From Chitinispirillum alkaliphilum (GTDB lineage Bacteria; Fibrobacterota; Chitinivibrionia; Chitinivibrionales; Chitinispirillaceae): a stretch of DNA of 64,000 bases. Location: contig LDWW01000006.1 of the NCBI GenBank assembly GCA_001045525.1, positions 1-64,000 on the forward strand, given 5' to 3'. Position numbers and translations under genes: made by a program. The notes beneath the pieces are model-generated. The model ran no database searches. It was given only the letters and a program-made list of their open reading frames with translations, and was not told the origin of the DNA. Positions 1-64,000 of the stretch are shown here, in pieces. How positions within the stretch are numbered: the first letter of the stretch is position 1; every line of letters starts with the position of its first letter.

Positions 1-51
1 TCCCGATTCGGAAATCGGGATGCTCAGTGCGAGCGGGAGCTCAGGACAGGC
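1..51. repeat. REP-like extragenic repeat with nested hairpin
   Basis: The unit begins with a TCCCGATT/AATCGGGA hairpin, then GCTCAGTGCGAGCGG, then GAGCTCAGGACAGGC. This resembles the widespread CTTCGACT...GCTCAGGACAGGC extragenic palindromes seen in many bacterial genomes. The left end is cut by the window. Confidence 0.6.
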
Positions 52-400
52 TGTGTGAGCGGAAGTGAGAGAAAAACCGGAATCAAGGTCTCAAAGTCCC
101 CTTCAGGGGATTTAGGGGCTTCTCAAACGGCAATACAAATACCGCCCCGGGTAAGACCTCAGCGGGATCTTCCGCTACCCATTCAATGCGATCGTACACT
201 TCGACTGGGAGCTCAGTGCAGGCGTCACGGGGGCACGCTTTGGTAAGCGATATTGTAGCCCTTTAGATTGAAAGTTCATGTGTAAAACCATAGTTTGTGT
301 GAAGAGTGCAAGTATAAAACACATTTGAGTTGATTAATACAAATACCGCCCGGGTAAAGTGCGGCAGGTAGGACTGCAGGTGGACAATTTCTATTATCCA

Positions 401-524
401 GTCCCCTCCAAAAAGCGAAGTCCTCGGAGCGCTATAAACGAGGGACCGAGGAGGTACGACGAGCCTGTAGGAGAACCGGTAAGTTTACAGTGAGCCTGGC
501 CGAACTGTCTTCGGCATGCGCCCA
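401..524 (+). ncRNA. Candidate structured RNA element, copy A
   Basis: The element can fold with an outer stem GTCCC (401-405) with GGGAC (442-446), an inner stem AGCG (414-417) with CGCT (430-433), a conserved single-stranded CTATAAAC, then ACCGAGGAGG. A 62-nt block at 463-524 follows, with stems CTGTA/TACAG and GCCGAA/TTCGGC. Copy B keeps the same plan with different bases in both stems, which suggests selection on RNA structure. I cannot match it to a riboswitch, ribozyme or RNase P/tmRNA/SRP consensus. The plus strand is chosen because the MFS and jet genes lie downstream; the strand is not proven. Confidence 0.45.
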
Positions 525-580
525 AATTACTCTTATTCTCTTTCTCAATCTCTTTTACTTTCAATTAAATTTTTAAGAAC

Positions 581-627
581 ACTTCGACTATCCCGATTCG
601 GAAATCGGGATGCTCAGTGCGAGCGGA
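581..627. repeat. REP-like extragenic repeat, second unit
   Basis: The unit CACTTCGACTATCCCGATT is followed by its hairpin partner and GCTCAGTGCGAGCGG. It sits directly after the pyrimidine-rich tail of RNA-like copy A, in the same relative place as the unit at 909-981 after copy B. Confidence 0.6.
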
Positions 628-706
628 ATTAAGAGAATGTAAACACAAAGTAAATACCTACACTGCAAACCGCGCAAGGGGGGACGGCTATGTGGCGCTT
701 TCTTAA

Positions 707-852
707 GTGCCAGTACCCTCAAAGGGCGGAGCGTCTTCGCGAAGCCCTATAAACTTGGCACCGAGGAGGAATCCCGATTTCAATCGGGAAGCCTGTAGGA
801 GAACCGGTAAGTTTACAGTGAGCCTGGCCGAACTGTCTTCGGCATGCGCCCA
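707..852 (+). ncRNA. Candidate structured RNA element, copy B
   Basis: This is the second copy, about 306-328 nt after the first. The outer stem is GTGCC (707-711) with GGCAC (757-761). The inner stem is GGGC (724-727) with GCCC (744-747), followed by the shared CTATAAAC and ACCGAGGAGG. A loop that is TACGACGA in copy A is replaced here by a CCCGATT/AATCGGG hairpin (about 771-789). The block 791-852 is identical over 62 nt to 463-524. The pyrimidine-rich tail that follows is also shared. The MFS start codon lies about 440 nt downstream, so cis-regulation is possible but unproven. Confidence 0.45.
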
Positions 853-908
853 GAATATTCTTAATCCCTTTCTCAATCTCTTTTACTTTAGCTTATAATT
901 TTTAAGAA

Positions 909-1010
909 CACTTCGACTATCCCGATTCACAAAATCGGGATGCTCCCTTCGACTGGGAGCTCAGGACAGGCAGTGCGAGCGGAAAGTGAGAGAAAAACCG
1001 AACTCAAGGT
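909..1010. repeat. REP-like extragenic repeat, third unit (compound)
   Basis: CTTCGACTATCCCGATT with a hairpin is followed by a second partial unit CTTCGACTGGGAGCTCAGG and then AGTGCGAGCGG. The flank 977-1010 (GAGCGGAAAGTGAGAG onward) repeats the sequence at 55-90, so the region has grown by duplication of more than one module. Confidence 0.55.
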
Positions 1011-1290
1011 TCCTTAAGAGTTGTTCTGTGGTATTAAATCTTTCGAGGAGAAAATTTCCTGAATATTGCTTTGCAGCACACGTAGTAGGGGTTAAAACCG
1101 AGCTTACCGTAACAACTTTATTGAAGAGTGATGCAAGGGATTTGAGCTTTGTCAGTAGCGCACATTCAGCTATAATGAAAAAGATCGGAATATATTCACA
1201 AGATTGGCTACAGATTTGCCTTGGATGAAACTTTCTCTTATTTTAGCACAACGTGTTTGACCGTATTTATCAGATTCAAAGAAAAAAAGA

Positions 1291-2688
1291 ATGGAAATAA
1301 CTACTACAAAGACTCCAAAGATCAATAACGGTGTGGCAGCACTTCTTATAAGCGTTGCAATCCTTGTACTCGGCAACAATCTTCAGGGGACTCTACTTGG
1401 AATCAGGGCAGGAGTAGAGGGGATCAGCAAATTTAATATTGGTTTAATGATGTCCTCATATTACGTTGGGTTCATATTGGGCTCAGTAACACTGGCAAAG
1501 CTTTTGGTTCTTGTAGGACATATCCGCACATATGCAGCGCTGGCATCATTTGCCTCAGCTTTAACCCTTTCCTATATACTATTAATAAGTCCTTCATTCT
1601 GGATTGTTTTAAGATTTCTTCAGGGGTTCTCCTATGCGGGGATGATTCTGGTGATTGAGAGCTGGCTTAACGGGTGTGCAGAGAAGAAGAACAGGGGTAG
1701 TCTTCTTGCAAAATATGGTCTGGTGTTCTGGGGTTGCTCTGCGATAAGCCAGACGTTCCTCAATTTGGCCGCACCCGAGAGTTTTATTCTTTTCTGTTTC
1801 ATTTCGATAATGGTATCACTTGCGCTCGTTCCCGTAACAGTTGCTCCGTCCCGGGCTCCCTTAGCGTTATCTTCCAACAGATATAAGCTCAGAAAATTAC
1901 TGAAGGTATCTCCTGTGGGGATGTTTGCGGTGTTTGTAAGTGGTTTGTGTATGGGTAGTGTGTGGGGTATGGCTCCGGTTTTTGGACAGAGAATTGAGCT
2001 GAGTACCTCGGGTATATCTTTTTTCATGTTTTCATTGATGGCGGGTACGCTGATATCTCAGTGGCCGCTTGGGAAAATTTCCGATAAAACTGACAGGAGA
2101 TTAGTAATAGTCATAACAAGTTTTATCGCCGGTTCAGTAAGTATCTTTTTATCAGTTCAGAACAATCCCTCCGTGCCTCTGCTTCTGACACTGGCATTGA
2201 TTTATGGTGCATTGGCCTTCCCGTTATACTCCATAGCCGTGGCTCATGTAAACGACTGTATTCATCAGGAGGAAAATATAGGTGTAGCAGGAACTTTGAT
2301 TCTGCTGCAGGGAATAGGTTCCGCCATAGGCCCTATGGCCTCGGGAGCCTTAATGGAAATCACCGGCCCAGGGGGGATGTTTATGTTTGTAGGATCATCT
2401 CTGGTTGCACTTGCGGTGTTTGGAATTTTGGTTATTCCTCAGAGAAAAGCTATCTCACATAAGTTGAAGCAAAACTTCATGGCAGTTCCCAGAACATCAT
2501 ATGTATTCCTGTATCAGCAAACACGCCGTAAGGGAGAAAAAAGGTTAAAAAAGTGGAACGCCAAACAACATCAGGCAGATAATTGTATCGATCTTAACCT
2601 GTCGGGTTGTAAGTATTTAGCGGTAAATATTTGTATTCAGAAACTGGCAAAAAAGGGTAAAATATGCTATTTTACTCTTTTTGAATAG
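1291..2688 (+). CDS. MFS transporter, YcaD-like
   Basis: The product is a 465-residue inner-membrane transporter of the major facilitator superfamily with about 12 hydrophobic segments. The region around residues 100-135 (RFLQGFSYAGMILVIESWLN) is typical of the YcaD-like branch. The substrate is unknown. The conserved PRTS motif that usually lies near the C terminus is present, but about 55 further residues follow that are Lys/Cys-rich and look unlike a normal tail. A frameshift just after PRTS is possible: another frame would end after roughly ten residues near 2530. The ribosome site upstream of the ATG is weak. The candidate RNA elements lie upstream. Confidence 0.8.
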   Translation: MEITTTKTPKINNGVAALLISVAILVLGNNLQGTLLGIRAGVEGISKFNIGLMMSSYYVGFILGSVTLAKLLVLVGHIRTYAALASFASALTLSYILLISPSFWIVLRFLQGFSYAGMILVIESWLNGCAEKKNRGSLLAKYGLVFWGCSAISQTFLNLAAPESFILFCFISIMVSLALVPVTVAPSRAPLALSSNRYKLRKLLKVSPVGMFAVFVSGLCMGSVWGMAPVFGQRIELSTSGISFFMFSLMAGTLISQWPLGKISDKTDRRLVIVITSFIAGSVSIFLSVQNNPSVPLLLTLALIYGALAFPLYSIAVAHVNDCIHQEENIGVAGTLILLQGIGSAIGPMASGALMEITGPGGMFMFVGSSLVALAVFGILVIPQRKAISHKLKQNFMAVPRTSYVFLYQQTRRKGEKRLKKWNAKQHQADNCIDLNLSGCKYLAVNICIQKLAKKGKICYFTLFE

Positions 2689-2713
2689 CAATCTCTCTAT
2701 TTCGGGTCTCCTC

Positions 2714-4162
2714 ATGAGCTTATCCTACAATGATATTCTTCAGCTCTTTAAGTTTCACTCCGGGTGGAAACTTCTTCGTGCAGACAGCGCACCGCTAATA
2801 ATCTCCTTTTTAAACAAGGCGTTTATCGAACCGAATCTGCGTTCAATCAGTCGCTCAAACCTGATCTCAAAGCTGGAGGATACGCTCTATGAGCTTCGCC
2901 AAAGCGAAAACGAGGAGTGCTATCCCCGGAGCGCTTCCGCATACCTTGAAGATTGGGCTCACGACAGCAAGGGGTGGCTTCGCAAGTTCTATCCCGATGA
3001 TTCAGACGAGCCGCATTTTGACCTCACCCCTGCAACGGAGAAAGTAATCGGATGGCTTGAGAGTCTTTCGGGTCGAGCGTTCATAGGCACAGAATCGAGA
3101 CTTATGACTATTTTCGAGATACTCAGACAAATGGTTTTAGGCGCTGAAACCGATGTGGCGACCAGAATCGAAGCCCTTGAGGCAGAAAAAAATCAGATAG
3201 ATAAACAGATTGAAGCAATCAAAAACGGAGAGGTTCCGGTGCTTGATCAAACAGCGCTCAGGGAACGTTTCATGCAGTTCAGCACCATGTCAAATGATTT
3301 GCGAAGTGATTTCAGAGCTGTAGAAGAGAATTTCCGCAAACTGGATCTGCAGGTCAGGGAAAAGATTGCATCGTGGGAGGGCAGAAAAGGTGATCTTCTT
3401 GAAGAGATATTTGGTGAACGTGACGTGATAACCGATTCTGACCAGGGACGAAGCTTTCAGGCTTTCTGGGATTTTCTTATGTCCCCATCAAGCCAGGAGG
3501 AGTTCTCGGAGCTGCTCCAGAAAGTGTTTGCCATGGATTGTATCAGTTCATCAAAACCAGACAACCGGCTGAGGCGTATCCATTTCGACTGGCTCGAAGC
3601 GGGTGAAAAGACCCAGCGCACCGTTGCAAATCTCTCTGAACAGCTGCGCAGATATCTTGATAATCAAGCCTACCTTGAAAATAAGCGGATAATGAGTATC
3701 CTTGACAGTATCTCACAGGGAGCACTTCGTGTAAAACACAACATGCCCAGAAACTCCACATTCATGAATCTTGACAAGCTTTCACCCGACATCCATCTGA
3801 TAATGGAACGTCCGCTGTTTAAACCGAATGCAGAAATCGACCTCTCAGGGGTCATCCTTGAGGCAGAAGAGGCGGAGTTTGATTCCGGTGCACTTTTCAA
3901 CCAGATCTATGTGGACAGAGCAGAACTTGAAGCCAACATTCGCAGAGAGCTCCAAACTGTATCACAGGTTACCCTGTGCGCACTGACAGAAAAGTATCCA
4001 CTGCGAAAGGGGCTGGCAGAGCTTGTGTGCTATATATCTATTGCAAGTGCAACCCACCTGAGTGTTTTCGATGAGGAGTGTGAGGAGTCAATCCGCTGGG
4101 AAGACAGTGACGGGCGGTTCCGCAGGGCGACCCTCCCCCGTATCATTTTCAACAGGAGTTAA
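2714..4162 (+). CDS. jetA: Wadjet protein JetA (DUF3375)
   Basis: This is the kleisin-like subunit of the Wadjet SMC complex, which recognises and cleaves closed circular plasmid DNA. The protein of 482 residues starts MSLSYNDILQLFKFHSGW, as family members do, with the typical LLRADSAPLIISFL stretch after it. I chose the ATG at 2714 over a TTG at 2681 that overlaps the MFS gene. Neither has a strong ribosome site. It is the first gene of an operon in the canonical type I order A-B-C-D, and jetB begins 2 nt after its stop. Confidence 0.9.
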   Translation: MSLSYNDILQLFKFHSGWKLLRADSAPLIISFLNKAFIEPNLRSISRSNLISKLEDTLYELRQSENEECYPRSASAYLEDWAHDSKGWLRKFYPDDSDEPHFDLTPATEKVIGWLESLSGRAFIGTESRLMTIFEILRQMVLGAETDVATRIEALEAEKNQIDKQIEAIKNGEVPVLDQTALRERFMQFSTMSNDLRSDFRAVEENFRKLDLQVREKIASWEGRKGDLLEEIFGERDVITDSDQGRSFQAFWDFLMSPSSQEEFSELLQKVFAMDCISSSKPDNRLRRIHFDWLEAGEKTQRTVANLSEQLRRYLDNQAYLENKRIMSILDSISQGALRVKHNMPRNSTFMNLDKLSPDIHLIMERPLFKPNAEIDLSGVILEAEEAEFDSGALFNQIYVDRAELEANIRRELQTVSQVTLCALTEKYPLRKGLAELVCYISIASATHLSVFDEECEESIRWEDSDGRFRRATLPRIIFNRS

Positions 4163-4163
4163 T

Positions 4164-4766
4164 ATGTCCGATCAGAAAGAATCTGGAAAAGCATTTTCCA
4201 AAGTTATGATCAACCTGCTCAAAGGGGTCATGTACGCGGATGAAGACCCAAAGCTCTGGCAGCATCTTCTTAACCTTCAGGTAAGGGTAAGGGATTACGC
4301 AAGGGAGATCGGATTATCGCTTGAAATCTCAGAAGATGAGGGGTTTGCCTGGCTTAAAACCATTGAAGAGCAGGGGGAGGGAGAAGAGTTGCCACGCCTC
4401 ATTAGCCGACGCCAGCTATCCTATCCGGTCAGTCTGCTTCTTGCACTCCTGAGACGCCGCCTTGCCGAGCATGATGCCACAAGCAGTGACAACAGACTTA
4501 TCTTAAGCAAAGGTGATATTGTTGAGATGATCACAACATTCCTACCCTCAGGCTCCAATGAAGTTAAAATGGTAAACCAGGTGGAATCCCACCTCAAAAA
4601 AGTAGCGGATATGGGCTTTGTCCGTTTTCTCCGTAGCGGTAAAGATACCATTGAAGTGCGCAGGATACTGAAAGTTTTTGTTGATGCACAGTGGCTCAAT
4701 GAGTTTGACCAGCGGATAAAGGAATATCTTCTGTCTGCAGGCGGGGAGGTTAAAGAGGATGAATGA
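4164..4766 (+). CDS. jetB: Wadjet protein JetB (DUF4194)
   Basis: JetB is the KITE-type (MukE-like) winged-helix subunit of the Wadjet complex. The protein is about 200 residues and begins MSDQKESGKAFSKVMINLLK after an AGGAG ribosome site at 4153-4157. An upstream in-frame start inside jetA is not needed. The body carries the family pattern, including SLLLALLRRRLAEHD near residue 90 and a C-terminal winged-helix-like part. It overlaps jetC by 8 nt, implying translational coupling. Confidence 0.88.
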   Translation: MSDQKESGKAFSKVMINLLKGVMYADEDPKLWQHLLNLQVRVRDYAREIGLSLEISEDEGFAWLKTIEEQGEGEELPRLISRRQLSYPVSLLLALLRRRLAEHDATSSDNRLILSKGDIVEMITTFLPSGSNEVKMVNQVESHLKKVADMGFVRFLRSGKDTIEVRRILKVFVDAQWLNEFDQRIKEYLLSAGGEVKEDE

Positions 4767-7700
4767 TCAGCTTTCTTTTAGCTTTGATGACAATGATGCT
4801 CTTGCTGGATTCAGACTAAGCCGGGCTGAAGTGTATAACTGGGGAACTTTTCACCAAAAAGTGTGGACACTCTCTCTTGAGGGTAAAAACGGACTGCTTA
4901 CAGGTGATATCGGATCCGGTAAGTCAACACTGGTGGATGCGGTCACCACTCTGCTTGTTCCTTCACACCGTATTGTGTACAACAAAGCCGCAGGTGCAGA
5001 TACCAAAGAACGCTCATTGAGATCGTATGTAAACGGCTACTACAAAACAGAACGCAGTGACGGTGGTGTTGGTGCCAAACCCGTTGCACTGCGTGACCAA
5101 AACAGCTATTCGGTGATTCTTGGCGTATTTACAAACCCCGGTTATCTACAGACTGTTACTCTTGCGCAGGTGTTCTGGCAAAAGGATCCGGCGGGCCAGC
5201 CAAATCGTTTTTTTATAGTCGCTGACTGTGAACTGCAAATAACCGAACACTTTGCAAATTTTGGCTCCGACATAAAGAATCTGAAAAAGAGATTAAAGGC
5301 ATTGCCCGGGGTCGATGATGTATATGATAGTTTTCCCCCTTATGCAGCATCATTTCGCCGCCGCTTCGGAATAGAAAACGCACAGGCCATGGAGCTGTTT
5401 CATCAGACTGTATCGATGAAATCTGTGGGTAACCTTACAGATTTCGTACGTATGCACATGCTTGAGCCTTTCGATGTTGATTCGCGAATTGCAGCACTGA
5501 TCACACACTTCGATGATTTAAACCGCGCTCATAAGGCCGTGCTCAAGGCCAAATCCCAGATAAACAAGCTTAAACCAATTGTAAACGATCTCGACAAACA
5601 CCAAAAAGCATCCCACAACTGCGAAAACTACAGAGTCCTTCGTGATACCCTAAAATCCTATTTTGCCAGGCTCAAGAGCGATCTTCTCAGTAAAAGATTG
5701 AAAAAACTCTGCGATGAACATGTGAAACTAAATGGAAAAGTTGAGCAGACAAAGGATGATATCACCCGGATGCAGGGTGAACGTGATGATCTCAGGCAGG
5801 CTATAGCCGACAATGGCGGAGACCGTCTGGAGCGTCTCAGAAATGAGATAAAGGAACTTGAGATCTCCAAAGACAAAAGATTGCAGGCCTATAATCAGTA
5901 CAGTACCCTTGCAGAACAGCTTTCGTTTGAGAAGCCCTTAAACCTTGAATCTTTCCTTACCAACAGGCAGTGCATTAGTGATTCGATGGACGAAAACGAT
6001 GCACAGGAGACAATGCTTGAGAACAGCCGCCGGGAAGAGGATGTACAGATGGCACGCCTGCGGGATGAACACAGCAAAGTATCTGAGGAAGTGGAATCGC
6101 TGCGCAAAAGGCGCAGTAACATAGGTTCTCATCAGGTAAGAATCAGAGATGAACTGTGTGCGGCCCTTGATATCAGTGAGGAAGATCTGCCCTTTGCCGG
6201 TGAACTCCTGCAGGTAAGAGCAGAAGAGTGTGATTGGGAAGGATCGATAGAACGTGTGCTTCACAACTTTGCCATGTCACTGCTTGTTCCCGATCGTCTC
6301 TATAAAGATGTATCATCCTGGGTGGACTCTACACACCTTAAGGGACGTCTGGTATATTTCCGTACCATATCGAGAAAAACCAAAAGCACGGTCTCCCTTC
6401 ACCCGGACTCTTTAGTCAGAAAGCTATCCATCAAACCCGACAGTGAATTTTACAACTGGCTTGAAGATGAGCTTGCAAAGAGGTTTGATTACGTGTGCTG
6501 CTCTTCTATCGAACAGTTCCGCAAAGAGAAGATGGCTCTTACGGTATCCGGTCAGGTAAAGGGCAGTGGAAACCGTCACGAAAAAGATGACCGGTTCAGG
6601 CTTCAGGACAGGAGCCGTTATGTGCTTGGTTGGGATAACAGGGCAAAGCTAAGAGCTCTTGAGCAACAGAGGCTAAGCCTTGAGAAGGAGATTCAGGATT
6701 GTGCGGAGGGAATAAGTGAACTGCAAAGTAAGCTCAAAGAGCTAAGGATCCGTAAAGAGAATCTGGTTCGTCTAGAATCATTCACCCGTTTTGAAGAGAT
6801 AGACTGGAGACCGCTCTCAGTGCGGATCACAGAGCTTGACAAAGAGCGTCAGGAGCTTGAAGAAGCATCCGATGTGCTTAAAACCCTGATTCACAAACTT
6901 GAGCAACTCAACCAAAGACTCCGTGAACTCGAGTCAGTCCTTGACTCCTTTAAGGATGAGCGCTCTAAAAATGAAGAGAAGCAGAATAACACAAAGCAGC
7001 TTCTTGAGCAGTGCACAGAGATGATGGATAGTGGTGAGAGTCAGCAAAGAAATCAGCTTTTCGAGCAGCTCGATACTCTTCGTGAGAAGGTTTTGGGGAA
7101 GCATCAGCTGAGCGTGGAATCCTCTGACAGACGCCAGCAGGAGCTCCGAGAGTATCTTCAGGGAAGAATCGACAGTGAAGAGAAGAAGAGAAGCAACCTT
7201 TCTGAAAAGATCATACGTGCGATGCAGGATTATCGCCGTGACAATGCCGCTGAAACCACAGATATCGATGCCACAGTCGAGTCCGGCCCTGAATTCCGAA
7301 CGATGCTTTCACAACTTGAGGCAGATGATTTGCCAAAATACGAGCAACGTTTCAAGGAATTGCTCAATGAAAACACCATCAGAGAGATCGCTAATTTCCA
7401 GTCCCAGCTTAACCGCGAACGACAGGAAATACGGGAGCGCATTGAGAGGATAAATCAGTCCCTTACAGGAATAGAGTACAACAAAGGACGTTATATTGTA
7501 CTTGAAGCACAGGAGAACACCAATACCGAGGTGCGTGATTTCAGAATGGCTCTGCGTGCCTGTACCGAAGGAGGGCTCACCGGATCCCAAACAGATCAAT
7601 ACGCTGAGGACAAATTTCTCCAGGTCAAGGAGATAATCGACCGGTTTCGCGGGCGTGAAGGTTCAACCGATATGGATAAGCGCTGGACACAGAAAGTTAC

Positions 7701-8133
7701 CGACGTTCGAAACTGGTTCAGCTTCGCGGCTTCAGAGCGCTACATGGAAGACAACAGCGAGTATGAACACTACACAGATTCGGGAGGGAAATCCGGAGGA
7801 CAAAAGGAGAAGCTGGCTTATACTGTTCTTGCAGCAAGCCTTGCTTATCAGTTTGGACTGGAATGGGGAGAGATCCGCTCCAGAAGTTTTAGGTTTGTGG
7901 TGATTGATGAAGCGTTTGGGAGAGGTTCGGATGATTCAGCACGCTTTGGACTTGAGCTGTTCAAGAGACTTAACTTGCAGCTGTTGATTGTCACACCACT
8001 GCAGAAGATTCATATCATTGAGCCGTATGTGGCTTCTGTTGGATTTGTGTACAGTCCACAGGGCCGTGAATCGATGCTCCGCAATTTGACAATCGAGGAG
8101 TATGCTGCAGAGAAAGAGGCCTGTGCTCTGTGA
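4759..8133 (+). CDS. jetC: Wadjet SMC-like ATPase JetC
   Basis: This is the SMC/MukB-like motor of Wadjet, which extrudes loops on plasmid DNA. The 1124-residue protein has Walker A GDIGSGKST at residues 49-57, long coiled coils at roughly 270-460 and 640-900, a hinge-like region near 480-600, an ABC signature SGGQKEK at about 1012, and Walker B FVVIDE at about 1046-1051. All ATPase motifs are intact. Its stop overlaps the GTG start of jetD by 3 nt. Confidence 0.93.
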   Translation: MNDQLSFSFDDNDALAGFRLSRAEVYNWGTFHQKVWTLSLEGKNGLLTGDIGSGKSTLVDAVTTLLVPSHRIVYNKAAGADTKERSLRSYVNGYYKTERSDGGVGAKPVALRDQNSYSVILGVFTNPGYLQTVTLAQVFWQKDPAGQPNRFFIVADCELQITEHFANFGSDIKNLKKRLKALPGVDDVYDSFPPYAASFRRRFGIENAQAMELFHQTVSMKSVGNLTDFVRMHMLEPFDVDSRIAALITHFDDLNRAHKAVLKAKSQINKLKPIVNDLDKHQKASHNCENYRVLRDTLKSYFARLKSDLLSKRLKKLCDEHVKLNGKVEQTKDDITRMQGERDDLRQAIADNGGDRLERLRNEIKELEISKDKRLQAYNQYSTLAEQLSFEKPLNLESFLTNRQCISDSMDENDAQETMLENSRREEDVQMARLRDEHSKVSEEVESLRKRRSNIGSHQVRIRDELCAALDISEEDLPFAGELLQVRAEECDWEGSIERVLHNFAMSLLVPDRLYKDVSSWVDSTHLKGRLVYFRTISRKTKSTVSLHPDSLVRKLSIKPDSEFYNWLEDELAKRFDYVCCSSIEQFRKEKMALTVSGQVKGSGNRHEKDDRFRLQDRSRYVLGWDNRAKLRALEQQRLSLEKEIQDCAEGISELQSKLKELRIRKENLVRLESFTRFEEIDWRPLSVRITELDKERQELEEASDVLKTLIHKLEQLNQRLRELESVLDSFKDERSKNEEKQNNTKQLLEQCTEMMDSGESQQRNQLFEQLDTLREKVLGKHQLSVESSDRRQQELREYLQGRIDSEEKKRSNLSEKIIRAMQDYRRDNAAETTDIDATVESGPEFRTMLSQLEADDLPKYEQRFKELLNENTIREIANFQSQLNRERQEIRERIERINQSLTGIEYNKGRYIVLEAQENTNTEVRDFRMALRACTEGGLTGSQTDQYAEDKFLQVKEIIDRFRGREGSTDMDKRWTQKVTDVRNWFSFAASERYMEDNSEYEHYTDSGGKSGGQKEKLAYTVLAASLAYQFGLEWGEIRSRSFRFVVIDEAFGRGSDDSARFGLELFKRLNLQLLIVTPLQKIHIIEPYVASVGFVYSPQGRESMLRNLTIEEYAAEKEACAL

Positions 8134-9344
8134 GAAAGCAGACAAATCAGAAGTGGACTACACCCGGCGAGGTCAAAAAATTACTTTTAGCCAGATGGAA
8201 AAGGGGTGAGTTTCTAAGGGAAATTATCACTCCTTCACTCCCCTACCCCGTTGAAATCCCACTTAAATATCCCCGCGGACAACTTCTCGGAGAAAACTTT
8301 GGAACTGCAAGGGAGTGGGCTAAACTTTACAGTGCATATTCAGGCTCCAAACTTCCATACAGTGTAAAATGGAGTGAGATCAATTTCAGGGAGATCGGAC
8401 GGAATGAAATTCCTGTAAGTGTACAATTTGAAAGTCTGGAAAAAATCTCAGAATTTATAGACAAAAAAAAATCACTGAATCTTTTCAGGACTCTCTATGA
8501 AGAACTTATCTGCTCATTTCCAAAACTTAAACCATGGGTTTACAACAAACCTTTTATGCTTTTGGAATTTGCTCCCGTAATACACAAACTTATCATTGTC
8601 ACAGAGTGGATTGTGAATCATCCCAGACCTGCAATCTACCTTAGACAAATCTCTATTCCTCAAATTGATACTAAGTTTATAGAAAAACATAAGAGAGTTA
8701 TTGGAGAGTGGCTTGACATTCTCCTGGATTCATCTCAAATAGATGAAGGATATAGCGGAACAAGGAATTTTGAGCTGCGTTATGGGTTTTTATTCAAACA
8801 GCCACTCATTCGGTTCAGAATTCTCGATCCAGACCTTTTTATAGCAGGTCTCAGCGACATGGCTCTTCCTGCTGATCAGTTTTGCAGGTTAAGGGCAGAT
8901 TTCGAAGATGTGTTTATAACTGAAAACGATATCAACGGCCTTTGCTTCCCTTCACGAAAACGGACAATAGTGATCTTTGGCAGGGGGTATGGTTTTGATT
9001 ATCTTACAAACGCCAGCTGGTTAAAACAAAAGAGAATATGGTACTGGGGCGATATTGACACCCACGGATTTGCAATTCTTAACCAGTTCAGGGTGTTTTT
9101 CCCTCATACACAATCGTTTCTTATGGATCGTGAAACACTTTTAGCGCATAAGGATTATTGGGTTGAAGAGAAAGCTCCTGCATGTGCAAAGCTGGAGAAT
9201 CTTAGAATCCAGGAGACTGCTCTCTATGAAGATCTTGTTAAGGGCAGGTTGGGGAAAGCTGTAAGACTTGAACAGGAACTGGTTAAGTTTGAGTACTTGC
9301 TGGAAGCACTGACAAATACAGCAAAAAGCCACCAGCCACATTGA
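8130..9344 (+). CDS. jetD: Wadjet nuclease subunit JetD (DUF3322/DUF2220, Toprim)
   Basis: JetD is the Toprim-type nuclease that cuts the plasmid in the Wadjet system. The protein is 404 residues. The Toprim acidic residues appear intact: a Glu in FITENDINGL (near residue 268) and the DxD of WGDIDTHGFAI (near 308-312), with IFGRGYG between them. The start is GTG at 8130, inside the GTGA overlap with jetC. The gene ends at a strong inverted repeat (9331-9364). Confidence 0.9.
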   Translation: MRKQTNQKWTTPGEVKKLLLARWKRGEFLREIITPSLPYPVEIPLKYPRGQLLGENFGTAREWAKLYSAYSGSKLPYSVKWSEINFREIGRNEIPVSVQFESLEKISEFIDKKKSLNLFRTLYEELICSFPKLKPWVYNKPFMLLEFAPVIHKLIIVTEWIVNHPRPAIYLRQISIPQIDTKFIEKHKRVIGEWLDILLDSSQIDEGYSGTRNFELRYGFLFKQPLIRFRILDPDLFIAGLSDMALPADQFCRLRADFEDVFITENDINGLCFPSRKRTIVIFGRGYGFDYLTNASWLKQKRIWYWGDIDTHGFAILNQFRVFFPHTQSFLMDRETLLAHKDYWVEEKAPACAKLENLRIQETALYEDLVKGRLGKAVRLEQELVKFEYLLEALTNTAKSHQPH

Positions 9345-9364
9345 ATATTTTCAAAGTGGCTGGT
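9331..9364. terminator. Bidirectional terminator between jetD and the His-rich lipoprotein gene
   Basis: ACCAGCCAC (9331-9339) pairs with GTGGCTGGT (9356-9364), and the interior TTGAA/TTCAA extends the stem after one A-A mismatch. It overlaps the last codons of jetD. Read on the minus strand the stem is followed closely by GCTTTTTG, so it best fits as terminator for the convergent minus-strand gene while also blocking jet read-through. Confidence 0.6.
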
Positions 9365-9467
9365 CATTTCCCAACATCTATAGATCAGAGAACTTTCACC
9401 CCTCAAAACTTTTCGATATTCCATAACGGCAAACCAATCTTTACTGCTGCATTCAAAAAACATTGTA

Positions 9468-10019
9468 TCACAATTGGTCAATAATGAGTGAGTCAGATAA
9501 ATCAGGATTGGGGGGAGAAATCTTTTTCACCTCTTTTGCCCTTGGATAGAGATAGGGTAAATCATATTCACCAGCGGCATATAAGGTGTCAACCGACCAT
9601 ACACAGTAAAGCTGTGTGCCCTGCGAAATCGAATCAGGTCCGTAGAAAAGACCTGCATTGTCCCAGACAATGGAGATGGTGTCTGCGGTACTTTTCTGAA
9701 CACCGACAAGATAGTGGTAATCCCCACCATACAGGTAGTTGAGAAAAGTAAGGGTGTCGTAATAAATAGTCTCGGTGCAGTGAGAGATATTGGTTGCGCT
9801 GATACGGGAGAGAAAAAATTCTTCTTCAAATTTATCATTATCACTGTGCGTACACTCTCGTTCATGGAGAGAAGAGGTGTGATTGTGGTTTTGGGTTACC
9901 ACCATTTCATCTTCCTGATTGTGATGTGTACAGCCATCTGCATGTTCACACTTTCCACATCCCATAAACGGCCAGATCACAAGCCATAGCAAAACAGTAT
10001 AGATGATACATTTTTTCAT
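9468..10019 (-). CDS. Histidine-rich putative lipoprotein
   Basis: I do not recognise a family. The 183-residue product starts with a lipoprotein signal peptide: MKK, a hydrophobic run, then a lipobox FMGC with Cys21. Mature residues 22-60 are rich in His and Cys (CEHADGCTHHNQ and HNHTSSLHERECTHS), suggesting metal binding. The rest is an acidic, Tyr-rich domain without known motifs. A GGGGCG ribosome site precedes the ATG. It is transcribed toward jetD and appears to be a single gene. A periplasmic or outer-membrane metal-binding role is inference. Confidence 0.6.
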   Translation of the reverse strand: MKKCIIYTVLLWLVIWPFMGCGKCEHADGCTHHNQEDEMVVTQNHNHTSSLHERECTHSDNDKFEEEFFLSRISATNISHCTETIYYDTLTFLNYLYGGDYHYLVGVQKSTADTISIVWDNAGLFYGPDSISQGTQLYCVWSVDTLYAAGEYDLPYLYPRAKEVKKISPPNPDLSDSLIIDQL

Positions 10020-10497
10020 AACACGCCCCTTTCAAATTAGAATTCGAAATTAAGGGGTCTGATTGTGCTTTTCTTATGTTACCGGTTAAGTAAGAAGAAG
10101 AAAAGCATCAGCTCATAAGCCCCTCAAGTTTATACCCTCAACTTACACAACAGCCTTTATTCAGGTTGTTTTCCCGAACTGATTAAAGCTTTAAAATATA
10201 TTGCACAAATAAACATCAGGGTATAAATCTATTACCCATGCATTAATACTTATACTACAGTGAGATATCTCAGGCGGTTAAGGACAGCAATTTCGATCAA
10301 GACATTAGGGGAAACCTAAAAATGTAACTTTTCACCCCCCCCTCTCTATTGACAACTCCATCAGATTCACCTATTTTGAATCACTTGAAAATCAGATAAT
10401 TAACGCAGAACAGTTTTTCACCAAACAGCGGGTATTGTGATTTCACTTTCTGTAGTTTAACTCAGTAACGATTGAAACGTTTTAATAAGGAGAGCAG
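10020..10497. other. Intergenic region between divergent genes
   Basis: No gene is seen. The stretch is AT-rich and must hold the promoters of the divergent lipoprotein gene and the exported-protein gene. The only clear structure is a 12-bp perfect palindrome TGAGATATCTCA at 10261-10272, a possible operator. A run of eight C residues lies near 10337-10344. Confidence 0.5.
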
Positions 10498-11772
10498 TTG
10501 AAAACGGGCAGAATTTTATTACTTGTTATGACATTTATCTTTGTTGCCAATGCAGATTACTTCTTAAAATGGCCCCAAAAGGGAGAGCTGATGTTAACCG
10601 GAAGAGTTACGGATATCGACAGCAACCATTACAATGTAAGAATTCTGCCCGGGTATTTTTCCAGTCTTACATTTGGTGGTGATTCCTGGGTAAACGGCTG
10701 GCAGGTCCAAAGAAATGGTGGATACCTATTAGCACACGGTTTACTCAGAATACCCTTATCATTCACACATTTTCGTGATTACGTATCACCACGTCCATGG
10801 CGGGGTATAGGTAGTGGTTTCAGGCAGATGTATAATGCGGAGAGATTTCTGTTCACAGAATTTATGTTTAGCAATGTTGGAGAGACTTGGGGTGAGTACT
10901 GGTCGCAGGCTTCCAATGCCCACAGAAAGCAGTCTTTCGGCTGGTGGTTTGCGTATCCCTGGGCAACAATAAAAGGTGTCGTGAACACTACACTGCGTTA
11001 TACACTTGGATTGTCGGGATCTGCATTTGTTTTAGCTTACGGTACAGTTTTAAGACCTGCATACGAAATCTCAAGACCCGTATTGATGACAGGGACAGAA
11101 ACAGTGATTGGCACCGGATATATGACCTACGGAGTACTTCAGACCTCCTGGGGACTTGGAGTGAATCAACTGCTTCTGGGTACAGCGACACCAATTTCAG
11201 GTGTTGTCTGGAATACCGCACTGGGTGTTCCGATGTCTTTGTTTGGAAAAGCTCCAACCCTGGAGAGCGTTGATGGGTGGTGGATTACATTGGAACATCA
11301 GTGGCGACCATCAGGAGCAGTTCCGCAACAACCCGACAGCCTGGAAATAATCAGCATGATCGATTATCACCTGAATATTGCCAGATATGAAATGACCATG
11401 CATACTACAAGGATAAGACAGAGACAAGAGATCGATTCTCTTTTAAAGGTTGTCAGAGATGTGCATAGACATCAAAATGATTCTATCAGATCGGCTTACC
11501 TTTCATCCCCACCACCAGTTTTATCTCCAAATACAAATCGTATAGTGTGGACTGAAAAGGATAGATTATCATTAATGAAAACTGTTATGGAATACATAGA
11601 CAGCCACATTTCAGAACCACTGTCACATTACGAAAAAAAGAGGATAGCAAATAATGTTATATCAAAGTGGATAAACCGACCTTCTGAAATCAGCGATAGA
11701 AGAAGGGGGGCAAATTTCAATCCCAATTCAATAATTCAGGATGAAGTAAAAGAGATCTTTGATCTCCATTAG
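10498..11772 (+). CDS. Exported protein of unknown function
   Basis: I do not recognise this 424-residue protein. It starts with a signal-peptide-like segment (ILLLVMTFIFVANA, residues 6-19). The middle, to about residue 260, is rich in Trp, Tyr and Gly with alternating hydrophobic stretches. That would suit an outer-membrane-associated or integral envelope protein. The C-terminal third is hydrophilic and helical. The start is TTG at 10498, supported by AAGGAGAG about 6 nt upstream. It stands alone. Confidence 0.55.
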   Translation: MKTGRILLLVMTFIFVANADYFLKWPQKGELMLTGRVTDIDSNHYNVRILPGYFSSLTFGGDSWVNGWQVQRNGGYLLAHGLLRIPLSFTHFRDYVSPRPWRGIGSGFRQMYNAERFLFTEFMFSNVGETWGEYWSQASNAHRKQSFGWWFAYPWATIKGVVNTTLRYTLGLSGSAFVLAYGTVLRPAYEISRPVLMTGTETVIGTGYMTYGVLQTSWGLGVNQLLLGTATPISGVVWNTALGVPMSLFGKAPTLESVDGWWITLEHQWRPSGAVPQQPDSLEIISMIDYHLNIARYEMTMHTTRIRQRQEIDSLLKVVRDVHRHQNDSIRSAYLSSPPPVLSPNTNRIVWTEKDRLSLMKTVMEYIDSHISEPLSHYEKKRIANNVISKWINRPSEISDRRRGANFNPNSIIQDEVKEIFDLH

Positions 11773-12008
11773 CTCCAATGGTGGTATGCGGCAGAGAATG
11801 TTTCCACCAATTACACACCTTCATGTTTGGGATAACCGATATAAACAGAGCAGGTGAAGAAAAATTATGGATAGAGATATTACATAATAAGATGTATTTT
11901 ATCCGAAAGCGATGGATCTATCTCATTTAAGAGAGAAATGTAAACTTAAAAGGTAAAACCAGACCAGTCCGGATTTAAATTTTGATCAGTGATATCCGTA
12001 ATAAAAAG

Positions 12009-15000
12009 ATGATAAATGAAAAAGAATTAGCCACAGTTGTAGCATCTGCCTACGATAAGACCCTCCCCATTTTTGAGCACCGTCATGATATTATCACCAC
12101 TCTCAAAAATGAGCAGGTAATAATCGTCTCAGGCCAAACCGGTTCGGGTAAAACGACCCAATTACCACTATTGTGCCTTGAGGCGGGGCGGGGAAGAAGC
12201 GGAATGATCGCCTGCACCCAGCCCAGGCGTATTGCAGCAACCTCAATCGCAGACAGAGTCTCATCCCTTCTCAAATCTACACCAGGATCTCTGTGTGGAT
12301 ACAAAATAAGATTTTCAGAAAAAAGCTCACCCGAAACATTGGTCAAGTTCATGACCGACGGAATGCTTCTGGCTGAGATTGAAAATGACCCGTTGCTGAG
12401 ACGCTACGATACCATCATTATCGATGAAGCGCATGAGCGTTCCCTTAATATCGACTTTTTACTTGGATATCTTCGTACACTGCTTCCAAAACGCCCCGAT
12501 CTTAAACTCGTTATTTCATCAGCTACAATGGACACATCTCTTTTCTCCCGCGCATTTTCGGATGCACCGGTTGAGGAGGTTTCAGGACGGCTCTATCCCA
12601 TCGAGCTTCTCTACCGGCTGAGTGAAGATGATGAAGAAGATTCATATACAGATGAAGCGGTGAAAACTGTGGTCGATCTGTTTGAAATACAGGGGGCGGA
12701 TAATACGCTTATTTTTATGCCTGCAGAAAGCGACATAAGAGAAACCTGTAAAAAACTCTCAAAGAAATTCTCCGAAAAGGACACCGATATTATCCCCCTG
12801 TTTTCAAAACTATCCAAAAAAGAACAGGACAGGATTTTCAAATCCGGATCAAAAATCAGAATTGTTGTTGCCACCAATATTGCAGAGAGCTCAATTACAG
12901 TTCCGGGCATACGTTATGTCATAGATACAGGCCTCGCAAGGATATCCCGTTTTGCACCCCGCTTGCGCACCAATCGCCTCCCGATAGAAAAAATCAGCAT
13001 GGCAAGTGCCGATCAGCGCAAGGGACGTTGCGGAAGGGTTAAAGAGGGGGTGTGCGTAAGGCTTTACACAGAAGATGATTACCTCAGCAGAGAGGAATTC
13101 ACTACTCCGGAAATAAAGAGATCAAATCTGGCGGGCGTAATACTGAGTATGAAGGCGCACAATCTGGGGTGTATAGAAAATTTTCCGTTTCTGGAGCCAC
13201 CCAGAAAAAATGCTATTAACGATGGCTATGCACAGCTCAAAGAGCTGGGAGCAATTGACTCTGAAGATAGGCTTACATCTGTGGGACGACAAATGGCACG
13301 CTTGCCCTTTGACCCGCACATCTCACGCATGATCCTTGCAGCCCGCAGGGAAAACGCGCTCAGGGAAGTAAAAATCATTGCCGCGGCACTATCGATTGTT
13401 GATCCAAGAGAACGCCCTTTTGAACAGAGAAACAAGGCTGATCTTGTGCATGAGAGCTTCTCGGATACCGCCTCAGATTATCTCACCTATCTTAATATCT
13501 GGAACAAGTATCATCAGCACTGGCAGGAACTCAAAACCCAGAATAAAATGAGAAAATTCTGCAAAGAACATTTTTTATCATATGTAAGAATGAGAGAGTG
13601 GAACGATGTATACAGTCAGCTCAATAATACAATAAAAAACATGCCCGGATTTAAAGAAAACACCACTCCAGCCAGTTACGATTCGGTTCACAGATCCCTT
13701 CTCACCGGTTTACTCTCCAATGTAGCCTATAAAGATGAAAAAGGGATTTACCGCGGAGCCCACGGCAAAGAAGTGGCAATCTTTCCAGGCTCAGCTCTGG
13801 CTGGCAGAAAGCCCAAATGGATCATGTGTCACGAGGTGGTTGAGACATCCCGCCCCTTCGCCAGAACAGTAGCATCTATCAAGCCCCAATGGCTCGAACA
13901 AACAGGCGCAAATCTTTGCAAAAAAAGTTACGACAACCCCTTTTTCGATCCAGAAAACGGAACGGTAAAAGTAACAGAGAAGATTTCTCTTTTTGGGATG
14001 CCGCTTGGGATAAGCAGAAAAGTACGGTACGGAAAAGTGAACCCAACTCATGCCGCAGAAATTTTCATTCATAACGGACTTATCGAAGAGCAACTCCGAA
14101 CACATCACCGGTTCTACAAACACAACAGAAAAGTTAAAAAAGACATCCTATCAGTTGAAGAGAGACTCCGCACAAGAACTATATACGCAGGAGATACTGA
14201 GCTATACAGATTCTACGAGCAACGTATCCCTCTGGTCTCTTCCATACACGATCTAAATGCAGTAATTAAAAGAAAAGGGGATAAGTTTCTCCATATCGAA
14301 AAATCTGCTCTGATGGTTACAGAAATCCCTCAGCAAATTTCATATTTTCCCGCAAGAGCTACCATAGGTGAAATGGCATTTCCACTCTCCTATTCATTTA
14401 GCCCGGGTGATCACAGTGATGGTGTAACGTTGCATCTGCCGTTATCTGCAGTTCCCTACATCCAGCCCAACACACTCGACTGGATCGTTCCTGGTCAGTG
14501 GGCAAGCCGTGTAAGGGATCTCCTTGCCAGTCTTCCCCGAAGCATAAGAAAGCAGCTTATACCTCTGAATGAAAAAGCAGAAAAGATCGCCTCCAGCCTG
14601 AAACCTTCACAGCAAAGTTTCTCTTCTGCAGTGGCCAGGGCCCTTAAGGAAATTTACAAAATCGATATCGGCCCGGATCACTTTGACACAGGAAAAATCT
14701 CGCCTCACCTGATACCCAGAGTTGAGGTGAGAGGAAGTGACGGGAAGGTGCTGTGTTCAGGACGAGGAGGAGAAAAACTTCAAAAAATTTCCCTCAACAG
14801 TGAAAATGATAATGATTCTTCACCTTTGGAAGAAAAATTCAAATCCTTTTACAGGGACAACATTAATGAATGGCCCGAGTCGGAGAATCTAAAAGAACCG
14901 GTAACAATAGGCTCTGATCAGGGCGGTGTTGCGCTCAGAGGCTTTCCGGCACTGCGGGAGAAAGGGGATTGTGTCGAGCTTATATTATGTAAAACACAGG

Positions 15001-15716
15001 AAGAGAGTGACCGGATACACAGAGATGGCTGCAAAAAACTTCTGGAATTACTATCTGTTAAAGATCTTTCCTGGGCTGAGCGGGATCTCTCCTTTTCAAA
15101 AGAACTCAAACTTATGTGTACCCCTTATGGTGGTAATGAAACCCTAAAAAAGCAGCTCTATAACATGTTACGGGAATATGCACTTGATCACGCAAATACA
15201 CTACCCAGAACCAGTGAAGAATTCAGTAAAGTGCTAAACCTGACACGTGAAAGTCTCAAAGGAACCGCATTCCGTTCACTTGGACTGCTGGAGCAGATTT
15301 TACGCCTGCTTATTGAAAATTCAGAGAAGATTAAAAACAGAAAAATGAAAATATCTGATGACATAAGAGCCGAATTGCACAATGATCTCAACTGCTATAT
15401 AAAAAAACTCTCTTCCGGAAAACTTGAATATAAGCAGTTTGTTCAGTATCCCCGCTATCTTTCCTCTTTCAGGTCCCGTATAGATAAGGCATCCCACGAT
15501 CCGCTCAAATACCGCCGTCTCCGTGGTGAGCTTGCAGGATTTGAAGCTCGGTATAAAAAAATAAAAGAAGAAAAATCAGACTGGAGAAAAGAAAAAAATA
15601 TTGAAAAATTATCAGCAATGCTTGAAGAATATGCGATCTCGCTCTTTTCTCAGCAGATCAAAACACTCTTCCCAGTTTCCCCCAAGCGTATTCAAAAGCT
15701 GCTTGATGAAATATAG
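12009..15716 (+). CDS. hrpA: ATP-dependent RNA helicase HrpA
   Basis: This is a DEAH-box RNA helicase of the HrpA type, which acts on mRNA and on stalled ribosomes. From the ATG at 12009 it is 1235 residues, near the usual 1300. Motifs: Walker A GQTGSGKTT (about 42-50), DEAHERSLN, SATMD, and QRKGRCGRV, followed by the helicase-associated and OB-fold regions and the long C-terminal domain (DUF3418) typical of HrpA. A TTG at 11982 is an alternative start. Neither start has a strong ribosome site. Confidence 0.92.
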   Translation: MINEKELATVVASAYDKTLPIFEHRHDIITTLKNEQVIIVSGQTGSGKTTQLPLLCLEAGRGRSGMIACTQPRRIAATSIADRVSSLLKSTPGSLCGYKIRFSEKSSPETLVKFMTDGMLLAEIENDPLLRRYDTIIIDEAHERSLNIDFLLGYLRTLLPKRPDLKLVISSATMDTSLFSRAFSDAPVEEVSGRLYPIELLYRLSEDDEEDSYTDEAVKTVVDLFEIQGADNTLIFMPAESDIRETCKKLSKKFSEKDTDIIPLFSKLSKKEQDRIFKSGSKIRIVVATNIAESSITVPGIRYVIDTGLARISRFAPRLRTNRLPIEKISMASADQRKGRCGRVKEGVCVRLYTEDDYLSREEFTTPEIKRSNLAGVILSMKAHNLGCIENFPFLEPPRKNAINDGYAQLKELGAIDSEDRLTSVGRQMARLPFDPHISRMILAARRENALREVKIIAAALSIVDPRERPFEQRNKADLVHESFSDTASDYLTYLNIWNKYHQHWQELKTQNKMRKFCKEHFLSYVRMREWNDVYSQLNNTIKNMPGFKENTTPASYDSVHRSLLTGLLSNVAYKDEKGIYRGAHGKEVAIFPGSALAGRKPKWIMCHEVVETSRPFARTVASIKPQWLEQTGANLCKKSYDNPFFDPENGTVKVTEKISLFGMPLGISRKVRYGKVNPTHAAEIFIHNGLIEEQLRTHHRFYKHNRKVKKDILSVEERLRTRTIYAGDTELYRFYEQRIPLVSSIHDLNAVIKRKGDKFLHIEKSALMVTEIPQQISYFPARATIGEMAFPLSYSFSPGDHSDGVTLHLPLSAVPYIQPNTLDWIVPGQWASRVRDLLASLPRSIRKQLIPLNEKAEKIASSLKPSQQSFSSAVARALKEIYKIDIGPDHFDTGKISPHLIPRVEVRGSDGKVLCSGRGGEKLQKISLNSENDNDSSPLEEKFKSFYRDNINEWPESENLKEPVTIGSDQGGVALRGFPALREKGDCVELILCKTQEESDRIHRDGCKKLLELLSVKDLSWAERDLSFSKELKLMCTPYGGNETLKKQLYNMLREYALDHANTLPRTSEEFSKVLNLTRESLKGTAFRSLGLLEQILRLLIENSEKIKNRKMKISDDIRAELHNDLNCYIKKLSSGKLEYKQFVQYPRYLSSFRSRIDKASHDPLKYRRLRGELAGFEARYKKIKEEKSDWRKEKNIEKLSAMLEEYAISLFSQQIKTLFPVSPKRIQKLLDEI

Positions 15717-15833
15717 CCCTGAATCCTGTTCACTTTGAAATCCATCTATATCCCTTCAGCCTCAATTACCCATTCACATTGGTTGGTGCTCCTAAGAACT
15801 GAATGTGCAAAACCTAACCTCTGTTTACTTTGT

Positions 15834-15858
15834 CTGTTTTTGCCCGGTACAAAAACAG
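15834..15858 (-). terminator. Hairpin at the 3' end of the glycosyltransferase gene
   Basis: CTGTTTTTG (15834-15842) pairs with CAAAAACAG (15850-15858) over a 7-nt loop. It lies 2 nt beyond the stop of the minus-strand gene, with T runs inside the stem. It could end transcription for both converging genes. Confidence 0.45.
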
Positions 15859-15860
15859 CC

Positions 15861-17030
15861 TCAGGAATCTGCGAGCTCCTGATACAGAGATAGGATTTTT
15901 TTCATTGTAACCCGGGAAGAAAATTCAGTCTTGAACCTCAAAAGAGCATTTTGCCCCAATCTGTCCCTGAGCCGGCTATCTGATATCAATCTTAGGAGAG
16001 CCCGTTTAAGTGATTCCTTGTCGTTTACAGGAGTAAGTATTCCGCTTTTTCCATTCTCTACAATTTCATTTATGGGTGGGATATCCAAAGAGAGTACCGG
16101 TTTTCCATAACTCATAGCTTCAGTGAACACGATCCCAAAAGTTTCCTCTCTTGACGGAACACAGAGAAACAAACATTTCTGAAAAAGCTGCGCTTTTGTA
16201 CTTTCATCAACTACCCCCAGATCAATTACACGTCCGCTACTGTCGTGCACAGGCTTACCAGGCCCGGCTATAACCAGCTTAACCGATGTTTGGGTATTTC
16301 CAAATGCTTCAAGCAGTTCAAGAAGTCCCTTATGAGGTTCCCTTCGCCCCAGGAAGAGAAAATATTCTCCATCGATTCCCTCTTTTTTTGTATCCAGAAC
16401 TACAGGATCAGAAATAACAGGGGGAATGATTTCAGTCCTGGCTTTACAGCTGTAATGCCTGAGCAATTTCATCCTATACTCCTGAGAGTGGCAAATTACC
16501 ACTTCTCCACTGCAATATGCTTCCATCTGCTTTGGTGAATCTCCCCATTTTTCAAAATGGATGTAAGGAGACTGAATGAGCGGTATATTTTCCTCTCTGC
16601 AGATATGGGCAGCAAGACGTGCCACATATCCGGTTGAGAAACAATGTACGATATCGTAGTTTCTTATAAATTGCCTGAACTGAGTTCTGTAAGCCAGACG
16701 GTAGAAAAAATAGAGAATGTCAAACAGTTTCGGAGCGTTTAGCTTTTTTATGAGTGGCATCTGCCAAACCAGAAGTGGTAATAAGAGCAGCTTAGAAAGA
16801 AATGTTGGATGAATCTCTGTTACAGACACATCTGAACTGCTTTGAAAACTTTTCCTGTATCTTTGTCTGCAACTATATTTGACAAAGAGTGAGTGGGGTA
16901 CAAATTCAAACAGATGGGCAAACACAGTGACATCAAACTGAGAGGGGATATGAAGTGCAAGCTGTTTAACTGCTTGTTCAACTCCACCATTAAGGGGTTG
17001 GTATGTTTCACTCAAAAGTGCAATTTTCAA
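15861..17030 (-). CDS. Glycosyltransferase family 4 (GT-B fold)
   Basis: This is a probable retaining nucleotide-sugar glycosyltransferase of 389 residues, likely cytoplasmic or peripheral on the inner membrane. The N-terminal domain has GGVEQAVKQLA. The C-terminal domain has FLFLGRREPHKGLLELLEAF and the donor-site EX7E motif in REETFGIVFTEAMSYGKPV. Donor and acceptor are unknown: no other polysaccharide genes are nearby. The start is TTG at 17030 with AAGG immediately before it. It diverges from the helicase gene. Confidence 0.8.
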   Translation of the reverse strand: MKIALLSETYQPLNGGVEQAVKQLALHIPSQFDVTVFAHLFEFVPHSLFVKYSCRQRYRKSFQSSSDVSVTEIHPTFLSKLLLLPLLVWQMPLIKKLNAPKLFDILYFFYRLAYRTQFRQFIRNYDIVHCFSTGYVARLAAHICREENIPLIQSPYIHFEKWGDSPKQMEAYCSGEVVICHSQEYRMKLLRHYSCKARTEIIPPVISDPVVLDTKKEGIDGEYFLFLGRREPHKGLLELLEAFGNTQTSVKLVIAGPGKPVHDSSGRVIDLGVVDESTKAQLFQKCLFLCVPSREETFGIVFTEAMSYGKPVLSLDIPPINEIVENGKSGILTPVNDKESLKRALLRLISDSRLRDRLGQNALLRFKTEFSSRVTMKKILSLYQELADS

Positions 17031-17293
17031 CCTTGTTTCCCCGTTTTTATTTGGATTTAAACTCCCAAATTTGGAAAAATTATAATATACAATATCATTT
17101 TTGCCCTGTTAAATACGTACTAAATGTGTATCAGGTACAAAAATAAAACCGTTTCAGGTATAAAAAACAGTCAGTGCAGTTTATAAACAACTCCTTATAT
17201 CAGGCAAAATAATGTATTTTCCACTTTGCTTCTTCACACAAGATATTATATAATTAAGTATTGGAAGAACCTTACGTGGCTACAGGAGATAAT

Positions 17294-19219
17294 TTGAAAT
17301 ACCACAATTTAGAGCTTGACCCATTTCAGGTAGATGCAGTCAAAGCTATTGATAATGGCGAATCAATCATTGTTGCAGCGCCAACAGGATGCGGAAAAAC
17401 ACTCATCGCAGAATATGCTGTGGAGGAGTCGATAAAGCAGGGTAAGAAAACAATCTACACAGCCCCCATCAAAGCTCTTTCAAACCAGAAATATCGTGAT
17501 TTCAGGCACCGCTTCGGTGAGGAGATCGTAGGTATACAGACCGGTGATGTCACGATCAACCCCGATGCCCGATTGCTGATAATGACAACAGAAATTTTCC
17601 GCAATCTTATTCTCGAGGAATCACCCCGGCTTATAGGAACTCATTATGTAATATTTGACGAGATCCACTTTCTTGATGATCCGGAAAGAGGAACGGTGTG
17701 GGAGGAGAGCATTATTCTTGCACCCAGAAACATCAGGTTTATGTGCCTGAGTGCCACAGTTCCCAATATTAAAGAGCTGGCAAACTGGATGGGTAATGTG
17801 AGAAATACAAAATTTACCATTATAGAAGAGAAACATCGCCCCGTACCGTTGCAAAACAATTTCTATCACCCAAAATTTGGCATAATGAGTATTAAATCCA
17901 TTAAGCGCAAATACAGAAATAATCCAGCAGTACGAAAGCGGTTTTTAAGAAGGAAACCCTCTTCGAGAAGAATAATTCAGTACATAATTGAACAGAATCA
18001 TATGCCCGCACTCTATTTCTGTTTCAACCGCAAAGCATGTGAACGCAATGCCGAACAACAGATAAAACTAAATCTGCTCTCGGGTGAAGAAAAGCAACGC
18101 GTGCGCGAGATGGTGGATGAGCTGGTTGCACAGTACGGATTGACAGATTATGAGCGGTTGGGATATCTAAGAAGTCTCTGGGAATCGGGGTGTGCATATC
18201 ACCATGCTGGCATTCTCCCGGCAGCCAAAGAGATTGTGGAACGTCTCTTTACCGCAGGATTAATAAAACTTCTTTTCTGTACCGAGACATTTGCCCTTGG
18301 GGTCAATATGCCGGCAAGATCTGTAATATTTGATGAACTCGAAAAATTTGACGGAGTAGAGTTTAAATATCTCATGACACGGGAATATAACCAGATGGCG
18401 GGGAGAGCTGGCCGAAGAGGAATGGATGAAGTTGGATATGTGTATTCCCAGGTAATTCCGGAAGCAACAGACCCTAACCATATTCAGCGGCTTCTATATG
18501 GTAGCAACGAAAAAATCAGCAGCCGCTTCTACGCCTCATATTCTACCATTCTAAACCTTTATAGTCAGTTCGGCGAGAATGTGTACGACATTTTCAGAAG
18601 AAGTTTTCATAATTTCCGTAAAGGCACCTTCTCTATGTCCAAAACCTACAGAAAAGAGGAGGAACAGATAAGAAACAGGATTAAGTTTCTCAAGTCTGCA
18701 GGTTTTCTTGACGGAATAGTGTTAACTCATAAAGGCGAACTGGCAGCAGCTGTGAGTGGATATGAAATCCAGGCCGCAGAGCTTTTCTTTTCCAGAAGTT
18801 TTGAGGAGTGTACAGTCGAGCAGCTTCCAGTTCTTCTTGCTGCGCTTATAACCGAAGAAAACAGAAGTAGAAAAAACGTACCTGCTTCGCCGATACAGCT
18901 TAAATTCAGTGCAGAAAAAGTAGTCAGTAAACTCAGAATGAAGGAGATAAGACACAATATCTCCAATCCCATCAGAGAGATGGACTTCTCTCTCGCTGCA
19001 CCGGTTTACGCCTGGACAAGAGGGTGTGATCTCAAAGCACTGGGTGGATTTGGTGTTCCGGAAGGGGACCTGGTAAGAGTACTGCGGATGACGATTCAGC
19101 TCCTGCGCACTTTACGTGACAGAATACAGGATCCTGAAATAAGTGAGAAAATGCACCAGGCATTGGTAATGATCAACAGAGATGTAGTGGATGCACAGGC
19201 ACAGCTTGAGATTGGATAG
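17294..19219 (+). CDS. Ski2-like DEAD/DEAH-box helicase
   Basis: This is a superfamily 2 helicase of the Ski2/Mtr4-like group, probably acting on RNA. It has Walker A APTGCGKT, DEIHFLDD (motif II), SATVPN (motif III) and MAGRAGRRG (motif VI), plus a helical C-terminal region without the long arch domain. I prefer the TTG at 17294 (AGGAG 5 nt upstream; about 641 residues, starting MKYHNLELDPFQ) over a TTG at 17261, which has no ribosome site. It converges with cheR. Confidence 0.85.
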   Translation: MKYHNLELDPFQVDAVKAIDNGESIIVAAPTGCGKTLIAEYAVEESIKQGKKTIYTAPIKALSNQKYRDFRHRFGEEIVGIQTGDVTINPDARLLIMTTEIFRNLILEESPRLIGTHYVIFDEIHFLDDPERGTVWEESIILAPRNIRFMCLSATVPNIKELANWMGNVRNTKFTIIEEKHRPVPLQNNFYHPKFGIMSIKSIKRKYRNNPAVRKRFLRRKPSSRRIIQYIIEQNHMPALYFCFNRKACERNAEQQIKLNLLSGEEKQRVREMVDELVAQYGLTDYERLGYLRSLWESGCAYHHAGILPAAKEIVERLFTAGLIKLLFCTETFALGVNMPARSVIFDELEKFDGVEFKYLMTREYNQMAGRAGRRGMDEVGYVYSQVIPEATDPNHIQRLLYGSNEKISSRFYASYSTILNLYSQFGENVYDIFRRSFHNFRKGTFSMSKTYRKEEEQIRNRIKFLKSAGFLDGIVLTHKGELAAAVSGYEIQAAELFFSRSFEECTVEQLPVLLAALITEENRSRKNVPASPIQLKFSAEKVVSKLRMKEIRHNISNPIREMDFSLAAPVYAWTRGCDLKALGGFGVPEGDLVRVLRMTIQLLRTLRDRIQDPEISEKMHQALVMINRDVVDAQAQLEIG

Positions 19220-19248
19220 AATTGCCGGCTACTCTCTATGTGTGTTTG

Positions 19249-20088
19249 TCACTTGTGCTGATAATATACAGATCTCTGGTAGCGATGAGGCTGAAATTCG
19301 GGACAGATAGTCGTTATCGATTCTGTTGACCCGATTATCAGATAACCGTCAGGTGCAAGCACTTTACCAAGTCTCTGAAATAGTGACTTTCTGTCGGCTT
19401 CGCCAAAATAGATTGCAACATTTCTGCAAAATACAATATCAAATTTAACAGGAAATGTAAAAGGTTCCAAAAGATTGATTTTCTTAAATGTAGCAAGAGC
19501 CCTGTATTCATCCCTGATTTTCCATTGTGTACCTTCCGGAGAGAAATACTTTGAGATTTTTTCAGGTTTGAGACCCCGCTCAATTTCATTTTTTTCATAT
19601 TTGCCATAACTGGCTTTTGATACAACACGGTCAGAAATATCGGTTCCCAGAATCCGCGGATCATACCCCTGCATTGCCCCTAACAGTTCCTTAATCACTA
19701 TTGCTATACTATAGACCTCCTGACCGGTGGAACAGGCAGCACTCCAGATTCTTAAAGGTATATCTGATGTGCGGCCTTGCTGTTTTTTTCTTTTGTCGAT
19801 AAGATCAGGAAGAATCTTAAACTGAAGCAGATCAAAAGGTGAGCCATCACGGAAGAAAGATGTCTCATTTGTGGTAATTGAATCAATCAGTTTCCGGCGA
19901 AGACTGCCGGACTGATCTGACTTGATCTTATATAACAGATCGCTCCATACAATTGTCCCCACCTCTTTACCGAGATAACCCAAGCGGTTTTCAAAAAGAT
20001 AACCCTTGGATGAGTCAAGATTTATACCACAAAGTGATCGGACATAGTTGGACCAGGCAAGAATGTCCTCTTCGGTGATTTTATTCAA
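19249..20088 (-). CDS. cheR: Chemotaxis protein methyltransferase CheR
   Basis: CheR transfers methyl groups from S-adenosylmethionine to glutamates on chemoreceptors. The 279-residue protein has the N-terminal helical domain, an SAM-binding motif in WSAACSTGQEVYS and the FCRNVAIYF motif. It is the last gene of the chemosensory operon and overlaps cheB by 4 nt. No tetratricopeptide extension is present. Confidence 0.93.
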   Translation of the reverse strand: MNKITEEDILAWSNYVRSLCGINLDSSKGYLFENRLGYLGKEVGTIVWSDLLYKIKSDQSGSLRRKLIDSITTNETSFFRDGSPFDLLQFKILPDLIDKRKKQQGRTSDIPLRIWSAACSTGQEVYSIAIVIKELLGAMQGYDPRILGTDISDRVVSKASYGKYEKNEIERGLKPEKISKYFSPEGTQWKIRDEYRALATFKKINLLEPFTFPVKFDIVFCRNVAIYFGEADRKSLFQRLGKVLAPDGYLIIGSTESITTICPEFQPHRYQRSVYYQHK

Positions 20089-21203
20089 AATAATTTTCTC
20101 TCCACCTGATTAACTATAGCCTCAGGGATCGAATCAAGAGGCAAAATCTGATCTGTAAGTCCGCAGTCAGCAACAGCCCTGGGCATCCCATACACAACCG
20201 ATGTTTCCTTGTTTTGCGCGATGCAAAAGCAACCCATTCGTTTAAGGAGCTTTACTCCCACAGTTCCGTCACTACCCATACCGGTGAGAATTACGACCAG
20301 TGAATTTCCCGGGAAATTTATGGCCACAGACCTGAAAAGATAGTCTACAGCCGGTTTACAGTTGTTCTCAGGAGGATCATCGGTGATATCGATAATCTGT
20401 TCTCCGCTCTGTCCCTTTACGATTCTCATCTGCTTTCCACCCGGTGCAATGTAAACCGTTGATCCAAGTGCGGAAATCCCATGCCGAGCTTCGCAGACAT
20501 TCAGCTGAGACTTGTCGTTTAAACTCTGTGCAAGCGCAGAGGTGAAAACCGGAGGCATATGCTGAACAATAAACACCGGTACACTTAAAGTACCTGGTAA
20601 CGCTGGTATAATACGGGATAGTGCGTTGGGTCCTCCGGTCGAAACACCTATAAGTACCCGCTCGATTTTTGATGGGAGCTTGTTGATCAGGTTACTCTTA
20701 CTTTCCTGATTCAGAAGTGCCACTGAGCTGAACTGTGGTGTTTTGATATTAGTTTTCTTTTCATATTGCGTAGCATTTATAGAAGTATGTAAAGAACGTT
20801 TTCTCTCCCATGCTCTTATTATGGATTTGAGAGACCCTGTCATTGCTTTGCCGTTCTCGTCTATTGTTCCTCCACCAGGTTTTGTGATAAAATCAAAAGC
20901 ACCTTTTTGAAGAGCTTTCACCGTAAGTGCCCCGCCTCTGAGAGTAAGCGCGCTGACAATAATTACGCCAGGAGTATGTTTTGTAATTGTTAATCTCTCA
21001 AGCACTTCAATACCATTCATATCCGGCATCTCAATATCCAGAGTGATAATATCGGGCTTAATCTGCTCAACTTTCGCCAACGCAGTTTTCCCGTTCGGGG
21101 CTGTTGCCACAACCTCTACACCTTCAATTTCAGCAAGTGCATTTGAAACAATTTTTCTGAACAAAGCGGTGTCATCAACTACAAGAGCTCTGATTTTTCC
21201 CAT
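20085..21203 (-). CDS. cheB: Protein-glutamate methylesterase CheB
   Basis: CheB removes receptor methyl groups or deamidates glutamines. The 372-residue protein has an N-terminal receiver domain (VVDDTALFRK; phospho-acceptor Asp in IITLDIEMPDMNG) and a C-terminal methylesterase domain with the catalytic triad context intact: Ser in GVSTGG, His in QHMPP and Asp in GMGSDG. It lies between cheW and cheR, overlapping cheR. Confidence 0.94.
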   Translation of the reverse strand: MGKIRALVVDDTALFRKIVSNALAEIEGVEVVATAPNGKTALAKVEQIKPDIITLDIEMPDMNGIEVLERLTITKHTPGVIIVSALTLRGGALTVKALQKGAFDFITKPGGGTIDENGKAMTGSLKSIIRAWERKRSLHTSINATQYEKKTNIKTPQFSSVALLNQESKSNLINKLPSKIERVLIGVSTGGPNALSRIIPALPGTLSVPVFIVQHMPPVFTSALAQSLNDKSQLNVCEARHGISALGSTVYIAPGGKQMRIVKGQSGEQIIDITDDPPENNCKPAVDYLFRSVAINFPGNSLVVILTGMGSDGTVGVKLLKRMGCFCIAQNKETSVVYGMPRAVADCGLTDQILPLDSIPEAIVNQVERKLF

Positions 21204-21219
21204 ATTCTCTCTATGTAAT

Positions 21220-21669
21220 CTAATCTGCTAAAAGTACATCTGTATCTATCAGAGCTACCAGATGTTTTTCTATGGTACAAACTCCGCTAATCAGTTCAGC
21301 CTGAACACCAGCAACATTTCCTGGTGTCTTCTGTATGTCATCCTTATCGATATTGACCACATCACCAACTGATTCTACCATCAACCCCACATATTCCCCA
21401 CACCAGCGTACTATGAATATACGTCTTGAGGGTTTCTCTGGTATTGCTCCAAGATCCAGTTTATCCCCGGTGTCAATGACGGTAACGATTCGTCCCCTAA
21501 GGTTCATTACACCAATAACGTATGATGGCGAGGAGTGTACAGGAGTGATATCTTTCACTATTACCACTTCCTGCACCCGTGAAGTATCTATTCCAAAACG
21601 GGCTTGTCCTATCGAAAAAACTGAGACAAGAAGTGATGTATCACCGGGCGTTTCAGTGCTGTTATTCAT
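21220..21669 (-). CDS. cheW: Chemotaxis adaptor CheW
   Basis: CheW links receptors to CheA. The single CheW domain of 149 residues shows the fold's landmarks: FSIGQARFGIDTSRVQEVV, VIGVMNLRGRIVTVID, and the C-terminal LISGVCTIEKHLVALID. A ribosome site CAGGAGAAAG precedes the ATG. It lies 16 nt upstream of cheB and downstream of the receptor gene. Confidence 0.93.
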   Translation of the reverse strand: MNNSTETPGDTSLLVSVFSIGQARFGIDTSRVQEVVIVKDITPVHSSPSYVIGVMNLRGRIVTVIDTGDKLDLGAIPEKPSRRIFIVRWCGEYVGLMVESVGDVVNIDKDDIQKTPGNVAGVQAELISGVCTIEKHLVALIDTDVLLAD

Positions 21670-21813
21670 TTACAGCTTTCTCCTGCTTGAATTTATTTAT
21701 TCACTAAAGCTCCATATTCCTTTGTCTGTTGCGGGTTATGAGTTTATGAGCTGGTGCTGCAAACTCAACAATCATAACCCTCCATTCCAGTAGACATTGA
21801 CATTATGCAGCCA

Positions 21814-23493
21814 TTAAATTTTGAATTTATTTACCAAAGATTTAAGCTGTTCAGCAAGTTTTGAAAGTTCCGCAGAGCTTATACTTACCTGTTCACTCGA
21901 CCCAGCCATCTCTTCTGCGGCACTATTGACACTTGCAACATCCCTGGCTATGGATCGGGATACCTCTGCAGTCTGGGAAACCCGTTCGTTTGCTTCTCTG
22001 ACATCATCACTTGCACCGGATATATTCTCTGCTATGTCGCGGGTTACCGTTGCCTGCTCTTCTATAGCAGTGGCTATTGTGTAAATAATCTCCCCAACTT
22101 CACTTATGACAGAATTGATTTTTCCAATATCTGCAACCGCAGTCCCCGTGGAAGATTGAATAGCGGCAATTTTCTCTTTTATGTCGTCTGTTGCTGAAGC
22201 GGTTTGCTCTGCAAGAGCTTTAATCTCACTTGCAACGACGGCAAAACCCTTTCCTGCAGCGCCGGCTCTTGCAGCCTCAATGGTGGCATTGAGAGCCAAA
22301 AGGTTGGTTTGAGCAGAAATACTGGTAATAGTTTCTGTTACAGCACCTATGTCCTGTGCAGCTCCACCCAGTATTTTCATCATTTCTGTTATTTCTCCTA
22401 CCTGTGCTGAGGCTTCAGAACTGACAGCGCGAGCCTTTTCTGCATTGCTGGCTATCTCTCCGACAGTTGCACTCATCTCTTCAGTTGCTGTGACAACAGA
22501 GGAGAGATTTGATGAAGCATGCTCCATTCCACTTGCAACCGATGAAGAATTTGCACTCATCTCTTCTGATGCAGCTGCAACTGTCGAGGAACTCGAAAGC
22601 GTTTCCTTGGAACCAGAAGTCATCTGCTGAGCAACAGCTGAAAGCTCGGTTGAAGCAGAGGCCAGTGTTTCGGCATCGGAGCTTATTTCATTAATGATTT
22701 TCTGAATATTTTCAGTGAAAATATTAAACCATTTGCTTATAGCTCCAAGCTCATCGTTACTTTTTATCTCCAGTCGTTTTCTCAGATCACCTTCACCTGT
22801 GGCTATATCCTTCAGCCGCTCTATAACAGAATCGAAAGAGCGCCGAATTGTACCGGTGAAAATATACCCGCCCACACACAGCAAAACAAGTAAAAGCAAC
22901 ACAATCACAATCACCGGCAACAACGCCTCCATAACATTTCCATTCACATCATCAGTATAAATCCCTGTACCGATGATCCAATCCCATTCTCTGAAAAGCA
23001 TGACATAAGATATTTTTGGTGAAGGCTCAGTTCTGCCCGGTTTTGGCCACAGGTAATCGACAAATCCCGACCCGCTGCCTCTGGCTGTTTGCACTATTGC
23101 CTGAAACAAGTTTTGATTTGTTCCCATGGCCACGTTGTAAGATGGATTATCCATCACGTTACCATCAAGTGCTGGGTTGATCGGGTGCATAATCATAGTT
23201 GGGTAGGGATACGTGTTATCATTTATCCAGTAATACTCCTCACCCTCATAACGGATATTTCTAATACTTTCAAGTGCAAGACGCTGAGCATCCTCAACAC
23301 TTAGCCTGCCTGCTCTTGCTTCTTGAGCATAGTGATCAAGAATGGTGTAACCAATCTCTGCAGCAGCCCTGGCGACACCGTATCTTGTTTGCGCTAAAGT
23401 GCTGTGAACACGTACACTCATGATCACCAGAATACTCAGTATCAGTACAACAACTGCAATCAGGGATAATCTGATCTTTTTGTAAATTGTCAT
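21814..23493 (-). CDS. Methyl-accepting chemotaxis protein with single Cache domain
   Basis: This is a transmembrane chemoreceptor of 559 residues. TM1 is near residues 8-27. A periplasmic sCache_2-type ligand domain follows ([29 protein letters not shown]). TM2 is near 190-212, then a HAMP domain and the cytoplasmic signalling domain with the conserved hairpin tip ([33 protein letters not shown]). There is no C-terminal CheR/CheB-docking pentapeptide: it ends LVNKFKI. It probably signals to the CheA encoded just upstream. The ligand is unknown, though this Cache class often binds small organic acids. Confidence 0.92.
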
Positions 23494-23621
23494 TTGTAAG
23501 TCCTTTCTTTAAAAGCAGACCCTTTAAGAATTCATTTAAAAAATTTTGTAATGCTATGCAATTCTGGCATCATAAAAGCCCAATATTTTTTAAAACCTCA
23601 ATATGTTTTGAACATTATAGT

Positions 23622-26600
23622 TTATCCTGCCACCTTTTCTCTTGATACTATCTCCTCAAGGGAACTGATCAGCCTGTCACGGTCCAGTTTTACCTGATAA
23701 TCTGTAACCCCCACTTTCATCCCCATTGCCTTATCATCATCTCCGGCCAATGATGTAACAGCTATAAGCGGAAGTGATGAAAATGAACTGTTTTCTCTTA
23801 TTCTGGTACAAAGTTCAAAACCATTCATACGGGGCATTTCAATGTCAGTAACAACAGCCTCGATTTGGTCCTTGTGCTTCAGGAGCTTCTCCCAGGCATC
23901 CTCCCCATCAACAGCTTCAATTACAGTAAAACCGGCATCTGAGAGATGTTTACAAATTTGAGATCTGAAAAACTCAGAATCTTCCGCCAGTAAAATTGTG
24001 TGTTTGTTCTCCCCCTTTGTGTTACTCTCCCTGACCCATTCAGGCCATGCGGTCTCGACCAGCTCATATATGTCAACCATCAAAATAGTGGTATCGCTGA
24101 TAATCACCGACCCGCTTATACCCTTTTGGCGAATAGTTTTTCTATCGGGTGAAAGCGATGTTTCAATTACCTCAACAGGCATATGACAAAGCAGTCCCAC
24201 ATCCCTATTATTTACAGAAGTCACTATTACTGCAAGATTTTTTCCTTCTGGGGCAATCTGCTGTACCTGGGCAGAATCAGCTAAAGTGACAAGTGGAAGC
24301 GTTTTACCTCTGTACTGCATCGATCGTCTTGAGGCTGTTGTTTCAATCTGTTTTGATTCGATACGCTCAACCCGCCTCACAAGCTCAAGAGGCATGGCGC
24401 ATCGTTCTGTTGGGGAATTATTAAACAGTAACAATGAAATATTATCCTGCGCAATCTCTTCAACCTCTTTGGCCTGAAGCTCTTTAGCCCTGGTTGTGGA
24501 GGAAACCGAAGTGATATTTGCCTTCGCCGCCAACCCTGCAGCATCAAGAATCAGTGCTACCCTTCCATCTCCCATAATTGTGGCTCCGGCATATTCTGAA
24601 AGTCCCTTAAGATGCTGTCCCAGAGGTTTAACTACAATCTCTTCACTATTGTGAAGTGCATCAACCAAAATCCCATACTGAAGAAGACCTGAAGAGGCAA
24701 CAACAATGTTAAGATCACCGGATGCATGAAATCTGCGATCATCATTTTCCCTCTTCTCAGCAAAGCTATTACCTGCATGAACACTATTTTTATCTTCAAT
24801 ACAATTTTGACTGTGATGAGGAGAACGCCTGTCTGCAATACGCTTTCTCCTGTCAAATTCCCTGCGACCAGTTTTAGGGTCGATATAAGTCGGTACCATA
24901 CCAGCCACTTCGGAAAAGCGTATCAGGGGAAGCATTTTACCCCTCAGTACCAATACTTCTGCGTCACCCACCACTTCGATTCTTCTTTTTACATCCGCAG
25001 CCCGGATCCTGAGCAACTCAGCGACATTTACCTGAGGAATAGCAAACCGTTCACCCTCAACAGAAATAATAAGAGACGGAATGATAGCTAAAGTCAACGG
25101 AAGCTTAATTAAAAACTTTGTCCCCGCCCCCGGAACAGAATCAATCTCAACCTTGCCGCCAAGTCTGTCAAGATTGGTCTTTACCACATCCATTCCAACA
25201 CCTCTGCCGGAGATATCGGTAACCTTCTCTGCTGTGGAAAGCCCGGGCATAAACAGCAGTGCGGTCTTATCTTTCTGAGACATGCTGTTAAGCTGCTCAG
25301 ATTTGACAACTCCCTTGTCAAGAGCCTTTTGAGCGATCATTTCCGCATCTATCCCCCTGCCATCATCAGATATTTCTATCACCACCTGACCAGCCTGATG
25401 GGATGCTCTGAGCACCAATTTCCCCACACGGCTCTTCCCCGCACTCTCTCTCCTGGAAGGAGATTCCAACCCATGGTCAACAGCATTTCTTATCATGTGG
25501 GTAAGCGGATCACTCAAACCTTCGATAAGAGTTTTATCCAGCTCCACACCTTTACCTTCAATAACAAAATCTATCTCCTTGTCCATTTTCCTGGACATAT
25601 CACGAACCACTCTGGGAAATTTGTTAAACAGATTCCCCACAGGTTGCAACCGGGTCTGCATTATAACTTCCTGCAGTTCCCCGGTGACAAGGTCGATTCT
25701 CTGTGCTGCTGCTTTTATAGCCTGAGGATCATTACGGTTCATGGAGTCAATGAGCTGATTTCGACTCAAAACCAGCTCTCCTGCCTGGTTCATTAACATC
25801 TCAAGTACCGAAACACTAACTCTCAATGTTTCACTGGTGATGGGTACTGAAGCCTTCTTATCACCTGTAACATCTGTTTTAGAATTGCTGCGCTGAGCCG
25901 CCGGGGTGCTCCCCGATAATTCACTTTTGTTTTGCTCGATTTCAGACCCTTCAACACACACTGTTTTATCCGTTTCAGCCAGTTTACCTTCATCCCCTTT
26001 CCCACAACTGTTTGGATCAAAGAGCAGCTCTACCCGTTGCTTTTCCACATCCACAAGAGCATCAATCATATCAGGCTCAAGCACAGTTCTGAACACTATT
26101 TCCAGCGGTACCTTTTTAACCGGAGGATCATCAAGTGAACCTACAGACTCGATGTTGACCTGTGCATTTATTACATAACCGGTTGAAGATATATTTTTAA
26201 TCACCTCAAGGGGTGATTTGCCTTTCTTTTCAAGATCATGGATCAGATCATAAACAATACGGTAGATGTATTGACGTTCCCTGCATGCTGATTCAAATTC
26301 CTCATCCGAAACGCCTTCGGTTTTCTGATTCTGTTCCTCTCTGACCTCTTTTACCAACTCTACATTACCAGAAACACCCAGCCCGTTTACAATTTCCCCA
26401 AGCCCTTCCATATGAGAGGAGATATCAATTGAATCACACTGGGAAACATCGTTGACCATATCTCTCAGAGCATCAAAGGCGGAGAGCAGAATGTTGGTTA
26501 TTTCAGGATTGGGGAGCAGTTTACCCGAGCGCATAAGATCCAGCACATTCTCAGCTTTATGAGCAAGTGCCTGAATCCGGGAAAGATTAAAGAACCCAGC

Positions 26601-26753
26601 CCCTCCCTTCATAGAATGCGCTGCCCTGAAAACCTTATTTACCAATTCTATGTCTATATTCTCCCCCGTCTCCTCAATAGAAAGCAGATCAGTTTCTATC
26701 CCTTCCAAATGTTCCCTGGATTCGGTAAGAAATTCTTTCAACAGCTCATCCAT
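23622..26753 (-). CDS. cheA: Hybrid CheA histidine kinase with two CheW-like domains and a receiver domain
   Basis: This is the histidine kinase of the chemosensory array, 1043 residues instead of the usual 650-700. Order: HPt domain with phospho-His46 (AAHSMKGGAGF), P2-like linker, dimerisation helices, HATPase (N-box near MIRNAVDHGLE, DDGRGID, GRGVGMDVV), a first CheW-like domain, a charged insert, a second CheW-like domain (near 750-880), and a C-terminal receiver domain (LLAEDSEFFRSQ; Asp in VVTDIEMPRMNG). A perfect AAGGAG site precedes the ATG and overlaps the STAS stop. The fused receiver may act as a phosphate sink or internal output. Confidence 0.93.
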   Translation of the reverse strand: MDELLKEFLTESREHLEGIETDLLSIEETGENIDIELVNKVFRAAHSMKGGAGFFNLSRIQALAHKAENVLDLMRSGKLLPNPEITNILLSAFDALRDMVNDVSQCDSIDISSHMEGLGEIVNGLGVSGNVELVKEVREEQNQKTEGVSDEEFESACRERQYIYRIVYDLIHDLEKKGKSPLEVIKNISSTGYVINAQVNIESVGSLDDPPVKKVPLEIVFRTVLEPDMIDALVDVEKQRVELLFDPNSCGKGDEGKLAETDKTVCVEGSEIEQNKSELSGSTPAAQRSNSKTDVTGDKKASVPITSETLRVSVSVLEMLMNQAGELVLSRNQLIDSMNRNDPQAIKAAAQRIDLVTGELQEVIMQTRLQPVGNLFNKFPRVVRDMSRKMDKEIDFVIEGKGVELDKTLIEGLSDPLTHMIRNAVDHGLESPSRRESAGKSRVGKLVLRASHQAGQVVIEISDDGRGIDAEMIAQKALDKGVVKSEQLNSMSQKDKTALLFMPGLSTAEKVTDISGRGVGMDVVKTNLDRLGGKVEIDSVPGAGTKFLIKLPLTLAIIPSLIISVEGERFAIPQVNVAELLRIRAADVKRRIEVVGDAEVLVLRGKMLPLIRFSEVAGMVPTYIDPKTGRREFDRRKRIADRRSPHHSQNCIEDKNSVHAGNSFAEKRENDDRRFHASGDLNIVVASSGLLQYGILVDALHNSEEIVVKPLGQHLKGLSEYAGATIMGDGRVALILDAAGLAAKANITSVSSTTRAKELQAKEVEEIAQDNISLLLFNNSPTERCAMPLELVRRVERIESKQIETTASRRSMQYRGKTLPLVTLADSAQVQQIAPEGKNLAVIVTSVNNRDVGLLCHMPVEVIETSLSPDRKTIRQKGISGSVIISDTTILMVDIYELVETAWPEWVRESNTKGENKHTILLAEDSEFFRSQICKHLSDAGFTVIEAVDGEDAWEKLLKHKDQIEAVVTDIEMPRMNGFELCTRIRENSSFSSLPLIAVTSLAGDDDKAMGMKVGVTDYQVKLDRDRLISSLEEIVSREKVAG

Positions 26754-26755
26754 AA

Positions 26756-27094
26756 TTACTCCTTAGAATTATCAGCCAGACAAATCTCAAAATGTGCATG
26801 GAGCCGCAATGTAGTCAGAAAGTCAAACACCGATTCGCATACCCCGGTAAGTACCAGTCTGCCGTCCCTCTTTTCAAGAGAGTTATGCAGCGCAATCAAA
26901 AGCCCTACACCGGCAGAGTCAATAAAATTAACAGAAGTGATGTCGATCACAACTTTGGAGAGAACCTCGGAAGAGGATAACTGGTTTTTCAGTGATTCTC
27001 TGAGTTCTGGACAGTTTTCCGCACACAAATCGGCCCTTACTGTTACATTTAACTCACCGTTTTTTTCATCTTTACCTAAACTGAATGTATCCAT
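26756..27094 (-). CDS. STAS-domain anti-sigma factor antagonist-like protein
   Basis: This is a small STAS protein (112 residues from the ATG at 27094, preceded by GGGAGGTGTG). It has the phosphorylatable Ser in NFIDSAGVGLLIALHNS, as in SpoIIAA/RsbV. It lies between a PP2C-type phosphatase and CheA, so it probably cycles between phosphorylated and free states and is dephosphorylated by its upstream neighbour. The kinase partner is not visible in the window. An upstream ATG-less extension in the same frame was ignored. Confidence 0.88.
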   Translation of the reverse strand: MDTFSLGKDEKNGELNVTVRADLCAENCPELRESLKNQLSSSEVLSKVVIDITSVNFIDSAGVGLLIALHNSLEKRDGRLVLTGVCESVFDFLTTLRLHAHFEICLADNSKE

Positions 27095-27133
27095 CACACC
27101 TCCCGGGGCGGCACAGTTCAAACTGTATTATTC

Positions 27134-28243
27134 TCAAACTTCAATCAAAAGAACGGTCCGGTCATCATCAGGACTATTACCGCTCTCCATTGAGACAATT
27201 ACTTTTTCAATAAATCCGGAACCTGAAAGATCCATATTTTCACTTGCTGCCCTTAACAGGCATTTTTTCTGTTCCTTTATGTCTGATCCACCTTTTCCGG
27301 AGAGCACACCATCACTGAACAGTACAAACCTGTCCCCACAGGATATTTTCATCTCATGCTCTTTCAGTTGTACCCTTTTAAAAATCCCCAGCATTTCTCC
27401 TTCAGACTCAACGAAATGCGGTTTTCCCCCTTTAGGAAGAAAAAGTGCTGATGGGTGTCCGGCATGAACAAGAGTGGCCTTCTCTGCAACCCTGTTAAGT
27501 CTCAGCCATACCATTGTGACATATGACTCCTCCGTAAGAAGAGGCCTGATAAGTTTGTTAAGTGAGAAAAGGGATTCGGTTTGTGAGTACAAGAAAGTGC
27601 AGTTTTGATGCAAAAGTACTTTCAACCCAGATGTGACAAGTGCAGAGCCGGTTGAATGCCCGCAAACATCTGCAAGAAAGTAGTCAAAAACACATTCCCC
27701 GGATCGTAACACTTCATAAAAATCGCCCCCCGCGCGGTGAAGAGGTTTGTAATACACAGAAAATCTGCCATCAGGCATCTGCTCCGGTTTGGCCAGAAGG
27801 GAAAGTTGCGCCGAGGAGAGAGTTTGAAGTTGAGCAGCCTGGTATTCTACAAGTGCTTTATTGGCGCGGTGAAGTCTGAGGTGGGTTTTAACCCTGGCCA
27901 TAGTCTCATAAAAATTGTACGGCTTAGTAATGTAGTCAACCCCGCCGGCTTTAAAACTCTCTACTTTTATATCCGGGTCGTTTTCTGCGGAAAGAAACAT
28001 AACAGGAATATCAGAAGTCATACTGCAGCCCTTAAGCTTGCGGCAGGTTTCTATCCCCGATTCTTCCGGCATATTAACATCAAGCAGTATAAGATCCGGC
28101 TCTGTTTCAAGGGCTAAGGCTCTCCCCTTCTTACCATTTGTTGCTGAGAAGACCGAGTAACCCTCACGATTTAAAATCGATTCTATGACCTTAACAGAAA
28201 CTGGATCATCATCCACTACCAGGACTTTCACTACCTGCCGCAT
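27134..28243 (-). CDS. Response regulator with PP2C-type (SpoIIE/RsbU) phosphatase output
   Basis: The protein has an N-terminal receiver domain (LVVDDDPVSVK; Asp in LILLDVNMPEES), a short coiled linker and a C-terminal PP2C-like serine phosphatase with its metal motifs intact (AGGDFYE, ADVCGHSTG, FSDGV, DDRTVLLIEV). It is the first gene of the chemosensory operon. It probably dephosphorylates the adjacent STAS protein under control of CheA. The ATG at 28243 has GGAAGAAGG upstream. In-frame ATGs at 28261 and 28267 are alternatives. Confidence 0.9.
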   Translation of the reverse strand: MRQVVKVLVVDDDPVSVKVIESILNREGYSVFSATNGKKGRALALETEPDLILLDVNMPEESGIETCRKLKGCSMTSDIPVMFLSAENDPDIKVESFKAGGVDYITKPYNFYETMARVKTHLRLHRANKALVEYQAAQLQTLSSAQLSLLAKPEQMPDGRFSVYYKPLHRAGGDFYEVLRSGECVFDYFLADVCGHSTGSALVTSGLKVLLHQNCTFLYSQTESLFSLNKLIRPLLTEESYVTMVWLRLNRVAEKATLVHAGHPSALFLPKGGKPHFVESEGEMLGIFKRVQLKEHEMKISCGDRFVLFSDGVLSGKGGSDIKEQKKCLLRAASENMDLSGSGFIEKVIVSMESGNSPDDDRTVLLIEV

Positions 28244-28444
28244 ACCTTCTTCCGTAAACATATCCATAATCAATCGCAGCCAAAGTTATAATGTTCACAA
28301 TGTTTACCGTAGTTTATTTTACGATTCATTGCAGATGGTTACAACTTTTTTTTTATTCTGATATTTTTTTTTCAGAGCTGAATTTTAAAGCGGTGAGGCA
28401 AGAGAACTGGCAGATTATTAAGGAGAAAAGAAGAAATCCCTTAT

Positions 28445-29074
28445 TTATCTTTTAAGAGCATCCACCTTGACCATTCCCCCGGTCAACACAGTTTTTACAG
28501 CTTCTTCTACGGGAAGGTCCAATGGCTTAACCTTATGAGAGGGGACGATTATAACAAAACCGCTTGTGGGATTAGGGGAAGTCGGTACAAAAAGAGTATA
28601 ACAGAGTCGGCCCTGATCCAAAGGATCGATAATAGTTCCGGTGTTAAAGGCAATGACCCAAATGTCGTTTGAAGGGTATTCAACCAAAACCGGCCTGGTA
28701 AAAAAACTCTCCTTTTCACTTGAACCGACCATATCGACTATTTGCCTGGTGGCTTTGTAGATAGATTTAAGTATAGGTATGGAGGTGAAGAAGCCATCCA
28801 GTTTTCTCATTATTGCTTTTCCGATGAGTGTTTTGACCAGAAGACCGAAGGCCGCAATCAATAGAACTATAAGTGTAGCTGCAGCTATTTCAATCAACAC
28901 AGCCCAAAGTGTGGCCTCTCTGAAATGCGGGGGAACAAAAACCAAAATGGTTTCTAAGAAGCTCCTCCCCAGGTTCATCAGAAACTGTAACACAAACCAT
29001 GTTACAATCAGTGGCAGCAAGGACAGCAATCCCTGTAGGAACAGGGTCAAAACGCGTGGATGTTTTTTCTTCAT
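28445..29074 (-). CDS. DUF502 family membrane protein
   Basis: The 209-residue inner-membrane protein has two hydrophobic segments (about 9-36 and 56-84), followed by the family stretch FFTSIPILKSIYKATRQIVDMV and a soluble domain with the TGTIIDPL and FVPTSPNPTSGFV motifs. The function of DUF502 is not established. It stands alone downstream of the response regulator genes. Confidence 0.85.
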   Translation of the reverse strand: MKKKHPRVLTLFLQGLLSLLPLIVTWFVLQFLMNLGRSFLETILVFVPPHFREATLWAVLIEIAAATLIVLLIAAFGLLVKTLIGKAIMRKLDGFFTSIPILKSIYKATRQIVDMVGSSEKESFFTRPVLVEYPSNDIWVIAFNTGTIIDPLDQGRLCYTLFVPTSPNPTSGFVIIVPSHKVKPLDLPVEEAVKTVLTGGMVKVDALKR

Positions 29075-29101
29075 TCAACCTCCGGACTCGCTAAAGGACT
29101 C

Positions 29102-29389
29102 CTACATCACCATCACAAACCTTAAATGATGGATCAGGGGGGTGAGAGATTTCCCATTTTCCTTGGATAATTCATCAGAACCACTATTAAAGTTCAGCAG
29201 GTTAAACTCCTTACTGTCAAAAAGAGGGAATATCGTTTTGTTGAACTGAACAAATCTATTCAATCCGCACCCAACCCTGCTCACAACCGCACAGGATGAA
29301 TTTGTCTCCCTGTTGAATAAGTTTGCAGTTAAGGCAACCAGAAGCATCAGAACAGGGATAAATGTAAAGAGCTGTTTTTGTTTTTTCAT
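29102..29389 (-). CDS. Small hypothetical membrane-anchored protein
   Basis: From the ATG at 29389 this would be a 95-residue protein, MKKQKQ followed by one hydrophobic helix (FIPVLMLLVALTANLF) and a polar tail. There is no clear ribosome site and no recognised family. It ends 28 nt before the DUF502 gene. It may be real, but support is limited to its signal-anchor-like N terminus. Confidence 0.35.
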   Translation of the reverse strand: MKKQKQLFTFIPVLMLLVALTANLFNRETNSSCAVVSRVGCGLNRFVQFNKTIFPLFDSKEFNLLNFNSGSDELSKENGKSLTPLIHHLRFVMVM

Positions 29390-29486
29390 AACAGCGGTTA
29401 GGATGGATTTTTGAAGTATCGTAATACCCTCCAGGTTAGATGTTGAAAGCACTACCATTAAATTAAGTTTCGATGGTTCGAAACAA

Positions 29487-29882
29487 TCATTTGGTAGATT
29501 TCGGAGCGGAGGAGTAGATATTGATGGATGATAGGATATTTTTCAGATTGATTGGAGAGAGAGGTTTTTCAAGGAAAAGATCGGCACCGGCACTGAGAGC
29601 CAGAGCTTCTGTTTCTTTATCGCCATATGCGGTGATTACAATAATGTAGCAGGGGGTTTTTTGATATTTTCTGGCATAGTCAATAAGGTGTAGTCCATCC
29701 ATGGAAGCATTTCCCTGGAGTCTCAGATCAACAATGAATGCCTCAAACTGCTCTTTTTCGAGATGGTTTTTTGCGTTTTGAACACAATCTACAGGCTGCA
29801 CCTCGACCCCCGGGCCTTCAAGCAGCATTTTGTAAGCGATCTGAATTGATTCTTCATCTTCTGCCAATAGTATTCTTTTCAT
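29487..29882 (-). CDS. Single-domain response regulator (CheY-like)
   Basis: This is a stand-alone receiver domain of 131 residues. It starts MKRILLAEDEESIQ (ATG at 29882, GAGGTG 5 nt upstream); a longer in-frame version would be spurious. The phospho-acceptor Asp lies in FIVDLRLQG, with Thr/Lys switch residues in VITAYG and EKPLS. It is clearly paralogous to the divergent regulator at 30206-30574, including the uncommon DLRL motif around the Asp. Confidence 0.87.
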   Translation of the reverse strand: MKRILLAEDEESIQIAYKMLLEGPGVEVQPVDCVQNAKNHLEKEQFEAFIVDLRLQGNASMDGLHLIDYARKYQKTPCYIIVITAYGDKETEALALSAGADLFLEKPLSPINLKNILSSINIYSSAPKSTK

Positions 29883-30086
29883 AATCACCTCACAAATAAC
29901 AGCAGCAAAGACCATTCCAGTTAAGATACGGGTTTGCAAATCTAATTGATATTCCTTCAAAACCAGACACACGCTTTTGTAAAAGAGGTTTTCCACGATT
30001 ATCATTTATTTTAAACAGCTCATTATGTATATTACGTTAGCACACATCCCCGGAACACTTAACATTTTAAAGTTTTTTTTTGGAAA

Positions 30087-30106
30087 CGATGAATAATTAT
30101 TCATCG
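30087..30106. promoter_or_regulatory. 20-bp perfect palindrome between divergent response regulators
   Basis: CGATGAATAA is followed directly by its exact reverse complement TTATTCATCG. It sits between two divergently transcribed paralogous receiver genes, about 205 nt from one start and 100 nt from the other. It looks like a dimeric repressor or activator operator. It has no adjacent T tract, so it is not a terminator. Confidence 0.5.
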
Positions 30107-30205
30107 CATCAGGCGTATTATTATAGTATTCGTTTTCTCGTAACTTGAACGGGATTTTTAAAAACAGTGCTTTTTGGGCGCAGACACCTAAGGGAATGTG
30201 GCATA

Positions 30206-30574
30206 ATGTATAGTAAAAAGATTCTTGTCGTTGATGATGAGGTTGCTATTCTTCTGGCATTTAAAAAGTTGTTACAAAAGCCGGGCATAGAAGTAGACAC
30301 AAGTGAAAGTTTGGAAGAAGCAAAAGAGAAGATAAAATCTGATTCCTTTAGTGCTGTAATTGCAGATTTACGTCTCTCGGGAACCTTGGGCCAGGAAGGG
30401 TTTGAGATTATCTCCGCAGCAAAAGCCAAATCACCAGATACCAAAGTTGCACTTATCACTGCCTTTGGAAATCATGGCGTTGAAGAGCATGCAAAAAAAC
30501 TTGGTGCTGATTTCTATTTTGAGAAACCTGTTTCATCAAGTAACCTTGATAGTATTCTGCAAAGTATCAAATAA
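30206..30574 (+). CDS. Single-domain response regulator (CheY-like)
   Basis: This is a stand-alone receiver domain of 122 residues, MYSKKILVVDDEVAIL, with Asp in VIADLRLSG, Thr in LITAFG and Lys in FEKPVS. AAGGGAATG precedes the ATG at 30206; a GTG at 30167 is an upstream alternative. It carries no output domain, so it must act by protein contact, for example as a CheY for the CheA in this window. It is paralogous to the gene at 29487-29882. Confidence 0.87.
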   Translation: MYSKKILVVDDEVAILLAFKKLLQKPGIEVDTSESLEEAKEKIKSDSFSAVIADLRLSGTLGQEGFEIISAAKAKSPDTKVALITAFGNHGVEEHAKKLGADFYFEKPVSSSNLDSILQSIK

Positions 30575-30675
30575 AACAGCCTTTTAGCTCAAAATAAAAA
30601 ACAATACACAATATCCTTAGCATATGGCACTTCTTTTGCATATCCCAAAAGGGGTAAAACGAGAGGAGATGTCTT

Positions 30676-31239
30676 ATGCACAAGGTTCTTATAGCAGGGT
30701 TAACTATTGCCGTTTTTTCCCTTGTTCTCTTTTCCTGTCCGGCTCAACGGGAACCAATGGATGTAGGGGTTCTCATTGCAAGAGCTCAAGTTACTGGCTT
30801 CGGAGAGTTTGCAGATATTGACGGCACCATAAACTTTTCGGAAATTGCCATGCATGGCACACATATTTTAGGCGATATCGGAGGACTTGAACCCAACAGA
30901 ACCTACGCAATCCATATCCATGAGTTTGGGAACTGTGATACTCCCGATGACCCGGGGGGACATTTTGACCCTGGCGAGAGCGGAAGACACGGGCTACCCG
31001 GCCTCTCACCGGGATACGCTCACGCAGGCGATCTTCCCAATATCATCGCCGGCCCGGCTGGTATTGCCAGAGTAGACTATATTTCAAACTCCCTTGGACT
31101 GAGAGATTCACCATTCTCAGTAATAGGAAGATCAATCGTACTGCATGAATTTCCCGACGATTTCACAACTCAACCCGATGGTGGAGCTGGGGAAAGAATT
31201 GCATGTGGAGTAATTGATCCGGTGGATGAGTTGGATTAG
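30676..31239 (+). CDS. sodC: Cu/Zn superoxide dismutase, lipoprotein
   Basis: The enzyme dismutates superoxide in the periplasm. The 187-residue precursor has a lipoprotein signal (LVLFSC, Cys21). Metal ligands are present: H80 and H82 (HIHEFGNC), H96 (GGHFDP), H105, H116 and D119 (HAGDLPN), and H157. The disulfide pair C87/C177 and the active-site Arg174 (GERIACGVI) are present too. AGGAG lies near 30665 before the ATG. In an otherwise anaerobic-looking gene set it suggests exposure to oxygen. Confidence 0.93.
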   Translation: MHKVLIAGLTIAVFSLVLFSCPAQREPMDVGVLIARAQVTGFGEFADIDGTINFSEIAMHGTHILGDIGGLEPNRTYAIHIHEFGNCDTPDDPGGHFDPGESGRHGLPGLSPGYAHAGDLPNIIAGPAGIARVDYISNSLGLRDSPFSVIGRSIVLHEFPDDFTTQPDGGAGERIACGVIDPVDELD

Positions 31240-31244
31240 ACCAG

Positions 31245-32120
31245 CTAAAAATCACCCTCTTCCAAAACGGCTCTTATTTGAGCCGTTTTGGCTTCATCCA
31301 AAAGAGCAGATTCTTCAACTATACTCAAAGCTACACTTCCCAACAATTTATACAATTGACAATGCAGCGTATCCAATTTTCTCAATTCTGCAACTTCCCC
31401 CGCAACTGTTTGCAAATCACCGCGTGAAACCGGACCGGTTAAGGCACTCTCCAGTCCCCTCTTTATACTATTGTCCAAAGCTTCCACCGATAAAACCTTA
31501 ACCATTTTTTCGATATGACTATCTGTAATTTCAGAAGCCTTAAGCAAATCAGTTCCCGCTTTCAACAGAGCTACCACATAATTACTCAGAAACACAGTGC
31601 CTGAGTGATAGATTCGCTTTTTATCTCTGCTGATCTGAAAAAAATCTCCTCCAATGCTCTCAAAAGCTCTTTTAAGATAACTTAACGCACTCTCATCCCC
31701 CTCACCTGCACAGGGGGTTCCGCTAAACCCCTGCACTGCTTTTACCGGATTGGCAAATGTTTTTACCGGATGAACTGAAGCCACATGGCAATTCAGTGAA
31801 ATCAATGACTCAAATACTTCTGAAGTGTGATACCCGCTCAGGTGAAACACAAATCTCCCTTTGGGTAATTGTATCCGAAACAATTCCTCAGAGACCTTTC
31901 TTATCTGATCATCGGGAACTGAAATCATAATCGCATCACTTACACAAACCTCATCAACAGAAGTAAATACCTCACCACAGCCAATAAACTCAACCGCCTC
32001 CCGCGCAGCCCTTTCACATGTATCGTATACACCGGATATCTCAAATGCAGCACTTCTTTTCCAAAGCCTGCCGAGGGTTTTTCCCACCCTGCCCGCCCCC
32101 ACAATTGTCAGTTTATCCAT
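31245..32120 (-). CDS. DUF2520/Rossmann-like NAD(P)-binding protein
   Basis: The 291-residue protein has an N-terminal Rossmann fold (TIVGAGRVGKTLGRLW) resembling F420/NADP oxidoreductases and a C-terminal helical DUF2520 domain (HPVKTFANP, IYHSGTVFLSNYVVALL). The substrate is unknown. Relatives often sit near pantothenate genes, which is not the case here. It follows epmB by 29 nt on the same strand and is probably cotranscribed. Its 3' end codes through a perfect inverted repeat. Confidence 0.8.
   Translation of the reverse strand: MDKLTIVGAGRVGKTLGRLWKRSAAFEISGVYDTCERAAREAVEFIGCGEVFTSVDEVCVSDAIMISVPDDQIRKVSEELFRIQLPKGRFVFHLSGYHTSEVFESLISLNCHVASVHPVKTFANPVKAVQGFSGTPCAGEGDESALSYLKRAFESIGGDFFQISRDKKRIYHSGTVFLSNYVVALLKAGTDLLKASEITDSHIEKMVKVLSVEALDNSIKRGLESALTGPVSRGDLQTVAGEVAELRKLDTLHCQLYKLLGSVALSIVEESALLDEAKTAQIRAVLEEGDF
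31262..31291. terminator. Perfect inverted repeat in the 3' end of the DUF2520 gene, downstream of sodC
   Basis: CCAAAACGGCTC pairs exactly with GAGCCGTTTTGG over a 6-nt loop, giving a 12-bp stem. It begins 22 nt after the sodC stop but lies inside the last codons of the convergent gene. There is no immediate T tract on the plus strand. On the minus strand a GATTTTTAG follows after about 10 nt. A transcription barrier between convergent genes is likely. Confidence 0.5.
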
Positions 32121-32149
32121 TCTCTTCAGAATACCTTTCCATAAAAATA

Positions 32150-33115
32150 TTACCCGATTGGAGTTTTACAGAGTGCACCGGCATCATCCCTTACATATCT
32201 GGGTATTGCATACCCCGGAAGTTTTTCTCTTAGCTTTTGAACAATCTCTAACCCTCTGCCTTGATCCACTTCAAAATGAGAGGTCCCCCTTGCCCTATCG
32301 AGTTGGTGCAGGTAGTATGGAACAACCCCAGCGCTGAGCACCTCAGAGAAAAGCTCCCCGAGAGTTTCAGGGGTATCATTTATACCATTGAGCAAAACGG
32401 TTTGTGAAAACAACAACACCCCACTTTGCTTTAGTTGGCTTAAAACGTTTCTGCACTCCGTGCTTAACTCCCGTGAATGATTAACATGTAATACAAAAAC
32501 ACAGTTCTTAAGTTGTGAAAATTTTGAAATGATGTCGAAAAAAACGGCATCAAATCTCTGTGGCAGCATAACCGCAAGGCGGGAGTGGATGCGCAGTGTG
32601 GAAACGTTGGGTATCTGTTCAATCTCTTTTAAAAACTCTTCTAATTGAGTGTTTGACAAGAGCATCGGTTCCCCGCCACTGATCAGCACTTCAGTAATTT
32701 GTCTGTTTTTCTTTATATACTCAAATGCAGCTTCCCTTTCATCAGTGAAATACAAATTGGAAAGATTACGCCTGAAACAAAAACGACAATTCCCCAAACA
32801 GGACTGATTTAACAGAAAAAGAACCCTGTTTTTATACTTATGAATTAGTCCGGGAGCAACCATTGAAGAAATATCCCCAACAGCATCATCGACAAAATCT
32901 CTTACACTCCGGTTTTCTGCTTCTCTGGGCAAAATTTGTAAAAGCAGAGGATCATACCAATCTTTTTTCCTCATTTGCGCAACATAATGCTTTGAAACGG
33001 CAAATGGAAACTCCGGGGTTTTGATGATTTTTAAAGGTGAATCTTCCACCTTTAAATGGAGTCGATTCAAGAGTTCGTCAACAGAATAGATACAATGTTC
33101 AGAAAAATTTGTCAT
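32150..33115 (-). CDS. epmB: EF-P lysine 2,3-aminomutase EpmB
   Basis: EpmB is a radical SAM, PLP-dependent aminomutase converting lysine to beta-lysine for EF-P modification. The 321-residue protein has the cluster motif CLGNCRFCFRR (CxxxCxxC) and SGGEPML after it, and lacks the C-terminal extension of catabolic KamA enzymes, as expected for EpmB. It diverges from efp and epmA, whose products use its product. It could be a general lysine 2,3-aminomutase, but the neighbours argue strongly for EpmB. Confidence 0.9.
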   Translation of the reverse strand: MTNFSEHCIYSVDELLNRLHLKVEDSPLKIIKTPEFPFAVSKHYVAQMRKKDWYDPLLLQILPREAENRSVRDFVDDAVGDISSMVAPGLIHKYKNRVLFLLNQSCLGNCRFCFRRNLSNLYFTDEREAAFEYIKKNRQITEVLISGGEPMLLSNTQLEEFLKEIEQIPNVSTLRIHSRLAVMLPQRFDAVFFDIISKFSQLKNCVFVLHVNHSRELSTECRNVLSQLKQSGVLLFSQTVLLNGINDTPETLGELFSEVLSAGVVPYYLHQLDRARGTSHFEVDQGRGLEIVQKLREKLPGYAIPRYVRDDAGALCKTPIG

Positions 33116-33523
33116 TTCTATCTTTAAGCCTTAAAATTGTGAGCTACAGATGAGTAAAATAGTAAATTGGGGAAATAATTCAGCCCTATATTGAAAACAA
33201 AAATCATAATTGCAAAAAGTCAGCTCTTCTGATTCAAACACAACGTGTGACGAAGTATAGTAGTATTAGGCCCATAATCCGGGATATTTAAAGCCTCTAA
33301 AAAATTGTTTTTCTTTGATAACCATAAAATCCCCAATAATTGAGTTGGTTTCATCTTTCCCCAAGCTCTCTCAGACCATAACACCAACTCCTGTTCCGCA
33401 TGAATCCGCCCATCAGTCTTGTATTTGGTAACTGCAACACATTTTTTTTTGAACAGGAGAGCTGCAAGAGCTTATTTTTATACTCTTGTTCTATTTCAAA
33501 CATTAAAGTAAGGGAAATTGCAG
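33116..33523. other. Intergenic region between divergent epmB and efp
   Basis: No gene is seen; a short minus-strand ORF here has no support. It must carry the promoters of both transcription units. A hairpin GAACAGGAG (33451-33459) with CTCTTGTTC (33483-33491), one G-U pair, lies 33 nt before the efp start and could affect efp mRNA translation or stability. Confidence 0.5.
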
Positions 33524-34087
33524 ATGGGAACTGTAAGTACAAATGAGTTCAGAAAAAAACTTAAGGTGATAATGGATGGACAGCCATGGATTATTGTTGA
33601 AAATGATTTTATCAAACCAGGTAAGGGTCAGGCATTCAACAGAGTGAAACTTAAAAATCTTATCACCGGACGAGTTCTCGACCGTACTTTCAAATCTGGG
33701 GAAACAATAGAAACTGCTGACGTTACCAACGCGACAATGCAGTACTTATATGATGATGGAACAAACTACACATTCATGAACACAGAAAACTACGAACAGG
33801 TAGAGATATCAAAAGAGCAGCTGGCTGACGATGTGAAATATCTCAAGGAGGGTGTTGAATGTGAGGTTTCTTTCTGGAACGGACAGGTAATATCTGTAAC
33901 CCCTCCCACATTTATGGAGTTTGAAATTACATATACAGAACCAGCAGTAAAAGGTGACACCGCCACCAATGTCACCAAAAAAGCTACAATCGACACCGGT
34001 TATGAAATTGATGTTCCGCTTTTTGTCACAGTTGGCAACAAAGTTAAAATCGACACCAGAACCGGTGAATATCTTGGCCGTGTATAA
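33524..34087 (+). CDS. efp: Elongation factor P
   Basis: EF-P relieves ribosome stalling at polyproline sequences. The protein is 187 residues from the ATG at 33524, with AAGGGA upstream. An overlapping TTG at 33518 is not needed. Domain I carries the modifiable Lys34 in the loop KPGKGQAFNRVKLKNL, matching the EpmA/EpmB-type (Lys34) EF-P. The three-domain length is normal. epmA follows 33 nt downstream. Confidence 0.96.
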   Translation: MGTVSTNEFRKKLKVIMDGQPWIIVENDFIKPGKGQAFNRVKLKNLITGRVLDRTFKSGETIETADVTNATMQYLYDDGTNYTFMNTENYEQVEISKEQLADDVKYLKEGVECEVSFWNGQVISVTPPTFMEFEITYTEPAVKGDTATNVTKKATIDTGYEIDVPLFVTVGNKVKIDTRTGEYLGRV

Positions 34088-34120
34088 CCGGTCTGATATC
34101 CTCATAACACCCGCTATATA

Positions 34121-35086
34121 ATGGCAGATCAAAGCTTTACAGTTAAATCGGCCCTTTTAAGGGCCGATATGCTAAGACGGATCAGAGAATATTTCCACAA
34201 CAAACATGTCCTTGAAGTGGAAACCCCGATCCTTTCCAGAGGCATATCCACAGACTGCCACCTGGATATATTCTCCACCTTCTTTCATCCTGATGGTTTC
34301 ACAGAATCTCAACAAAGCACTCCCCTTTTCATGCAGACATCCCCGGAATTTTTCATGAAAAGGCTTCTGAGCAGCGGATTTCCCGATATCTATCAGATGT
34401 GCAAAGTATTTAGAAACGGTGAAAACGGAAATATTCACAATCCTGAATTTACTATGCTGGAATGGTACCGTCTAGATTTTTCAATGGAAGATTTCATCCG
34501 GGAAGCGGTTGAAATTTGCACCCTAATACTTGGGGAAAGGGAATGTGTGTCTCTGAGCTACAGAGAAATATTTAAGAAACACACTGGAATAGATCCCCTG
34601 AACACCAGCTTTGAAGACCTTCTATCTTTTTGTGAGAAACAAGGCAAATACCCGTCCCACTGCACATGCCTTTCAGATATGTTTAACTACATAATGAGTG
34701 AACACGTAGAGCCCCGGATGAATTCCGAGTCACTTTACGTAATCCATAATTTCCCTTCGGAACAGGCGGTTTTTGCAAAACTCAATCCCACCGATCCCAG
34801 AACAGCATTGCGCTTTGAATTGTACTATAAGGGAGTAGAGCTTTGTAATGGCTGGGAAGAACTTGCCGGAGAGAGTGGTGAGGTTAGGGCCCGCATGGAA
34901 AAAGAGAATGAACTGAGAAAGCAAAACGGCAAACCACTTCTCCCCGTTGATGAGAGATTTGTGGATTCTGCAGCATCTTTCCCCCCCTGCTCTGGTGCAG
35001 CTCTTGGGTTGGATCGCCTGGTAATGCTTGCAGCCGGTTCAAACAGCATTGATTCTGTAATGTCATTCACTTTGAAAGACTGCTGA
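34121..35086 (+). CDS. epmA: EF-P lysine--lysine ligase EpmA (PoxA/GenX)
   Basis: EpmA is a truncated class II lysyl-tRNA synthetase paralogue that attaches beta-lysine to Lys34 of EF-P. The 321-residue protein lacks the anticodon-binding domain and starts directly with the catalytic core (RADMLRRIREYF). Class II motifs are visible: motif 2 MCKVFRNGE..NPEFTMLEWYR and motif 3 GAALGLDRLVM. It follows efp on the same strand, giving an efp-epmA unit with divergent epmB. Confidence 0.94.
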   Translation: MADQSFTVKSALLRADMLRRIREYFHNKHVLEVETPILSRGISTDCHLDIFSTFFHPDGFTESQQSTPLFMQTSPEFFMKRLLSSGFPDIYQMCKVFRNGENGNIHNPEFTMLEWYRLDFSMEDFIREAVEICTLILGERECVSLSYREIFKKHTGIDPLNTSFEDLLSFCEKQGKYPSHCTCLSDMFNYIMSEHVEPRMNSESLYVIHNFPSEQAVFAKLNPTDPRTALRFELYYKGVELCNGWEELAGESGEVRARMEKENELRKQNGKPLLPVDERFVDSAASFPPCSGAALGLDRLVMLAAGSNSIDSVMSFTLKDC

Positions 35087-35132
35087 CAGCTACAACTACC
35101 AAAAAGAACAAATCCCGCTTACTGTATAAAGA

Positions 35133-35185
35133 CTAAAATTTTACCCACACTTGCGTTAGCGACTTGAATTAGTGTGTAATTTTAG
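35133..35185. repeat. Imperfect inverted repeat downstream of epmA
   Basis: The left arm CTAAAATTTTACCCACACT (35133-35151) can pair with AGTGTGTAATTTTAG (35171-35185), with small bulges and a loop of about 19 nt. It may act as the epmA terminator, but a classical T tract is missing. Confidence 0.35.
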
Positions 35186-35200
35186 ACATGGCTCCAGATA

Positions 35201-35228
35201 TTTAGAAAAAAAATATTTTTTTTCTAAA
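35201..35228. promoter_or_regulatory. 28-bp perfect AT-rich palindrome at the flagellin promoter
   Basis: TTTAG followed by eight A and one T is mirrored exactly by A, eight T and CTAAA: a 14+14 bp perfect palindrome. Its last four bases (TAAA, 35225-35228) are the -35 element of the sigma-28 promoter, so it could be an UP-like or bent-DNA element or an operator. Confidence 0.5.
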
Positions 35229-35252
35229 GTTATGCCTGGGAAATACCGATAT
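35225..35252 (+). promoter_or_regulatory. Sigma-28 (FliA-type) promoter of the flagellin gene
   Basis: TAAAGTTA (-35) and ACCGATAT (-10) are separated so that TAAA and ACCGATAT are 16 nt apart. The consensus is TAAAGTTT and GCCGATAA with 15 nt; some groups use CGATATT, present here exactly. It lies about 62 nt before the flagellin ATG, as expected for class 3 flagellar genes. Confidence 0.75.
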
Positions 35253-35314
35253 TAATAAGGGGAAGATGTAAGCTGGGCAAATTTGCCCTTCAGTACTAAA
35301 CAGGGAGGTGCTTT

Positions 35315-36154
35315 ATGATAGAAGGAGCACGCAATATTATCTCAGGTCAGACCAACAAAACGGTTGAAAGCCTGAAAAGAACTAATCGCGAATTAAAGAG
35401 TATACTGGAAAAACTCTCTAATGGCAGAAGAATAAACCGTGCATCAGACGATGCTTCAGGTCTTGCTGTATCTGAAGGATTTCAAAGCAGGATCAGAGGT
35501 TTTAAGATCGCCACCCGAAATATTGAAGATGCATTGTCTGCTCTTCAAACCGCAGACACTGTTGGCAAAAGTGTCACAGAACAACTCCAAAGGCAAAGGG
35601 AGCTGGCAATCACCGCCAGACAGGATACGCTAAGCGACAGAGACAGAGAAGCTCTCAATACTGAATACCAGGCTATCACCGAAGAGATCAACCGAACTAT
35701 TTCTTCTGCCAGATTCAATCGTCAGTCAGTTGCAGATGGCAGGGAACTGGGATCCGGAAACGCCACGGTGCAAACAGGTCCTGAACAGGAAAACAATTTA
35801 AACCTGCCACAGATTGATCTCCTCACACCTGTGGGAGCCCTGGACACCACATCCCTGCTCACATCAGAAGATGCACAGGTGTCACTAACCACAATCGACT
35901 CAATCATTGAGCACATATCAAATCAAGCCAGTTCAGTAGGTGCAGCATTTAACTCCCTGCTTATAAACCGTAACACACTGGAAGTTGCGATGGTCAACAC
36001 AGCTGCAGCCCAATCCATCATAGAAGATCAGGACATGGCAGAAGGCATAGCAAAGCTGGTCCAGCAATCACTTCTGGATGAGGGTTCTACAGCAGCTTTC
36101 AATCGGTTTCAGGAGATAAACAGAAACCAGATACTTGGATTTCTTCAAGGTTGA
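35315..36154 (+). CDS. fliC: Flagellin
   Basis: This is the filament subunit of the flagellum. The protein is 279 residues, short because the variable surface domain (about 155-185) is almost absent. The D0/D1 N-terminal region has LEKLSNGRRINRASDDASGL and the C-terminal D1/D0 region ends RFQEINRNQILGFLQG. The first 20 residues (MIEGARNIISGQTNKTVESL) diverge from the usual MxINxN start. A GGAGGTG ribosome site precedes the ATG. It is followed 15 nt later by a FliS-like chaperone. Confidence 0.93.
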   Translation: MIEGARNIISGQTNKTVESLKRTNRELKSILEKLSNGRRINRASDDASGLAVSEGFQSRIRGFKIATRNIEDALSALQTADTVGKSVTEQLQRQRELAITARQDTLSDRDREALNTEYQAITEEINRTISSARFNRQSVADGRELGSGNATVQTGPEQENNLNLPQIDLLTPVGALDTTSLLTSEDAQVSLTTIDSIIEHISNQASSVGAAFNSLLINRNTLEVAMVNTAAAQSIIEDQDMAEGIAKLVQQSLLDEGSTAAFNRFQEINRNQILGFLQG

Positions 36155-36169
36155 TAAACAGGGATAAAT

Positions 36170-36520
36170 ATGAGCAGGAACCCAGAAATAGCTCAGCTTT
36201 ATAACAGGATGCAGATAAGCACCAGTAGTAATCCCCACCTTATCTGCACCCTGCATCAAAAAATCCTGCTGCTTATCAAAAAGTTCTCAAAAACCAATAA
36301 TCAGCAGCATATTATTACCGCACAGAATCTTCTCGCAACTCTCTCAATGTCACTGAAAGAAACAGATCAGATCTCTGTTCTTATACAGAATCTCTACTCT
36401 TATTGCTATGAGCTGCTGGAGAAAAAAAATACAGATTCACTGAATAACGCTGGCAGGGTGATAGAAATTCTGGAAGAGACTTTCAGTAGACTGTGCGGTA
36501 CTAACACCACAGAAGATTGA
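36170..36520 (+). CDS. fliS: FliS-like flagellar chaperone
   Basis: The 116-residue, all-helical protein has a C-terminal stretch (ISVLIQNLYSYCYELLEKKN..VIEILEETFSRL) that matches the FliS pattern of a Tyr-rich helix followed by a leucine-rich helix. FliS binds the flagellin C terminus and prevents early polymerisation. Position directly after flagellin supports this. The N-terminal half is divergent, so the assignment rests on the C-terminal half and context. Confidence 0.65.
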   Translation: MSRNPEIAQLYNRMQISTSSNPHLICTLHQKILLLIKKFSKTNNQQHIITAQNLLATLSMSLKETDQISVLIQNLYSYCYELLEKKNTDSLNNAGRVIEILEETFSRLCGTNTTED

Positions 36521-36535
36521 CATGATCAGAGAGAG

Positions 36536-36550
36536 GTGTTACTGTAACAC
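36536..36550. repeat. Inverted repeat between fliS and the PaaK-like gene
   Basis: GTGTTAC and GTAACAC are separated by one base. It lies in the short gap between convergent genes and may be part of a weak terminator; on the plus strand CCCC and an A run follow instead of T. Confidence 0.3.
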
Positions 36551-36572
36551 TCCCCTCCCACAAAAAAACAAA

Positions 36573-37865
36573 CTATCTGCTTCTAATCCGCCAGTCCAGA
36601 ATACGCTCATTTGGCAAAGATTTCTCACGCAGAGCCCGGATTGTGTTTACATTAGATATGAGTATAGGGTAAAACTCCCCGGTTTCACCTCTTAGCTTTG
36701 TGGCAACTGTTTCTACCATTGATGTCGGAGCTGCCACATGCACAGAAACCCTGTCGGATTTGGAGTTGTCATCTTCAAGAACGATCACATAATCATTTAT
36801 CCCCTCAACCTCATCCAGGGTATTTATAAGTGTTAGAGGGTATATAAATTTGCCCGATTTCCTGATGAGCTGTTCTTTTCTCCCAAGCACCGGCCCGATT
36901 CTAAAGGAATTTCTGCCACAAGCACAATTCCCTGAGATTTTGAAACTGATATCACCGCTCTTATATCTCAGTAAAGGCATCCCCTCCACACCAAGCGGTG
37001 TTAGGACAAGTTCACCTGGAGTTCCATCCGCAACCGGGTTACCATCCAGATCAACAATTTCGGGGTAAAGCAATTCTGGGATTACATGAAGCCCACTGCT
37101 TTGCGGACAGTCACAAAACGGTGCAGATATTTCAGTGGTATTATAGATTGAGAAAACGGAAGCACCCCAAATCCTCTCCATCTCCAAAGCTATGGAGTTT
37201 AATTCCATAGACTGGGTTCTTATACTCTCTCTTGTACAAACAAGTTTTTTAACAGAACTGTTCACAGTACTGTACCCTGTTTTCTCAAGCTCAACACCAA
37301 GTGATTTCAATGTTGAGGGCTCACCAATTATCACATCAGGTTGTAAATTATCAAGATAGTATTTGAGTTTTTCGCCAGAAACACCTATCCCTGCGCGAAC
37401 AGCGTTGGCTCCCAGGGCCACAAGCCCCCTGTAACATGCCATAGCAAGAAAACAGGGAGATTCAAGCCCTGTCATTATGAGAACGGTGTCATCCTTAGAT
37501 ATACCGCAGCGATGGAAGGAAAGGGCATTACCATAGGCAAGACGTTCAAGGTCATTTTTTGTGAAAGGAAATTGTTTCATCTTTCCTTTGCCCGCAGAGC
37601 TCACGACAGTCTCTACAATGCTTTCATTTGAAACCGCTCTAAAATCATTGTAATTGGAGCAGAGAGTTTTCCTATCAACAAAAGGGATTTTGGAGAAATC
37701 CTCAGGAGTCTCAATTGCCTTTGGATCTAAACCATTAAGTAAATCGCGGTAATGAGGAGATATTTCAATGAGATGCGCTATATGATTTCGTAAAGCTCTT
37801 AATGTCTTTGAAATGATCTGTTCTTCGGAAAGAAACTCCCAGGAAAAATCAGGATTGAAAAGCAA
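36573..37865 (-). CDS. PaaK-like adenylate-forming enzyme
   Basis: The 430-residue protein belongs to the phenylacetate-CoA ligase-like branch of the ANL superfamily. It carries a modified phosphate-binding loop (SSAGKGKMKQFPFT where SSGTTGKP is usual), YNTTEI, YKSGDI and the IGPVLGRKEQLIRKSGKFIYP region, and the C-terminal lid domain. Whether it makes an acyl-CoA or only an acyl-adenylate is unknown, and the altered loop makes the activity less sure. The start is TTG at 37865. It stands alone on its strand. Confidence 0.75.
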   Translation of the reverse strand: MLFNPDFSWEFLSEEQIISKTLRALRNHIAHLIEISPHYRDLLNGLDPKAIETPEDFSKIPFVDRKTLCSNYNDFRAVSNESIVETVVSSAGKGKMKQFPFTKNDLERLAYGNALSFHRCGISKDDTVLIMTGLESPCFLAMACYRGLVALGANAVRAGIGVSGEKLKYYLDNLQPDVIIGEPSTLKSLGVELEKTGYSTVNSSVKKLVCTRESIRTQSMELNSIALEMERIWGASVFSIYNTTEISAPFCDCPQSSGLHVIPELLYPEIVDLDGNPVADGTPGELVLTPLGVEGMPLLRYKSGDISFKISGNCACGRNSFRIGPVLGRKEQLIRKSGKFIYPLTLINTLDEVEGINDYVIVLEDDNSKSDRVSVHVAAPTSMVETVATKLRGETGEFYPILISNVNTIRALREKSLPNERILDWRIRSR

Positions 37866-37993
37866 TGAAGTACCCCCGAAAAGAGAGATGATGTAGTACA
37901 GAGTGCTCTAAACTCACTTGTGTTTAAAATACTTTTTCTCTTTGCTGCATCAAAGTTATTAATATTTGCACTGGCGATTACTTTTTCCCTGCT

Positions 37994-38749
37994 TTATCGG
38001 GGCCATCGTGCAAGCTCCCGCATACTTACGACCTGAGTTTTTGAAATGATAAGATGGTCCAGAAGGGGGATTTCGAGCAGTTTTCCCACAGTGAAAAGCC
38101 TCTCAGTTATAAGCCAGTCAGCCTCCGAGGGGTTTAGCCCCCCACCGGGATGATTATGAGCCAGGATATACGATGCAGCACCGCATTTCATAGCCCTCTC
38201 CATTACGGTTCTGGGATAAACCGCGCACTGATTGACAGTCCCTTCGCATAGTATTTCGGTTTGAATGATATGGTTTGAGCTGTCCATAAACAGAGCAGCC
38301 ACATATTCCTCTCGCCTGTGACCAAAGTTAAATCTGAAATACTCCTCAACGTCACGACGATGAGAGATAACAGGCTGCTGCTGATAACGTTGCTGAAGAC
38401 AAACTGCCATGACATCCCTGATCAGGGTAAGCAGTGCTGCGGATCTGAGCCCCAGCCCCTTTACCACTGCCAAATCAGCCGCTGGCATATTTACAATCTT
38501 ACTGATAGTCCCGTAGCGGTTTAACAGTTCCCTTGCGATGGGCTTGGTGTCTTTGCGGGGAATTACAAAAGTTAAAAGCAATTCTACCATTTCATGATCA
38601 TGAAAGCCTGACAACCCAGCCTTCAGATATCTCTCAAGCAACCGCTTGCGATGACCGTTGGAGGAGACTTCCCCACGGGCATCAGAGGGCTCTTTGTAGC
38701 TGTGGGCTACACCGGCAGGAACCCCTTGATTTTTAAATGTGTTGGACAT
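37994..38749 (-). CDS. radC: RadC family protein (JAB/MPN-type, UPF0758)
   Basis: The 251-residue protein has an N-terminal helix-hairpin-helix region (LAVVKGLGLRSAALLTLI) and a C-terminal JAB1/MPN-like metalloprotease-type domain with AHNHPGGGLNPSEAD, the HxH...D metal motif. RadC was once linked to DNA repair; its real role is unsettled. The length is normal. An AGAGAG ribosome site precedes the ATG. Confidence 0.93.
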   Translation of the reverse strand: MSNTFKNQGVPAGVAHSYKEPSDARGEVSSNGHRKRLLERYLKAGLSGFHDHEMVELLLTFVIPRKDTKPIARELLNRYGTISKIVNMPAADLAVVKGLGLRSAALLTLIRDVMAVCLQQRYQQQPVISHRRDVEEYFRFNFGHRREEYVAALFMDSSNHIIQTEILCEGTVNQCAVYPRTVMERAMKCGAASYILAHNHPGGGLNPSEADWLITERLFTVGKLLEIPLLDHLIISKTQVVSMRELARWPR

Positions 38750-38838
38750 TATAAGCTCTCTTTGATAAAATCGTGTTCTGATTTTAACTTACAAGAGAAA
38801 TGGATCGGGAGTAAATTTTAGAGAGATAAAAAGAGAAT

Positions 38839-38869
38839 TACCTGAATACCCCTTGAGGATATTCAGGTA
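38839..38869 (-). terminator. Rho-independent terminator of the E1/lipoyl-KASIII operon
   Basis: On the minus strand TACCTGAATA pairs with TATTCAGGTA over an 11-nt loop, followed by a T-rich stretch (ATTCTCTTTTTATC). It lies 34 nt after the stop of the lipoyl-KASIII gene. Confidence 0.75.
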
Positions 38870-38903
38870 CTTGAAAATCAGCTATGCGGGAGATGAGAAG
38901 TTA

Positions 38904-40238
38904 TTACCACTCCAACGAGAGACCAGCAGCAGTAATTCCCGCTCCAACAGTACAGAAAATGACCTTATCACCCTTCTGCAGCCCTTTTTCGATTTCCGAA
39001 AGAGCTATAGGGATGCTTGCACTTGATGTATTCCCAACTCTGTCGATGTTGAGATAAAACCGTTCAAATGATATGCCGCTCTTTCTGGCTGCAGCTTTTA
39101 TGATTCTTCCGTTTGCCTGATGTGGAACCACCCACCTGACATCCTGGGGCTGCCAGTTACTTTTAACCACAAGTTCTCGCACGAGTGATGAGAAACTTTC
39201 AGTAGCAAATCTAAAGAGCGCTTTTCCGTCAAGGCGCACCCAGGGATCAAAATCAGCGGAATTGTCCGGCACTTCGTAGCCGGGATAGTGCCGCCTTGCC
39301 ATGTGAAGCCCGTCACTGTCAGCACTTAAAATTTCCTGTTTTATGATATGGCCGGATCTCGAGCCAGAAACAACAGTCGCACCTGCCCCATCTCCGAAAA
39401 GGAAATAGGTGTCTTTATCATTTTTATCAAGCACCCTGGACTGCATATCAACAGCAGTTACAAGTACATTATCGGCTACACCGGAGAGGATTAACCCCTT
39501 GGCGGTGGATATGGCATAGAGCCAGCCAGAACATGCTGCATTGAGGTCAAAGGCAGGCACGCCCCTTATACCCAGCATACCCTGAAGAATACATGCGGTT
39601 GAAGGCATAACCACATCGGGGGTTGTGGTGGAGACCACTATTGCCCCTATATCTTTAGTTGACAGGCCCGATTCTTCGATTGCTTTTAGTGATGCCTGGT
39701 AAGCCATATCTGAAGGTTTCTCTTCACTTGAGGCCCACCGTCTCTCTTTTATCCCGGTAACTCCGTATATGTAGTCTTCTGTTATATTGGGAAATTCCGA
39801 CAGAAGCTCATCTGTTTTTACCACACGGGTGGGCAGATAGGTGCCAAACCCAAGCATAGAGATCTCTCTTGGAGCAGAGTGTACCGCTGCCTTAGGGGTC
39901 AATTCCATTTTTTGTGGATTCGCAGATTCCTCCTGCTTAACCTCCTGTTTTTCTCCGCTACCCGCCTGTGAATTCTCATGCATGGAGGGATCAGAGGTTG
40001 TAATCTCCATAACCGGATTTTCAAAAGGAACAGATGCACCCTCGTTATAAAGCAGTTTCTCAACCTTCCCCTCACAGGGAGCTTCAAAATCAAAGGTGGA
40101 TTTAGCACTCTCAACTTCAGCAAGAATCTGATCTTTTTTAAAGGTATCGCCTTCGCTTACCAACCAGCGTATAATGGTAGCTTCAGTTTCTGCTGCAGCC
40201 TGTGCCGGTAAGTGTAAGACAGTATTAAAAGATGTCAT
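38904..40238 (-). CDS. Lipoyl domain fused to 3-oxoacyl-ACP synthase III
   Basis: The 444-residue protein has two parts. Residues 1-80 are a lipoyl domain like that of 2-oxo acid dehydrogenase E2, with the expected modification site Lys46 (EVESAKSTFDF). Residues 81-122 are a polar, Glu/Lys-rich linker. Residues 123-444 are a complete KAS III (FabH-like) with Cys236 (NAACSGW), His373 (VPHQANGR) and Asn403 (VGNTSSAS). The partner gene upstream encodes a fused E1 and ends 1 nt before its ATG. I infer that an acyl group formed by E1 on the lipoyl arm may pass to the KAS III active site for chain initiation. KAS III normally uses acyl-CoA. Confidence 0.85.
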   Translation of the reverse strand: MTSFNTVLHLPAQAAAETEATIIRWLVSEGDTFKKDQILAEVESAKSTFDFEAPCEGKVEKLLYNEGASVPFENPVMEITTSDPSMHENSQAGSGEKQEVKQEESANPQKMELTPKAAVHSAPREISMLGFGTYLPTRVVKTDELLSEFPNITEDYIYGVTGIKERRWASSEEKPSDMAYQASLKAIEESGLSTKDIGAIVVSTTTPDVVMPSTACILQGMLGIRGVPAFDLNAACSGWLYAISTAKGLILSGVADNVLVTAVDMQSRVLDKNDKDTYFLFGDGAGATVVSGSRSGHIIKQEILSADSDGLHMARRHYPGYEVPDNSADFDPWVRLDGKALFRFATESFSSLVRELVVKSNWQPQDVRWVVPHQANGRIIKAAARKSGISFERFYLNIDRVGNTSSASIPIALSEIEKGLQKGDKVIFCTVGAGITAAGLSLEW

Positions 40239-40239
40239 T

Positions 40240-42297
40240 TTAAGTTGCCTCTCCTAGTATCTTTTCAATCGCACACCTTATTCTTTCCTGACCTGGCAAA
40301 TAGGTGTATTCCAACTCTTTAGCAAAGGGAACTGGTGTATCCGGAGCACTCACTTTTACCGGAGCACACTTTAAAGAACTGAAACATCTCTGAACAGCAA
40401 GAGAAATAAACCGGTCACCTAACCCGGCGGTTTCTCCGCTCTCCTGAATAACAAGTAACCTTCCGGTCGCTTCAATTGATTTCAATACCGGTTCAAAGTT
40501 TAATGGGTTTAATATAAATGGATTCCATACCGAAGCGGAATAGTTATTGTTATTAACGACTTTTAGTGCCTGCTCTACCATCGCTCCCATAGCAACGATA
40601 GTCAGATCTTCACCCTGGGTATACTGTCTTGGGCGAAACACCTCAGAGATATCTCCCTTAAATTCTATATCTCCCTGATTACCCCAGTAGAGAAGCTTAT
40701 GCTCCAAAACGATACAGGGATTAGGATCGTAAAAGCCAGCAAGTATTGCTTCATATGTCTCTTGTGGAGTAACAGGATAGAGAAGTTTAATACCCGGAAA
40801 CCGTGTCCAGAGTCCATCATATTCTGCAGAATGAAATGCCCCCAGAGTTATCCCTCCCCCACAGGGCATCCGGAAAAGAATAGGAGCGCTTTTTCCCGTT
40901 CTGTAAAACCAGGTTCCTGAGTTCAGGGCGACCTGAGTAACCGCTTCGGTGGAAAAATCCGCAAACTGAAACTCCATAACCGGCCTGGTGTTAACCTGCG
41001 AAGCTCCAAGGCAGAACCCGGCAGTACCGGACTCACATATCGGAAAATCAAGGACACGATCAGGGCCATGTTTTTTTATCAACCCCTTACAGGTTTTGAA
41101 GGCAGACCCATACTCACCTATATCCTGTCCACAGATAAATGCATCTGAATTGCTGGTAAGTATATGATCAAGAGCTGTGTTAATTGCATTTAAATTCCTC
41201 ACCTGTTTTGCACTGAAAGGTGAGATCTTTGGAATTTCAGCACTACAGAATACCACCTGAGGGGGCGTGGTTGGATTGGGTCTTGAACATGCAACAGCTC
41301 TGCTTGTCAGAGTGTCGGTTTCCTCTGTGATTTGCTTTTCAAGATCACACAGCTCCTCTTCTGAAACAATTCCCTCTGCGAGAATCTTTTCCCTTACAGC
41401 AGGAACTGGATCGAGCTTGAGAATTCTCTCTTTCTCCTGGTCGCTGATATAATCACAGGTATCGTAGACCGCATGCCCTTCAAGACGTATCGTTTTGGCC
41501 TCAATCAATACCGGGTGAGGATTCTCAGCCATCTCCCTGAGAGAATCGGTCACAGCACTGTATACTTCCCATGGGTCGAGCCCGTTGATGGTTTTCCCCG
41601 GTATTCCATAGCCGGATGCCCTGTCGGAAATGTTTTTACATTTGAATTGTTTTTGAGTTGGGGTGGAAAATGCGTAATTATTGTTTTGGACAATAAACAC
41701 TACCGGCACATTTTGTACAGAAGCCAAATTCAAAGCCTCATGGAAGTCCCCTGTGCTGGCGCCGCCATCCCCTATCGCGGTGATACCGTAAATCTCTTCT
41801 CCGTTTTTACGTCCTGCCCATACACCTCCAACCGTAAGGGGGAGCATACCACCCAGATGACTTATCATGGGAAACCGCCGGTTCAGCGCATCCCCATGGT
41901 GGACATTACCCTCTCTGCCATGTGTGGGACTGTCAGCATTTGCCAGGTGCTGGCAAATAAGGGAATAGGGGTTAGCTCCGGCCACCAGATGTGATCCCAG
42001 ATCACGGTGAAGCAGAGACAAAATATCTTTTCCAGACCGGAAGGGTAGGGCCATCCCCACAGCAGTAGCTTCATTCCCTTTACTCATTACAACAGTACCC
42101 TTAACCATCCCCTTGCGAAACAGTTCCTTAATTTTATTGTCGATAAGACGGGTAAGGAACATAAAGGGGTAAGCCTTTAAATATAGCTGCTCTCGGGACA
42201 ACAGATCCGGAAATCGGGGCACGTTACTCTGCATTGTTTTAATACAGCTCTGATCGGAATTAGTTAATACTGAGATATATCCTCCCAGGTAGAACAT
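40240..42297 (-). CDS. 2-oxo acid dehydrogenase E1, fused alpha and beta subunits
   Basis: This is a thiamine diphosphate-dependent decarboxylase/lipoyl-acylating enzyme of 685 residues. The alpha part (to about 345) has the ThDP motif GDGGASTGDFHEALN..NNNYAFSTP. The beta part (from about 365) has GQDIGEYGSAFKTCKGL, a Glu in FPICESGTAGF and the C-terminal swivel domain (VIQESGETAGLGDR). Substrate class (pyruvate, branched-chain or other) is not clear. No E2 catalytic or E3 gene is adjacent; only the lipoyl-KASIII gene follows. Start may be the ATG at 42297 or, closer to the family start, the ATG at 42234. Confidence 0.85.
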   Translation of the reverse strand: MFYLGGYISVLTNSDQSCIKTMQSNVPRFPDLLSREQLYLKAYPFMFLTRLIDNKIKELFRKGMVKGTVVMSKGNEATAVGMALPFRSGKDILSLLHRDLGSHLVAGANPYSLICQHLANADSPTHGREGNVHHGDALNRRFPMISHLGGMLPLTVGGVWAGRKNGEEIYGITAIGDGGASTGDFHEALNLASVQNVPVVFIVQNNNYAFSTPTQKQFKCKNISDRASGYGIPGKTINGLDPWEVYSAVTDSLREMAENPHPVLIEAKTIRLEGHAVYDTCDYISDQEKERILKLDPVPAVREKILAEGIVSEEELCDLEKQITEETDTLTSRAVACSRPNPTTPPQVVFCSAEIPKISPFSAKQVRNLNAINTALDHILTSNSDAFICGQDIGEYGSAFKTCKGLIKKHGPDRVLDFPICESGTAGFCLGASQVNTRPVMEFQFADFSTEAVTQVALNSGTWFYRTGKSAPILFRMPCGGGITLGAFHSAEYDGLWTRFPGIKLLYPVTPQETYEAILAGFYDPNPCIVLEHKLLYWGNQGDIEFKGDISEVFRPRQYTQGEDLTIVAMGAMVEQALKVVNNNNYSASVWNPFILNPLNFEPVLKSIEATGRLLVIQESGETAGLGDRFISLAVQRCFSSLKCAPVKVSAPDTPVPFAKELEYTYLPGQERIRCAIEKILGEAT

Positions 42298-42556
42298 TTC
42301 AGATAATAATTGGATTATCTACAATTAGTTGTATTCAAAATAATAAAATTTTTGAGCAAGTAAGATAATTTTATAAATTTCACACCTAGAGTAACTTAAG
42401 TTCATATTTTACCAGCTCCCATATCTTGGCAATAATGCCCTCTTTTTTAATGTGACAGCCCTGATTTCCTTTACAGGGAGACAAAAAACCTGAAAAAAAA
42501 ATTAAAATATGCTTAGAGAGAGATTTTTTGGCATATATATTGTTTATGTTACTGTT

Positions 42557-42571
42557 TCTATAAATTATAGA
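42557..42571. promoter_or_regulatory. Palindrome in the ldhA promoter region
   Basis: TCTATAA and TTATAGA flank a single A, 25 nt before the ldhA start. GTTAC and GTAAC flank it further out, though not symmetrically. It could be an operator or overlap the -10 region. It does not match the Rex consensus closely. Confidence 0.35.
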
Positions 42572-42596
42572 CAAAAATGTAACCAGGGGGGGGACA

Positions 42597-43649
42597 ATGA
42601 GTAAAAAAGTAAAAATCGCTTTATTCGATTCCAAACCTTACGACCAGGAGTTTTTCGATACAATAAACCAAAAGTATGGTTATGAAATTCAGTATTTCCC
42701 CAATCGCCTTAGTTCCGAAACAGTTGCCCTTGCCAGAGATTTTGATACAATCTGCGCATTCGTGAACGACAATATCGATGCAAAAGTAATCACCCAGCTT
42801 CATGAAAGTGGTACAAAACTCATAGCTCTGCGCTGTGCCGGATACAACAATGTTGATCTCAACTCTGCCTACGGAAAAATCCACGTTGTACGTGTGCCGG
42901 CATATTCACCCTATGCAGTGGCAGAACATGCTGTTGCTCTGATGCTCTCTCTGAACCGCAAAACTCATAAAGCATATTTTCGCACCCGCGATCACAACTT
43001 CTCCCTTAATGGACTTCTTGGCTTCGATATGCATAGCAAAACTGCAGGAATCGTAGGAACCGGGAAAATCGGAAAAGTCGCCATCGATATCCTTAAAGGA
43101 TTTGGGATGAAAATACTCGCTTTCGATGTATATCCCGATCAGCAATTCGCAGAAAAAAATGGAGTGGAATACACTGATCTGGACACACTATACAAACAGA
43201 GTGACATTATTTCTCTCCATTGCCCGCTGACTCCGGAAAATGTATACATGATCAATTCTGATTCCATTTCAAAAATGAAAGATGGAGTGATGATCATTAA
43301 TACCGGGCGGGGTAAGCTTATAAACTCCAAAGATCTGATCGATGGACTCAAGGCTAAAAAGATCGGCTCTGCAGGACTCGATGTGTACGAGGAAGAAGGA
43401 GACTACTTCTTCGAGGACTTCTCGGCAGAAGCTATAAGTGATGATGTGCTTGCGCGATTGCTATCTTTTCCAAATGTGCTGGTAACTTCACACCAGGCTT
43501 TTTTCACTCATGAAGCATTGGATAAAATCGCTCTGACCACTCTGGAAAATATCAGAAATTACCACGAAGAGGGACATCTACCTAACGAAATCTGCTATCA
43601 CTGTAACGGTGAGGGGTGTAAGCGAAAGGAATCGGGACGCTGTTTTTAA
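42597..43649 (+). CDS. ldhA: D-lactate dehydrogenase (2-hydroxyacid dehydrogenase family)
   Basis: The enzyme reduces pyruvate to D-lactate with NADH, a fermentative step. The 350-residue protein has the NAD-binding motif GIVGTGKIGKVA (with the downstream Asp in AFDVYPDQ), catalytic Arg in NTGRGKLI, Glu in GLDVYEEEGDYFFED and His in TSHQAFFTHEAL, as in LdhA. The C-terminal tail ends with a Cys-rich CHCNGEGCKRKESGRCF, longer than usual and possibly metal-binding. A strong G-rich ribosome site precedes the ATG. Confidence 0.92.
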   Translation: MSKKVKIALFDSKPYDQEFFDTINQKYGYEIQYFPNRLSSETVALARDFDTICAFVNDNIDAKVITQLHESGTKLIALRCAGYNNVDLNSAYGKIHVVRVPAYSPYAVAEHAVALMLSLNRKTHKAYFRTRDHNFSLNGLLGFDMHSKTAGIVGTGKIGKVAIDILKGFGMKILAFDVYPDQQFAEKNGVEYTDLDTLYKQSDIISLHCPLTPENVYMINSDSISKMKDGVMIINTGRGKLINSKDLIDGLKAKKIGSAGLDVYEEEGDYFFEDFSAEAISDDVLARLLSFPNVLVTSHQAFFTHEALDKIALTTLENIRNYHEEGHLPNEICYHCNGEGCKRKESGRCF

Positions 43650-43661
43650 ACTCCAATAAAG

Positions 43662-43689
43662 AGGTGGTATGATTCGTTTCATACCACCT
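43662..43689 (+). terminator. Rho-independent terminator of ldhA
   Basis: AGGTGGTATG (43662-43671) and CATACCACCT (43680-43689) form a 10-bp stem with an 8-nt loop, followed by ATATTAATCTTTTATTT. It lies 12 nt after the ldhA stop. Confidence 0.75.
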
Positions 43690-43871
43690 ATATTAATCTT
43701 TTATTTCCCCCATTCCCCTCTACACCAGAACCAATCCGCACCCATCAGCTCACCTATTCTTTACCGAAAACTTCATATTTGATTGACTGCAAGAGAAATG
43801 TAAGATTATTTTGATAACGGTAGAAGTTTAGACTACATTAAAGTTAGCCACACCATCTCAGGGGTACTAAT

Positions 43872-44840
43872 TTGAAAAACTTAATAGCAGTGAACATGAA
43901 AAACATGCTTATGGTTATACTGACAGTTGTGTCCTTTGCTCATGGGATGTACTTTATTCAGATTAAAGCATCTACGGATTTGGATTCAGTCTTGACTGCC
44001 TCAGCTGTTTACAGGGAAAAAGCTGTACCGTTTGTAATTTCAGAAACGATAAGCAGTGATGAGGTATTTTACCGTCTGAGGTTAGGGGGCTTTGCCAACA
44101 GAGAGGATGCCCAAAAACTTTCTGATTTTCTCAGCCTCCAGGACGTCTGGATTGTTCACGATGAAACAGCGCCAGCTGACAGAATCATAAAAGAGGTTTT
44201 CTTAGAACGGATCAACTTCTGTATTCCCCCTTCGATTGCGTATTATCAGGATTTTGACCTTATCTGTCTATACGATAACAAAAGGGGGTTTGAAGCAGCA
44301 AGGGCACCGGGAGACCTTTATCTTTTCTCCGGGGCACACAGAAGGCTTCAAAAAGTAACGGGAGTAACGGGCTTTATACCTAAACGCAACTCAGTCATTC
44401 TGGGAATACCTCAACTGATTGCCGGACCCGAAATAGAGCATTTCAGCCCGCAATCACCTGAGATAAAGAGTATTGCTGAACAGTATCATCTTCCAGTTGA
44501 ACTTGTATTGGAAAACAAGCAATACTTTGAAGCATTTATGAGCACCAAAATAAATATCGAACATGAACTTGACCTGACCAGCGGAGAAATCATTCCGCAC
44601 TACAGAGTTGGTTGTGATTTCTATGACAATGATGAAAGCTGTGTAAGAGTGAAAAGCTATATTGAACCGGGAAGAGGTCCCGTTGGTAATGGGAGCCTCA
44701 ACACAATATGCATGGAATATTTTGCATGTAGTGCTAACTATTTAACTCCAGGTGAGCATATTGAGGGGCAAAACGTGGTTGTCCTTACTTTACCGGACAA
44801 AAATCAGTCTTTTACATTTTTTGCATTGCTTTTTAAATAG
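43872..44840 (+). CDS. Exported SPOR-domain-like protein
   Basis: The 322-residue protein begins with a signal peptide (MLMVILTVVSFAHG near residue 12-25) and then a region resembling a SPOR peptidoglycan-binding domain: YFIQIKAS, followed by EVFYRLRLGGFANREDAQKL. The remaining 220 residues match no family I know. The start is TTG at 43872 with CAGGGG upstream. It lies alone between ldhA and the convergent cysteine desulfurase. Confidence 0.6.
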   Translation: MKNLIAVNMKNMLMVILTVVSFAHGMYFIQIKASTDLDSVLTASAVYREKAVPFVISETISSDEVFYRLRLGGFANREDAQKLSDFLSLQDVWIVHDETAPADRIIKEVFLERINFCIPPSIAYYQDFDLICLYDNKRGFEAARAPGDLYLFSGAHRRLQKVTGVTGFIPKRNSVILGIPQLIAGPEIEHFSPQSPEIKSIAEQYHLPVELVLENKQYFEAFMSTKINIEHELDLTSGEIIPHYRVGCDFYDNDESCVRVKSYIEPGRGPVGNGSLNTICMEYFACSANYLTPGEHIEGQNVVVLTLPDKNQSFTFFALLFK

Positions 44841-44853
44841 GCAGCAGCCAAAA

Positions 44854-45990
44854 TCAGTTGTGGCCCCTTATTCTTTCCACAACATTCTTTAAACTGTCGA
44901 TACAGTCATCAACTTCCTCCTTCGTATTTGAAAAACCCAAAGAGAATCTCACAGCGCATGCAGCTTCCTGGTAACGTCTCCCCAACGCAAGCACCACCGC
45001 AGACGGATCCACACTCCCAGACTGACAGGCTGATCCGCCGGAGATGCATATTCCCTCCTGATCCAGTGCAGCAACTAAAACCTGTGTTTCCACCCCACTA
45101 AATGAGAGATTGATGGTACCGGGAATTCTCCTTCCGGAATCACCATTCCTTATTACTTCATTGATTTCAGCCACTATCCGGCTGTACATATACTCTGTTA
45201 AACTGAAAAGCTTTTCAGAGTTTTCCTTCATTCTGTTACAACATATCTCTGCAGCCGTTACAAACCCCAAAACAGCCGGCAAATTCTGTGTCCCCGGCCT
45301 TATGTTTCTCTCCTGATGCCCCCCGAAAAAAATCGGATCGATTTTTATTCCTCTACGCACATACAACACCCCAACACCCTTTGGACCATTTACCTTGTGA
45401 GATGATAGTGAAAGCAGATCAATTTTCGATCTCTTCACATCCAAAGGGATTTTTCCCAAAGCCTGAACCGCATCACAGTGAAAAACTGCGTTAGCACCGG
45501 CTGAAACAATTTCACCTATTTCATCTATTGGCTGAAGTGTTCCGATTTCGTTATTAGCTGCCATCACCGATACAAGACAGGTATTTTTATTTATCTTTTC
45601 CGACAATACAGTTGTATTGATTATACCCGAGTTGTCAACTTCAATCGCATGACATTTCCGCCCCAGAGACTGCAGGTGCAATGCAGGAGCCATAACCGCC
45701 GGATGCTCGATTGCAGAATAAACCATCTCCTTATCCGAATGAAGATTCATTATCCCAAACAGCGCCAAATTATCAGATTCTGTACCACCCGAGGTAAAAT
45801 AGATCTCATCCGCAGATGCATTAATTAGACCTGCAACTCTCTCTCTTGCACGCTCAAGCTCTGCAAATGCCTTTCTTCCACAGCAATGGATTGAAGAGGG
45901 ATTGCCCCAGTAGCTCTCCATCGCCTCCTCTACAACAGCTCTCACTTCAGGCAACACAGGTGTCGTGGCATTATGGTCGAAATATATCAT
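44854..45990 (-). CDS. Cysteine desulfurase (NifS/IscS type)
   Basis: This PLP enzyme takes sulfur from cysteine for Fe-S cluster assembly. The ATG at 45990 (CGGAG 8 nt upstream) gives 378 residues beginning MIYFDHNATTP; a TTG at 46014 is an unlikely alternative. The PLP lysine lies in LSSHKVNGPKG and the catalytic Cys in SGGSACQSGS, within a class I loop. It is the last gene of the heme operon region, 128 nt after ahbAB. Several radical SAM enzymes encoded upstream need Fe-S clusters. Confidence 0.9.
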   Translation of the reverse strand: MIYFDHNATTPVLPEVRAVVEEAMESYWGNPSSIHCCGRKAFAELERARERVAGLINASADEIYFTSGGTESDNLALFGIMNLHSDKEMVYSAIEHPAVMAPALHLQSLGRKCHAIEVDNSGIINTTVLSEKINKNTCLVSVMAANNEIGTLQPIDEIGEIVSAGANAVFHCDAVQALGKIPLDVKRSKIDLLSLSSHKVNGPKGVGVLYVRRGIKIDPIFFGGHQERNIRPGTQNLPAVLGFVTAAEICCNRMKENSEKLFSLTEYMYSRIVAEINEVIRNGDSGRRIPGTINLSFSGVETQVLVAALDQEGICISGGSACQSGSVDPSAVVLALGRRYQEAACAVRFSLGFSNTKEEVDDCIDSLKNVVERIRGHN

Positions 45991-46118
45991 CAAATCTCCG
46001 GTTGTTATCCTCAAAACTGAAAAGGGTCAAAAAATGCAGGAAAAATACTATTAAAAATAACAACAGGATCAGGAAATAGCCCAGTTTTCCTGGTAAGGGA
46101 AGCTTTTTTATTCACAGT

Positions 46119-47102
46119 TCAGCTTTCATTTTTTGTTTCATAATACCTTACCCGCTCCTTTTTGTATTCTTTCATTGTGGGTAGCTCACAGTACATTTCC
46201 AACTTTTGTTCCCTGGCGATTCTTTCAATAACACCACGGCAGTGATCTGCAGAACATCCGTGAACCATAGTATATATAGAATATGGCCACCCGCTGTTTG
46301 GTAAACGCTCATAGCAGTGACTTACCTCCGGAACCGCTGCGGCATAAGAACCGAAACGGTCTCTGTGTTCTTGATCAACTGACCAAACAACCAGTATGTT
46401 AGCCCTGTAACCCGCCTTTACAGGGTGTAATATGGCAGATACCCGCCTGATAACACCTTGTTTAAGGTAATTTTCAATCTGGGAGACAATGTTTTCCTGT
46501 GATTTGCCAAGAACCTGTGCAGCATGGCTGAAAGGCTCTTCTGTGAGAGGAAGGTCATTCTGAAGCTCTCTGATAAATTCAGTATCAACAGGGTCCGGAG
46601 TGATATCAGTTGAAAGCGTTGAGGGGTCCGACTGTGAAGATTGGCTGACTCCTTGACCCATTTTTAGTTTCAGACCTATGCCAAAGGTTTTCACTGCAGG
46701 AAGATATAGCCACTTACCCACACCAGCCTCATCAGCCAGATAAGCTATCTTTTTTTTTAGATCTACTCTTTTGGGGCTGGTAAGCGTAAACCACAGATTG
46801 TAGTAGTTGTCTCTTAGGTAGTTGTGACTAACCCCTGGAAGAGCATTCAGGATAGTTGCTGTTTTTTCTGTATCCGATTTATCTGTACGGAACGCAGCCA
46901 GGGTGCTGTGATACCCGATCATAGAGGAATTGAATACAGGACCGATGCACCTGATAACACCCCTTTTTTTTAATACTTCGATTCTCTGCAGAACCTCTGC
47001 TGTTTGGCACCCGATTGCCTGGGCTATACAGCGGAAAGGTTCTGTTGTTATGGGGAAATCATACTGCAGAATATCAAGTAAATGTCTGTCTGTTGAATCC
47101 AG
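46119..47102 (-). CDS. ahbAB: Siroheme decarboxylase, AhbA-AhbB fusion
   Basis: The product converts siroheme to 12,18-didecarboxysiroheme. Two Lrp/AsnC-like units sit in one chain. Each has a helix-turn-helix (DRHLLDILQYDFPITTEPF; DTEFIRELQNDLPLTEEPF) and an AsnC-type domain, separated by a Ser/Pro/Asp-rich linker. Usually AhbA and AhbB are separate. The first ATG in frame (46922) would remove the first helix-turn-helix. The frame is open upstream to 47147 but has no ATG, GTG or TTG before that ATG. I place the start at a CTG (47100-47102), giving about 327 residues; an ATT at 47133-47135 that overlaps the hemL stop is an alternative. Confidence 0.8.
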   Translation of the reverse strand: MDSTDRHLLDILQYDFPITTEPFRCIAQAIGCQTAEVLQRIEVLKKRGVIRCIGPVFNSSMIGYHSTLAAFRTDKSDTEKTATILNALPGVSHNYLRDNYYNLWFTLTSPKRVDLKKKIAYLADEAGVGKWLYLPAVKTFGIGLKLKMGQGVSQSSQSDPSTLSTDITPDPVDTEFIRELQNDLPLTEEPFSHAAQVLGKSQENIVSQIENYLKQGVIRRVSAILHPVKAGYRANILVVWSVDQEHRDRFGSYAAAVPEVSHCYERLPNSGWPYSIYTMVHGCSADHCRGVIERIAREQKLEMYCELPTMKEYKKERVRYYETKNES

Positions 47103-47130
47103 ACTATCAGCTTCACTTTTATGAGCCGGC

Positions 47131-48429
47131 TTAATACCCTCCCCCTTTTATAACAGTTTCAACCTGTTTAACGGTACGGTCGATGTCTTCATCTGTATGT
47201 GCATAAGACACAAATGAGGCTTCAAACTGAGACGGAGAGAGATAAATTCCTCTTGAAAGCAGCTGATGAAAAAATGATGCATACTTTTCTGTGTCACAAC
47301 TGCTGACATCGTTATAGTTGCGTACCTCTTTTCTTTGGGTAAAAAAGGTTGTGATCATTGAACCCACTCTGTTTATTGTAACCGGAACCCGTGCATTTTG
47401 GAAAACCTCAAGCAGCCCCTTGTGAAGACGCTGTGATTTTTCCTCCATAACCTGGTAAAAACCGGGGATACTTTCAATGGTGCGCAATACGGCTATACCA
47501 GCTGCAGTGGCCAAAGGATTTCCAGAGAGGGTTCCCGCCTGATAAACCGGTCCGCTTGGGGCGATCATTTCCATTATTTCTTTTTTTCCACCATAAGCCC
47601 CAACTGGTAAACCACCTCCTATAATTTTACCGAAAGTGGTAAGATCTGGTTTTATGTCAAAGAGTTGCTGAGCACCGCCTCTGGCCAATCTGAACCCGGT
47701 CATAACTTCATCAAACACCAGTAAGGCACCATATTTTCTGGTTATATTCCGCAACCCCTCCAAAAAGCCCTTATCGGGAGCAATCACACCCATATTCCCG
47801 GAAACCGGTTCAACGAAAAGGGCTGCGATATTGTCCCCGTGTTTACTGAAAATCTCTTCAACAGAAGAGAGATCATTGTACCTGGCAACAAGAGTTTCTG
47901 AAGCGGTGTTTTTTGTCACCCCGGGACTGTTTGGAATCCCCAGAGTTGCCGCTCCTGAGCCCGCGGAAATAAGGAAACTATCGCCATGGCCATGGTATGA
48001 ACCTTCAAATTTTACAAGAAGGTTTTTTCCGGTATATCCCCTTGCAAGCCTAAGTGCGCTCATGGTTGCCTCAGTGCCGGAGTTAACCAGTCTCACCATG
48101 TCAACCGATGGGACAAACCGGGTGATCAGCTCGGCAAGTTCGCTTTCAGCCTCTGTCGGTGCCCCGAAACTGGTCCCTCTTTGTGCCGCTTTGATCACAG
48201 CCTCCACAACGGCTTCACAGCTATGTCCCAGAATCATAGGCCCCCAGGAGGCCACATAATCTACATAGCTGTTGCCATCGATATCCTCCACATAAGCACT
48301 CTTTGCAGATTTAATATACAAGGGGCTGCCCCCTACACTCCTGAAAGAACGAACCGGAGAGTTTACCCCTCCCGGAATAAACTGTACAGCTCTTTTCGAT
48401 GCTTCAGCGCTCTTAGCGATTTCATACAT
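47131..48429 (-). CDS. hemL: Glutamate-1-semialdehyde 2,1-aminomutase
   Basis: HemL makes 5-aminolevulinate, the first committed tetrapyrrole precursor. From the ATG at 48429 (CAGGAGAGAG upstream) it has 432 residues. The PLP lysine lies in TTFGKIIGGGLPVGAYGG, and the active-site motifs GSYHGHGDSF and VFDEVMTGFR are present. It lies 20 nt after ahbD. An in-frame GTG at 48453 would overlap ahbD and is less likely. Confidence 0.95.
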   Translation of the reverse strand: MYEIAKSAEASKRAVQFIPGGVNSPVRSFRSVGGSPLYIKSAKSAYVEDIDGNSYVDYVASWGPMILGHSCEAVVEAVIKAAQRGTSFGAPTEAESELAELITRFVPSVDMVRLVNSGTEATMSALRLARGYTGKNLLVKFEGSYHGHGDSFLISAGSGAATLGIPNSPGVTKNTASETLVARYNDLSSVEEIFSKHGDNIAALFVEPVSGNMGVIAPDKGFLEGLRNITRKYGALLVFDEVMTGFRLARGGAQQLFDIKPDLTTFGKIIGGGLPVGAYGGKKEIMEMIAPSGPVYQAGTLSGNPLATAAGIAVLRTIESIPGFYQVMEEKSQRLHKGLLEVFQNARVPVTINRVGSMITTFFTQRKEVRNYNDVSSCDTEKYASFFHQLLSRGIYLSPSQFEASFVSYAHTDEDIDRTVKQVETVIKGGGY

Positions 48430-48449
48430 AAAAACTCTCTCCTGTTGAC

Positions 48450-49523
48450 TCACGTTTTAGATGCTTTGGGACGATATAGACAGAAAGGTTCCTCGGCAAA
48501 ACAGTCCCCGTTTACAGAGAGCCCACGCGCCCTGCACCCACCACAAATTTTCCAGTATTCGCACAACCCGCATTTCCCCTTATAGCTCTCAATGGAGCGA
48601 ATGCGCTTAAAGAAAGGGGAACTGTTCCATATTGATCTGAAATCAAAACCGCCGGGCCTAAGCTCTCCTGCAGACCTGTCGAGAAATCCGCAAATCTGAA
48701 CCACACCCCTGTGCGAAATAAAAGCAAAACCATGGCCACCCAAACACCCCCTGGTAATTGTGCCACGGACTGATGACCCGGTTAAACCTCTCTGTGCGCA
48801 AATCCTGGAGTAATGGGGGGCACAGGTGGGTTTGATATCAATATTAGATTTTATACTTTGCTCACAAATCCGCTTAAGAACCCCTTCATACTCCCGGGCA
48901 GAAAGAGTGTAGCCGGTAAGTTCTTTTGCCCTGCCGGTGGGGACCAGAAGAAACGGGTGAAAGGATACCGCCCCCTGCTCTTCTGCAAGGCGAAGTAACC
49001 CCGGAAGATCATCCATGTTCATACGTGTGATTGTGGAGTTTATCTGAAACTCAAGCCCCGCTCCCCGCACCGCTTTAAACACCCTGATCATCGCTTCAAA
49101 AGCCCCGCTTACCCCCCTGAAGAAATCGTGTTTCTCAGGGAAAGGTGAATCGATACTCAGGCTGATACGCTCAACACCAGAACGTTTCAACTTCTTACAC
49201 AAATCTCTGTTGAGAGAGGGGGAACAGGAAGCCATCACCATCTTGAGACCCAGGGATCTCCCAAATTCAATAATATGGAATATATCCTCTCTGAGTAAGG
49301 GCTCTCCGCCAGTCAGAATGATTATTGGTTTAGAAAACGAAGCGATATTCTCCAGCAGTTTTTCGCATTCCTCAGTGGTCAGTTCATCAGAATACAGTCC
49401 ATCCCTTGCAGAGGCTCTGCAATGAAGGCATTTAAATTTACAGCTTCGCGTCACCTCCCAAGCTATGAGCCTCACAGGAGGAGAGGATCTGCTATGTTCA
49501 ACTTTTATTCCCCTCTTCTCCAA
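48450..49523 (-). CDS. ahbD: Heme synthase AhbD (radical SAM/SPASM)
   Basis: AhbD oxidatively decarboxylates two propionates of iron-coproporphyrin III to give heme b, the last step of the siroheme route. The 357-residue protein has the radical SAM motif CKFKCLHC, LTGGEPLLR, and the C-terminal auxiliary-cluster cysteines in CGLCEYWKICGGCRARG and AEEPFC, typical of AhbD. The start is TTG at 49523 with a weak ribosome site, 15 nt after hemB. Its twin AhbC lies two genes upstream. Confidence 0.87.
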   Translation of the reverse strand: MEKRGIKVEHSRSSPPVRLIAWEVTRSCKFKCLHCRASARDGLYSDELTTEECEKLLENIASFSKPIIILTGGEPLLREDIFHIIEFGRSLGLKMVMASCSPSLNRDLCKKLKRSGVERISLSIDSPFPEKHDFFRGVSGAFEAMIRVFKAVRGAGLEFQINSTITRMNMDDLPGLLRLAEEQGAVSFHPFLLVPTGRAKELTGYTLSAREYEGVLKRICEQSIKSNIDIKPTCAPHYSRICAQRGLTGSSVRGTITRGCLGGHGFAFISHRGVVQICGFLDRSAGELRPGGFDFRSIWNSSPFFKRIRSIESYKGKCGLCEYWKICGGCRARGLSVNGDCFAEEPFCLYRPKASKT

Positions 49524-49538
49524 AGCGCACTATCCAGA

Positions 49539-50513
49539 TTAGGAGTTGAGAATTTTTGCAGCTTCAATGGCGTAATAGGTGATAATTATATCCGCACCAG
49601 CTCTTTTAATTGAAGTCAGCACCTCCATCATCGCCTTGTGTTCATCAAGCCATCCGTTCTGAGCCGCAGCTTTAATCATCGAATACTCACCACTTACACT
49701 GTACGCGGCCACCGGGGCATCAAATCCCTCCCTGACCCTTCTTATAATGTCCAGATATGCCAGAGCAGGCTTTATCATGATGATATCCGCCCCCTCGTGA
49801 AGATCAAGTGCGGCTTCGCGCATAGCCTCTCTGCCATTTGCACTATCCATTTGATAGGTACTTCTGTCCCCATGTGCAAGTGAGGTGCAGACCGCATCCC
49901 TGAAGGGACCGTAAAATGCCGAGGCATACTTGGCAGAATAAGACATAATAGGAATTTCGGTATGTCCGTTGCAATCGAGGCAGTTTCGGATTATCCCCAC
50001 ACGCCCATCCATCATATCACTTGGAGCCACCATATCACACCCCGCTTCAACATGGGACAAAGCCTGACGGGAGAGAATTTCCACCGCAGAATCATTATCC
50101 ACCTTTCCCTCAACAAGTGGACCGCAATGACCATGACTGGTGTATTCACAATTGCACACATCGGTTATAACAATCATACCAGGCAGCTGTTTCTTTATGG
50201 CTGCTACCGCTCTCTGTACTACCCCACTCTTATCATAACCGGAGCTGCCCCTTTCATCTTTATAGTCTGGTATCCCAAAAAGCAGTACCGCCCTTATACC
50301 TGCATCCATTGCGATCCTGCACTGCTCTATAATCTGATCTGCAGAAAATCTATAAAGACCAGGCATAGATTTTACAGGTTCCCTGATCTTCTCCCCCGAA
50401 CGAACAAACAGGGGAAGTACAAAACTCTCAGGGGATAAGCTGGTTTCCCGAACCAGTGCCCGAATTGAACTACTCTGACGAAGCCTTCTCAGGCGGGTCA
50501 GGGGAAATGTCAT
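49539..50513 (-). CDS. hemB: Delta-aminolevulinic acid dehydratase (porphobilinogen synthase)
   Basis: HemB condenses two 5-aminolevulinate molecules to porphobilinogen. The 324-residue protein shows the zinc-type Cys cluster DVCNCEYTSHGHCG and the two Schiff-base lysines in SYSAKYASAFYGPF and MIKPALAYLD. A GGAGG site lies before the ATG. It is separated from ahbC by about 80 nt. Confidence 0.96.
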   Translation of the reverse strand: MTFPLTRLRRLRQSSSIRALVRETSLSPESFVLPLFVRSGEKIREPVKSMPGLYRFSADQIIEQCRIAMDAGIRAVLLFGIPDYKDERGSSGYDKSGVVQRAVAAIKKQLPGMIVITDVCNCEYTSHGHCGPLVEGKVDNDSAVEILSRQALSHVEAGCDMVAPSDMMDGRVGIIRNCLDCNGHTEIPIMSYSAKYASAFYGPFRDAVCTSLAHGDRSTYQMDSANGREAMREAALDLHEGADIIMIKPALAYLDIIRRVREGFDAPVAAYSVSGEYSMIKAAAQNGWLDEHKAMMEVLTSIKRAGADIIITYYAIEAAKILNS

Positions 50514-50592
50514 CTGAAAACCTCCGGAAACGAGAAATATTAACCCTCAATATAAAACATTACGCAAACTTATTTTTTCAAAAAAAAAGAGA

Positions 50593-51774
50593 TTAAACTC
50601 TTACTGAAATTTCCTCATCGGTAAGAAAACAGGCTGGATCCTGTGCCCAGATATCATTATAGACAGCCTCTGCCCTTGCCCTGAAATTACCGTTGCATAT
50701 ATCCTTCCACACACATGAGCCACACCGCCCTTTCAGAAATAATTTTCTATCCCTTAGGGGAGAAAGAAGAGGATGAGCACTGTCACTCCAGATAGAACTG
50801 AAAGGCCGCTGCCTGATATTTCCCAGTGGGCGTGTTCTCCAAAACTGATCGGCATAAACACTGCCATCCCAGGAAATACAACCGATTGCCACACCGGAAT
50901 TGTTCCCCCCGTTAAGCTGCAGCAGCTTCAGTGCAGGTTCTGCCAGAGGTGAGTTCTCGCGTCTAAGGCGCAGATAGAGATAAACCCCGTCTGCATGATT
51001 ATCGACCGTAAGCACCTCTTTGGAGATATTGCGGAAATGAAAATCTGCCGTTTTGTCTATTATAAGATTCACAATATTTCGGGTCTGCTCATGACTCAGA
51101 TCGTCCCCTGAAAGGCTGCTTGCCCTACCACTGTACACAAGATGATAAAAACATACCCTGGGAATATTTTCCTTCTCCAGAAGATCGAATATGGATGGGA
51201 CATCTGTGTAATTGTGTTTGTTTAAAGTAAACCGAAGCCCCACCTTGACTCCTGCATCTCTGCAGTTTCTTATCCCATTGAGAGCAGCATCAAAAGCCCC
51301 ATTGACACCCCTGAATGAATCATTTGTGCTTTCAATCCCATCCAGACTCACCCCCACATAGGAGAGTTCACATTTTTTAAGCTCCGAGGCGACTTGCGCA
51401 GTGATAAGGGTCCCGTTTGTAGAGAGTGCTGCCCGCATTCCCGCTTTTTTCGCGTATCTTATGAGATGAAACAAATCCGGTCTTAAAAGTGGCTCTCCGC
51501 CTGAAAACAACAACACCGGAGATCCATACCTGGCAAGATCACTGATCATCTCCTCAGCCTGAGCAGTTGAAAGCTCCTCATAGCTTCCGCAGTCAGAATT
51601 CGAATAACAGTGTCTGCAACTAAGATTACATCTTCTGGTCACGTTCCAGACCACCACCGGACGTTTATCGGCCGCAAACTGAAGAAGATGCGGTGGAGTT
51701 TTGGCCCCCCTGCCATATCTCAAAGCTTCGGAAGGATCCACCGTTGCGCAGTACAGTCTCGATATTCCGATCAT
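50593..51774 (-). CDS. ahbC: Iron-coproporphyrin III synthase AhbC (radical SAM/SPASM)
   Basis: AhbC removes the acetate side chains of didecarboxysiroheme to give iron-coproporphyrin III. The 393-residue protein starts MIGISRLYCATVDPSEALRY, a hallmark of AhbC/NirJ1-type enzymes, with CNLSCRHCYS (cluster 1), FSGGEPLLR and C-terminal auxiliary-cluster cysteines (CGSCVWKDIC, DPACF). Its ATG overlaps the cobA-hemD stop (ATGA). NirJ of heme d1 synthesis is related, but the rest of the heme d1 genes are absent here. Confidence 0.88.
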   Translation of the reverse strand: MIGISRLYCATVDPSEALRYGRGAKTPPHLLQFAADKRPVVVWNVTRRCNLSCRHCYSNSDCGSYEELSTAQAEEMISDLARYGSPVLLFSGGEPLLRPDLFHLIRYAKKAGMRAALSTNGTLITAQVASELKKCELSYVGVSLDGIESTNDSFRGVNGAFDAALNGIRNCRDAGVKVGLRFTLNKHNYTDVPSIFDLLEKENIPRVCFYHLVYSGRASSLSGDDLSHEQTRNIVNLIIDKTADFHFRNISKEVLTVDNHADGVYLYLRLRRENSPLAEPALKLLQLNGGNNSGVAIGCISWDGSVYADQFWRTRPLGNIRQRPFSSIWSDSAHPLLSPLRDRKLFLKGRCGSCVWKDICNGNFRARAEAVYNDIWAQDPACFLTDEEISVRV

Positions 51775-53300
51775 CGGGTATAATACTCCTCTATTGCCTG
51801 CACCAGACCATCCATTGTGTGCTCTTTTGCCTCTACGGTTGGAGTTACTCCATATTGTTTCATGGTTGAAGAGGTAATGGGGCCGATACTTGCACCTCTA
51901 AGCTTGTGGGGCAAAATTTCATGGTTTGACCCTCTTAGAAGATTAAACAGGTTTAGGAAAGTTGAAGAACTTGAGAAAAGTATCAGATCGTAGTGGTCTT
52001 TTACAATTTTCTCTATAATGCTTTGATCTGCATTTCCGCAAGTTGTCTCGTAGGCCGGAACTACTCTTACGGCCGCTCCCCAGGAGCGCAGTGTTTCGGG
52101 AAGAATATCACGGGCTTTGAGGGCCCGTGGAAGCAGTACGTTTTTCCCGCAGAAAGCAGATCGATCCGTTTTCAGCTCTTCGATGAGCCCTTCGGCAAGA
52201 GCACTCCGGGCAGTCACCTCCACTTTCAGATTAAACTCCTCCACAGCCTCTCTTGTTGCCGGTCCGATACATGCTATACGACAGTTTCCCAAAGCTCTGA
52301 TATCTTTACTGATCTCAAGAAACAGTTTAAAAAAAGCCCTGACCCCATTGGCACTTGTAAAAATAAGCCAATCATACTCCCCTACTTTTTTCACCGCATC
52401 TTCAAGCTCACTTTTTCTGCCAAAATGCGAAATGTTTATTAAAGGAAACTCAATCACATCAGCACCAAGCGCGCCCAGCTTATCGGTCATCACAGGGGCC
52501 TGTTCAGGGGATCTGGTATTGATTATAGTTTTTCCAAAGAGCGGTTTCCTTTCAAACCAGCAGAGTTTGTTTCTCAGTTCAACCACATTACCGATGATAA
52601 TAACCGCAGGGGGTTTCAGAGCCGCTTCTTCTACACACTTTTCTATTGAGGAGAGAGTTGAGGTGACAACTTTCTGATACGGCATAGTGCCCCACATCAC
52701 AACAGCAGCAGGTGTATCAGCGCTGCGACCGTGTGCAATCAGTTTCTGCACAATTGATTTAAGGTTACCTACTCCCATGTAAAAGACGAGCGTATCCACA
52801 CCTCTGGCCAGGTAATTGTAGTCTATACTGCTCTTTTCCTTATTCGGGTCTTCGTGACCGGTAATAAAAGCGACACTGGAGGCTTTTTCCCGATGAGTTA
52901 CCGGTATTCCCGCATAGGCTGCGGAAGCTATACCGGCAGTGACACCCGGGACAATCTCAAAATCCATCCCAGCTTCAAACAGCGCCACACACTCCTCTCC
53001 TCCACGGCCAAACACAAACGGATCTCCCCCTTTGAGCCTTGCAACCAAAGCCCCCTGTTTTGCCTTCTCTATTAGGATAGAGTTGATCTTTTGCTGTGTC
53101 ACAGTGTGTTTCCCCGCCAGCTTTCCCACATAGATCTTCTCAGCTTTCCGGTCCACCATTTCAAGCAACCGGGGAGAAGCCAGATAATCGTATACCACCA
53201 CATCTGCCACCCGGAGGACCTGAGCGGCTTTTACCGTTATAAGTGAAGGATCACCGGGTCCGGCTCCCAGGAGATACACCTTCCCCTTTTTTTTATCCAT
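51771..53300 (-). CDS. cobA-hemD: Uroporphyrinogen-III C-methyltransferase/uroporphyrinogen-III synthase fusion
   Basis: The fusion makes uroporphyrinogen III and methylates it to precorrin-2. It has 509 residues from the ATG at 53300 (AAAGGAA upstream), which overlaps the hemC stop by 8 nt. Residues 1-250 are the SAM-dependent methyltransferase (GAGPGDPSLIT, RLKGGDPFVFGRGGEE). Residues 260-509 are HemD-like (TIINTRSPEQAP, DWLIFTSANGVRAFF). Such fusions are known in clostridia and other anaerobes. Confidence 0.93.
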   Translation of the reverse strand: MDKKKGKVYLLGAGPGDPSLITVKAAQVLRVADVVVYDYLASPRLLEMVDRKAEKIYVGKLAGKHTVTQQKINSILIEKAKQGALVARLKGGDPFVFGRGGEECVALFEAGMDFEIVPGVTAGIASAAYAGIPVTHREKASSVAFITGHEDPNKEKSSIDYNYLARGVDTLVFYMGVGNLKSIVQKLIAHGRSADTPAAVVMWGTMPYQKVVTSTLSSIEKCVEEAALKPPAVIIIGNVVELRNKLCWFERKPLFGKTIINTRSPEQAPVMTDKLGALGADVIEFPLINISHFGRKSELEDAVKKVGEYDWLIFTSANGVRAFFKLFLEISKDIRALGNCRIACIGPATREAVEEFNLKVEVTARSALAEGLIEELKTDRSAFCGKNVLLPRALKARDILPETLRSWGAAVRVVPAYETTCGNADQSIIEKIVKDHYDLILFSSSSTFLNLFNLLRGSNHEILPHKLRGASIGPITSSTMKQYGVTPTVEAKEHTMDGLVQAIEEYYTR

Positions 53301-54213
53301 CGACAGAAATTCCTTTTTCGATACAGAGCTTCTGGATTCTGCGAGCAAGAATCTCACCAACAGGTTTATTCTCGCCGTGTCTGGTCTCACAGCTTAGCCT
53401 GACCACTTCAGCAGTGTTTGGATCTCCAACCAAAGCCTCAATGGCTATCCCCTCTTTGTTTACTCTGGAAAGTGCGGCAATGGCCGCAGTACACCCCCCG
53501 CCGATACACTTAAGAAAATCTCTTTCACAACTGGCCTCTGTCATTGCGCGCTTATCATTTATACTTTCAGCAACCGCAAGCGTCTGCAGGTCAGTTTTGC
53601 GGCACTCCAGTGCAAGAATCCCCTGTCCGGGTGCAGGCAGACAACGGGAGGGGTCAAGAACAAAACTTGGGGAGTAATCTACGCCAAGGCGTCTTAGTCC
53701 CGCCTCGGCCAGCACAATTGCATCATACTGCCCCCGCTTTAATTTGTCGAGTCTGGTGTTTACATTACCACGCAGATCCTTAAACCGGAAATCTTCCCTG
53801 ATATTTTTAAGCTGAACCATTCTCCTCACACTACTGGTACCCACCACAGCCCCTTTACGTATAGTGTCCACACTGGTACCATCAGATGAAATGAACAGAT
53901 CAAAAGGACTCTCCCGCTGAGGGAAAGAAACAACAGAGAGATCATCATGACTCTCAATGGGCATATCCTTAAGGCTATGCACCGCAAGATCGGCTTTAGA
54001 ATCGATAAGCGCCTGCTGGATTTCCTTGACAAAAACACCTGTACCCCGAAAGGAATAAAGCGGCTTGTCGGTCACTCTGTCACCGGTAGTGCTGAAAGTG
54101 ACTACTTCAAACCTGAATTCAGGATTCTCCCTTTGCAAAGAGGATACCACCAGTTCAGTCTGCTTTAAAGCCAATGCACTGGAGCGGGTTGCCACTTTTA
54201 TTATTTTTCCCAA
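53293..54213 (-). CDS. hemC: Porphobilinogen deaminase (hydroxymethylbilane synthase)
   Basis: HemC polymerises four porphobilinogens to hydroxymethylbilane. The 306-residue protein starts with KVATRSSALALKQTE and has the dipyrromethane cofactor Cys in CIGGGCTAAIAA. The start is TTG at 54213 with AAGGATTAAGGG upstream. It lies 4 nt after the precorrin-2 dehydrogenase gene and overlaps cobA-hemD. Confidence 0.95.
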   Translation of the reverse strand: MGKIIKVATRSSALALKQTELVVSSLQRENPEFRFEVVTFSTTGDRVTDKPLYSFRGTGVFVKEIQQALIDSKADLAVHSLKDMPIESHDDLSVVSFPQRESPFDLFISSDGTSVDTIRKGAVVGTSSVRRMVQLKNIREDFRFKDLRGNVNTRLDKLKRGQYDAIVLAEAGLRRLGVDYSPSFVLDPSRCLPAPGQGILALECRKTDLQTLAVAESINDKRAMTEASCERDFLKCIGGGCTAAIAALSRVNKEGIAIEALVGDPNTAEVVRLSCETRHGENKPVGEILARRIQKLCIEKGISVDG

Positions 54214-54217
54214 TCCC

Positions 54218-54871
54218 TTAATCCTTCTGGTGTGCGGTTATTATCTGTTCAAGATTTTGCTTCAATTCCTCTTTTGATTTCCGGATATCATCCAGAGTAA
54301 ATCCCCTGATAATATTCCAGAATTTTTCCTTCTGCTGTGGGGGGAGATTTTTTATCCTCGGTCGAAGCTCTTTTAGCAGGGCAGTGATACTCTCCCATCC
54401 GTCATCCAGGGAAAGAGAGATATGATCCCTGATTTTTCCTGAAATCAAAGGAGCTGCACCACCTGTATTCACAGCAATCTGAATATCCCCTCTCTGCAGT
54501 ATTGCCGGTATGATAAATGTACATCTTGAAGGCTCATCCACCACATTCACCGGTATCCCCGTCTTCACACAATCTTCATATACACTTTTGTTCACCTTCA
54601 AGTTATCTGTTGCAGCAATGACCAGAGTCATTCCATAAATAAATTTTTTCTGATAAACAGAATCGTTCCATTTTACAAATTCATTATCGATGAGATATTT
54701 GGTGTTTGGTGAAACCTGAGGAGAAAGGAGTGTCACTGAGGCTCTGGCACGAAGCAGTCCCTCAACCTTTCTGGCAGCAACATCCCCTCCGCCTACGACC
54801 AGACAAGGCCTGTTCTCAAGGTCCAGACAAATTGAATAATATGAGTTCCCGCCCATAATTTCAGCCTGCAT
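54218..54871 (-). CDS. Precorrin-2 dehydrogenase (Met8/SirC-like)
   Basis: The 217-residue NAD-dependent enzyme oxidises precorrin-2 to sirohydrochlorin. It has a Rossmann motif (CLVVGGGDVAARKVEGLL) and the family motif NTGGAAPLISGKIRD. Whether it also inserts iron, as Met8p and CysG do, cannot be told from sequence. No separate chelatase gene is in the window. The start may be the ATG at 54871 or at 54856. Confidence 0.88.
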   Translation of the reverse strand: MQAEIMGGNSYYSICLDLENRPCLVVGGGDVAARKVEGLLRARASVTLLSPQVSPNTKYLIDNEFVKWNDSVYQKKFIYGMTLVIAATDNLKVNKSVYEDCVKTGIPVNVVDEPSRCTFIIPAILQRGDIQIAVNTGGAAPLISGKIRDHISLSLDDGWESITALLKELRPRIKNLPPQQKEKFWNIIRGFTLDDIRKSKEELKQNLEQIITAHQKD

Positions 54872-54880
54872 TGTTTTGGG

Positions 54881-55441
54881 TTAATTTCTCTGTTTCAGCA
54901 GTTTTGTATAGAGTCTGTGATCATTTCCGGAAAAGCAGCAGAACACAATTTCTGCACCAAAATTTGTACTGATAATATAATCATCACAGGCTCTTACCGC
55001 CACCTCCGCTCCCATTTCAGACGGATACCCGTATGCTCCGGTTGAGATACACGGAAATGCAATACTTTTGAGTGCATGCTCCCGTGCCAGCCGAAGTGAA
55101 CTTTTGTAACAGCGCTCCAGAATTGAAGCTTCATTATATGAGCCGCCTCTCCACACCGGGCCAACCGTGTGAATCACATATTTGGCTTTCAGTCTATAAG
55201 CCCCGGTTATCTTTGCCTCACCTGCAGAACAACCGCCAAGTGTTTTACACTCCTCTAAAAGTTTTGGGCCTGCAGCCCGATGAATAGCCCCATCCACCCC
55301 GCCTCCTCCCAAAAGCGAGCTGTTCGCAGCATTAACTATTGCATCAACCTCAAGAGTGGTGATATCAGCCCGGATTGCTTTCATGTTGGTTTTCCAGTGC
55401 AGTTTGGAATCATTTGCCAGCACATTGGGGATCGTCTGCAT
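54881..55441 (-). CDS. Macro-domain protein (O-acetyl-ADP-ribose deacetylase type)
   Basis: The 186-residue macro domain has the ADP-ribose-binding motifs [21 protein letters not shown] and ISTGAYGYP, near YmdB-type enzymes that remove ADP-ribose or O-acetyl groups. It overlaps the radical SAM gene by 32 nt and is followed 9 nt later by precorrin-2 dehydrogenase, so it is in the heme operon. A start at 55384 (MKAIRADIT) is an alternative to the ATG at 55441. Its link to heme synthesis is not known. Confidence 0.88.
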
Positions 55442-56456
55442 ATAAAGATCTGCTCAAAGCCAGAGAAAGAGCTCTGCACCCTGCGCAGTTTTCAATTACA
55501 CAAGACCCACAGCGGCTCTTTTCCATTTTCCTTGCGATTTTTTGAGGAGAAAATTGCCCCAGAGCCGAAATTATCTCTTTGATATTCTGCGTTGGCAGTG
55601 TACCAATTGCTATTGGCAGGCGTCTGCAGGGAAACACCGTCCCATCAGGCATAAGCGCCATTGATTCAGGCCCAAGATTACAAAAAGCCCCTGAGAGTCT
55701 CTCCTTCCCGCCATCCTCCCAATTCAGTGTATCGACACGAAAAGCTCTGAACGGCAGCAGTTCTTGGACAGAATTTCCTACTCCGGTCTCTTCAATAATT
55801 GCATTTATCACAGCGGTCCACTGCGTGGCACTTAAAACCCCACCGGCCAGTTTATTCCCCCTGCCAAGCGGAACATACCGTTCAAAAATCACAGCATCGA
55901 TGTTTCGTCTGGCCGCAAAATCGATTAGTCCGGAAACTGAATCGAAATTCCAGTCCCCCAAAGTGACCATAAGAATGACAGGAAGACCAGCTTGCTTTAG
56001 CCGCATGATATTCTGCTGTACTTTTTCAAAATGTCCGCTACCCCGAATTGAATCATTGACTTTTGGCAAGTGGGATTCAAAGGACACTTTCACAGAGCTT
56101 AGCCCGGCACCAACAAGCGATTCTATTGTAAGATCGCTCAGATCAAGGGCATTGGTAATAAGATTAAGCTCCTGAAGATTGCTGAATGAGGAGAGATGGT
56201 TAAGAAATGGAAAAATATCGCTGTAAAGCAGTGGCTCCCCTCCCGTAACATTCACCGTTACAGACCCGGGGGCCAAAGATTTAAAAATCAAATCAGATAT
56301 ATCGATAAGGGTTTGGATTTCAGGATCTTTTTCGGAGGAGAAATCTTCCCCATAACAATGAATACATTTCTGATCACACCGGTTTGTAATGTGCCATTGA
56401 AATCCAAAACAATCTATGAGCAATGGGCTCTGTTCAAAATTATCCATGTTTCCCAT
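55410..56456 (-). CDS. Radical SAM/SPASM protein of unknown role, in the heme operon
   Basis: The 348-residue protein has the radical SAM motif [22 protein letters not shown], and C-terminal auxiliary-cluster cysteines ([24 protein letters not shown]) like AhbC and AhbD. It differs from both at its N terminus. It might be a third tetrapyrrole-modifying enzyme or a peptide-modifying enzyme; no small precursor peptide gene is seen nearby. Its ATG lies 3 nt after the TraB-like gene. Confidence 0.75.
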
Positions 56457-56459
56457 CTG

Positions 56460-57404
56460 TTACTGAACAACAGTAACTCTGTTCACTTCCAACCCCTCCT
56501 CCAGCAGCATTTCAATTATACTGTCAGGGCCTAGAAAATGACCGGCTCCAACTACGACAAAATAGGTTCCCTCAGTCCCGAGCAGCTCAGCTATTTTTTG
56601 AGTCATATCCCGGTTACGCTCTTTAATCATGGATTCATAGATTAATTCATATCCGGGTATCTCATCGGAATAATCCTGCAATACAATTTCTGTAAGGGCC
56701 AAACTGTCTCCCGACATCCATGCACGGGTCATTTCATCCAGCATCTTTTTCATCTCTGAATCCGAAACTATGGTATACGCAAGCAACTCCTCACCATCGA
56801 GCAGCGCAAGGTTTTTCATCTGTGTTTCAACACTTTCAAGCTCAAGAACGGTTCTTTCTTCAAGAAGGTTGAAGAAATAGTTCTCAACGCCCATTTCCGC
56901 GGAGTAACCAAGGGCCTGTATCTTAAGTGAACTTAGCGTCAGAGACATAAGCCAGGGTTTATAGTTGCTGAAACGCTCAATATCCAGACCCATATCACTC
57001 ATTGACCTTGCCAGCATCTCATAAACCTCGGGGGATAATTTATCCTTAAGGGTTACGCCAGGCGGTAAAAAACCATCCCTCATATGCTTTACAACTTCAG
57101 GCATAAAAGTTTCACACATAGTATTGACTTCAACTACCAGGTATTCAGAATTCCTGAAAGCAGATTCGATTTCATCGTTAAAAGGGTAAAACTCAGCCAT
57201 CCCAAAGTGCATTGAGCCAAACAGGTATACTTTTGCATTCTCTCCTTCTGTTTTCCAGAAAAGCTGCCTGGAATTTTGATCTTCTGCAGTCCCGGAACGG
57301 TAGAGCCCAGCCATCAGTTGGTTAATCTCAGCCTGAGACGCCTCTGCATTGGTTGTAACGAAAAAAGAGAACACTGCAAACAGGCAGAAAAGCTTACAAA
57401 ACAT
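56460..57404 (-). CDS. TraB/GumN family exported protein
   Basis: From the ATG at 57404 (AGGGGAGGGG upstream) the protein has 314 residues with a signal peptide (FCLFAVFSFFVTTNAEA). TraB/GumN family marks include the two GX2H-type motifs, FGSMHFG near residue 60 and VVGAGHFLG near the end, plus VVEVNT. Eukaryotic relatives (Tiki) are metalloproteases and one TraB relative binds heme-related ligands, but the bacterial function is unclear. It begins the heme transcription unit. Confidence 0.8.
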   Translation of the reverse strand: MFCKLFCLFAVFSFFVTTNAEASQAEINQLMAGLYRSGTAEDQNSRQLFWKTEGENAKVYLFGSMHFGMAEFYPFNDEIESAFRNSEYLVVEVNTMCETFMPEVVKHMRDGFLPPGVTLKDKLSPEVYEMLARSMSDMGLDIERFSNYKPWLMSLTLSSLKIQALGYSAEMGVENYFFNLLEERTVLELESVETQMKNLALLDGEELLAYTIVSDSEMKKMLDEMTRAWMSGDSLALTEIVLQDYSDEIPGYELIYESMIKERNRDMTQKIAELLGTEGTYFVVVGAGHFLGPDSIIEMLLEEGLEVNRVTVVQ

Positions 57405-57562
57405 TTCCCCTCCCCTAAAAAGGATCCGACAATGCAACATTGTCAAATAAAATTATTGAACGCTTTAAATATACAATGGTGTGCAGTATATGTTAAACCA
57501 TTGATACTGCTACAGGAGAATTAAACTGAGCGGCTGGTGTCTGGCATGCAACTAATCTTTAA

Positions 57563-57589
57563 CAAAAAAGGGAAGTCGAGCTGCTTCCC
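57563..57589 (-). terminator. Rho-independent terminator of the sigma factor gene
   Basis: On the minus strand GGGAAG and CTTCCC form a stem (57570-57589) with an 8-nt loop, followed at once by TTTTTTG. It lies 13 nt after the sigma factor stop and separates it from the heme operon. Confidence 0.8.
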
Positions 57590-57602
57590 AGGTGGGTTGT
57601 TA

Positions 57603-58439
57603 TCAGGTGCGTATGTCATGAAAATAGGGGGAAAGTTTCTCTCTTGAGATCGGGTTATGCATCAGTTTTCGCAATGAGCGGTCCCTGATCAGACGTACAC
57701 GCTCTCTTGTAAGTTTGAGCTCTTTTCCGATCTCCTCCAGAGTGAACTGTTTTGAAAAATTAAGCCCATAATACATCCGCAGTATTCTCTCTTCCCTGCT
57801 TGTAATATGCTGCATAACACTATCGAGCACTTTACACAGCTCCTTGCGCTCACTTTCCCCATCCTGATCGGGCTGAACACCTATTGTATCCTGAAGCGTT
57901 TTGGTGTGATCCTCTTCCATACCCATCGAGCTCACCGGTGCATCAAGAGACAAGCCGTAGAGTTTCTCCATTACCTCAACAATATCGGTCTCGTATTTGG
58001 AGAATTCCTCCATTTCGATAGTTTTGATGTAATCGCCCCGGTTTTTCTCCAAAGCCTGTTTGAACTTATTCACCAGCGCAACTTTATTTGAAGGGATGCG
58101 TACAGTTCCAGCCTGTTCGAAGAGCGCTTTTTGGATTGCCTGACGAATCCACCATACCGCATAAGAGATAAACTTTACGTTCATTCTGTTATCAAATCTT
58201 TTGGCAGCTTTAAGGAGCCCAACATTACCTTCGTTTATCAGCTCAAGAAAACTCAGCCCTCTTCCCCTGTAGTTTTTAGCCACAGTGATCACAAACCTGA
58301 GATTTGAAGTGATAAGCTCATCGATTGCCTTCTGCTCTCCATCTTTGACACGCTTTATCAACTCTCGTTCCTGAGTATCACTCAGAACGTTAAAACGTTT
58401 AATATCCCGAAAATAGAGAGTATCTGACCTGATATCCAT
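57603..58439 (-). CDS. Sigma-70 family RNA polymerase sigma factor (group 1/2)
   Basis: The 278-residue sigma factor has regions 1.2 (LYFRDIKRFNVLS), 2 (LINEGNVGLLKAAKRFD, FISYAVWWIRQAIQKAL), 3, and 4 (FTLEEIGKELKLTRERVRLIRDRSLRKL). It lacks region 1.1 and is shorter than housekeeping RpoD (over 350), so it may be an RpoD-like primary factor of a small type or an RpoS-like group 2 factor. It stands in its own transcription unit. Confidence 0.88.
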   Translation of the reverse strand: MDIRSDTLYFRDIKRFNVLSDTQERELIKRVKDGEQKAIDELITSNLRFVITVAKNYRGRGLSFLELINEGNVGLLKAAKRFDNRMNVKFISYAVWWIRQAIQKALFEQAGTVRIPSNKVALVNKFKQALEKNRGDYIKTIEMEEFSKYETDIVEVMEKLYGLSLDAPVSSMGMEEDHTKTLQDTIGVQPDQDGESERKELCKVLDSVMQHITSREERILRMYYGLNFSKQFTLEEIGKELKLTRERVRLIRDRSLRKLMHNPISREKLSPYFHDIRT

Positions 58440-58660
58440 AGTTTATCCGTTTAAAAAAGACAGCTCAACACAAATTAATGATTCACTCTATTATAAAATT
58501 GTTATCTGCAACACTTAGATGCAATATCGGCTTTTCTAATATGAGTTTTTTTTCTATATTTCGTGTTCTGTATGCCCGGGTCTTTTGGTACCAATAGCTG
58601 ATGCGAATTTCAGATTTTGAGAGATGTTAGCTGTTTTAAGCACATTTCTCACTTAAAAGA

Positions 58661-58680
58661 CAAAAAGAGGGTAACCCTCT
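58661..58680 (-). terminator. Short hairpin terminator after the CHASE2-kinase gene
   Basis: AGAGGG and CCCTCT flank three bases (58666-58680). On the minus strand the stem is followed by TTTTTG. It lies 8 nt after the kinase gene stop. Confidence 0.6.
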
Positions 58681-58687
58681 CCCAGCC

Positions 58688-61069
58688 CTAAGAATTTCCA
58701 AAAACTCTCTTCACCAACCCTGCCAGCAGGTAATTTTCTGAATCGGGTTTCAATGAAACAAGCGCATCCTCAATTTCAGAACTCATCTCAGCAGCAGATG
58801 AGTAACGCTTTTGAGGATCTACCTGCAGGGTATTGTGACAAAGTGATTTGAGCTGTGGGAAAATTCTCTCCCCTTCGCTGTTTAGCTGGCCATTTGTTTT
58901 AGCTGACAACAATGTGGTTATGTCAGTCTGGGGGAATGCTCTTTTGCCGGCAGCACATTCATAAAGAATAGCCCCAAGGGCATAGATATCGGCTTTGTTC
59001 GATACAGAATTGCCTGAAAGCTGCTCAGGAGCAAGATAAGGAAGGGTTCCCACAATATTTCCCGAATCCATGGTGTGGATGCTTACATCTCCGGGGCGTG
59101 CGATTCCAAAGTCGGTGATCTTTATATGCCCGGTTTTGCTCAGCAGAATATTTGCTGGCTTGAGATCACGGTGAATAATACCTTTATATGTTTTACCGTA
59201 AACAGTAACCGTATGATTATGAGCATATTGAAGAGCTCTGCACACCAAAAGTCCTATTGCCAGTGTTTCGGTTGGTTTGAGAGGTCCCCATTCATTAATT
59301 ACATCTTCCAGGTTAACCCCACACACATATTCCATCTCCAGATAAGGCAGCCCATGCCAATCCCCTACACCATAGCACTGGACGATATTGGGATGGTTGA
59401 GATTTGCAAAAATCCTTACTTCAGTTTCAAACCTTTCAACCCAGCCCTCCTGCTGACCTGGCTTGAGAACTTTAACCGCCCTGTACACTTCAAGACGCGG
59501 GTGGTAGATAAGATAGACATCTGCCATCCCTCCACACCCAAGCACTCTAATAATTTTACCGTCAGATATCTTCTCAAGAGTTGAAATCACATGCTCTTCC
59601 TGACTCTCCCCATCAGCCACAGCAGAAGCAAGCGAAGACAAATCAGTTTCCACCATAGTCTGGTCAAGATTAACCGCAGCAGGGGCGGTTTGTGGAATAC
59701 TCTCCTTTATGACCGAAGCAACATGTTTGGCGCTTTCTGTTTGAGGTATAAAGGGAAGTTTATAGTCCTTTTCCGGTGGCGCCAGGTAGCTGGTTTCATT
59801 ACTGGTAAGTGGCTCGAGTTTGAAAGTAGTGTTGCTCATTACCACAGTTTCAGACTTTTTGAATGTATTCCATATAAGCAAAAAGAGCAGAGCATAAAGG
59901 TGATGTCCGGTGTTCCAGAAAGTATTAAGACCCTGCAGAACAAATACTCCACCAATGAGACTGGCCAGAAAAATGACCACTCCGCTTATCACTGCAAGAT
60001 GTTTTTTTTGCCTGAAAAGCAGTGCACACCCAGGGAAAAGCAAGAACAGCACAAGAAAATTCAGAATCGTAAAGGGAAAACTTCTTCTGATCCATGTTTG
60101 ATGTATGATATCGAGAGCGGAAGTCGCCCACACCTCAACGCCGGGATACTGCACACCTGCAGGTGTTATAAAAAAATCAGAGGGCGAGGATGGCGGATCT
60201 GTTACCCCGACAAAGACCAGCTTATCATGCAGCGCGGATGCGGGAACATTACCATTGAGAACATCATAGGCAGAGTATGTGGGGACGGTTCCCGGCTCGC
60301 CTCTGTAATTCAGAAGAACCGAGCCGCTTCCATAGGTAAGTGGCACAGAAATATCCCGTATACTCACACTCCCTTTTCCATCCAAAGCCAGCTCGCTCTG
60401 AGAGGCTTTAAGGAACTGGGCAGCAGCGGCCAGACCAAATGAGGAATAGTAGTCCTCCCCTGCTTTCATTACATGGATAACCTCTCTTAGTTTCTGTGTA
60501 GAGCGGCTGGTGGGTACATTCAGAAAACCCGCTCTTTGTGCGTAGCTTACGATTGCAGAATCACCGAAATTCAGTCTTGAGGCCCGATATGCAAAGTGTT
60601 CATCCAGAAGATGACTGTTTTGCAGAAGTAAGAAGCGGTGTCTGTAGGCTTCCGGTGTCACATAGTGACCTGATTGGGATTTGTTTTCGTGAAGGCCATC
60701 GAGCCTGAACCCAAGGACAAGATTATCACAGCGGCTGTAAACAGCAGAAAGGCTATCAGTTCCGGGGTCAAGTGGCCGGTTAACAAAAAGCATATCAGGC
60801 GCAATCACCCTGGGTGATGCTTCATTTATCTGCCCGATCAGCTCCGCAAGGGTACTGCGTGGCCATGGCATCGCTCCGATCTGCTCAACACTCTGAGCAT
60901 CGATGCCTACTATTACAACCGATTCGGTTTTATTATCCTTGCTGAAAAGAAATGACATATCATAGAAGAGGTGTTCCAGTACGGGAAAAAGAACCCCTGT
61001 AAGCAGAATAAATGCCACCAGGCCTAAGGTCGCAAGCACAACATAAACCAGGTTGCTGATATTTTTCAT
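58688..61069 (-). CDS. CHASE2-domain serine/threonine protein kinase
   Basis: This is a transmembrane signalling protein of 793 residues. One N-terminal TM helix (about 6-30) is followed by an extracytoplasmic CHASE2 sensor (SVVIVGIDAQSVEQIGAMPWPRS), two or three TM helices near 335-405, a linker, and a cytoplasmic Hanks-type kinase with GCGGMADVY, the ATP-site Lys in AVKVLKPG, HRDLKPANI, DFGIARPG and APEQ. All catalytic residues are present. The gene starts 4 nt after the LysM-FecR gene, so the two are probably cotranscribed. The stimulus is unknown. Confidence 0.9.
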   Translation of the reverse strand: MKNISNLVYVVLATLGLVAFILLTGVLFPVLEHLFYDMSFLFSKDNKTESVVIVGIDAQSVEQIGAMPWPRSTLAELIGQINEASPRVIAPDMLFVNRPLDPGTDSLSAVYSRCDNLVLGFRLDGLHENKSQSGHYVTPEAYRHRFLLLQNSHLLDEHFAYRASRLNFGDSAIVSYAQRAGFLNVPTSRSTQKLREVIHVMKAGEDYYSSFGLAAAAQFLKASQSELALDGKGSVSIRDISVPLTYGSGSVLLNYRGEPGTVPTYSAYDVLNGNVPASALHDKLVFVGVTDPPSSPSDFFITPAGVQYPGVEVWATSALDIIHQTWIRRSFPFTILNFLVLFLLFPGCALLFRQKKHLAVISGVVIFLASLIGGVFVLQGLNTFWNTGHHLYALLFLLIWNTFKKSETVVMSNTTFKLEPLTSNETSYLAPPEKDYKLPFIPQTESAKHVASVIKESIPQTAPAAVNLDQTMVETDLSSLASAVADGESQEEHVISTLEKISDGKIIRVLGCGGMADVYLIYHPRLEVYRAVKVLKPGQQEGWVERFETEVRIFANLNHPNIVQCYGVGDWHGLPYLEMEYVCGVNLEDVINEWGPLKPTETLAIGLLVCRALQYAHNHTVTVYGKTYKGIIHRDLKPANILLSKTGHIKITDFGIARPGDVSIHTMDSGNIVGTLPYLAPEQLSGNSVSNKADIYALGAILYECAAGKRAFPQTDITTLLSAKTNGQLNSEGERIFPQLKSLCHNTLQVDPQKRYSSAAEMSSEIEDALVSLKPDSENYLLAGLVKRVFGNS

Positions 61070-61072
61070 CTT

Positions 61073-62065
61073 TTACTCTCCAAAAATTTCTGCAATGCGC
61101 AGGTCCCGCTCCTCATTCCATCTTTCCCAGCAGCTCTGAGGGTCACGTGCAAAACCTGAAACATTCTCTGCAACTCCATCCCTGCCGATATACACTTTCT
61201 GCATAGCCTGAACAATTCTCACCCACTCTTCCATTGATACTTCATGAGGCCCTCTGATTTCATGGGGGCCAGAAACCTCCCTAACCTCAGAGGCGGAGAT
61301 ATGTTGAGGCGTTGGTTCGGGTCTTCTTTCAACCTTCACCTCCCCGCTGTAGACCTTCACCTCAGAGCTGCTGTCAGGATGAACTGCAGCCTGATACACG
61401 GTTCCATGCACACCCGCTATTGCGGTAGGCAAAGAGAGCTCAAAGCGCCTTAACCTGCCAGCAACCCGTTTAACCCTTGTCCAAACAGTACCGTTGTCCA
61501 GTGACATGTTGGTTTGATCTATCCCGGACCCAGGATCACGGAAAGCATCCAGTACAACCCGGCTGTTCTCTCTTATGCGACAAACAGATTCACGATTGAT
61601 AATAATTTCAACCCTGCCATCACTGTCGGTTTCAATAATATCGCCCGGAGAAACGATTGAATTCACCAGAAGGGTTTCTCTCTTCTCTGAGCCTTGCCTC
61701 ATGATATATGCCCTGCCTTCCACACAGGTTATCACCCCCTGTCTCATTTCGAGATTGCGTTCGAACAGTGCGGGTGCAGATTTTTCGGGAGTTGCAGAGG
61801 GTGTTGTTGAAGCAGCGGCATTTTGCGGACGGGGTAATCTAAGCGTTTTTCCCGCTTCGATTACGTTTATATCGCTGATCCAGGGATTCAGACTCATTAT
61901 TTCTGTACCCATTTGCCTGGTGTAGTGTCCATAATAATCTATACATATCAGACTGATGGATTCCCCTCTTCTGATATAATGCTGAATTGAAGCGGTATCC
62001 TCTGTTCGGGCTGTGATCAAAAAAAGACAGCAAAGAATATATTGGAAAACTCTAAAAAGTTTCAT
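61073..62065 (-). CDS. LysM and FecR domain exported protein
   Basis: From the ATG at 62065 (AGGATC upstream) the 330-residue protein has a signal peptide (FQYILCCLFLITA), then a LysM-like peptidoglycan-binding domain (residues about 30-85: HYIRRGESISLICIDYYGHY), a Ser/Ala/Pro linker, and a FecR domain (about 105-270; TVWTRVKRVAGRL, AGVHGTVYQAAV). FecR/CHASE2 gene pairs are frequent in bacteria. It probably acts as the envelope partner of the downstream CHASE2-kinase. Confidence 0.85.
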   Translation of the reverse strand: MKLFRVFQYILCCLFLITARTEDTASIQHYIRRGESISLICIDYYGHYTRQMGTEIMSLNPWISDINVIEAGKTLRLPRPQNAAASTTPSATPEKSAPALFERNLEMRQGVITCVEGRAYIMRQGSEKRETLLVNSIVSPGDIIETDSDGRVEIIINRESVCRIRENSRVVLDAFRDPGSGIDQTNMSLDNGTVWTRVKRVAGRLRRFELSLPTAIAGVHGTVYQAAVHPDSSSEVKVYSGEVKVERRPEPTPQHISASEVREVSGPHEIRGPHEVSMEEWVRIVQAMQKVYIGRDGVAENVSGFARDPQSCWERWNEERDLRIAEIFGE

Positions 62066-62470
62066 ACTGAGATCCTTTGTTTGCAATTTTACTTAAGGCA
62101 GGTATGGGGAATAAAATAATTTCGGTTTTTTTCATATACTTTAATTTTGACATTTTTGACAATTTTATTACTGTAATGCTGTAAATTTTAACCCATTAAA
62201 CATACAGTTTCCAAAAAACTTCCGTTTTCGTGGAATCGCGGCGTATTGTCATATAGTAACAAAAGCCATAATCGGGTTAGTAACAGATCTGCTTTAGTAA
62301 TAATTCCTGATATTTTACCCGGTAATATCACTACACCAGCAATATCAGGCAAAAAGCAAGACCCTGAGGCTACACTGGTCACTTTTTCATAAATAATACA
62401 TTACCCTAAACGCATTAAAATATGTAAAACTGAACTTGACTTACTAACTGCCTGACCATATTTTCTCATT
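62066..62470. other. Intergenic region between divergent fecR-like and nfeD-like genes
   Basis: No gene is seen; a short minus-strand ORF has no ribosome site or family. The stretch is AT-rich and must contain two divergent promoters. No strong inverted repeat was found. Confidence 0.5.
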
Positions 62471-63946
62471 ATGTTAAAACTAACTTTTTTTATTCTCCTG
62501 TTATTCCTGGTTTCCCTCCCCTACTCTCAAGAGTACGGGGAAAACAGCGAAACAACTTCAAATGAAGATGTGACAATTATCACCATACCCATAAGCGGCA
62601 CTGTAGACAATGGGATGGCCGCCTTTGTGGAAAGGGCTCTTTATGAAGCCTCTGAGCATGAAAATCCAGTTGTAATACTGAAAATGGACACCTTTGGAGG
62701 TCAGGTTGATGCCTCATTCAGGATAGTAGATACTATAGTCAACTACTCTTCCGGTCCAACCTACTCACTTGTCACTTCAAAAGCGATATCAGCCGGTGCC
62801 CTTATAGCACTTGCCGCTGATCAGCTTTACATGCAGAACAACACTACAATCGGTGACGTTGCACCACTGATAATGTCCAATGAAGGACCACAGATGCTGG
62901 GTGAAAAATTCCAGTCACCAATCAGGGCAAAATTCCGGGCTCTGGCTCGGCGCAACGATTATCCCGAAGTTCTCACAGAGGCAATGGTTACCAAAGAAAT
63001 ACAGGTCACGGAGCTGACATTACCCGATACTGTGATTTATGTTGATTCCATTGGCTATGCTGAGCTGGATGAGACTCTGAGAAACAGAATTATCTCTCAG
63101 CGGACAGTTGTGAGAAAAGGGGAACTTCTCACTATGACCGATGCAGAAGCACTGGAGCTTGGATTTTCCAGAAAAAGTGTAGGAAGTATTGACGAGATGC
63201 TTCAGCATCTGGAATACGATCAGGCCCAGCGGATAGAGATTGAAGAGAGCTGGTCAGAAACAATGGTACGTTTTCTTGGCTCTATAGCCCCGTTTCTTAT
63301 GATGATCGGGTTTGCAGCACTTTACATTGAATTACGCTCTCCGGGCTTCGGAGTACCGGGGATAATCGGTGCGGTCTGTCTTGCTGCGGTTTTTTTCGGT
63401 CAATACATGGTGGGACTTGCCAATCACACCGAGCTGCTTTTAGTTATTTTGGGGGTCGTTTTTCTTGCCATGGAGATCTTTGTGACCCCAGGTTTCGGAT
63501 TTATGGGGCTGCTTGGAATATTTTTCATGATGGCCGGAATGGTACTCTCTTTTCAGAATTTTGTTATACCCGACCCCCAATTACCCTGGCAAAGAGAGAT
63601 CCTTTTCAATAATATCATAAGGGTTGCGTCCAGTATATTAGGCTCGCTTATATTGATAGTACTATTTTTCCGCTATCTGTTTCCAAAGCTTGGAACAGTT
63701 GTCAGCGGTCCGTACCTGAATGCAACACTTGAAGGAGCGCGGGCGGATTCAGATGTCCTTAATCTTCCAAAGAGAGGCGATACAGGTGTTGCAAAAACAA
63801 CACTTCGTCCCTGTGGAACGGTGTGGATCGGTAATGAGATTTATGATGCCTCGACGGATGGAGAATTTATTTCATCCGGAACAGAAATCACCATCTCAGA
63901 AATCCGCGGCTCAAAAATCATTGTAACCCGTAAGGCCGATTCATGA
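62471..63946 (+). CDS. NfeD-like membrane-bound serine protease
   Basis: The 491-residue protein has a signal peptide (FILLLFLVSLPYS), a ClpP/1510-N-like protease domain (residues about 35-250) with the catalytic Ser in SKAISAGALIALAAD and the likely catalytic Lys in the GEKFQSPIRAKF stretch, several TM helices (about 270-410), and a C-terminal NfeD OB-fold domain (TLRPCGTVWIGNEIYDA). Known homologues cleave stomatin-family proteins. It overlaps the next gene by 4 nt (ATGA). Confidence 0.88.
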   Translation: MLKLTFFILLLFLVSLPYSQEYGENSETTSNEDVTIITIPISGTVDNGMAAFVERALYEASEHENPVVILKMDTFGGQVDASFRIVDTIVNYSSGPTYSLVTSKAISAGALIALAADQLYMQNNTTIGDVAPLIMSNEGPQMLGEKFQSPIRAKFRALARRNDYPEVLTEAMVTKEIQVTELTLPDTVIYVDSIGYAELDETLRNRIISQRTVVRKGELLTMTDAEALELGFSRKSVGSIDEMLQHLEYDQAQRIEIEESWSETMVRFLGSIAPFLMMIGFAALYIELRSPGFGVPGIIGAVCLAAVFFGQYMVGLANHTELLLVILGVVFLAMEIFVTPGFGFMGLLGIFFMMAGMVLSFQNFVIPDPQLPWQREILFNNIIRVASSILGSLILIVLFFRYLFPKLGTVVSGPYLNATLEGARADSDVLNLPKRGDTGVAKTTLRPCGTVWIGNEIYDASTDGEFISSGTEITISEIRGSKIIVTRKADS

Positions 63947-64000
63947 TCTCAAGACTTATCATACCGATTCTCTTACAGCTTTTGGGAGTAGCAATCATTC
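63943..64000 (+). CDS. NfeD-like second small membrane protein (5' end only)
   Basis: The gene starts with ATGA overlap and encodes MISRLIIPILLQLLGVAII before the window ends. Start position and the hydrophobic N terminus suit the short NfeD-type or SPFH partner gene commonly following a long NfeD gene. The identity cannot be settled from 19 residues. Confidence 0.45.
   Translation, partial: MISRLIIPILLQLLGVAII

Follow-up and report, generated by a model that had tools for sequence, protein, structure and literature searches.

Textbook priming of branched-chain fatty acids runs from a 2-oxo acid to an acyl-CoA and then to FabH. A two-gene locus of Chitinispirillum alkaliphilum ACht6-1 raises the question of whether the acyl group may instead pass directly from a 2-oxo acid dehydrogenase E1 to a β-ketoacyl-ACP synthase III (KASIII), with a lipoyl arm taking the place of CoA. 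The window analyzed here is the whole 64,000-nucleotide stretch at the start of contig LDWW01000006.1. Within it, the initial annotation had recognized a two-gene unit encoding a fused E1 and a lipoyl domain joined to a KASIII with its Cys-His-Asn triad, a description that held when open reading frames, Pfam matches and alignments were examined. Both genes lie on the minus strand, separated by 1 nt, and their features are as follows.

40240..42297 (-), fused E1 alpha-beta, 685 aa, a ThDP-dependent 2-oxo acid decarboxylase/dehydrogenase (Pfam/NCBIfam, conservation)
38904..40238 (-), lipoyl domain-KASIII fusion, 444 aa (ORF, Pfam, NCBIfam, alignment, AlphaFold2)
39993..40238 (-), lipoyl domain, residues 1-82 (PF00364; pLDDT about 79-98)
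40101-40103 (-), codon of Lys46 in the lipoyl domain (invariant in a 38-row alignment)
39867..39992 (-), flexible linker, residues 83-124 (pLDDT <50 at residues 90-120; no PF02817 match)
38907..39866 (-), KASIII domain, residues 125-444 (PF08545/PF08541; Foldseek match to FabH)
39531..39533 (-), catalytic Cys236, equivalent to E. coli FabH Cys112 (invariant)
39120..39122 (-), catalytic His373, equivalent to E. coli His244 (invariant)
39030..39032 (-), catalytic Asn403, equivalent to E. coli Asn274 (invariant)
39759..39785 (-), former CoA-binding site, residues 152-160, with Ile152, Tyr156 and Val160 replacing Thr28, Trp32 and Arg36 (FabH alignment; PMC4606726)

Elsewhere in the window, at 33518-35086 (+), an EF-P gene is followed by an EpmA/GenX-like lysyl-tRNA-synthetase paralogue and a flagellin-like gene, identified by reading the sequence only.

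The E1 protein carries the E1_dh, Transket_pyr and Transketolase_C domains on a single 685-aa chain (Pfam). Across 35 homologues, 130 positions are invariant, including GDG176, NN205-206, Glu422 and His489, and the ThDP motif and catalytic residues expected of a 2-oxo acid dehydrogenase complex are present. Pyruvate dehydrogenase (PDH) E1s and branched-chain E1s matched the window E1 about equally. The E1 alpha stretch containing Ser146 and Leu148 appears closer to branched-chain E1s than to PDH.

The partner protein combines Biotin_lipoyl (residues 8-79, E 1.6e-14), ACP_syn_III and ACP_syn_III_C on one 444-aa chain, and no dedicated model for this design was found in Pfam or NCBIfam. The best NCBIfam stretches over the N-terminal region were lipoyl domains of SucB and PDH E2, identifying it as E2 type, and Lys46 sits in an ESAKS context rather than the biotin MKM motif; a biotinyl domain was thus ruled out by motif and family scores. 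Lys46, Cys236, His373 and Asn403 are invariant in all 26 rows of one alignment. The Cys-His-Asn triad is likewise invariant in 38 fusions and kept in all 57 of the wider alignment, and Lys46, invariant in the same 38 rows, is positioned as the acceptor lysine, its lipoylation itself being inferred. AlphaFold2 modeled the fusion with a mean pLDDT of 89.5; the lipoyl domain and the KASIII were each predicted with confidence, with a disordered linker between them at residues 90-120, and Foldseek aligned the KASIII part to solved FabHs with a target TM of about 0.9. Pfam searches of the window fusion matched neither the E3-binding domain (PF02817) nor the E2 acyltransferase core (PF00198).

A search for the same fusion and its neighbors, proposed as a check in the initial annotation, showed that the design recurs in four bacterial phyla, with E1 adjacent in the genomes read except those of Opitutia. 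Full-length fusions occur in 26 of 168 Fibrobacterota genomes, all of the same order, with one further copy cut at a contig end; they share 60-82% identity with the window copy, and E1 adjoins the fusion wherever the contig permits, with a 4-nt overlap in many relatives. A wider scan of 84,980 genomes added fusions of Planctomycetota and Candidatus Sumerlaeia (50-57% identity), which have E1 directly upstream. The planctomycetal form is rare (2 of 392 sampled genomes, centre included). The scan also recovered a fusion in Opitutia (Verrucomicrobiota; 40% identity); as it relied on only two short peptide patterns, the true range is probably wider. The Opitutia proteins represent a sister form in which an E3-binding domain (PF02817) lies between the lipoyl and KASIII domains (seen in L122, L192 and L197), whereas this domain was absent from the four Planctomycetota/Sumerlaeota fusions scanned. 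Of 384 genomes of the class, 20 hold the sister form at full length, and no E1 was found beside it in the 12 neighborhoods read. The proteins concerned are L122 and L171-L202, and one genome (G811) holds two copies.

Chance or assembly fusion is ruled out by the 26 full-length copies in the order and by recurrence of the E1/lipoyl-KASIII pair in other phyla. In a quick tree, a branch with SH-aLRT 99 set all fused KASIIIs apart from the other sequences, but because it is a meeting point of long branches the tree does not prove that they arose once. The pair is retained across Fibrobacterota, Planctomycetota and Sumerlaeota while other neighbors vary, and no conserved cluster was seen around it in Planctomycetota/Sumerlaeota, where neighbors were not annotated by family. 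A biosynthetic gene cluster was considered and rejected, since RadC and a FlxY/PaaK-like ligase recur only in relatives from the order and the planctomycetal neighbors differ. The window copy of this adenylate-forming ligase (36573-37865, -) has FlxY as its best NCBIfam match (305 bits against a cut-off of 520), and its nucleotide-binding motif looks degenerate (SSAGKGKMKQF versus TSGSTGKPVHF in the relative L042), with a Pfam score under the cut-off. In most of the 18 loci holding the ligase, it lies 2-4 ORFs downstream of the fusion.

The remaining components of a 2-oxo acid dehydrogenase complex were sought across the genomes. No E2 acyltransferase core (PF00198) was found in the C. alkaliphilum genome, which rules out a split complex with an E2 encoded elsewhere. 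Its other Biotin_lipoyl matches are only two biotin carriers and a membrane-fusion protein, and its other lipoyl protein is GcvH; the fusion is therefore the only E2-type lipoyl partner found for the E1. E2 is missing from 10 of the 27 fusion-bearing genomes of the order, including C. alkaliphilum, and seven of these ten are at least 90% complete; it is also missing from 3 of 12 carriers outside the order, for which completeness was not given. In several genomes, then, no other E2-type partner for E1 was found. The remaining 17 fusion-bearing genomes of the order encode an E2 elsewhere. Both LipA (contig C11) and E3 (TIGR01350, contig C5) are present in C. alkaliphilum, so E3 and lipoyl synthesis are available. 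The only full-score E3, a lipoamide dehydrogenase (C5:168701-170077), is flanked by an RsmE-like gene and by genes for transport, and this orphan enzyme probably serves both GcvH and the fusion. Two earlier claims can be judged on these results: replacement of the E2 acyltransferase domain by a condensing enzyme is supported by the lack of an E2 core in this genome and several relatives, and the statement that E3 is not nearby held, its gene lying elsewhere in the genome.

Whether the fused KASIII still binds CoA was assessed from its residues. In FabH, Thr28, Trp32 and Arg151 bind the CoA adenine, while Arg36 and two Asn residues bind the phosphopantetheine (PMC4606726). The comparison covered E. 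coli FabH, 57 fused KASIIIs and 36 stand-alone FabHs, of which 18 came from the order and 18 from Planctomycetota. Thr28, Trp32, Arg36 and Arg151 were retained in all 36 stand-alone FabHs of these groups, whereas Trp32 and Arg36 were present in none of the 57 fused proteins and Thr28 in only one. The replacements of Thr28, Trp32 and Arg36 are near-fixed but differ between the two groups, being Ile/Val/Leu, Tyr and Val, respectively, in Fibrobacterota and Planctomycetota, and mostly Arg/Lys, Glu and Leu in Opitutia, where 17 of 19 proteins carry Glu at position 32. The ACP-docking residues persist, with Arg249 and a Lys or Arg at 214 in 57/57 fusions. Inferred from sequence alone, such a pattern would be expected of an enzyme that has kept its docking of ACP and given up that of CoA. 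The missing CoA site could, however, also reflect an acyl-ACP donor, and the Tyr replacing Trp32 might still allow adenine stacking. Arg36 is also not universal among CoA-using KASIIIs, the Staphylococcus aureus FabH having Met at this position.

The acyl pocket is altered as well. The acyl-gate residue Phe87 of E. coli FabH has been linked to acetyl-CoA preference (PMC3734052); each of the order's 18 stand-alone FabHs has Phe at position 87, but nearly all fusions have Met, Val or some other residue there. Separately, all 38 Fibrobacterota/Planctomycetota/Sumerlaeota fusions carry Gln266 where E. coli has Leu142, and all 57 fusions carry Arg316 where E. coli has Leu191. Both lie near or in the pocket and are not obviously suited to an acyl group that is small, apolar and branched.

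Fatty acid profiling of the organism, another check suggested in the initial annotation, could be answered from published data: the phospholipid fatty acids (PLFA) of C. alkaliphilum are dominated by anteiso-C15:0 together with C16:0, followed by C14:0 and iC16:0. Those of Chitinivibrio alkaliphilus are C16:0 and C16:1, and no Chitinivibrio was among the fusion carriers of the 84,980-genome scan; that it lacks the fusion rests on this absence and on five fusion-free genomes of family f3 (G025-G029). Isolates of Opitutia contain abundant anteiso-C15:0, iso-C15:0 or iso-C14:0 (PMC12193912, PMC5303756). The lipid evidence thus consists of one member genome and a class-level trend, and the Opitutia isolates are not linked to fusion-carrying genomes. 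Branched starter units are favored because of these branched-rich lipids and the non-Phe acyl gate, although anaerobes can also form branched acyl-CoA by ferredoxin-dependent oxidoreductases, which remains a possible alternative source.

Taken together, we consider it likely that the pair acts as a 2-oxo acid to 3-oxoacyl-ACP synthase priming branched-chain fatty acids, although no biochemistry is available and substrate, product and transfer are all inferred. In this model, the two genes would form a shortened 2-oxo acid dehydrogenase complex with a condensing enzyme in place of the E2 acyltransferase core. E1 would decarboxylate a 2-oxo acid, the likeliest candidates being the branched ones that correspond to Ile, Val and Leu, and would reductively acylate the lipoyl group on Lys46; the linker would permit the lipoyl domain to swing to the KASIII, where Cys236 would accept the acyl group directly from S-acyl-dihydrolipoyl rather than from acyl-CoA. 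Malonyl-ACP would then dock, and decarboxylative condensation by the Cys-His-Asn triad would yield a branched 3-oxoacyl-ACP leading to anteiso and iso fatty acids. The distantly encoded, shared E3 is predicted to reoxidize the lipoyl group, while a separate FabH would prime straight chains from acetyl-CoA. Because the lipoyl-lysine arm does not match phosphopantetheine in length, being shorter, direct transfer demands that the KASIII tunnel be within its reach.

The initial annotation had proposed this passage from E1 through the lipoyl arm to the KASIII cysteine, bypassing acyl-CoA, and four independent lines now support it: the E2 core is missing from the genome and several relatives; E1 and the fusion are co-conserved and translationally coupled across phyla; the CoA-binding residues are lost in every fused KASIII and in no stand-alone FabH tested; and branched lipids are abundant in the organism and in the class carrying the sister form. 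Retention of an E2-type E3-binding domain in the Opitutia form, and the presence of E3, LipA and GcvH, also favor the direct route. Architecture, conservation, gene pairing, E2 absence and CoA-site loss are shown; lipoylation of Lys46, acylation by E1, transfer to Cys236, condensation and use of the distant E3 are inferences. The annotation had further named branched or short 2-oxo acids as starters, of which the branched are favored as an inferred substrate, and fatty acid or polyketide initiation as the outcome, of which fatty acid priming is better supported.

Three other explanations deserve consideration. The same direct transfer might operate on a different 2-oxo acid, either pyruvate or an aryl-pyruvate, and so supply the starter for straight-chain lipids or for a specialized metabolite. 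The polar Gln142 and Arg191 of the fused pocket, the ligase found 2-4 ORFs downstream in many relatives and the equal match of E1 to PDH and branched-chain enzymes speak for this reading; against it stand the abundance of branched chains in lipid profiles, the lack of a conserved cluster beside the pair in Planctomycetota/Sumerlaeota (with neighbors not family-annotated) and the sub-threshold Pfam score of the window ligase, and we regard it as unlikely. Similarly doubtful is a KASIII that merely hands the lipoyl-bound acyl group to ACP or CoA, replacing E2 without condensation. KASIII-like acyltransferases such as ChlB3 do exist (PMC9573744) and the E2 core is missing, but every fusion retains the His and Asn on which decarboxylation depends, and the CoA site is lost.

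Least plausible is a KASIII using acyl-CoA as usual, with the lipoyl domain serving only to recruit it, playing a regulatory part or feeding another E2. It could draw on possible adenine stacking by Tyr at position 32 and on the 17 fusion-bearing genomes with an E2 elsewhere. The 10 fusion-bearing genomes without E2, seven of them at least 90% complete, count against it, as does the joint replacement of Thr28, Trp32 and Arg36, position 32 being Glu in 17 of the 19 sister-group proteins; we judge it very unlikely.

A bolder extension of the direct-transfer reading, which we also consider likely, is that these proteins define a class of complex in which lipoyl rather than CoA carries the acyl group and oxidative decarboxylation of a 2-oxo acid is directly coupled to the making of a C-C bond on ACP. 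The class would comprise two architectures in at least four phyla, each architecture having lost the KASIII CoA site. If correct, this would be a channeled, CoA-free route, with the lipoyl arm as the carrier from which the C-C bond is formed. It would explain the anteiso and iso lipids of Chitinispirillum, and possibly of Opitutia, and might find use in branched lipid production independent of CoA pools.

No earlier description of the lipoyl-KASIII/E1 design was found in the open-access literature searched, a collection of 5.39 million papers, and the view that no enzyme of this kind has been characterized thus met no contrary report there. PqsD and ChlB3 are also KASIII folds adapted to another acyl substrate or reaction (PMC3734052, PMC9573744); to our knowledge, no KASIII of this type carries a lipoyl domain or has an E1 as its partner. 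With FabH, the fusion shares the fold, both Pfam halves, the Cys-His-Asn triad, ACP-docking Arg249 and a basic residue at 214, but it differs in its N-terminal lipoyl domain, its replaced CoA-binding residues and the change of Phe87 to Met, Val or other residues. With E2 dihydrolipoyl acyltransferases, it shares the N-terminal lipoyl domain and flexible linker, and in Opitutia the E3-binding domain; it lacks the 2-oxoacid_dh core, and its C-terminal KASIII should form a C-C bond rather than acyl-CoA. The unit would resemble a 2-oxo acid dehydrogenase complex that ends in the FabH step, yet it fails the defining tests of both parents, having neither an E2 core nor a CoA-binding site that is intact. 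Among known routes, the closest is that of Staphylococcus aureus, in which Bkd is combined with FabH (PMC10026030, PMC8524195) and which has in common the E1 alpha-beta family, the lipoyl arm, KASIII priming and likely branched starters. In that system the complex releases free acyl-CoA, which FabH then binds, whereas the present unit has no E2 core and carries its lipoyl domain on the KASIII itself; every part belongs to a known family, and the net reaction would be new to us.
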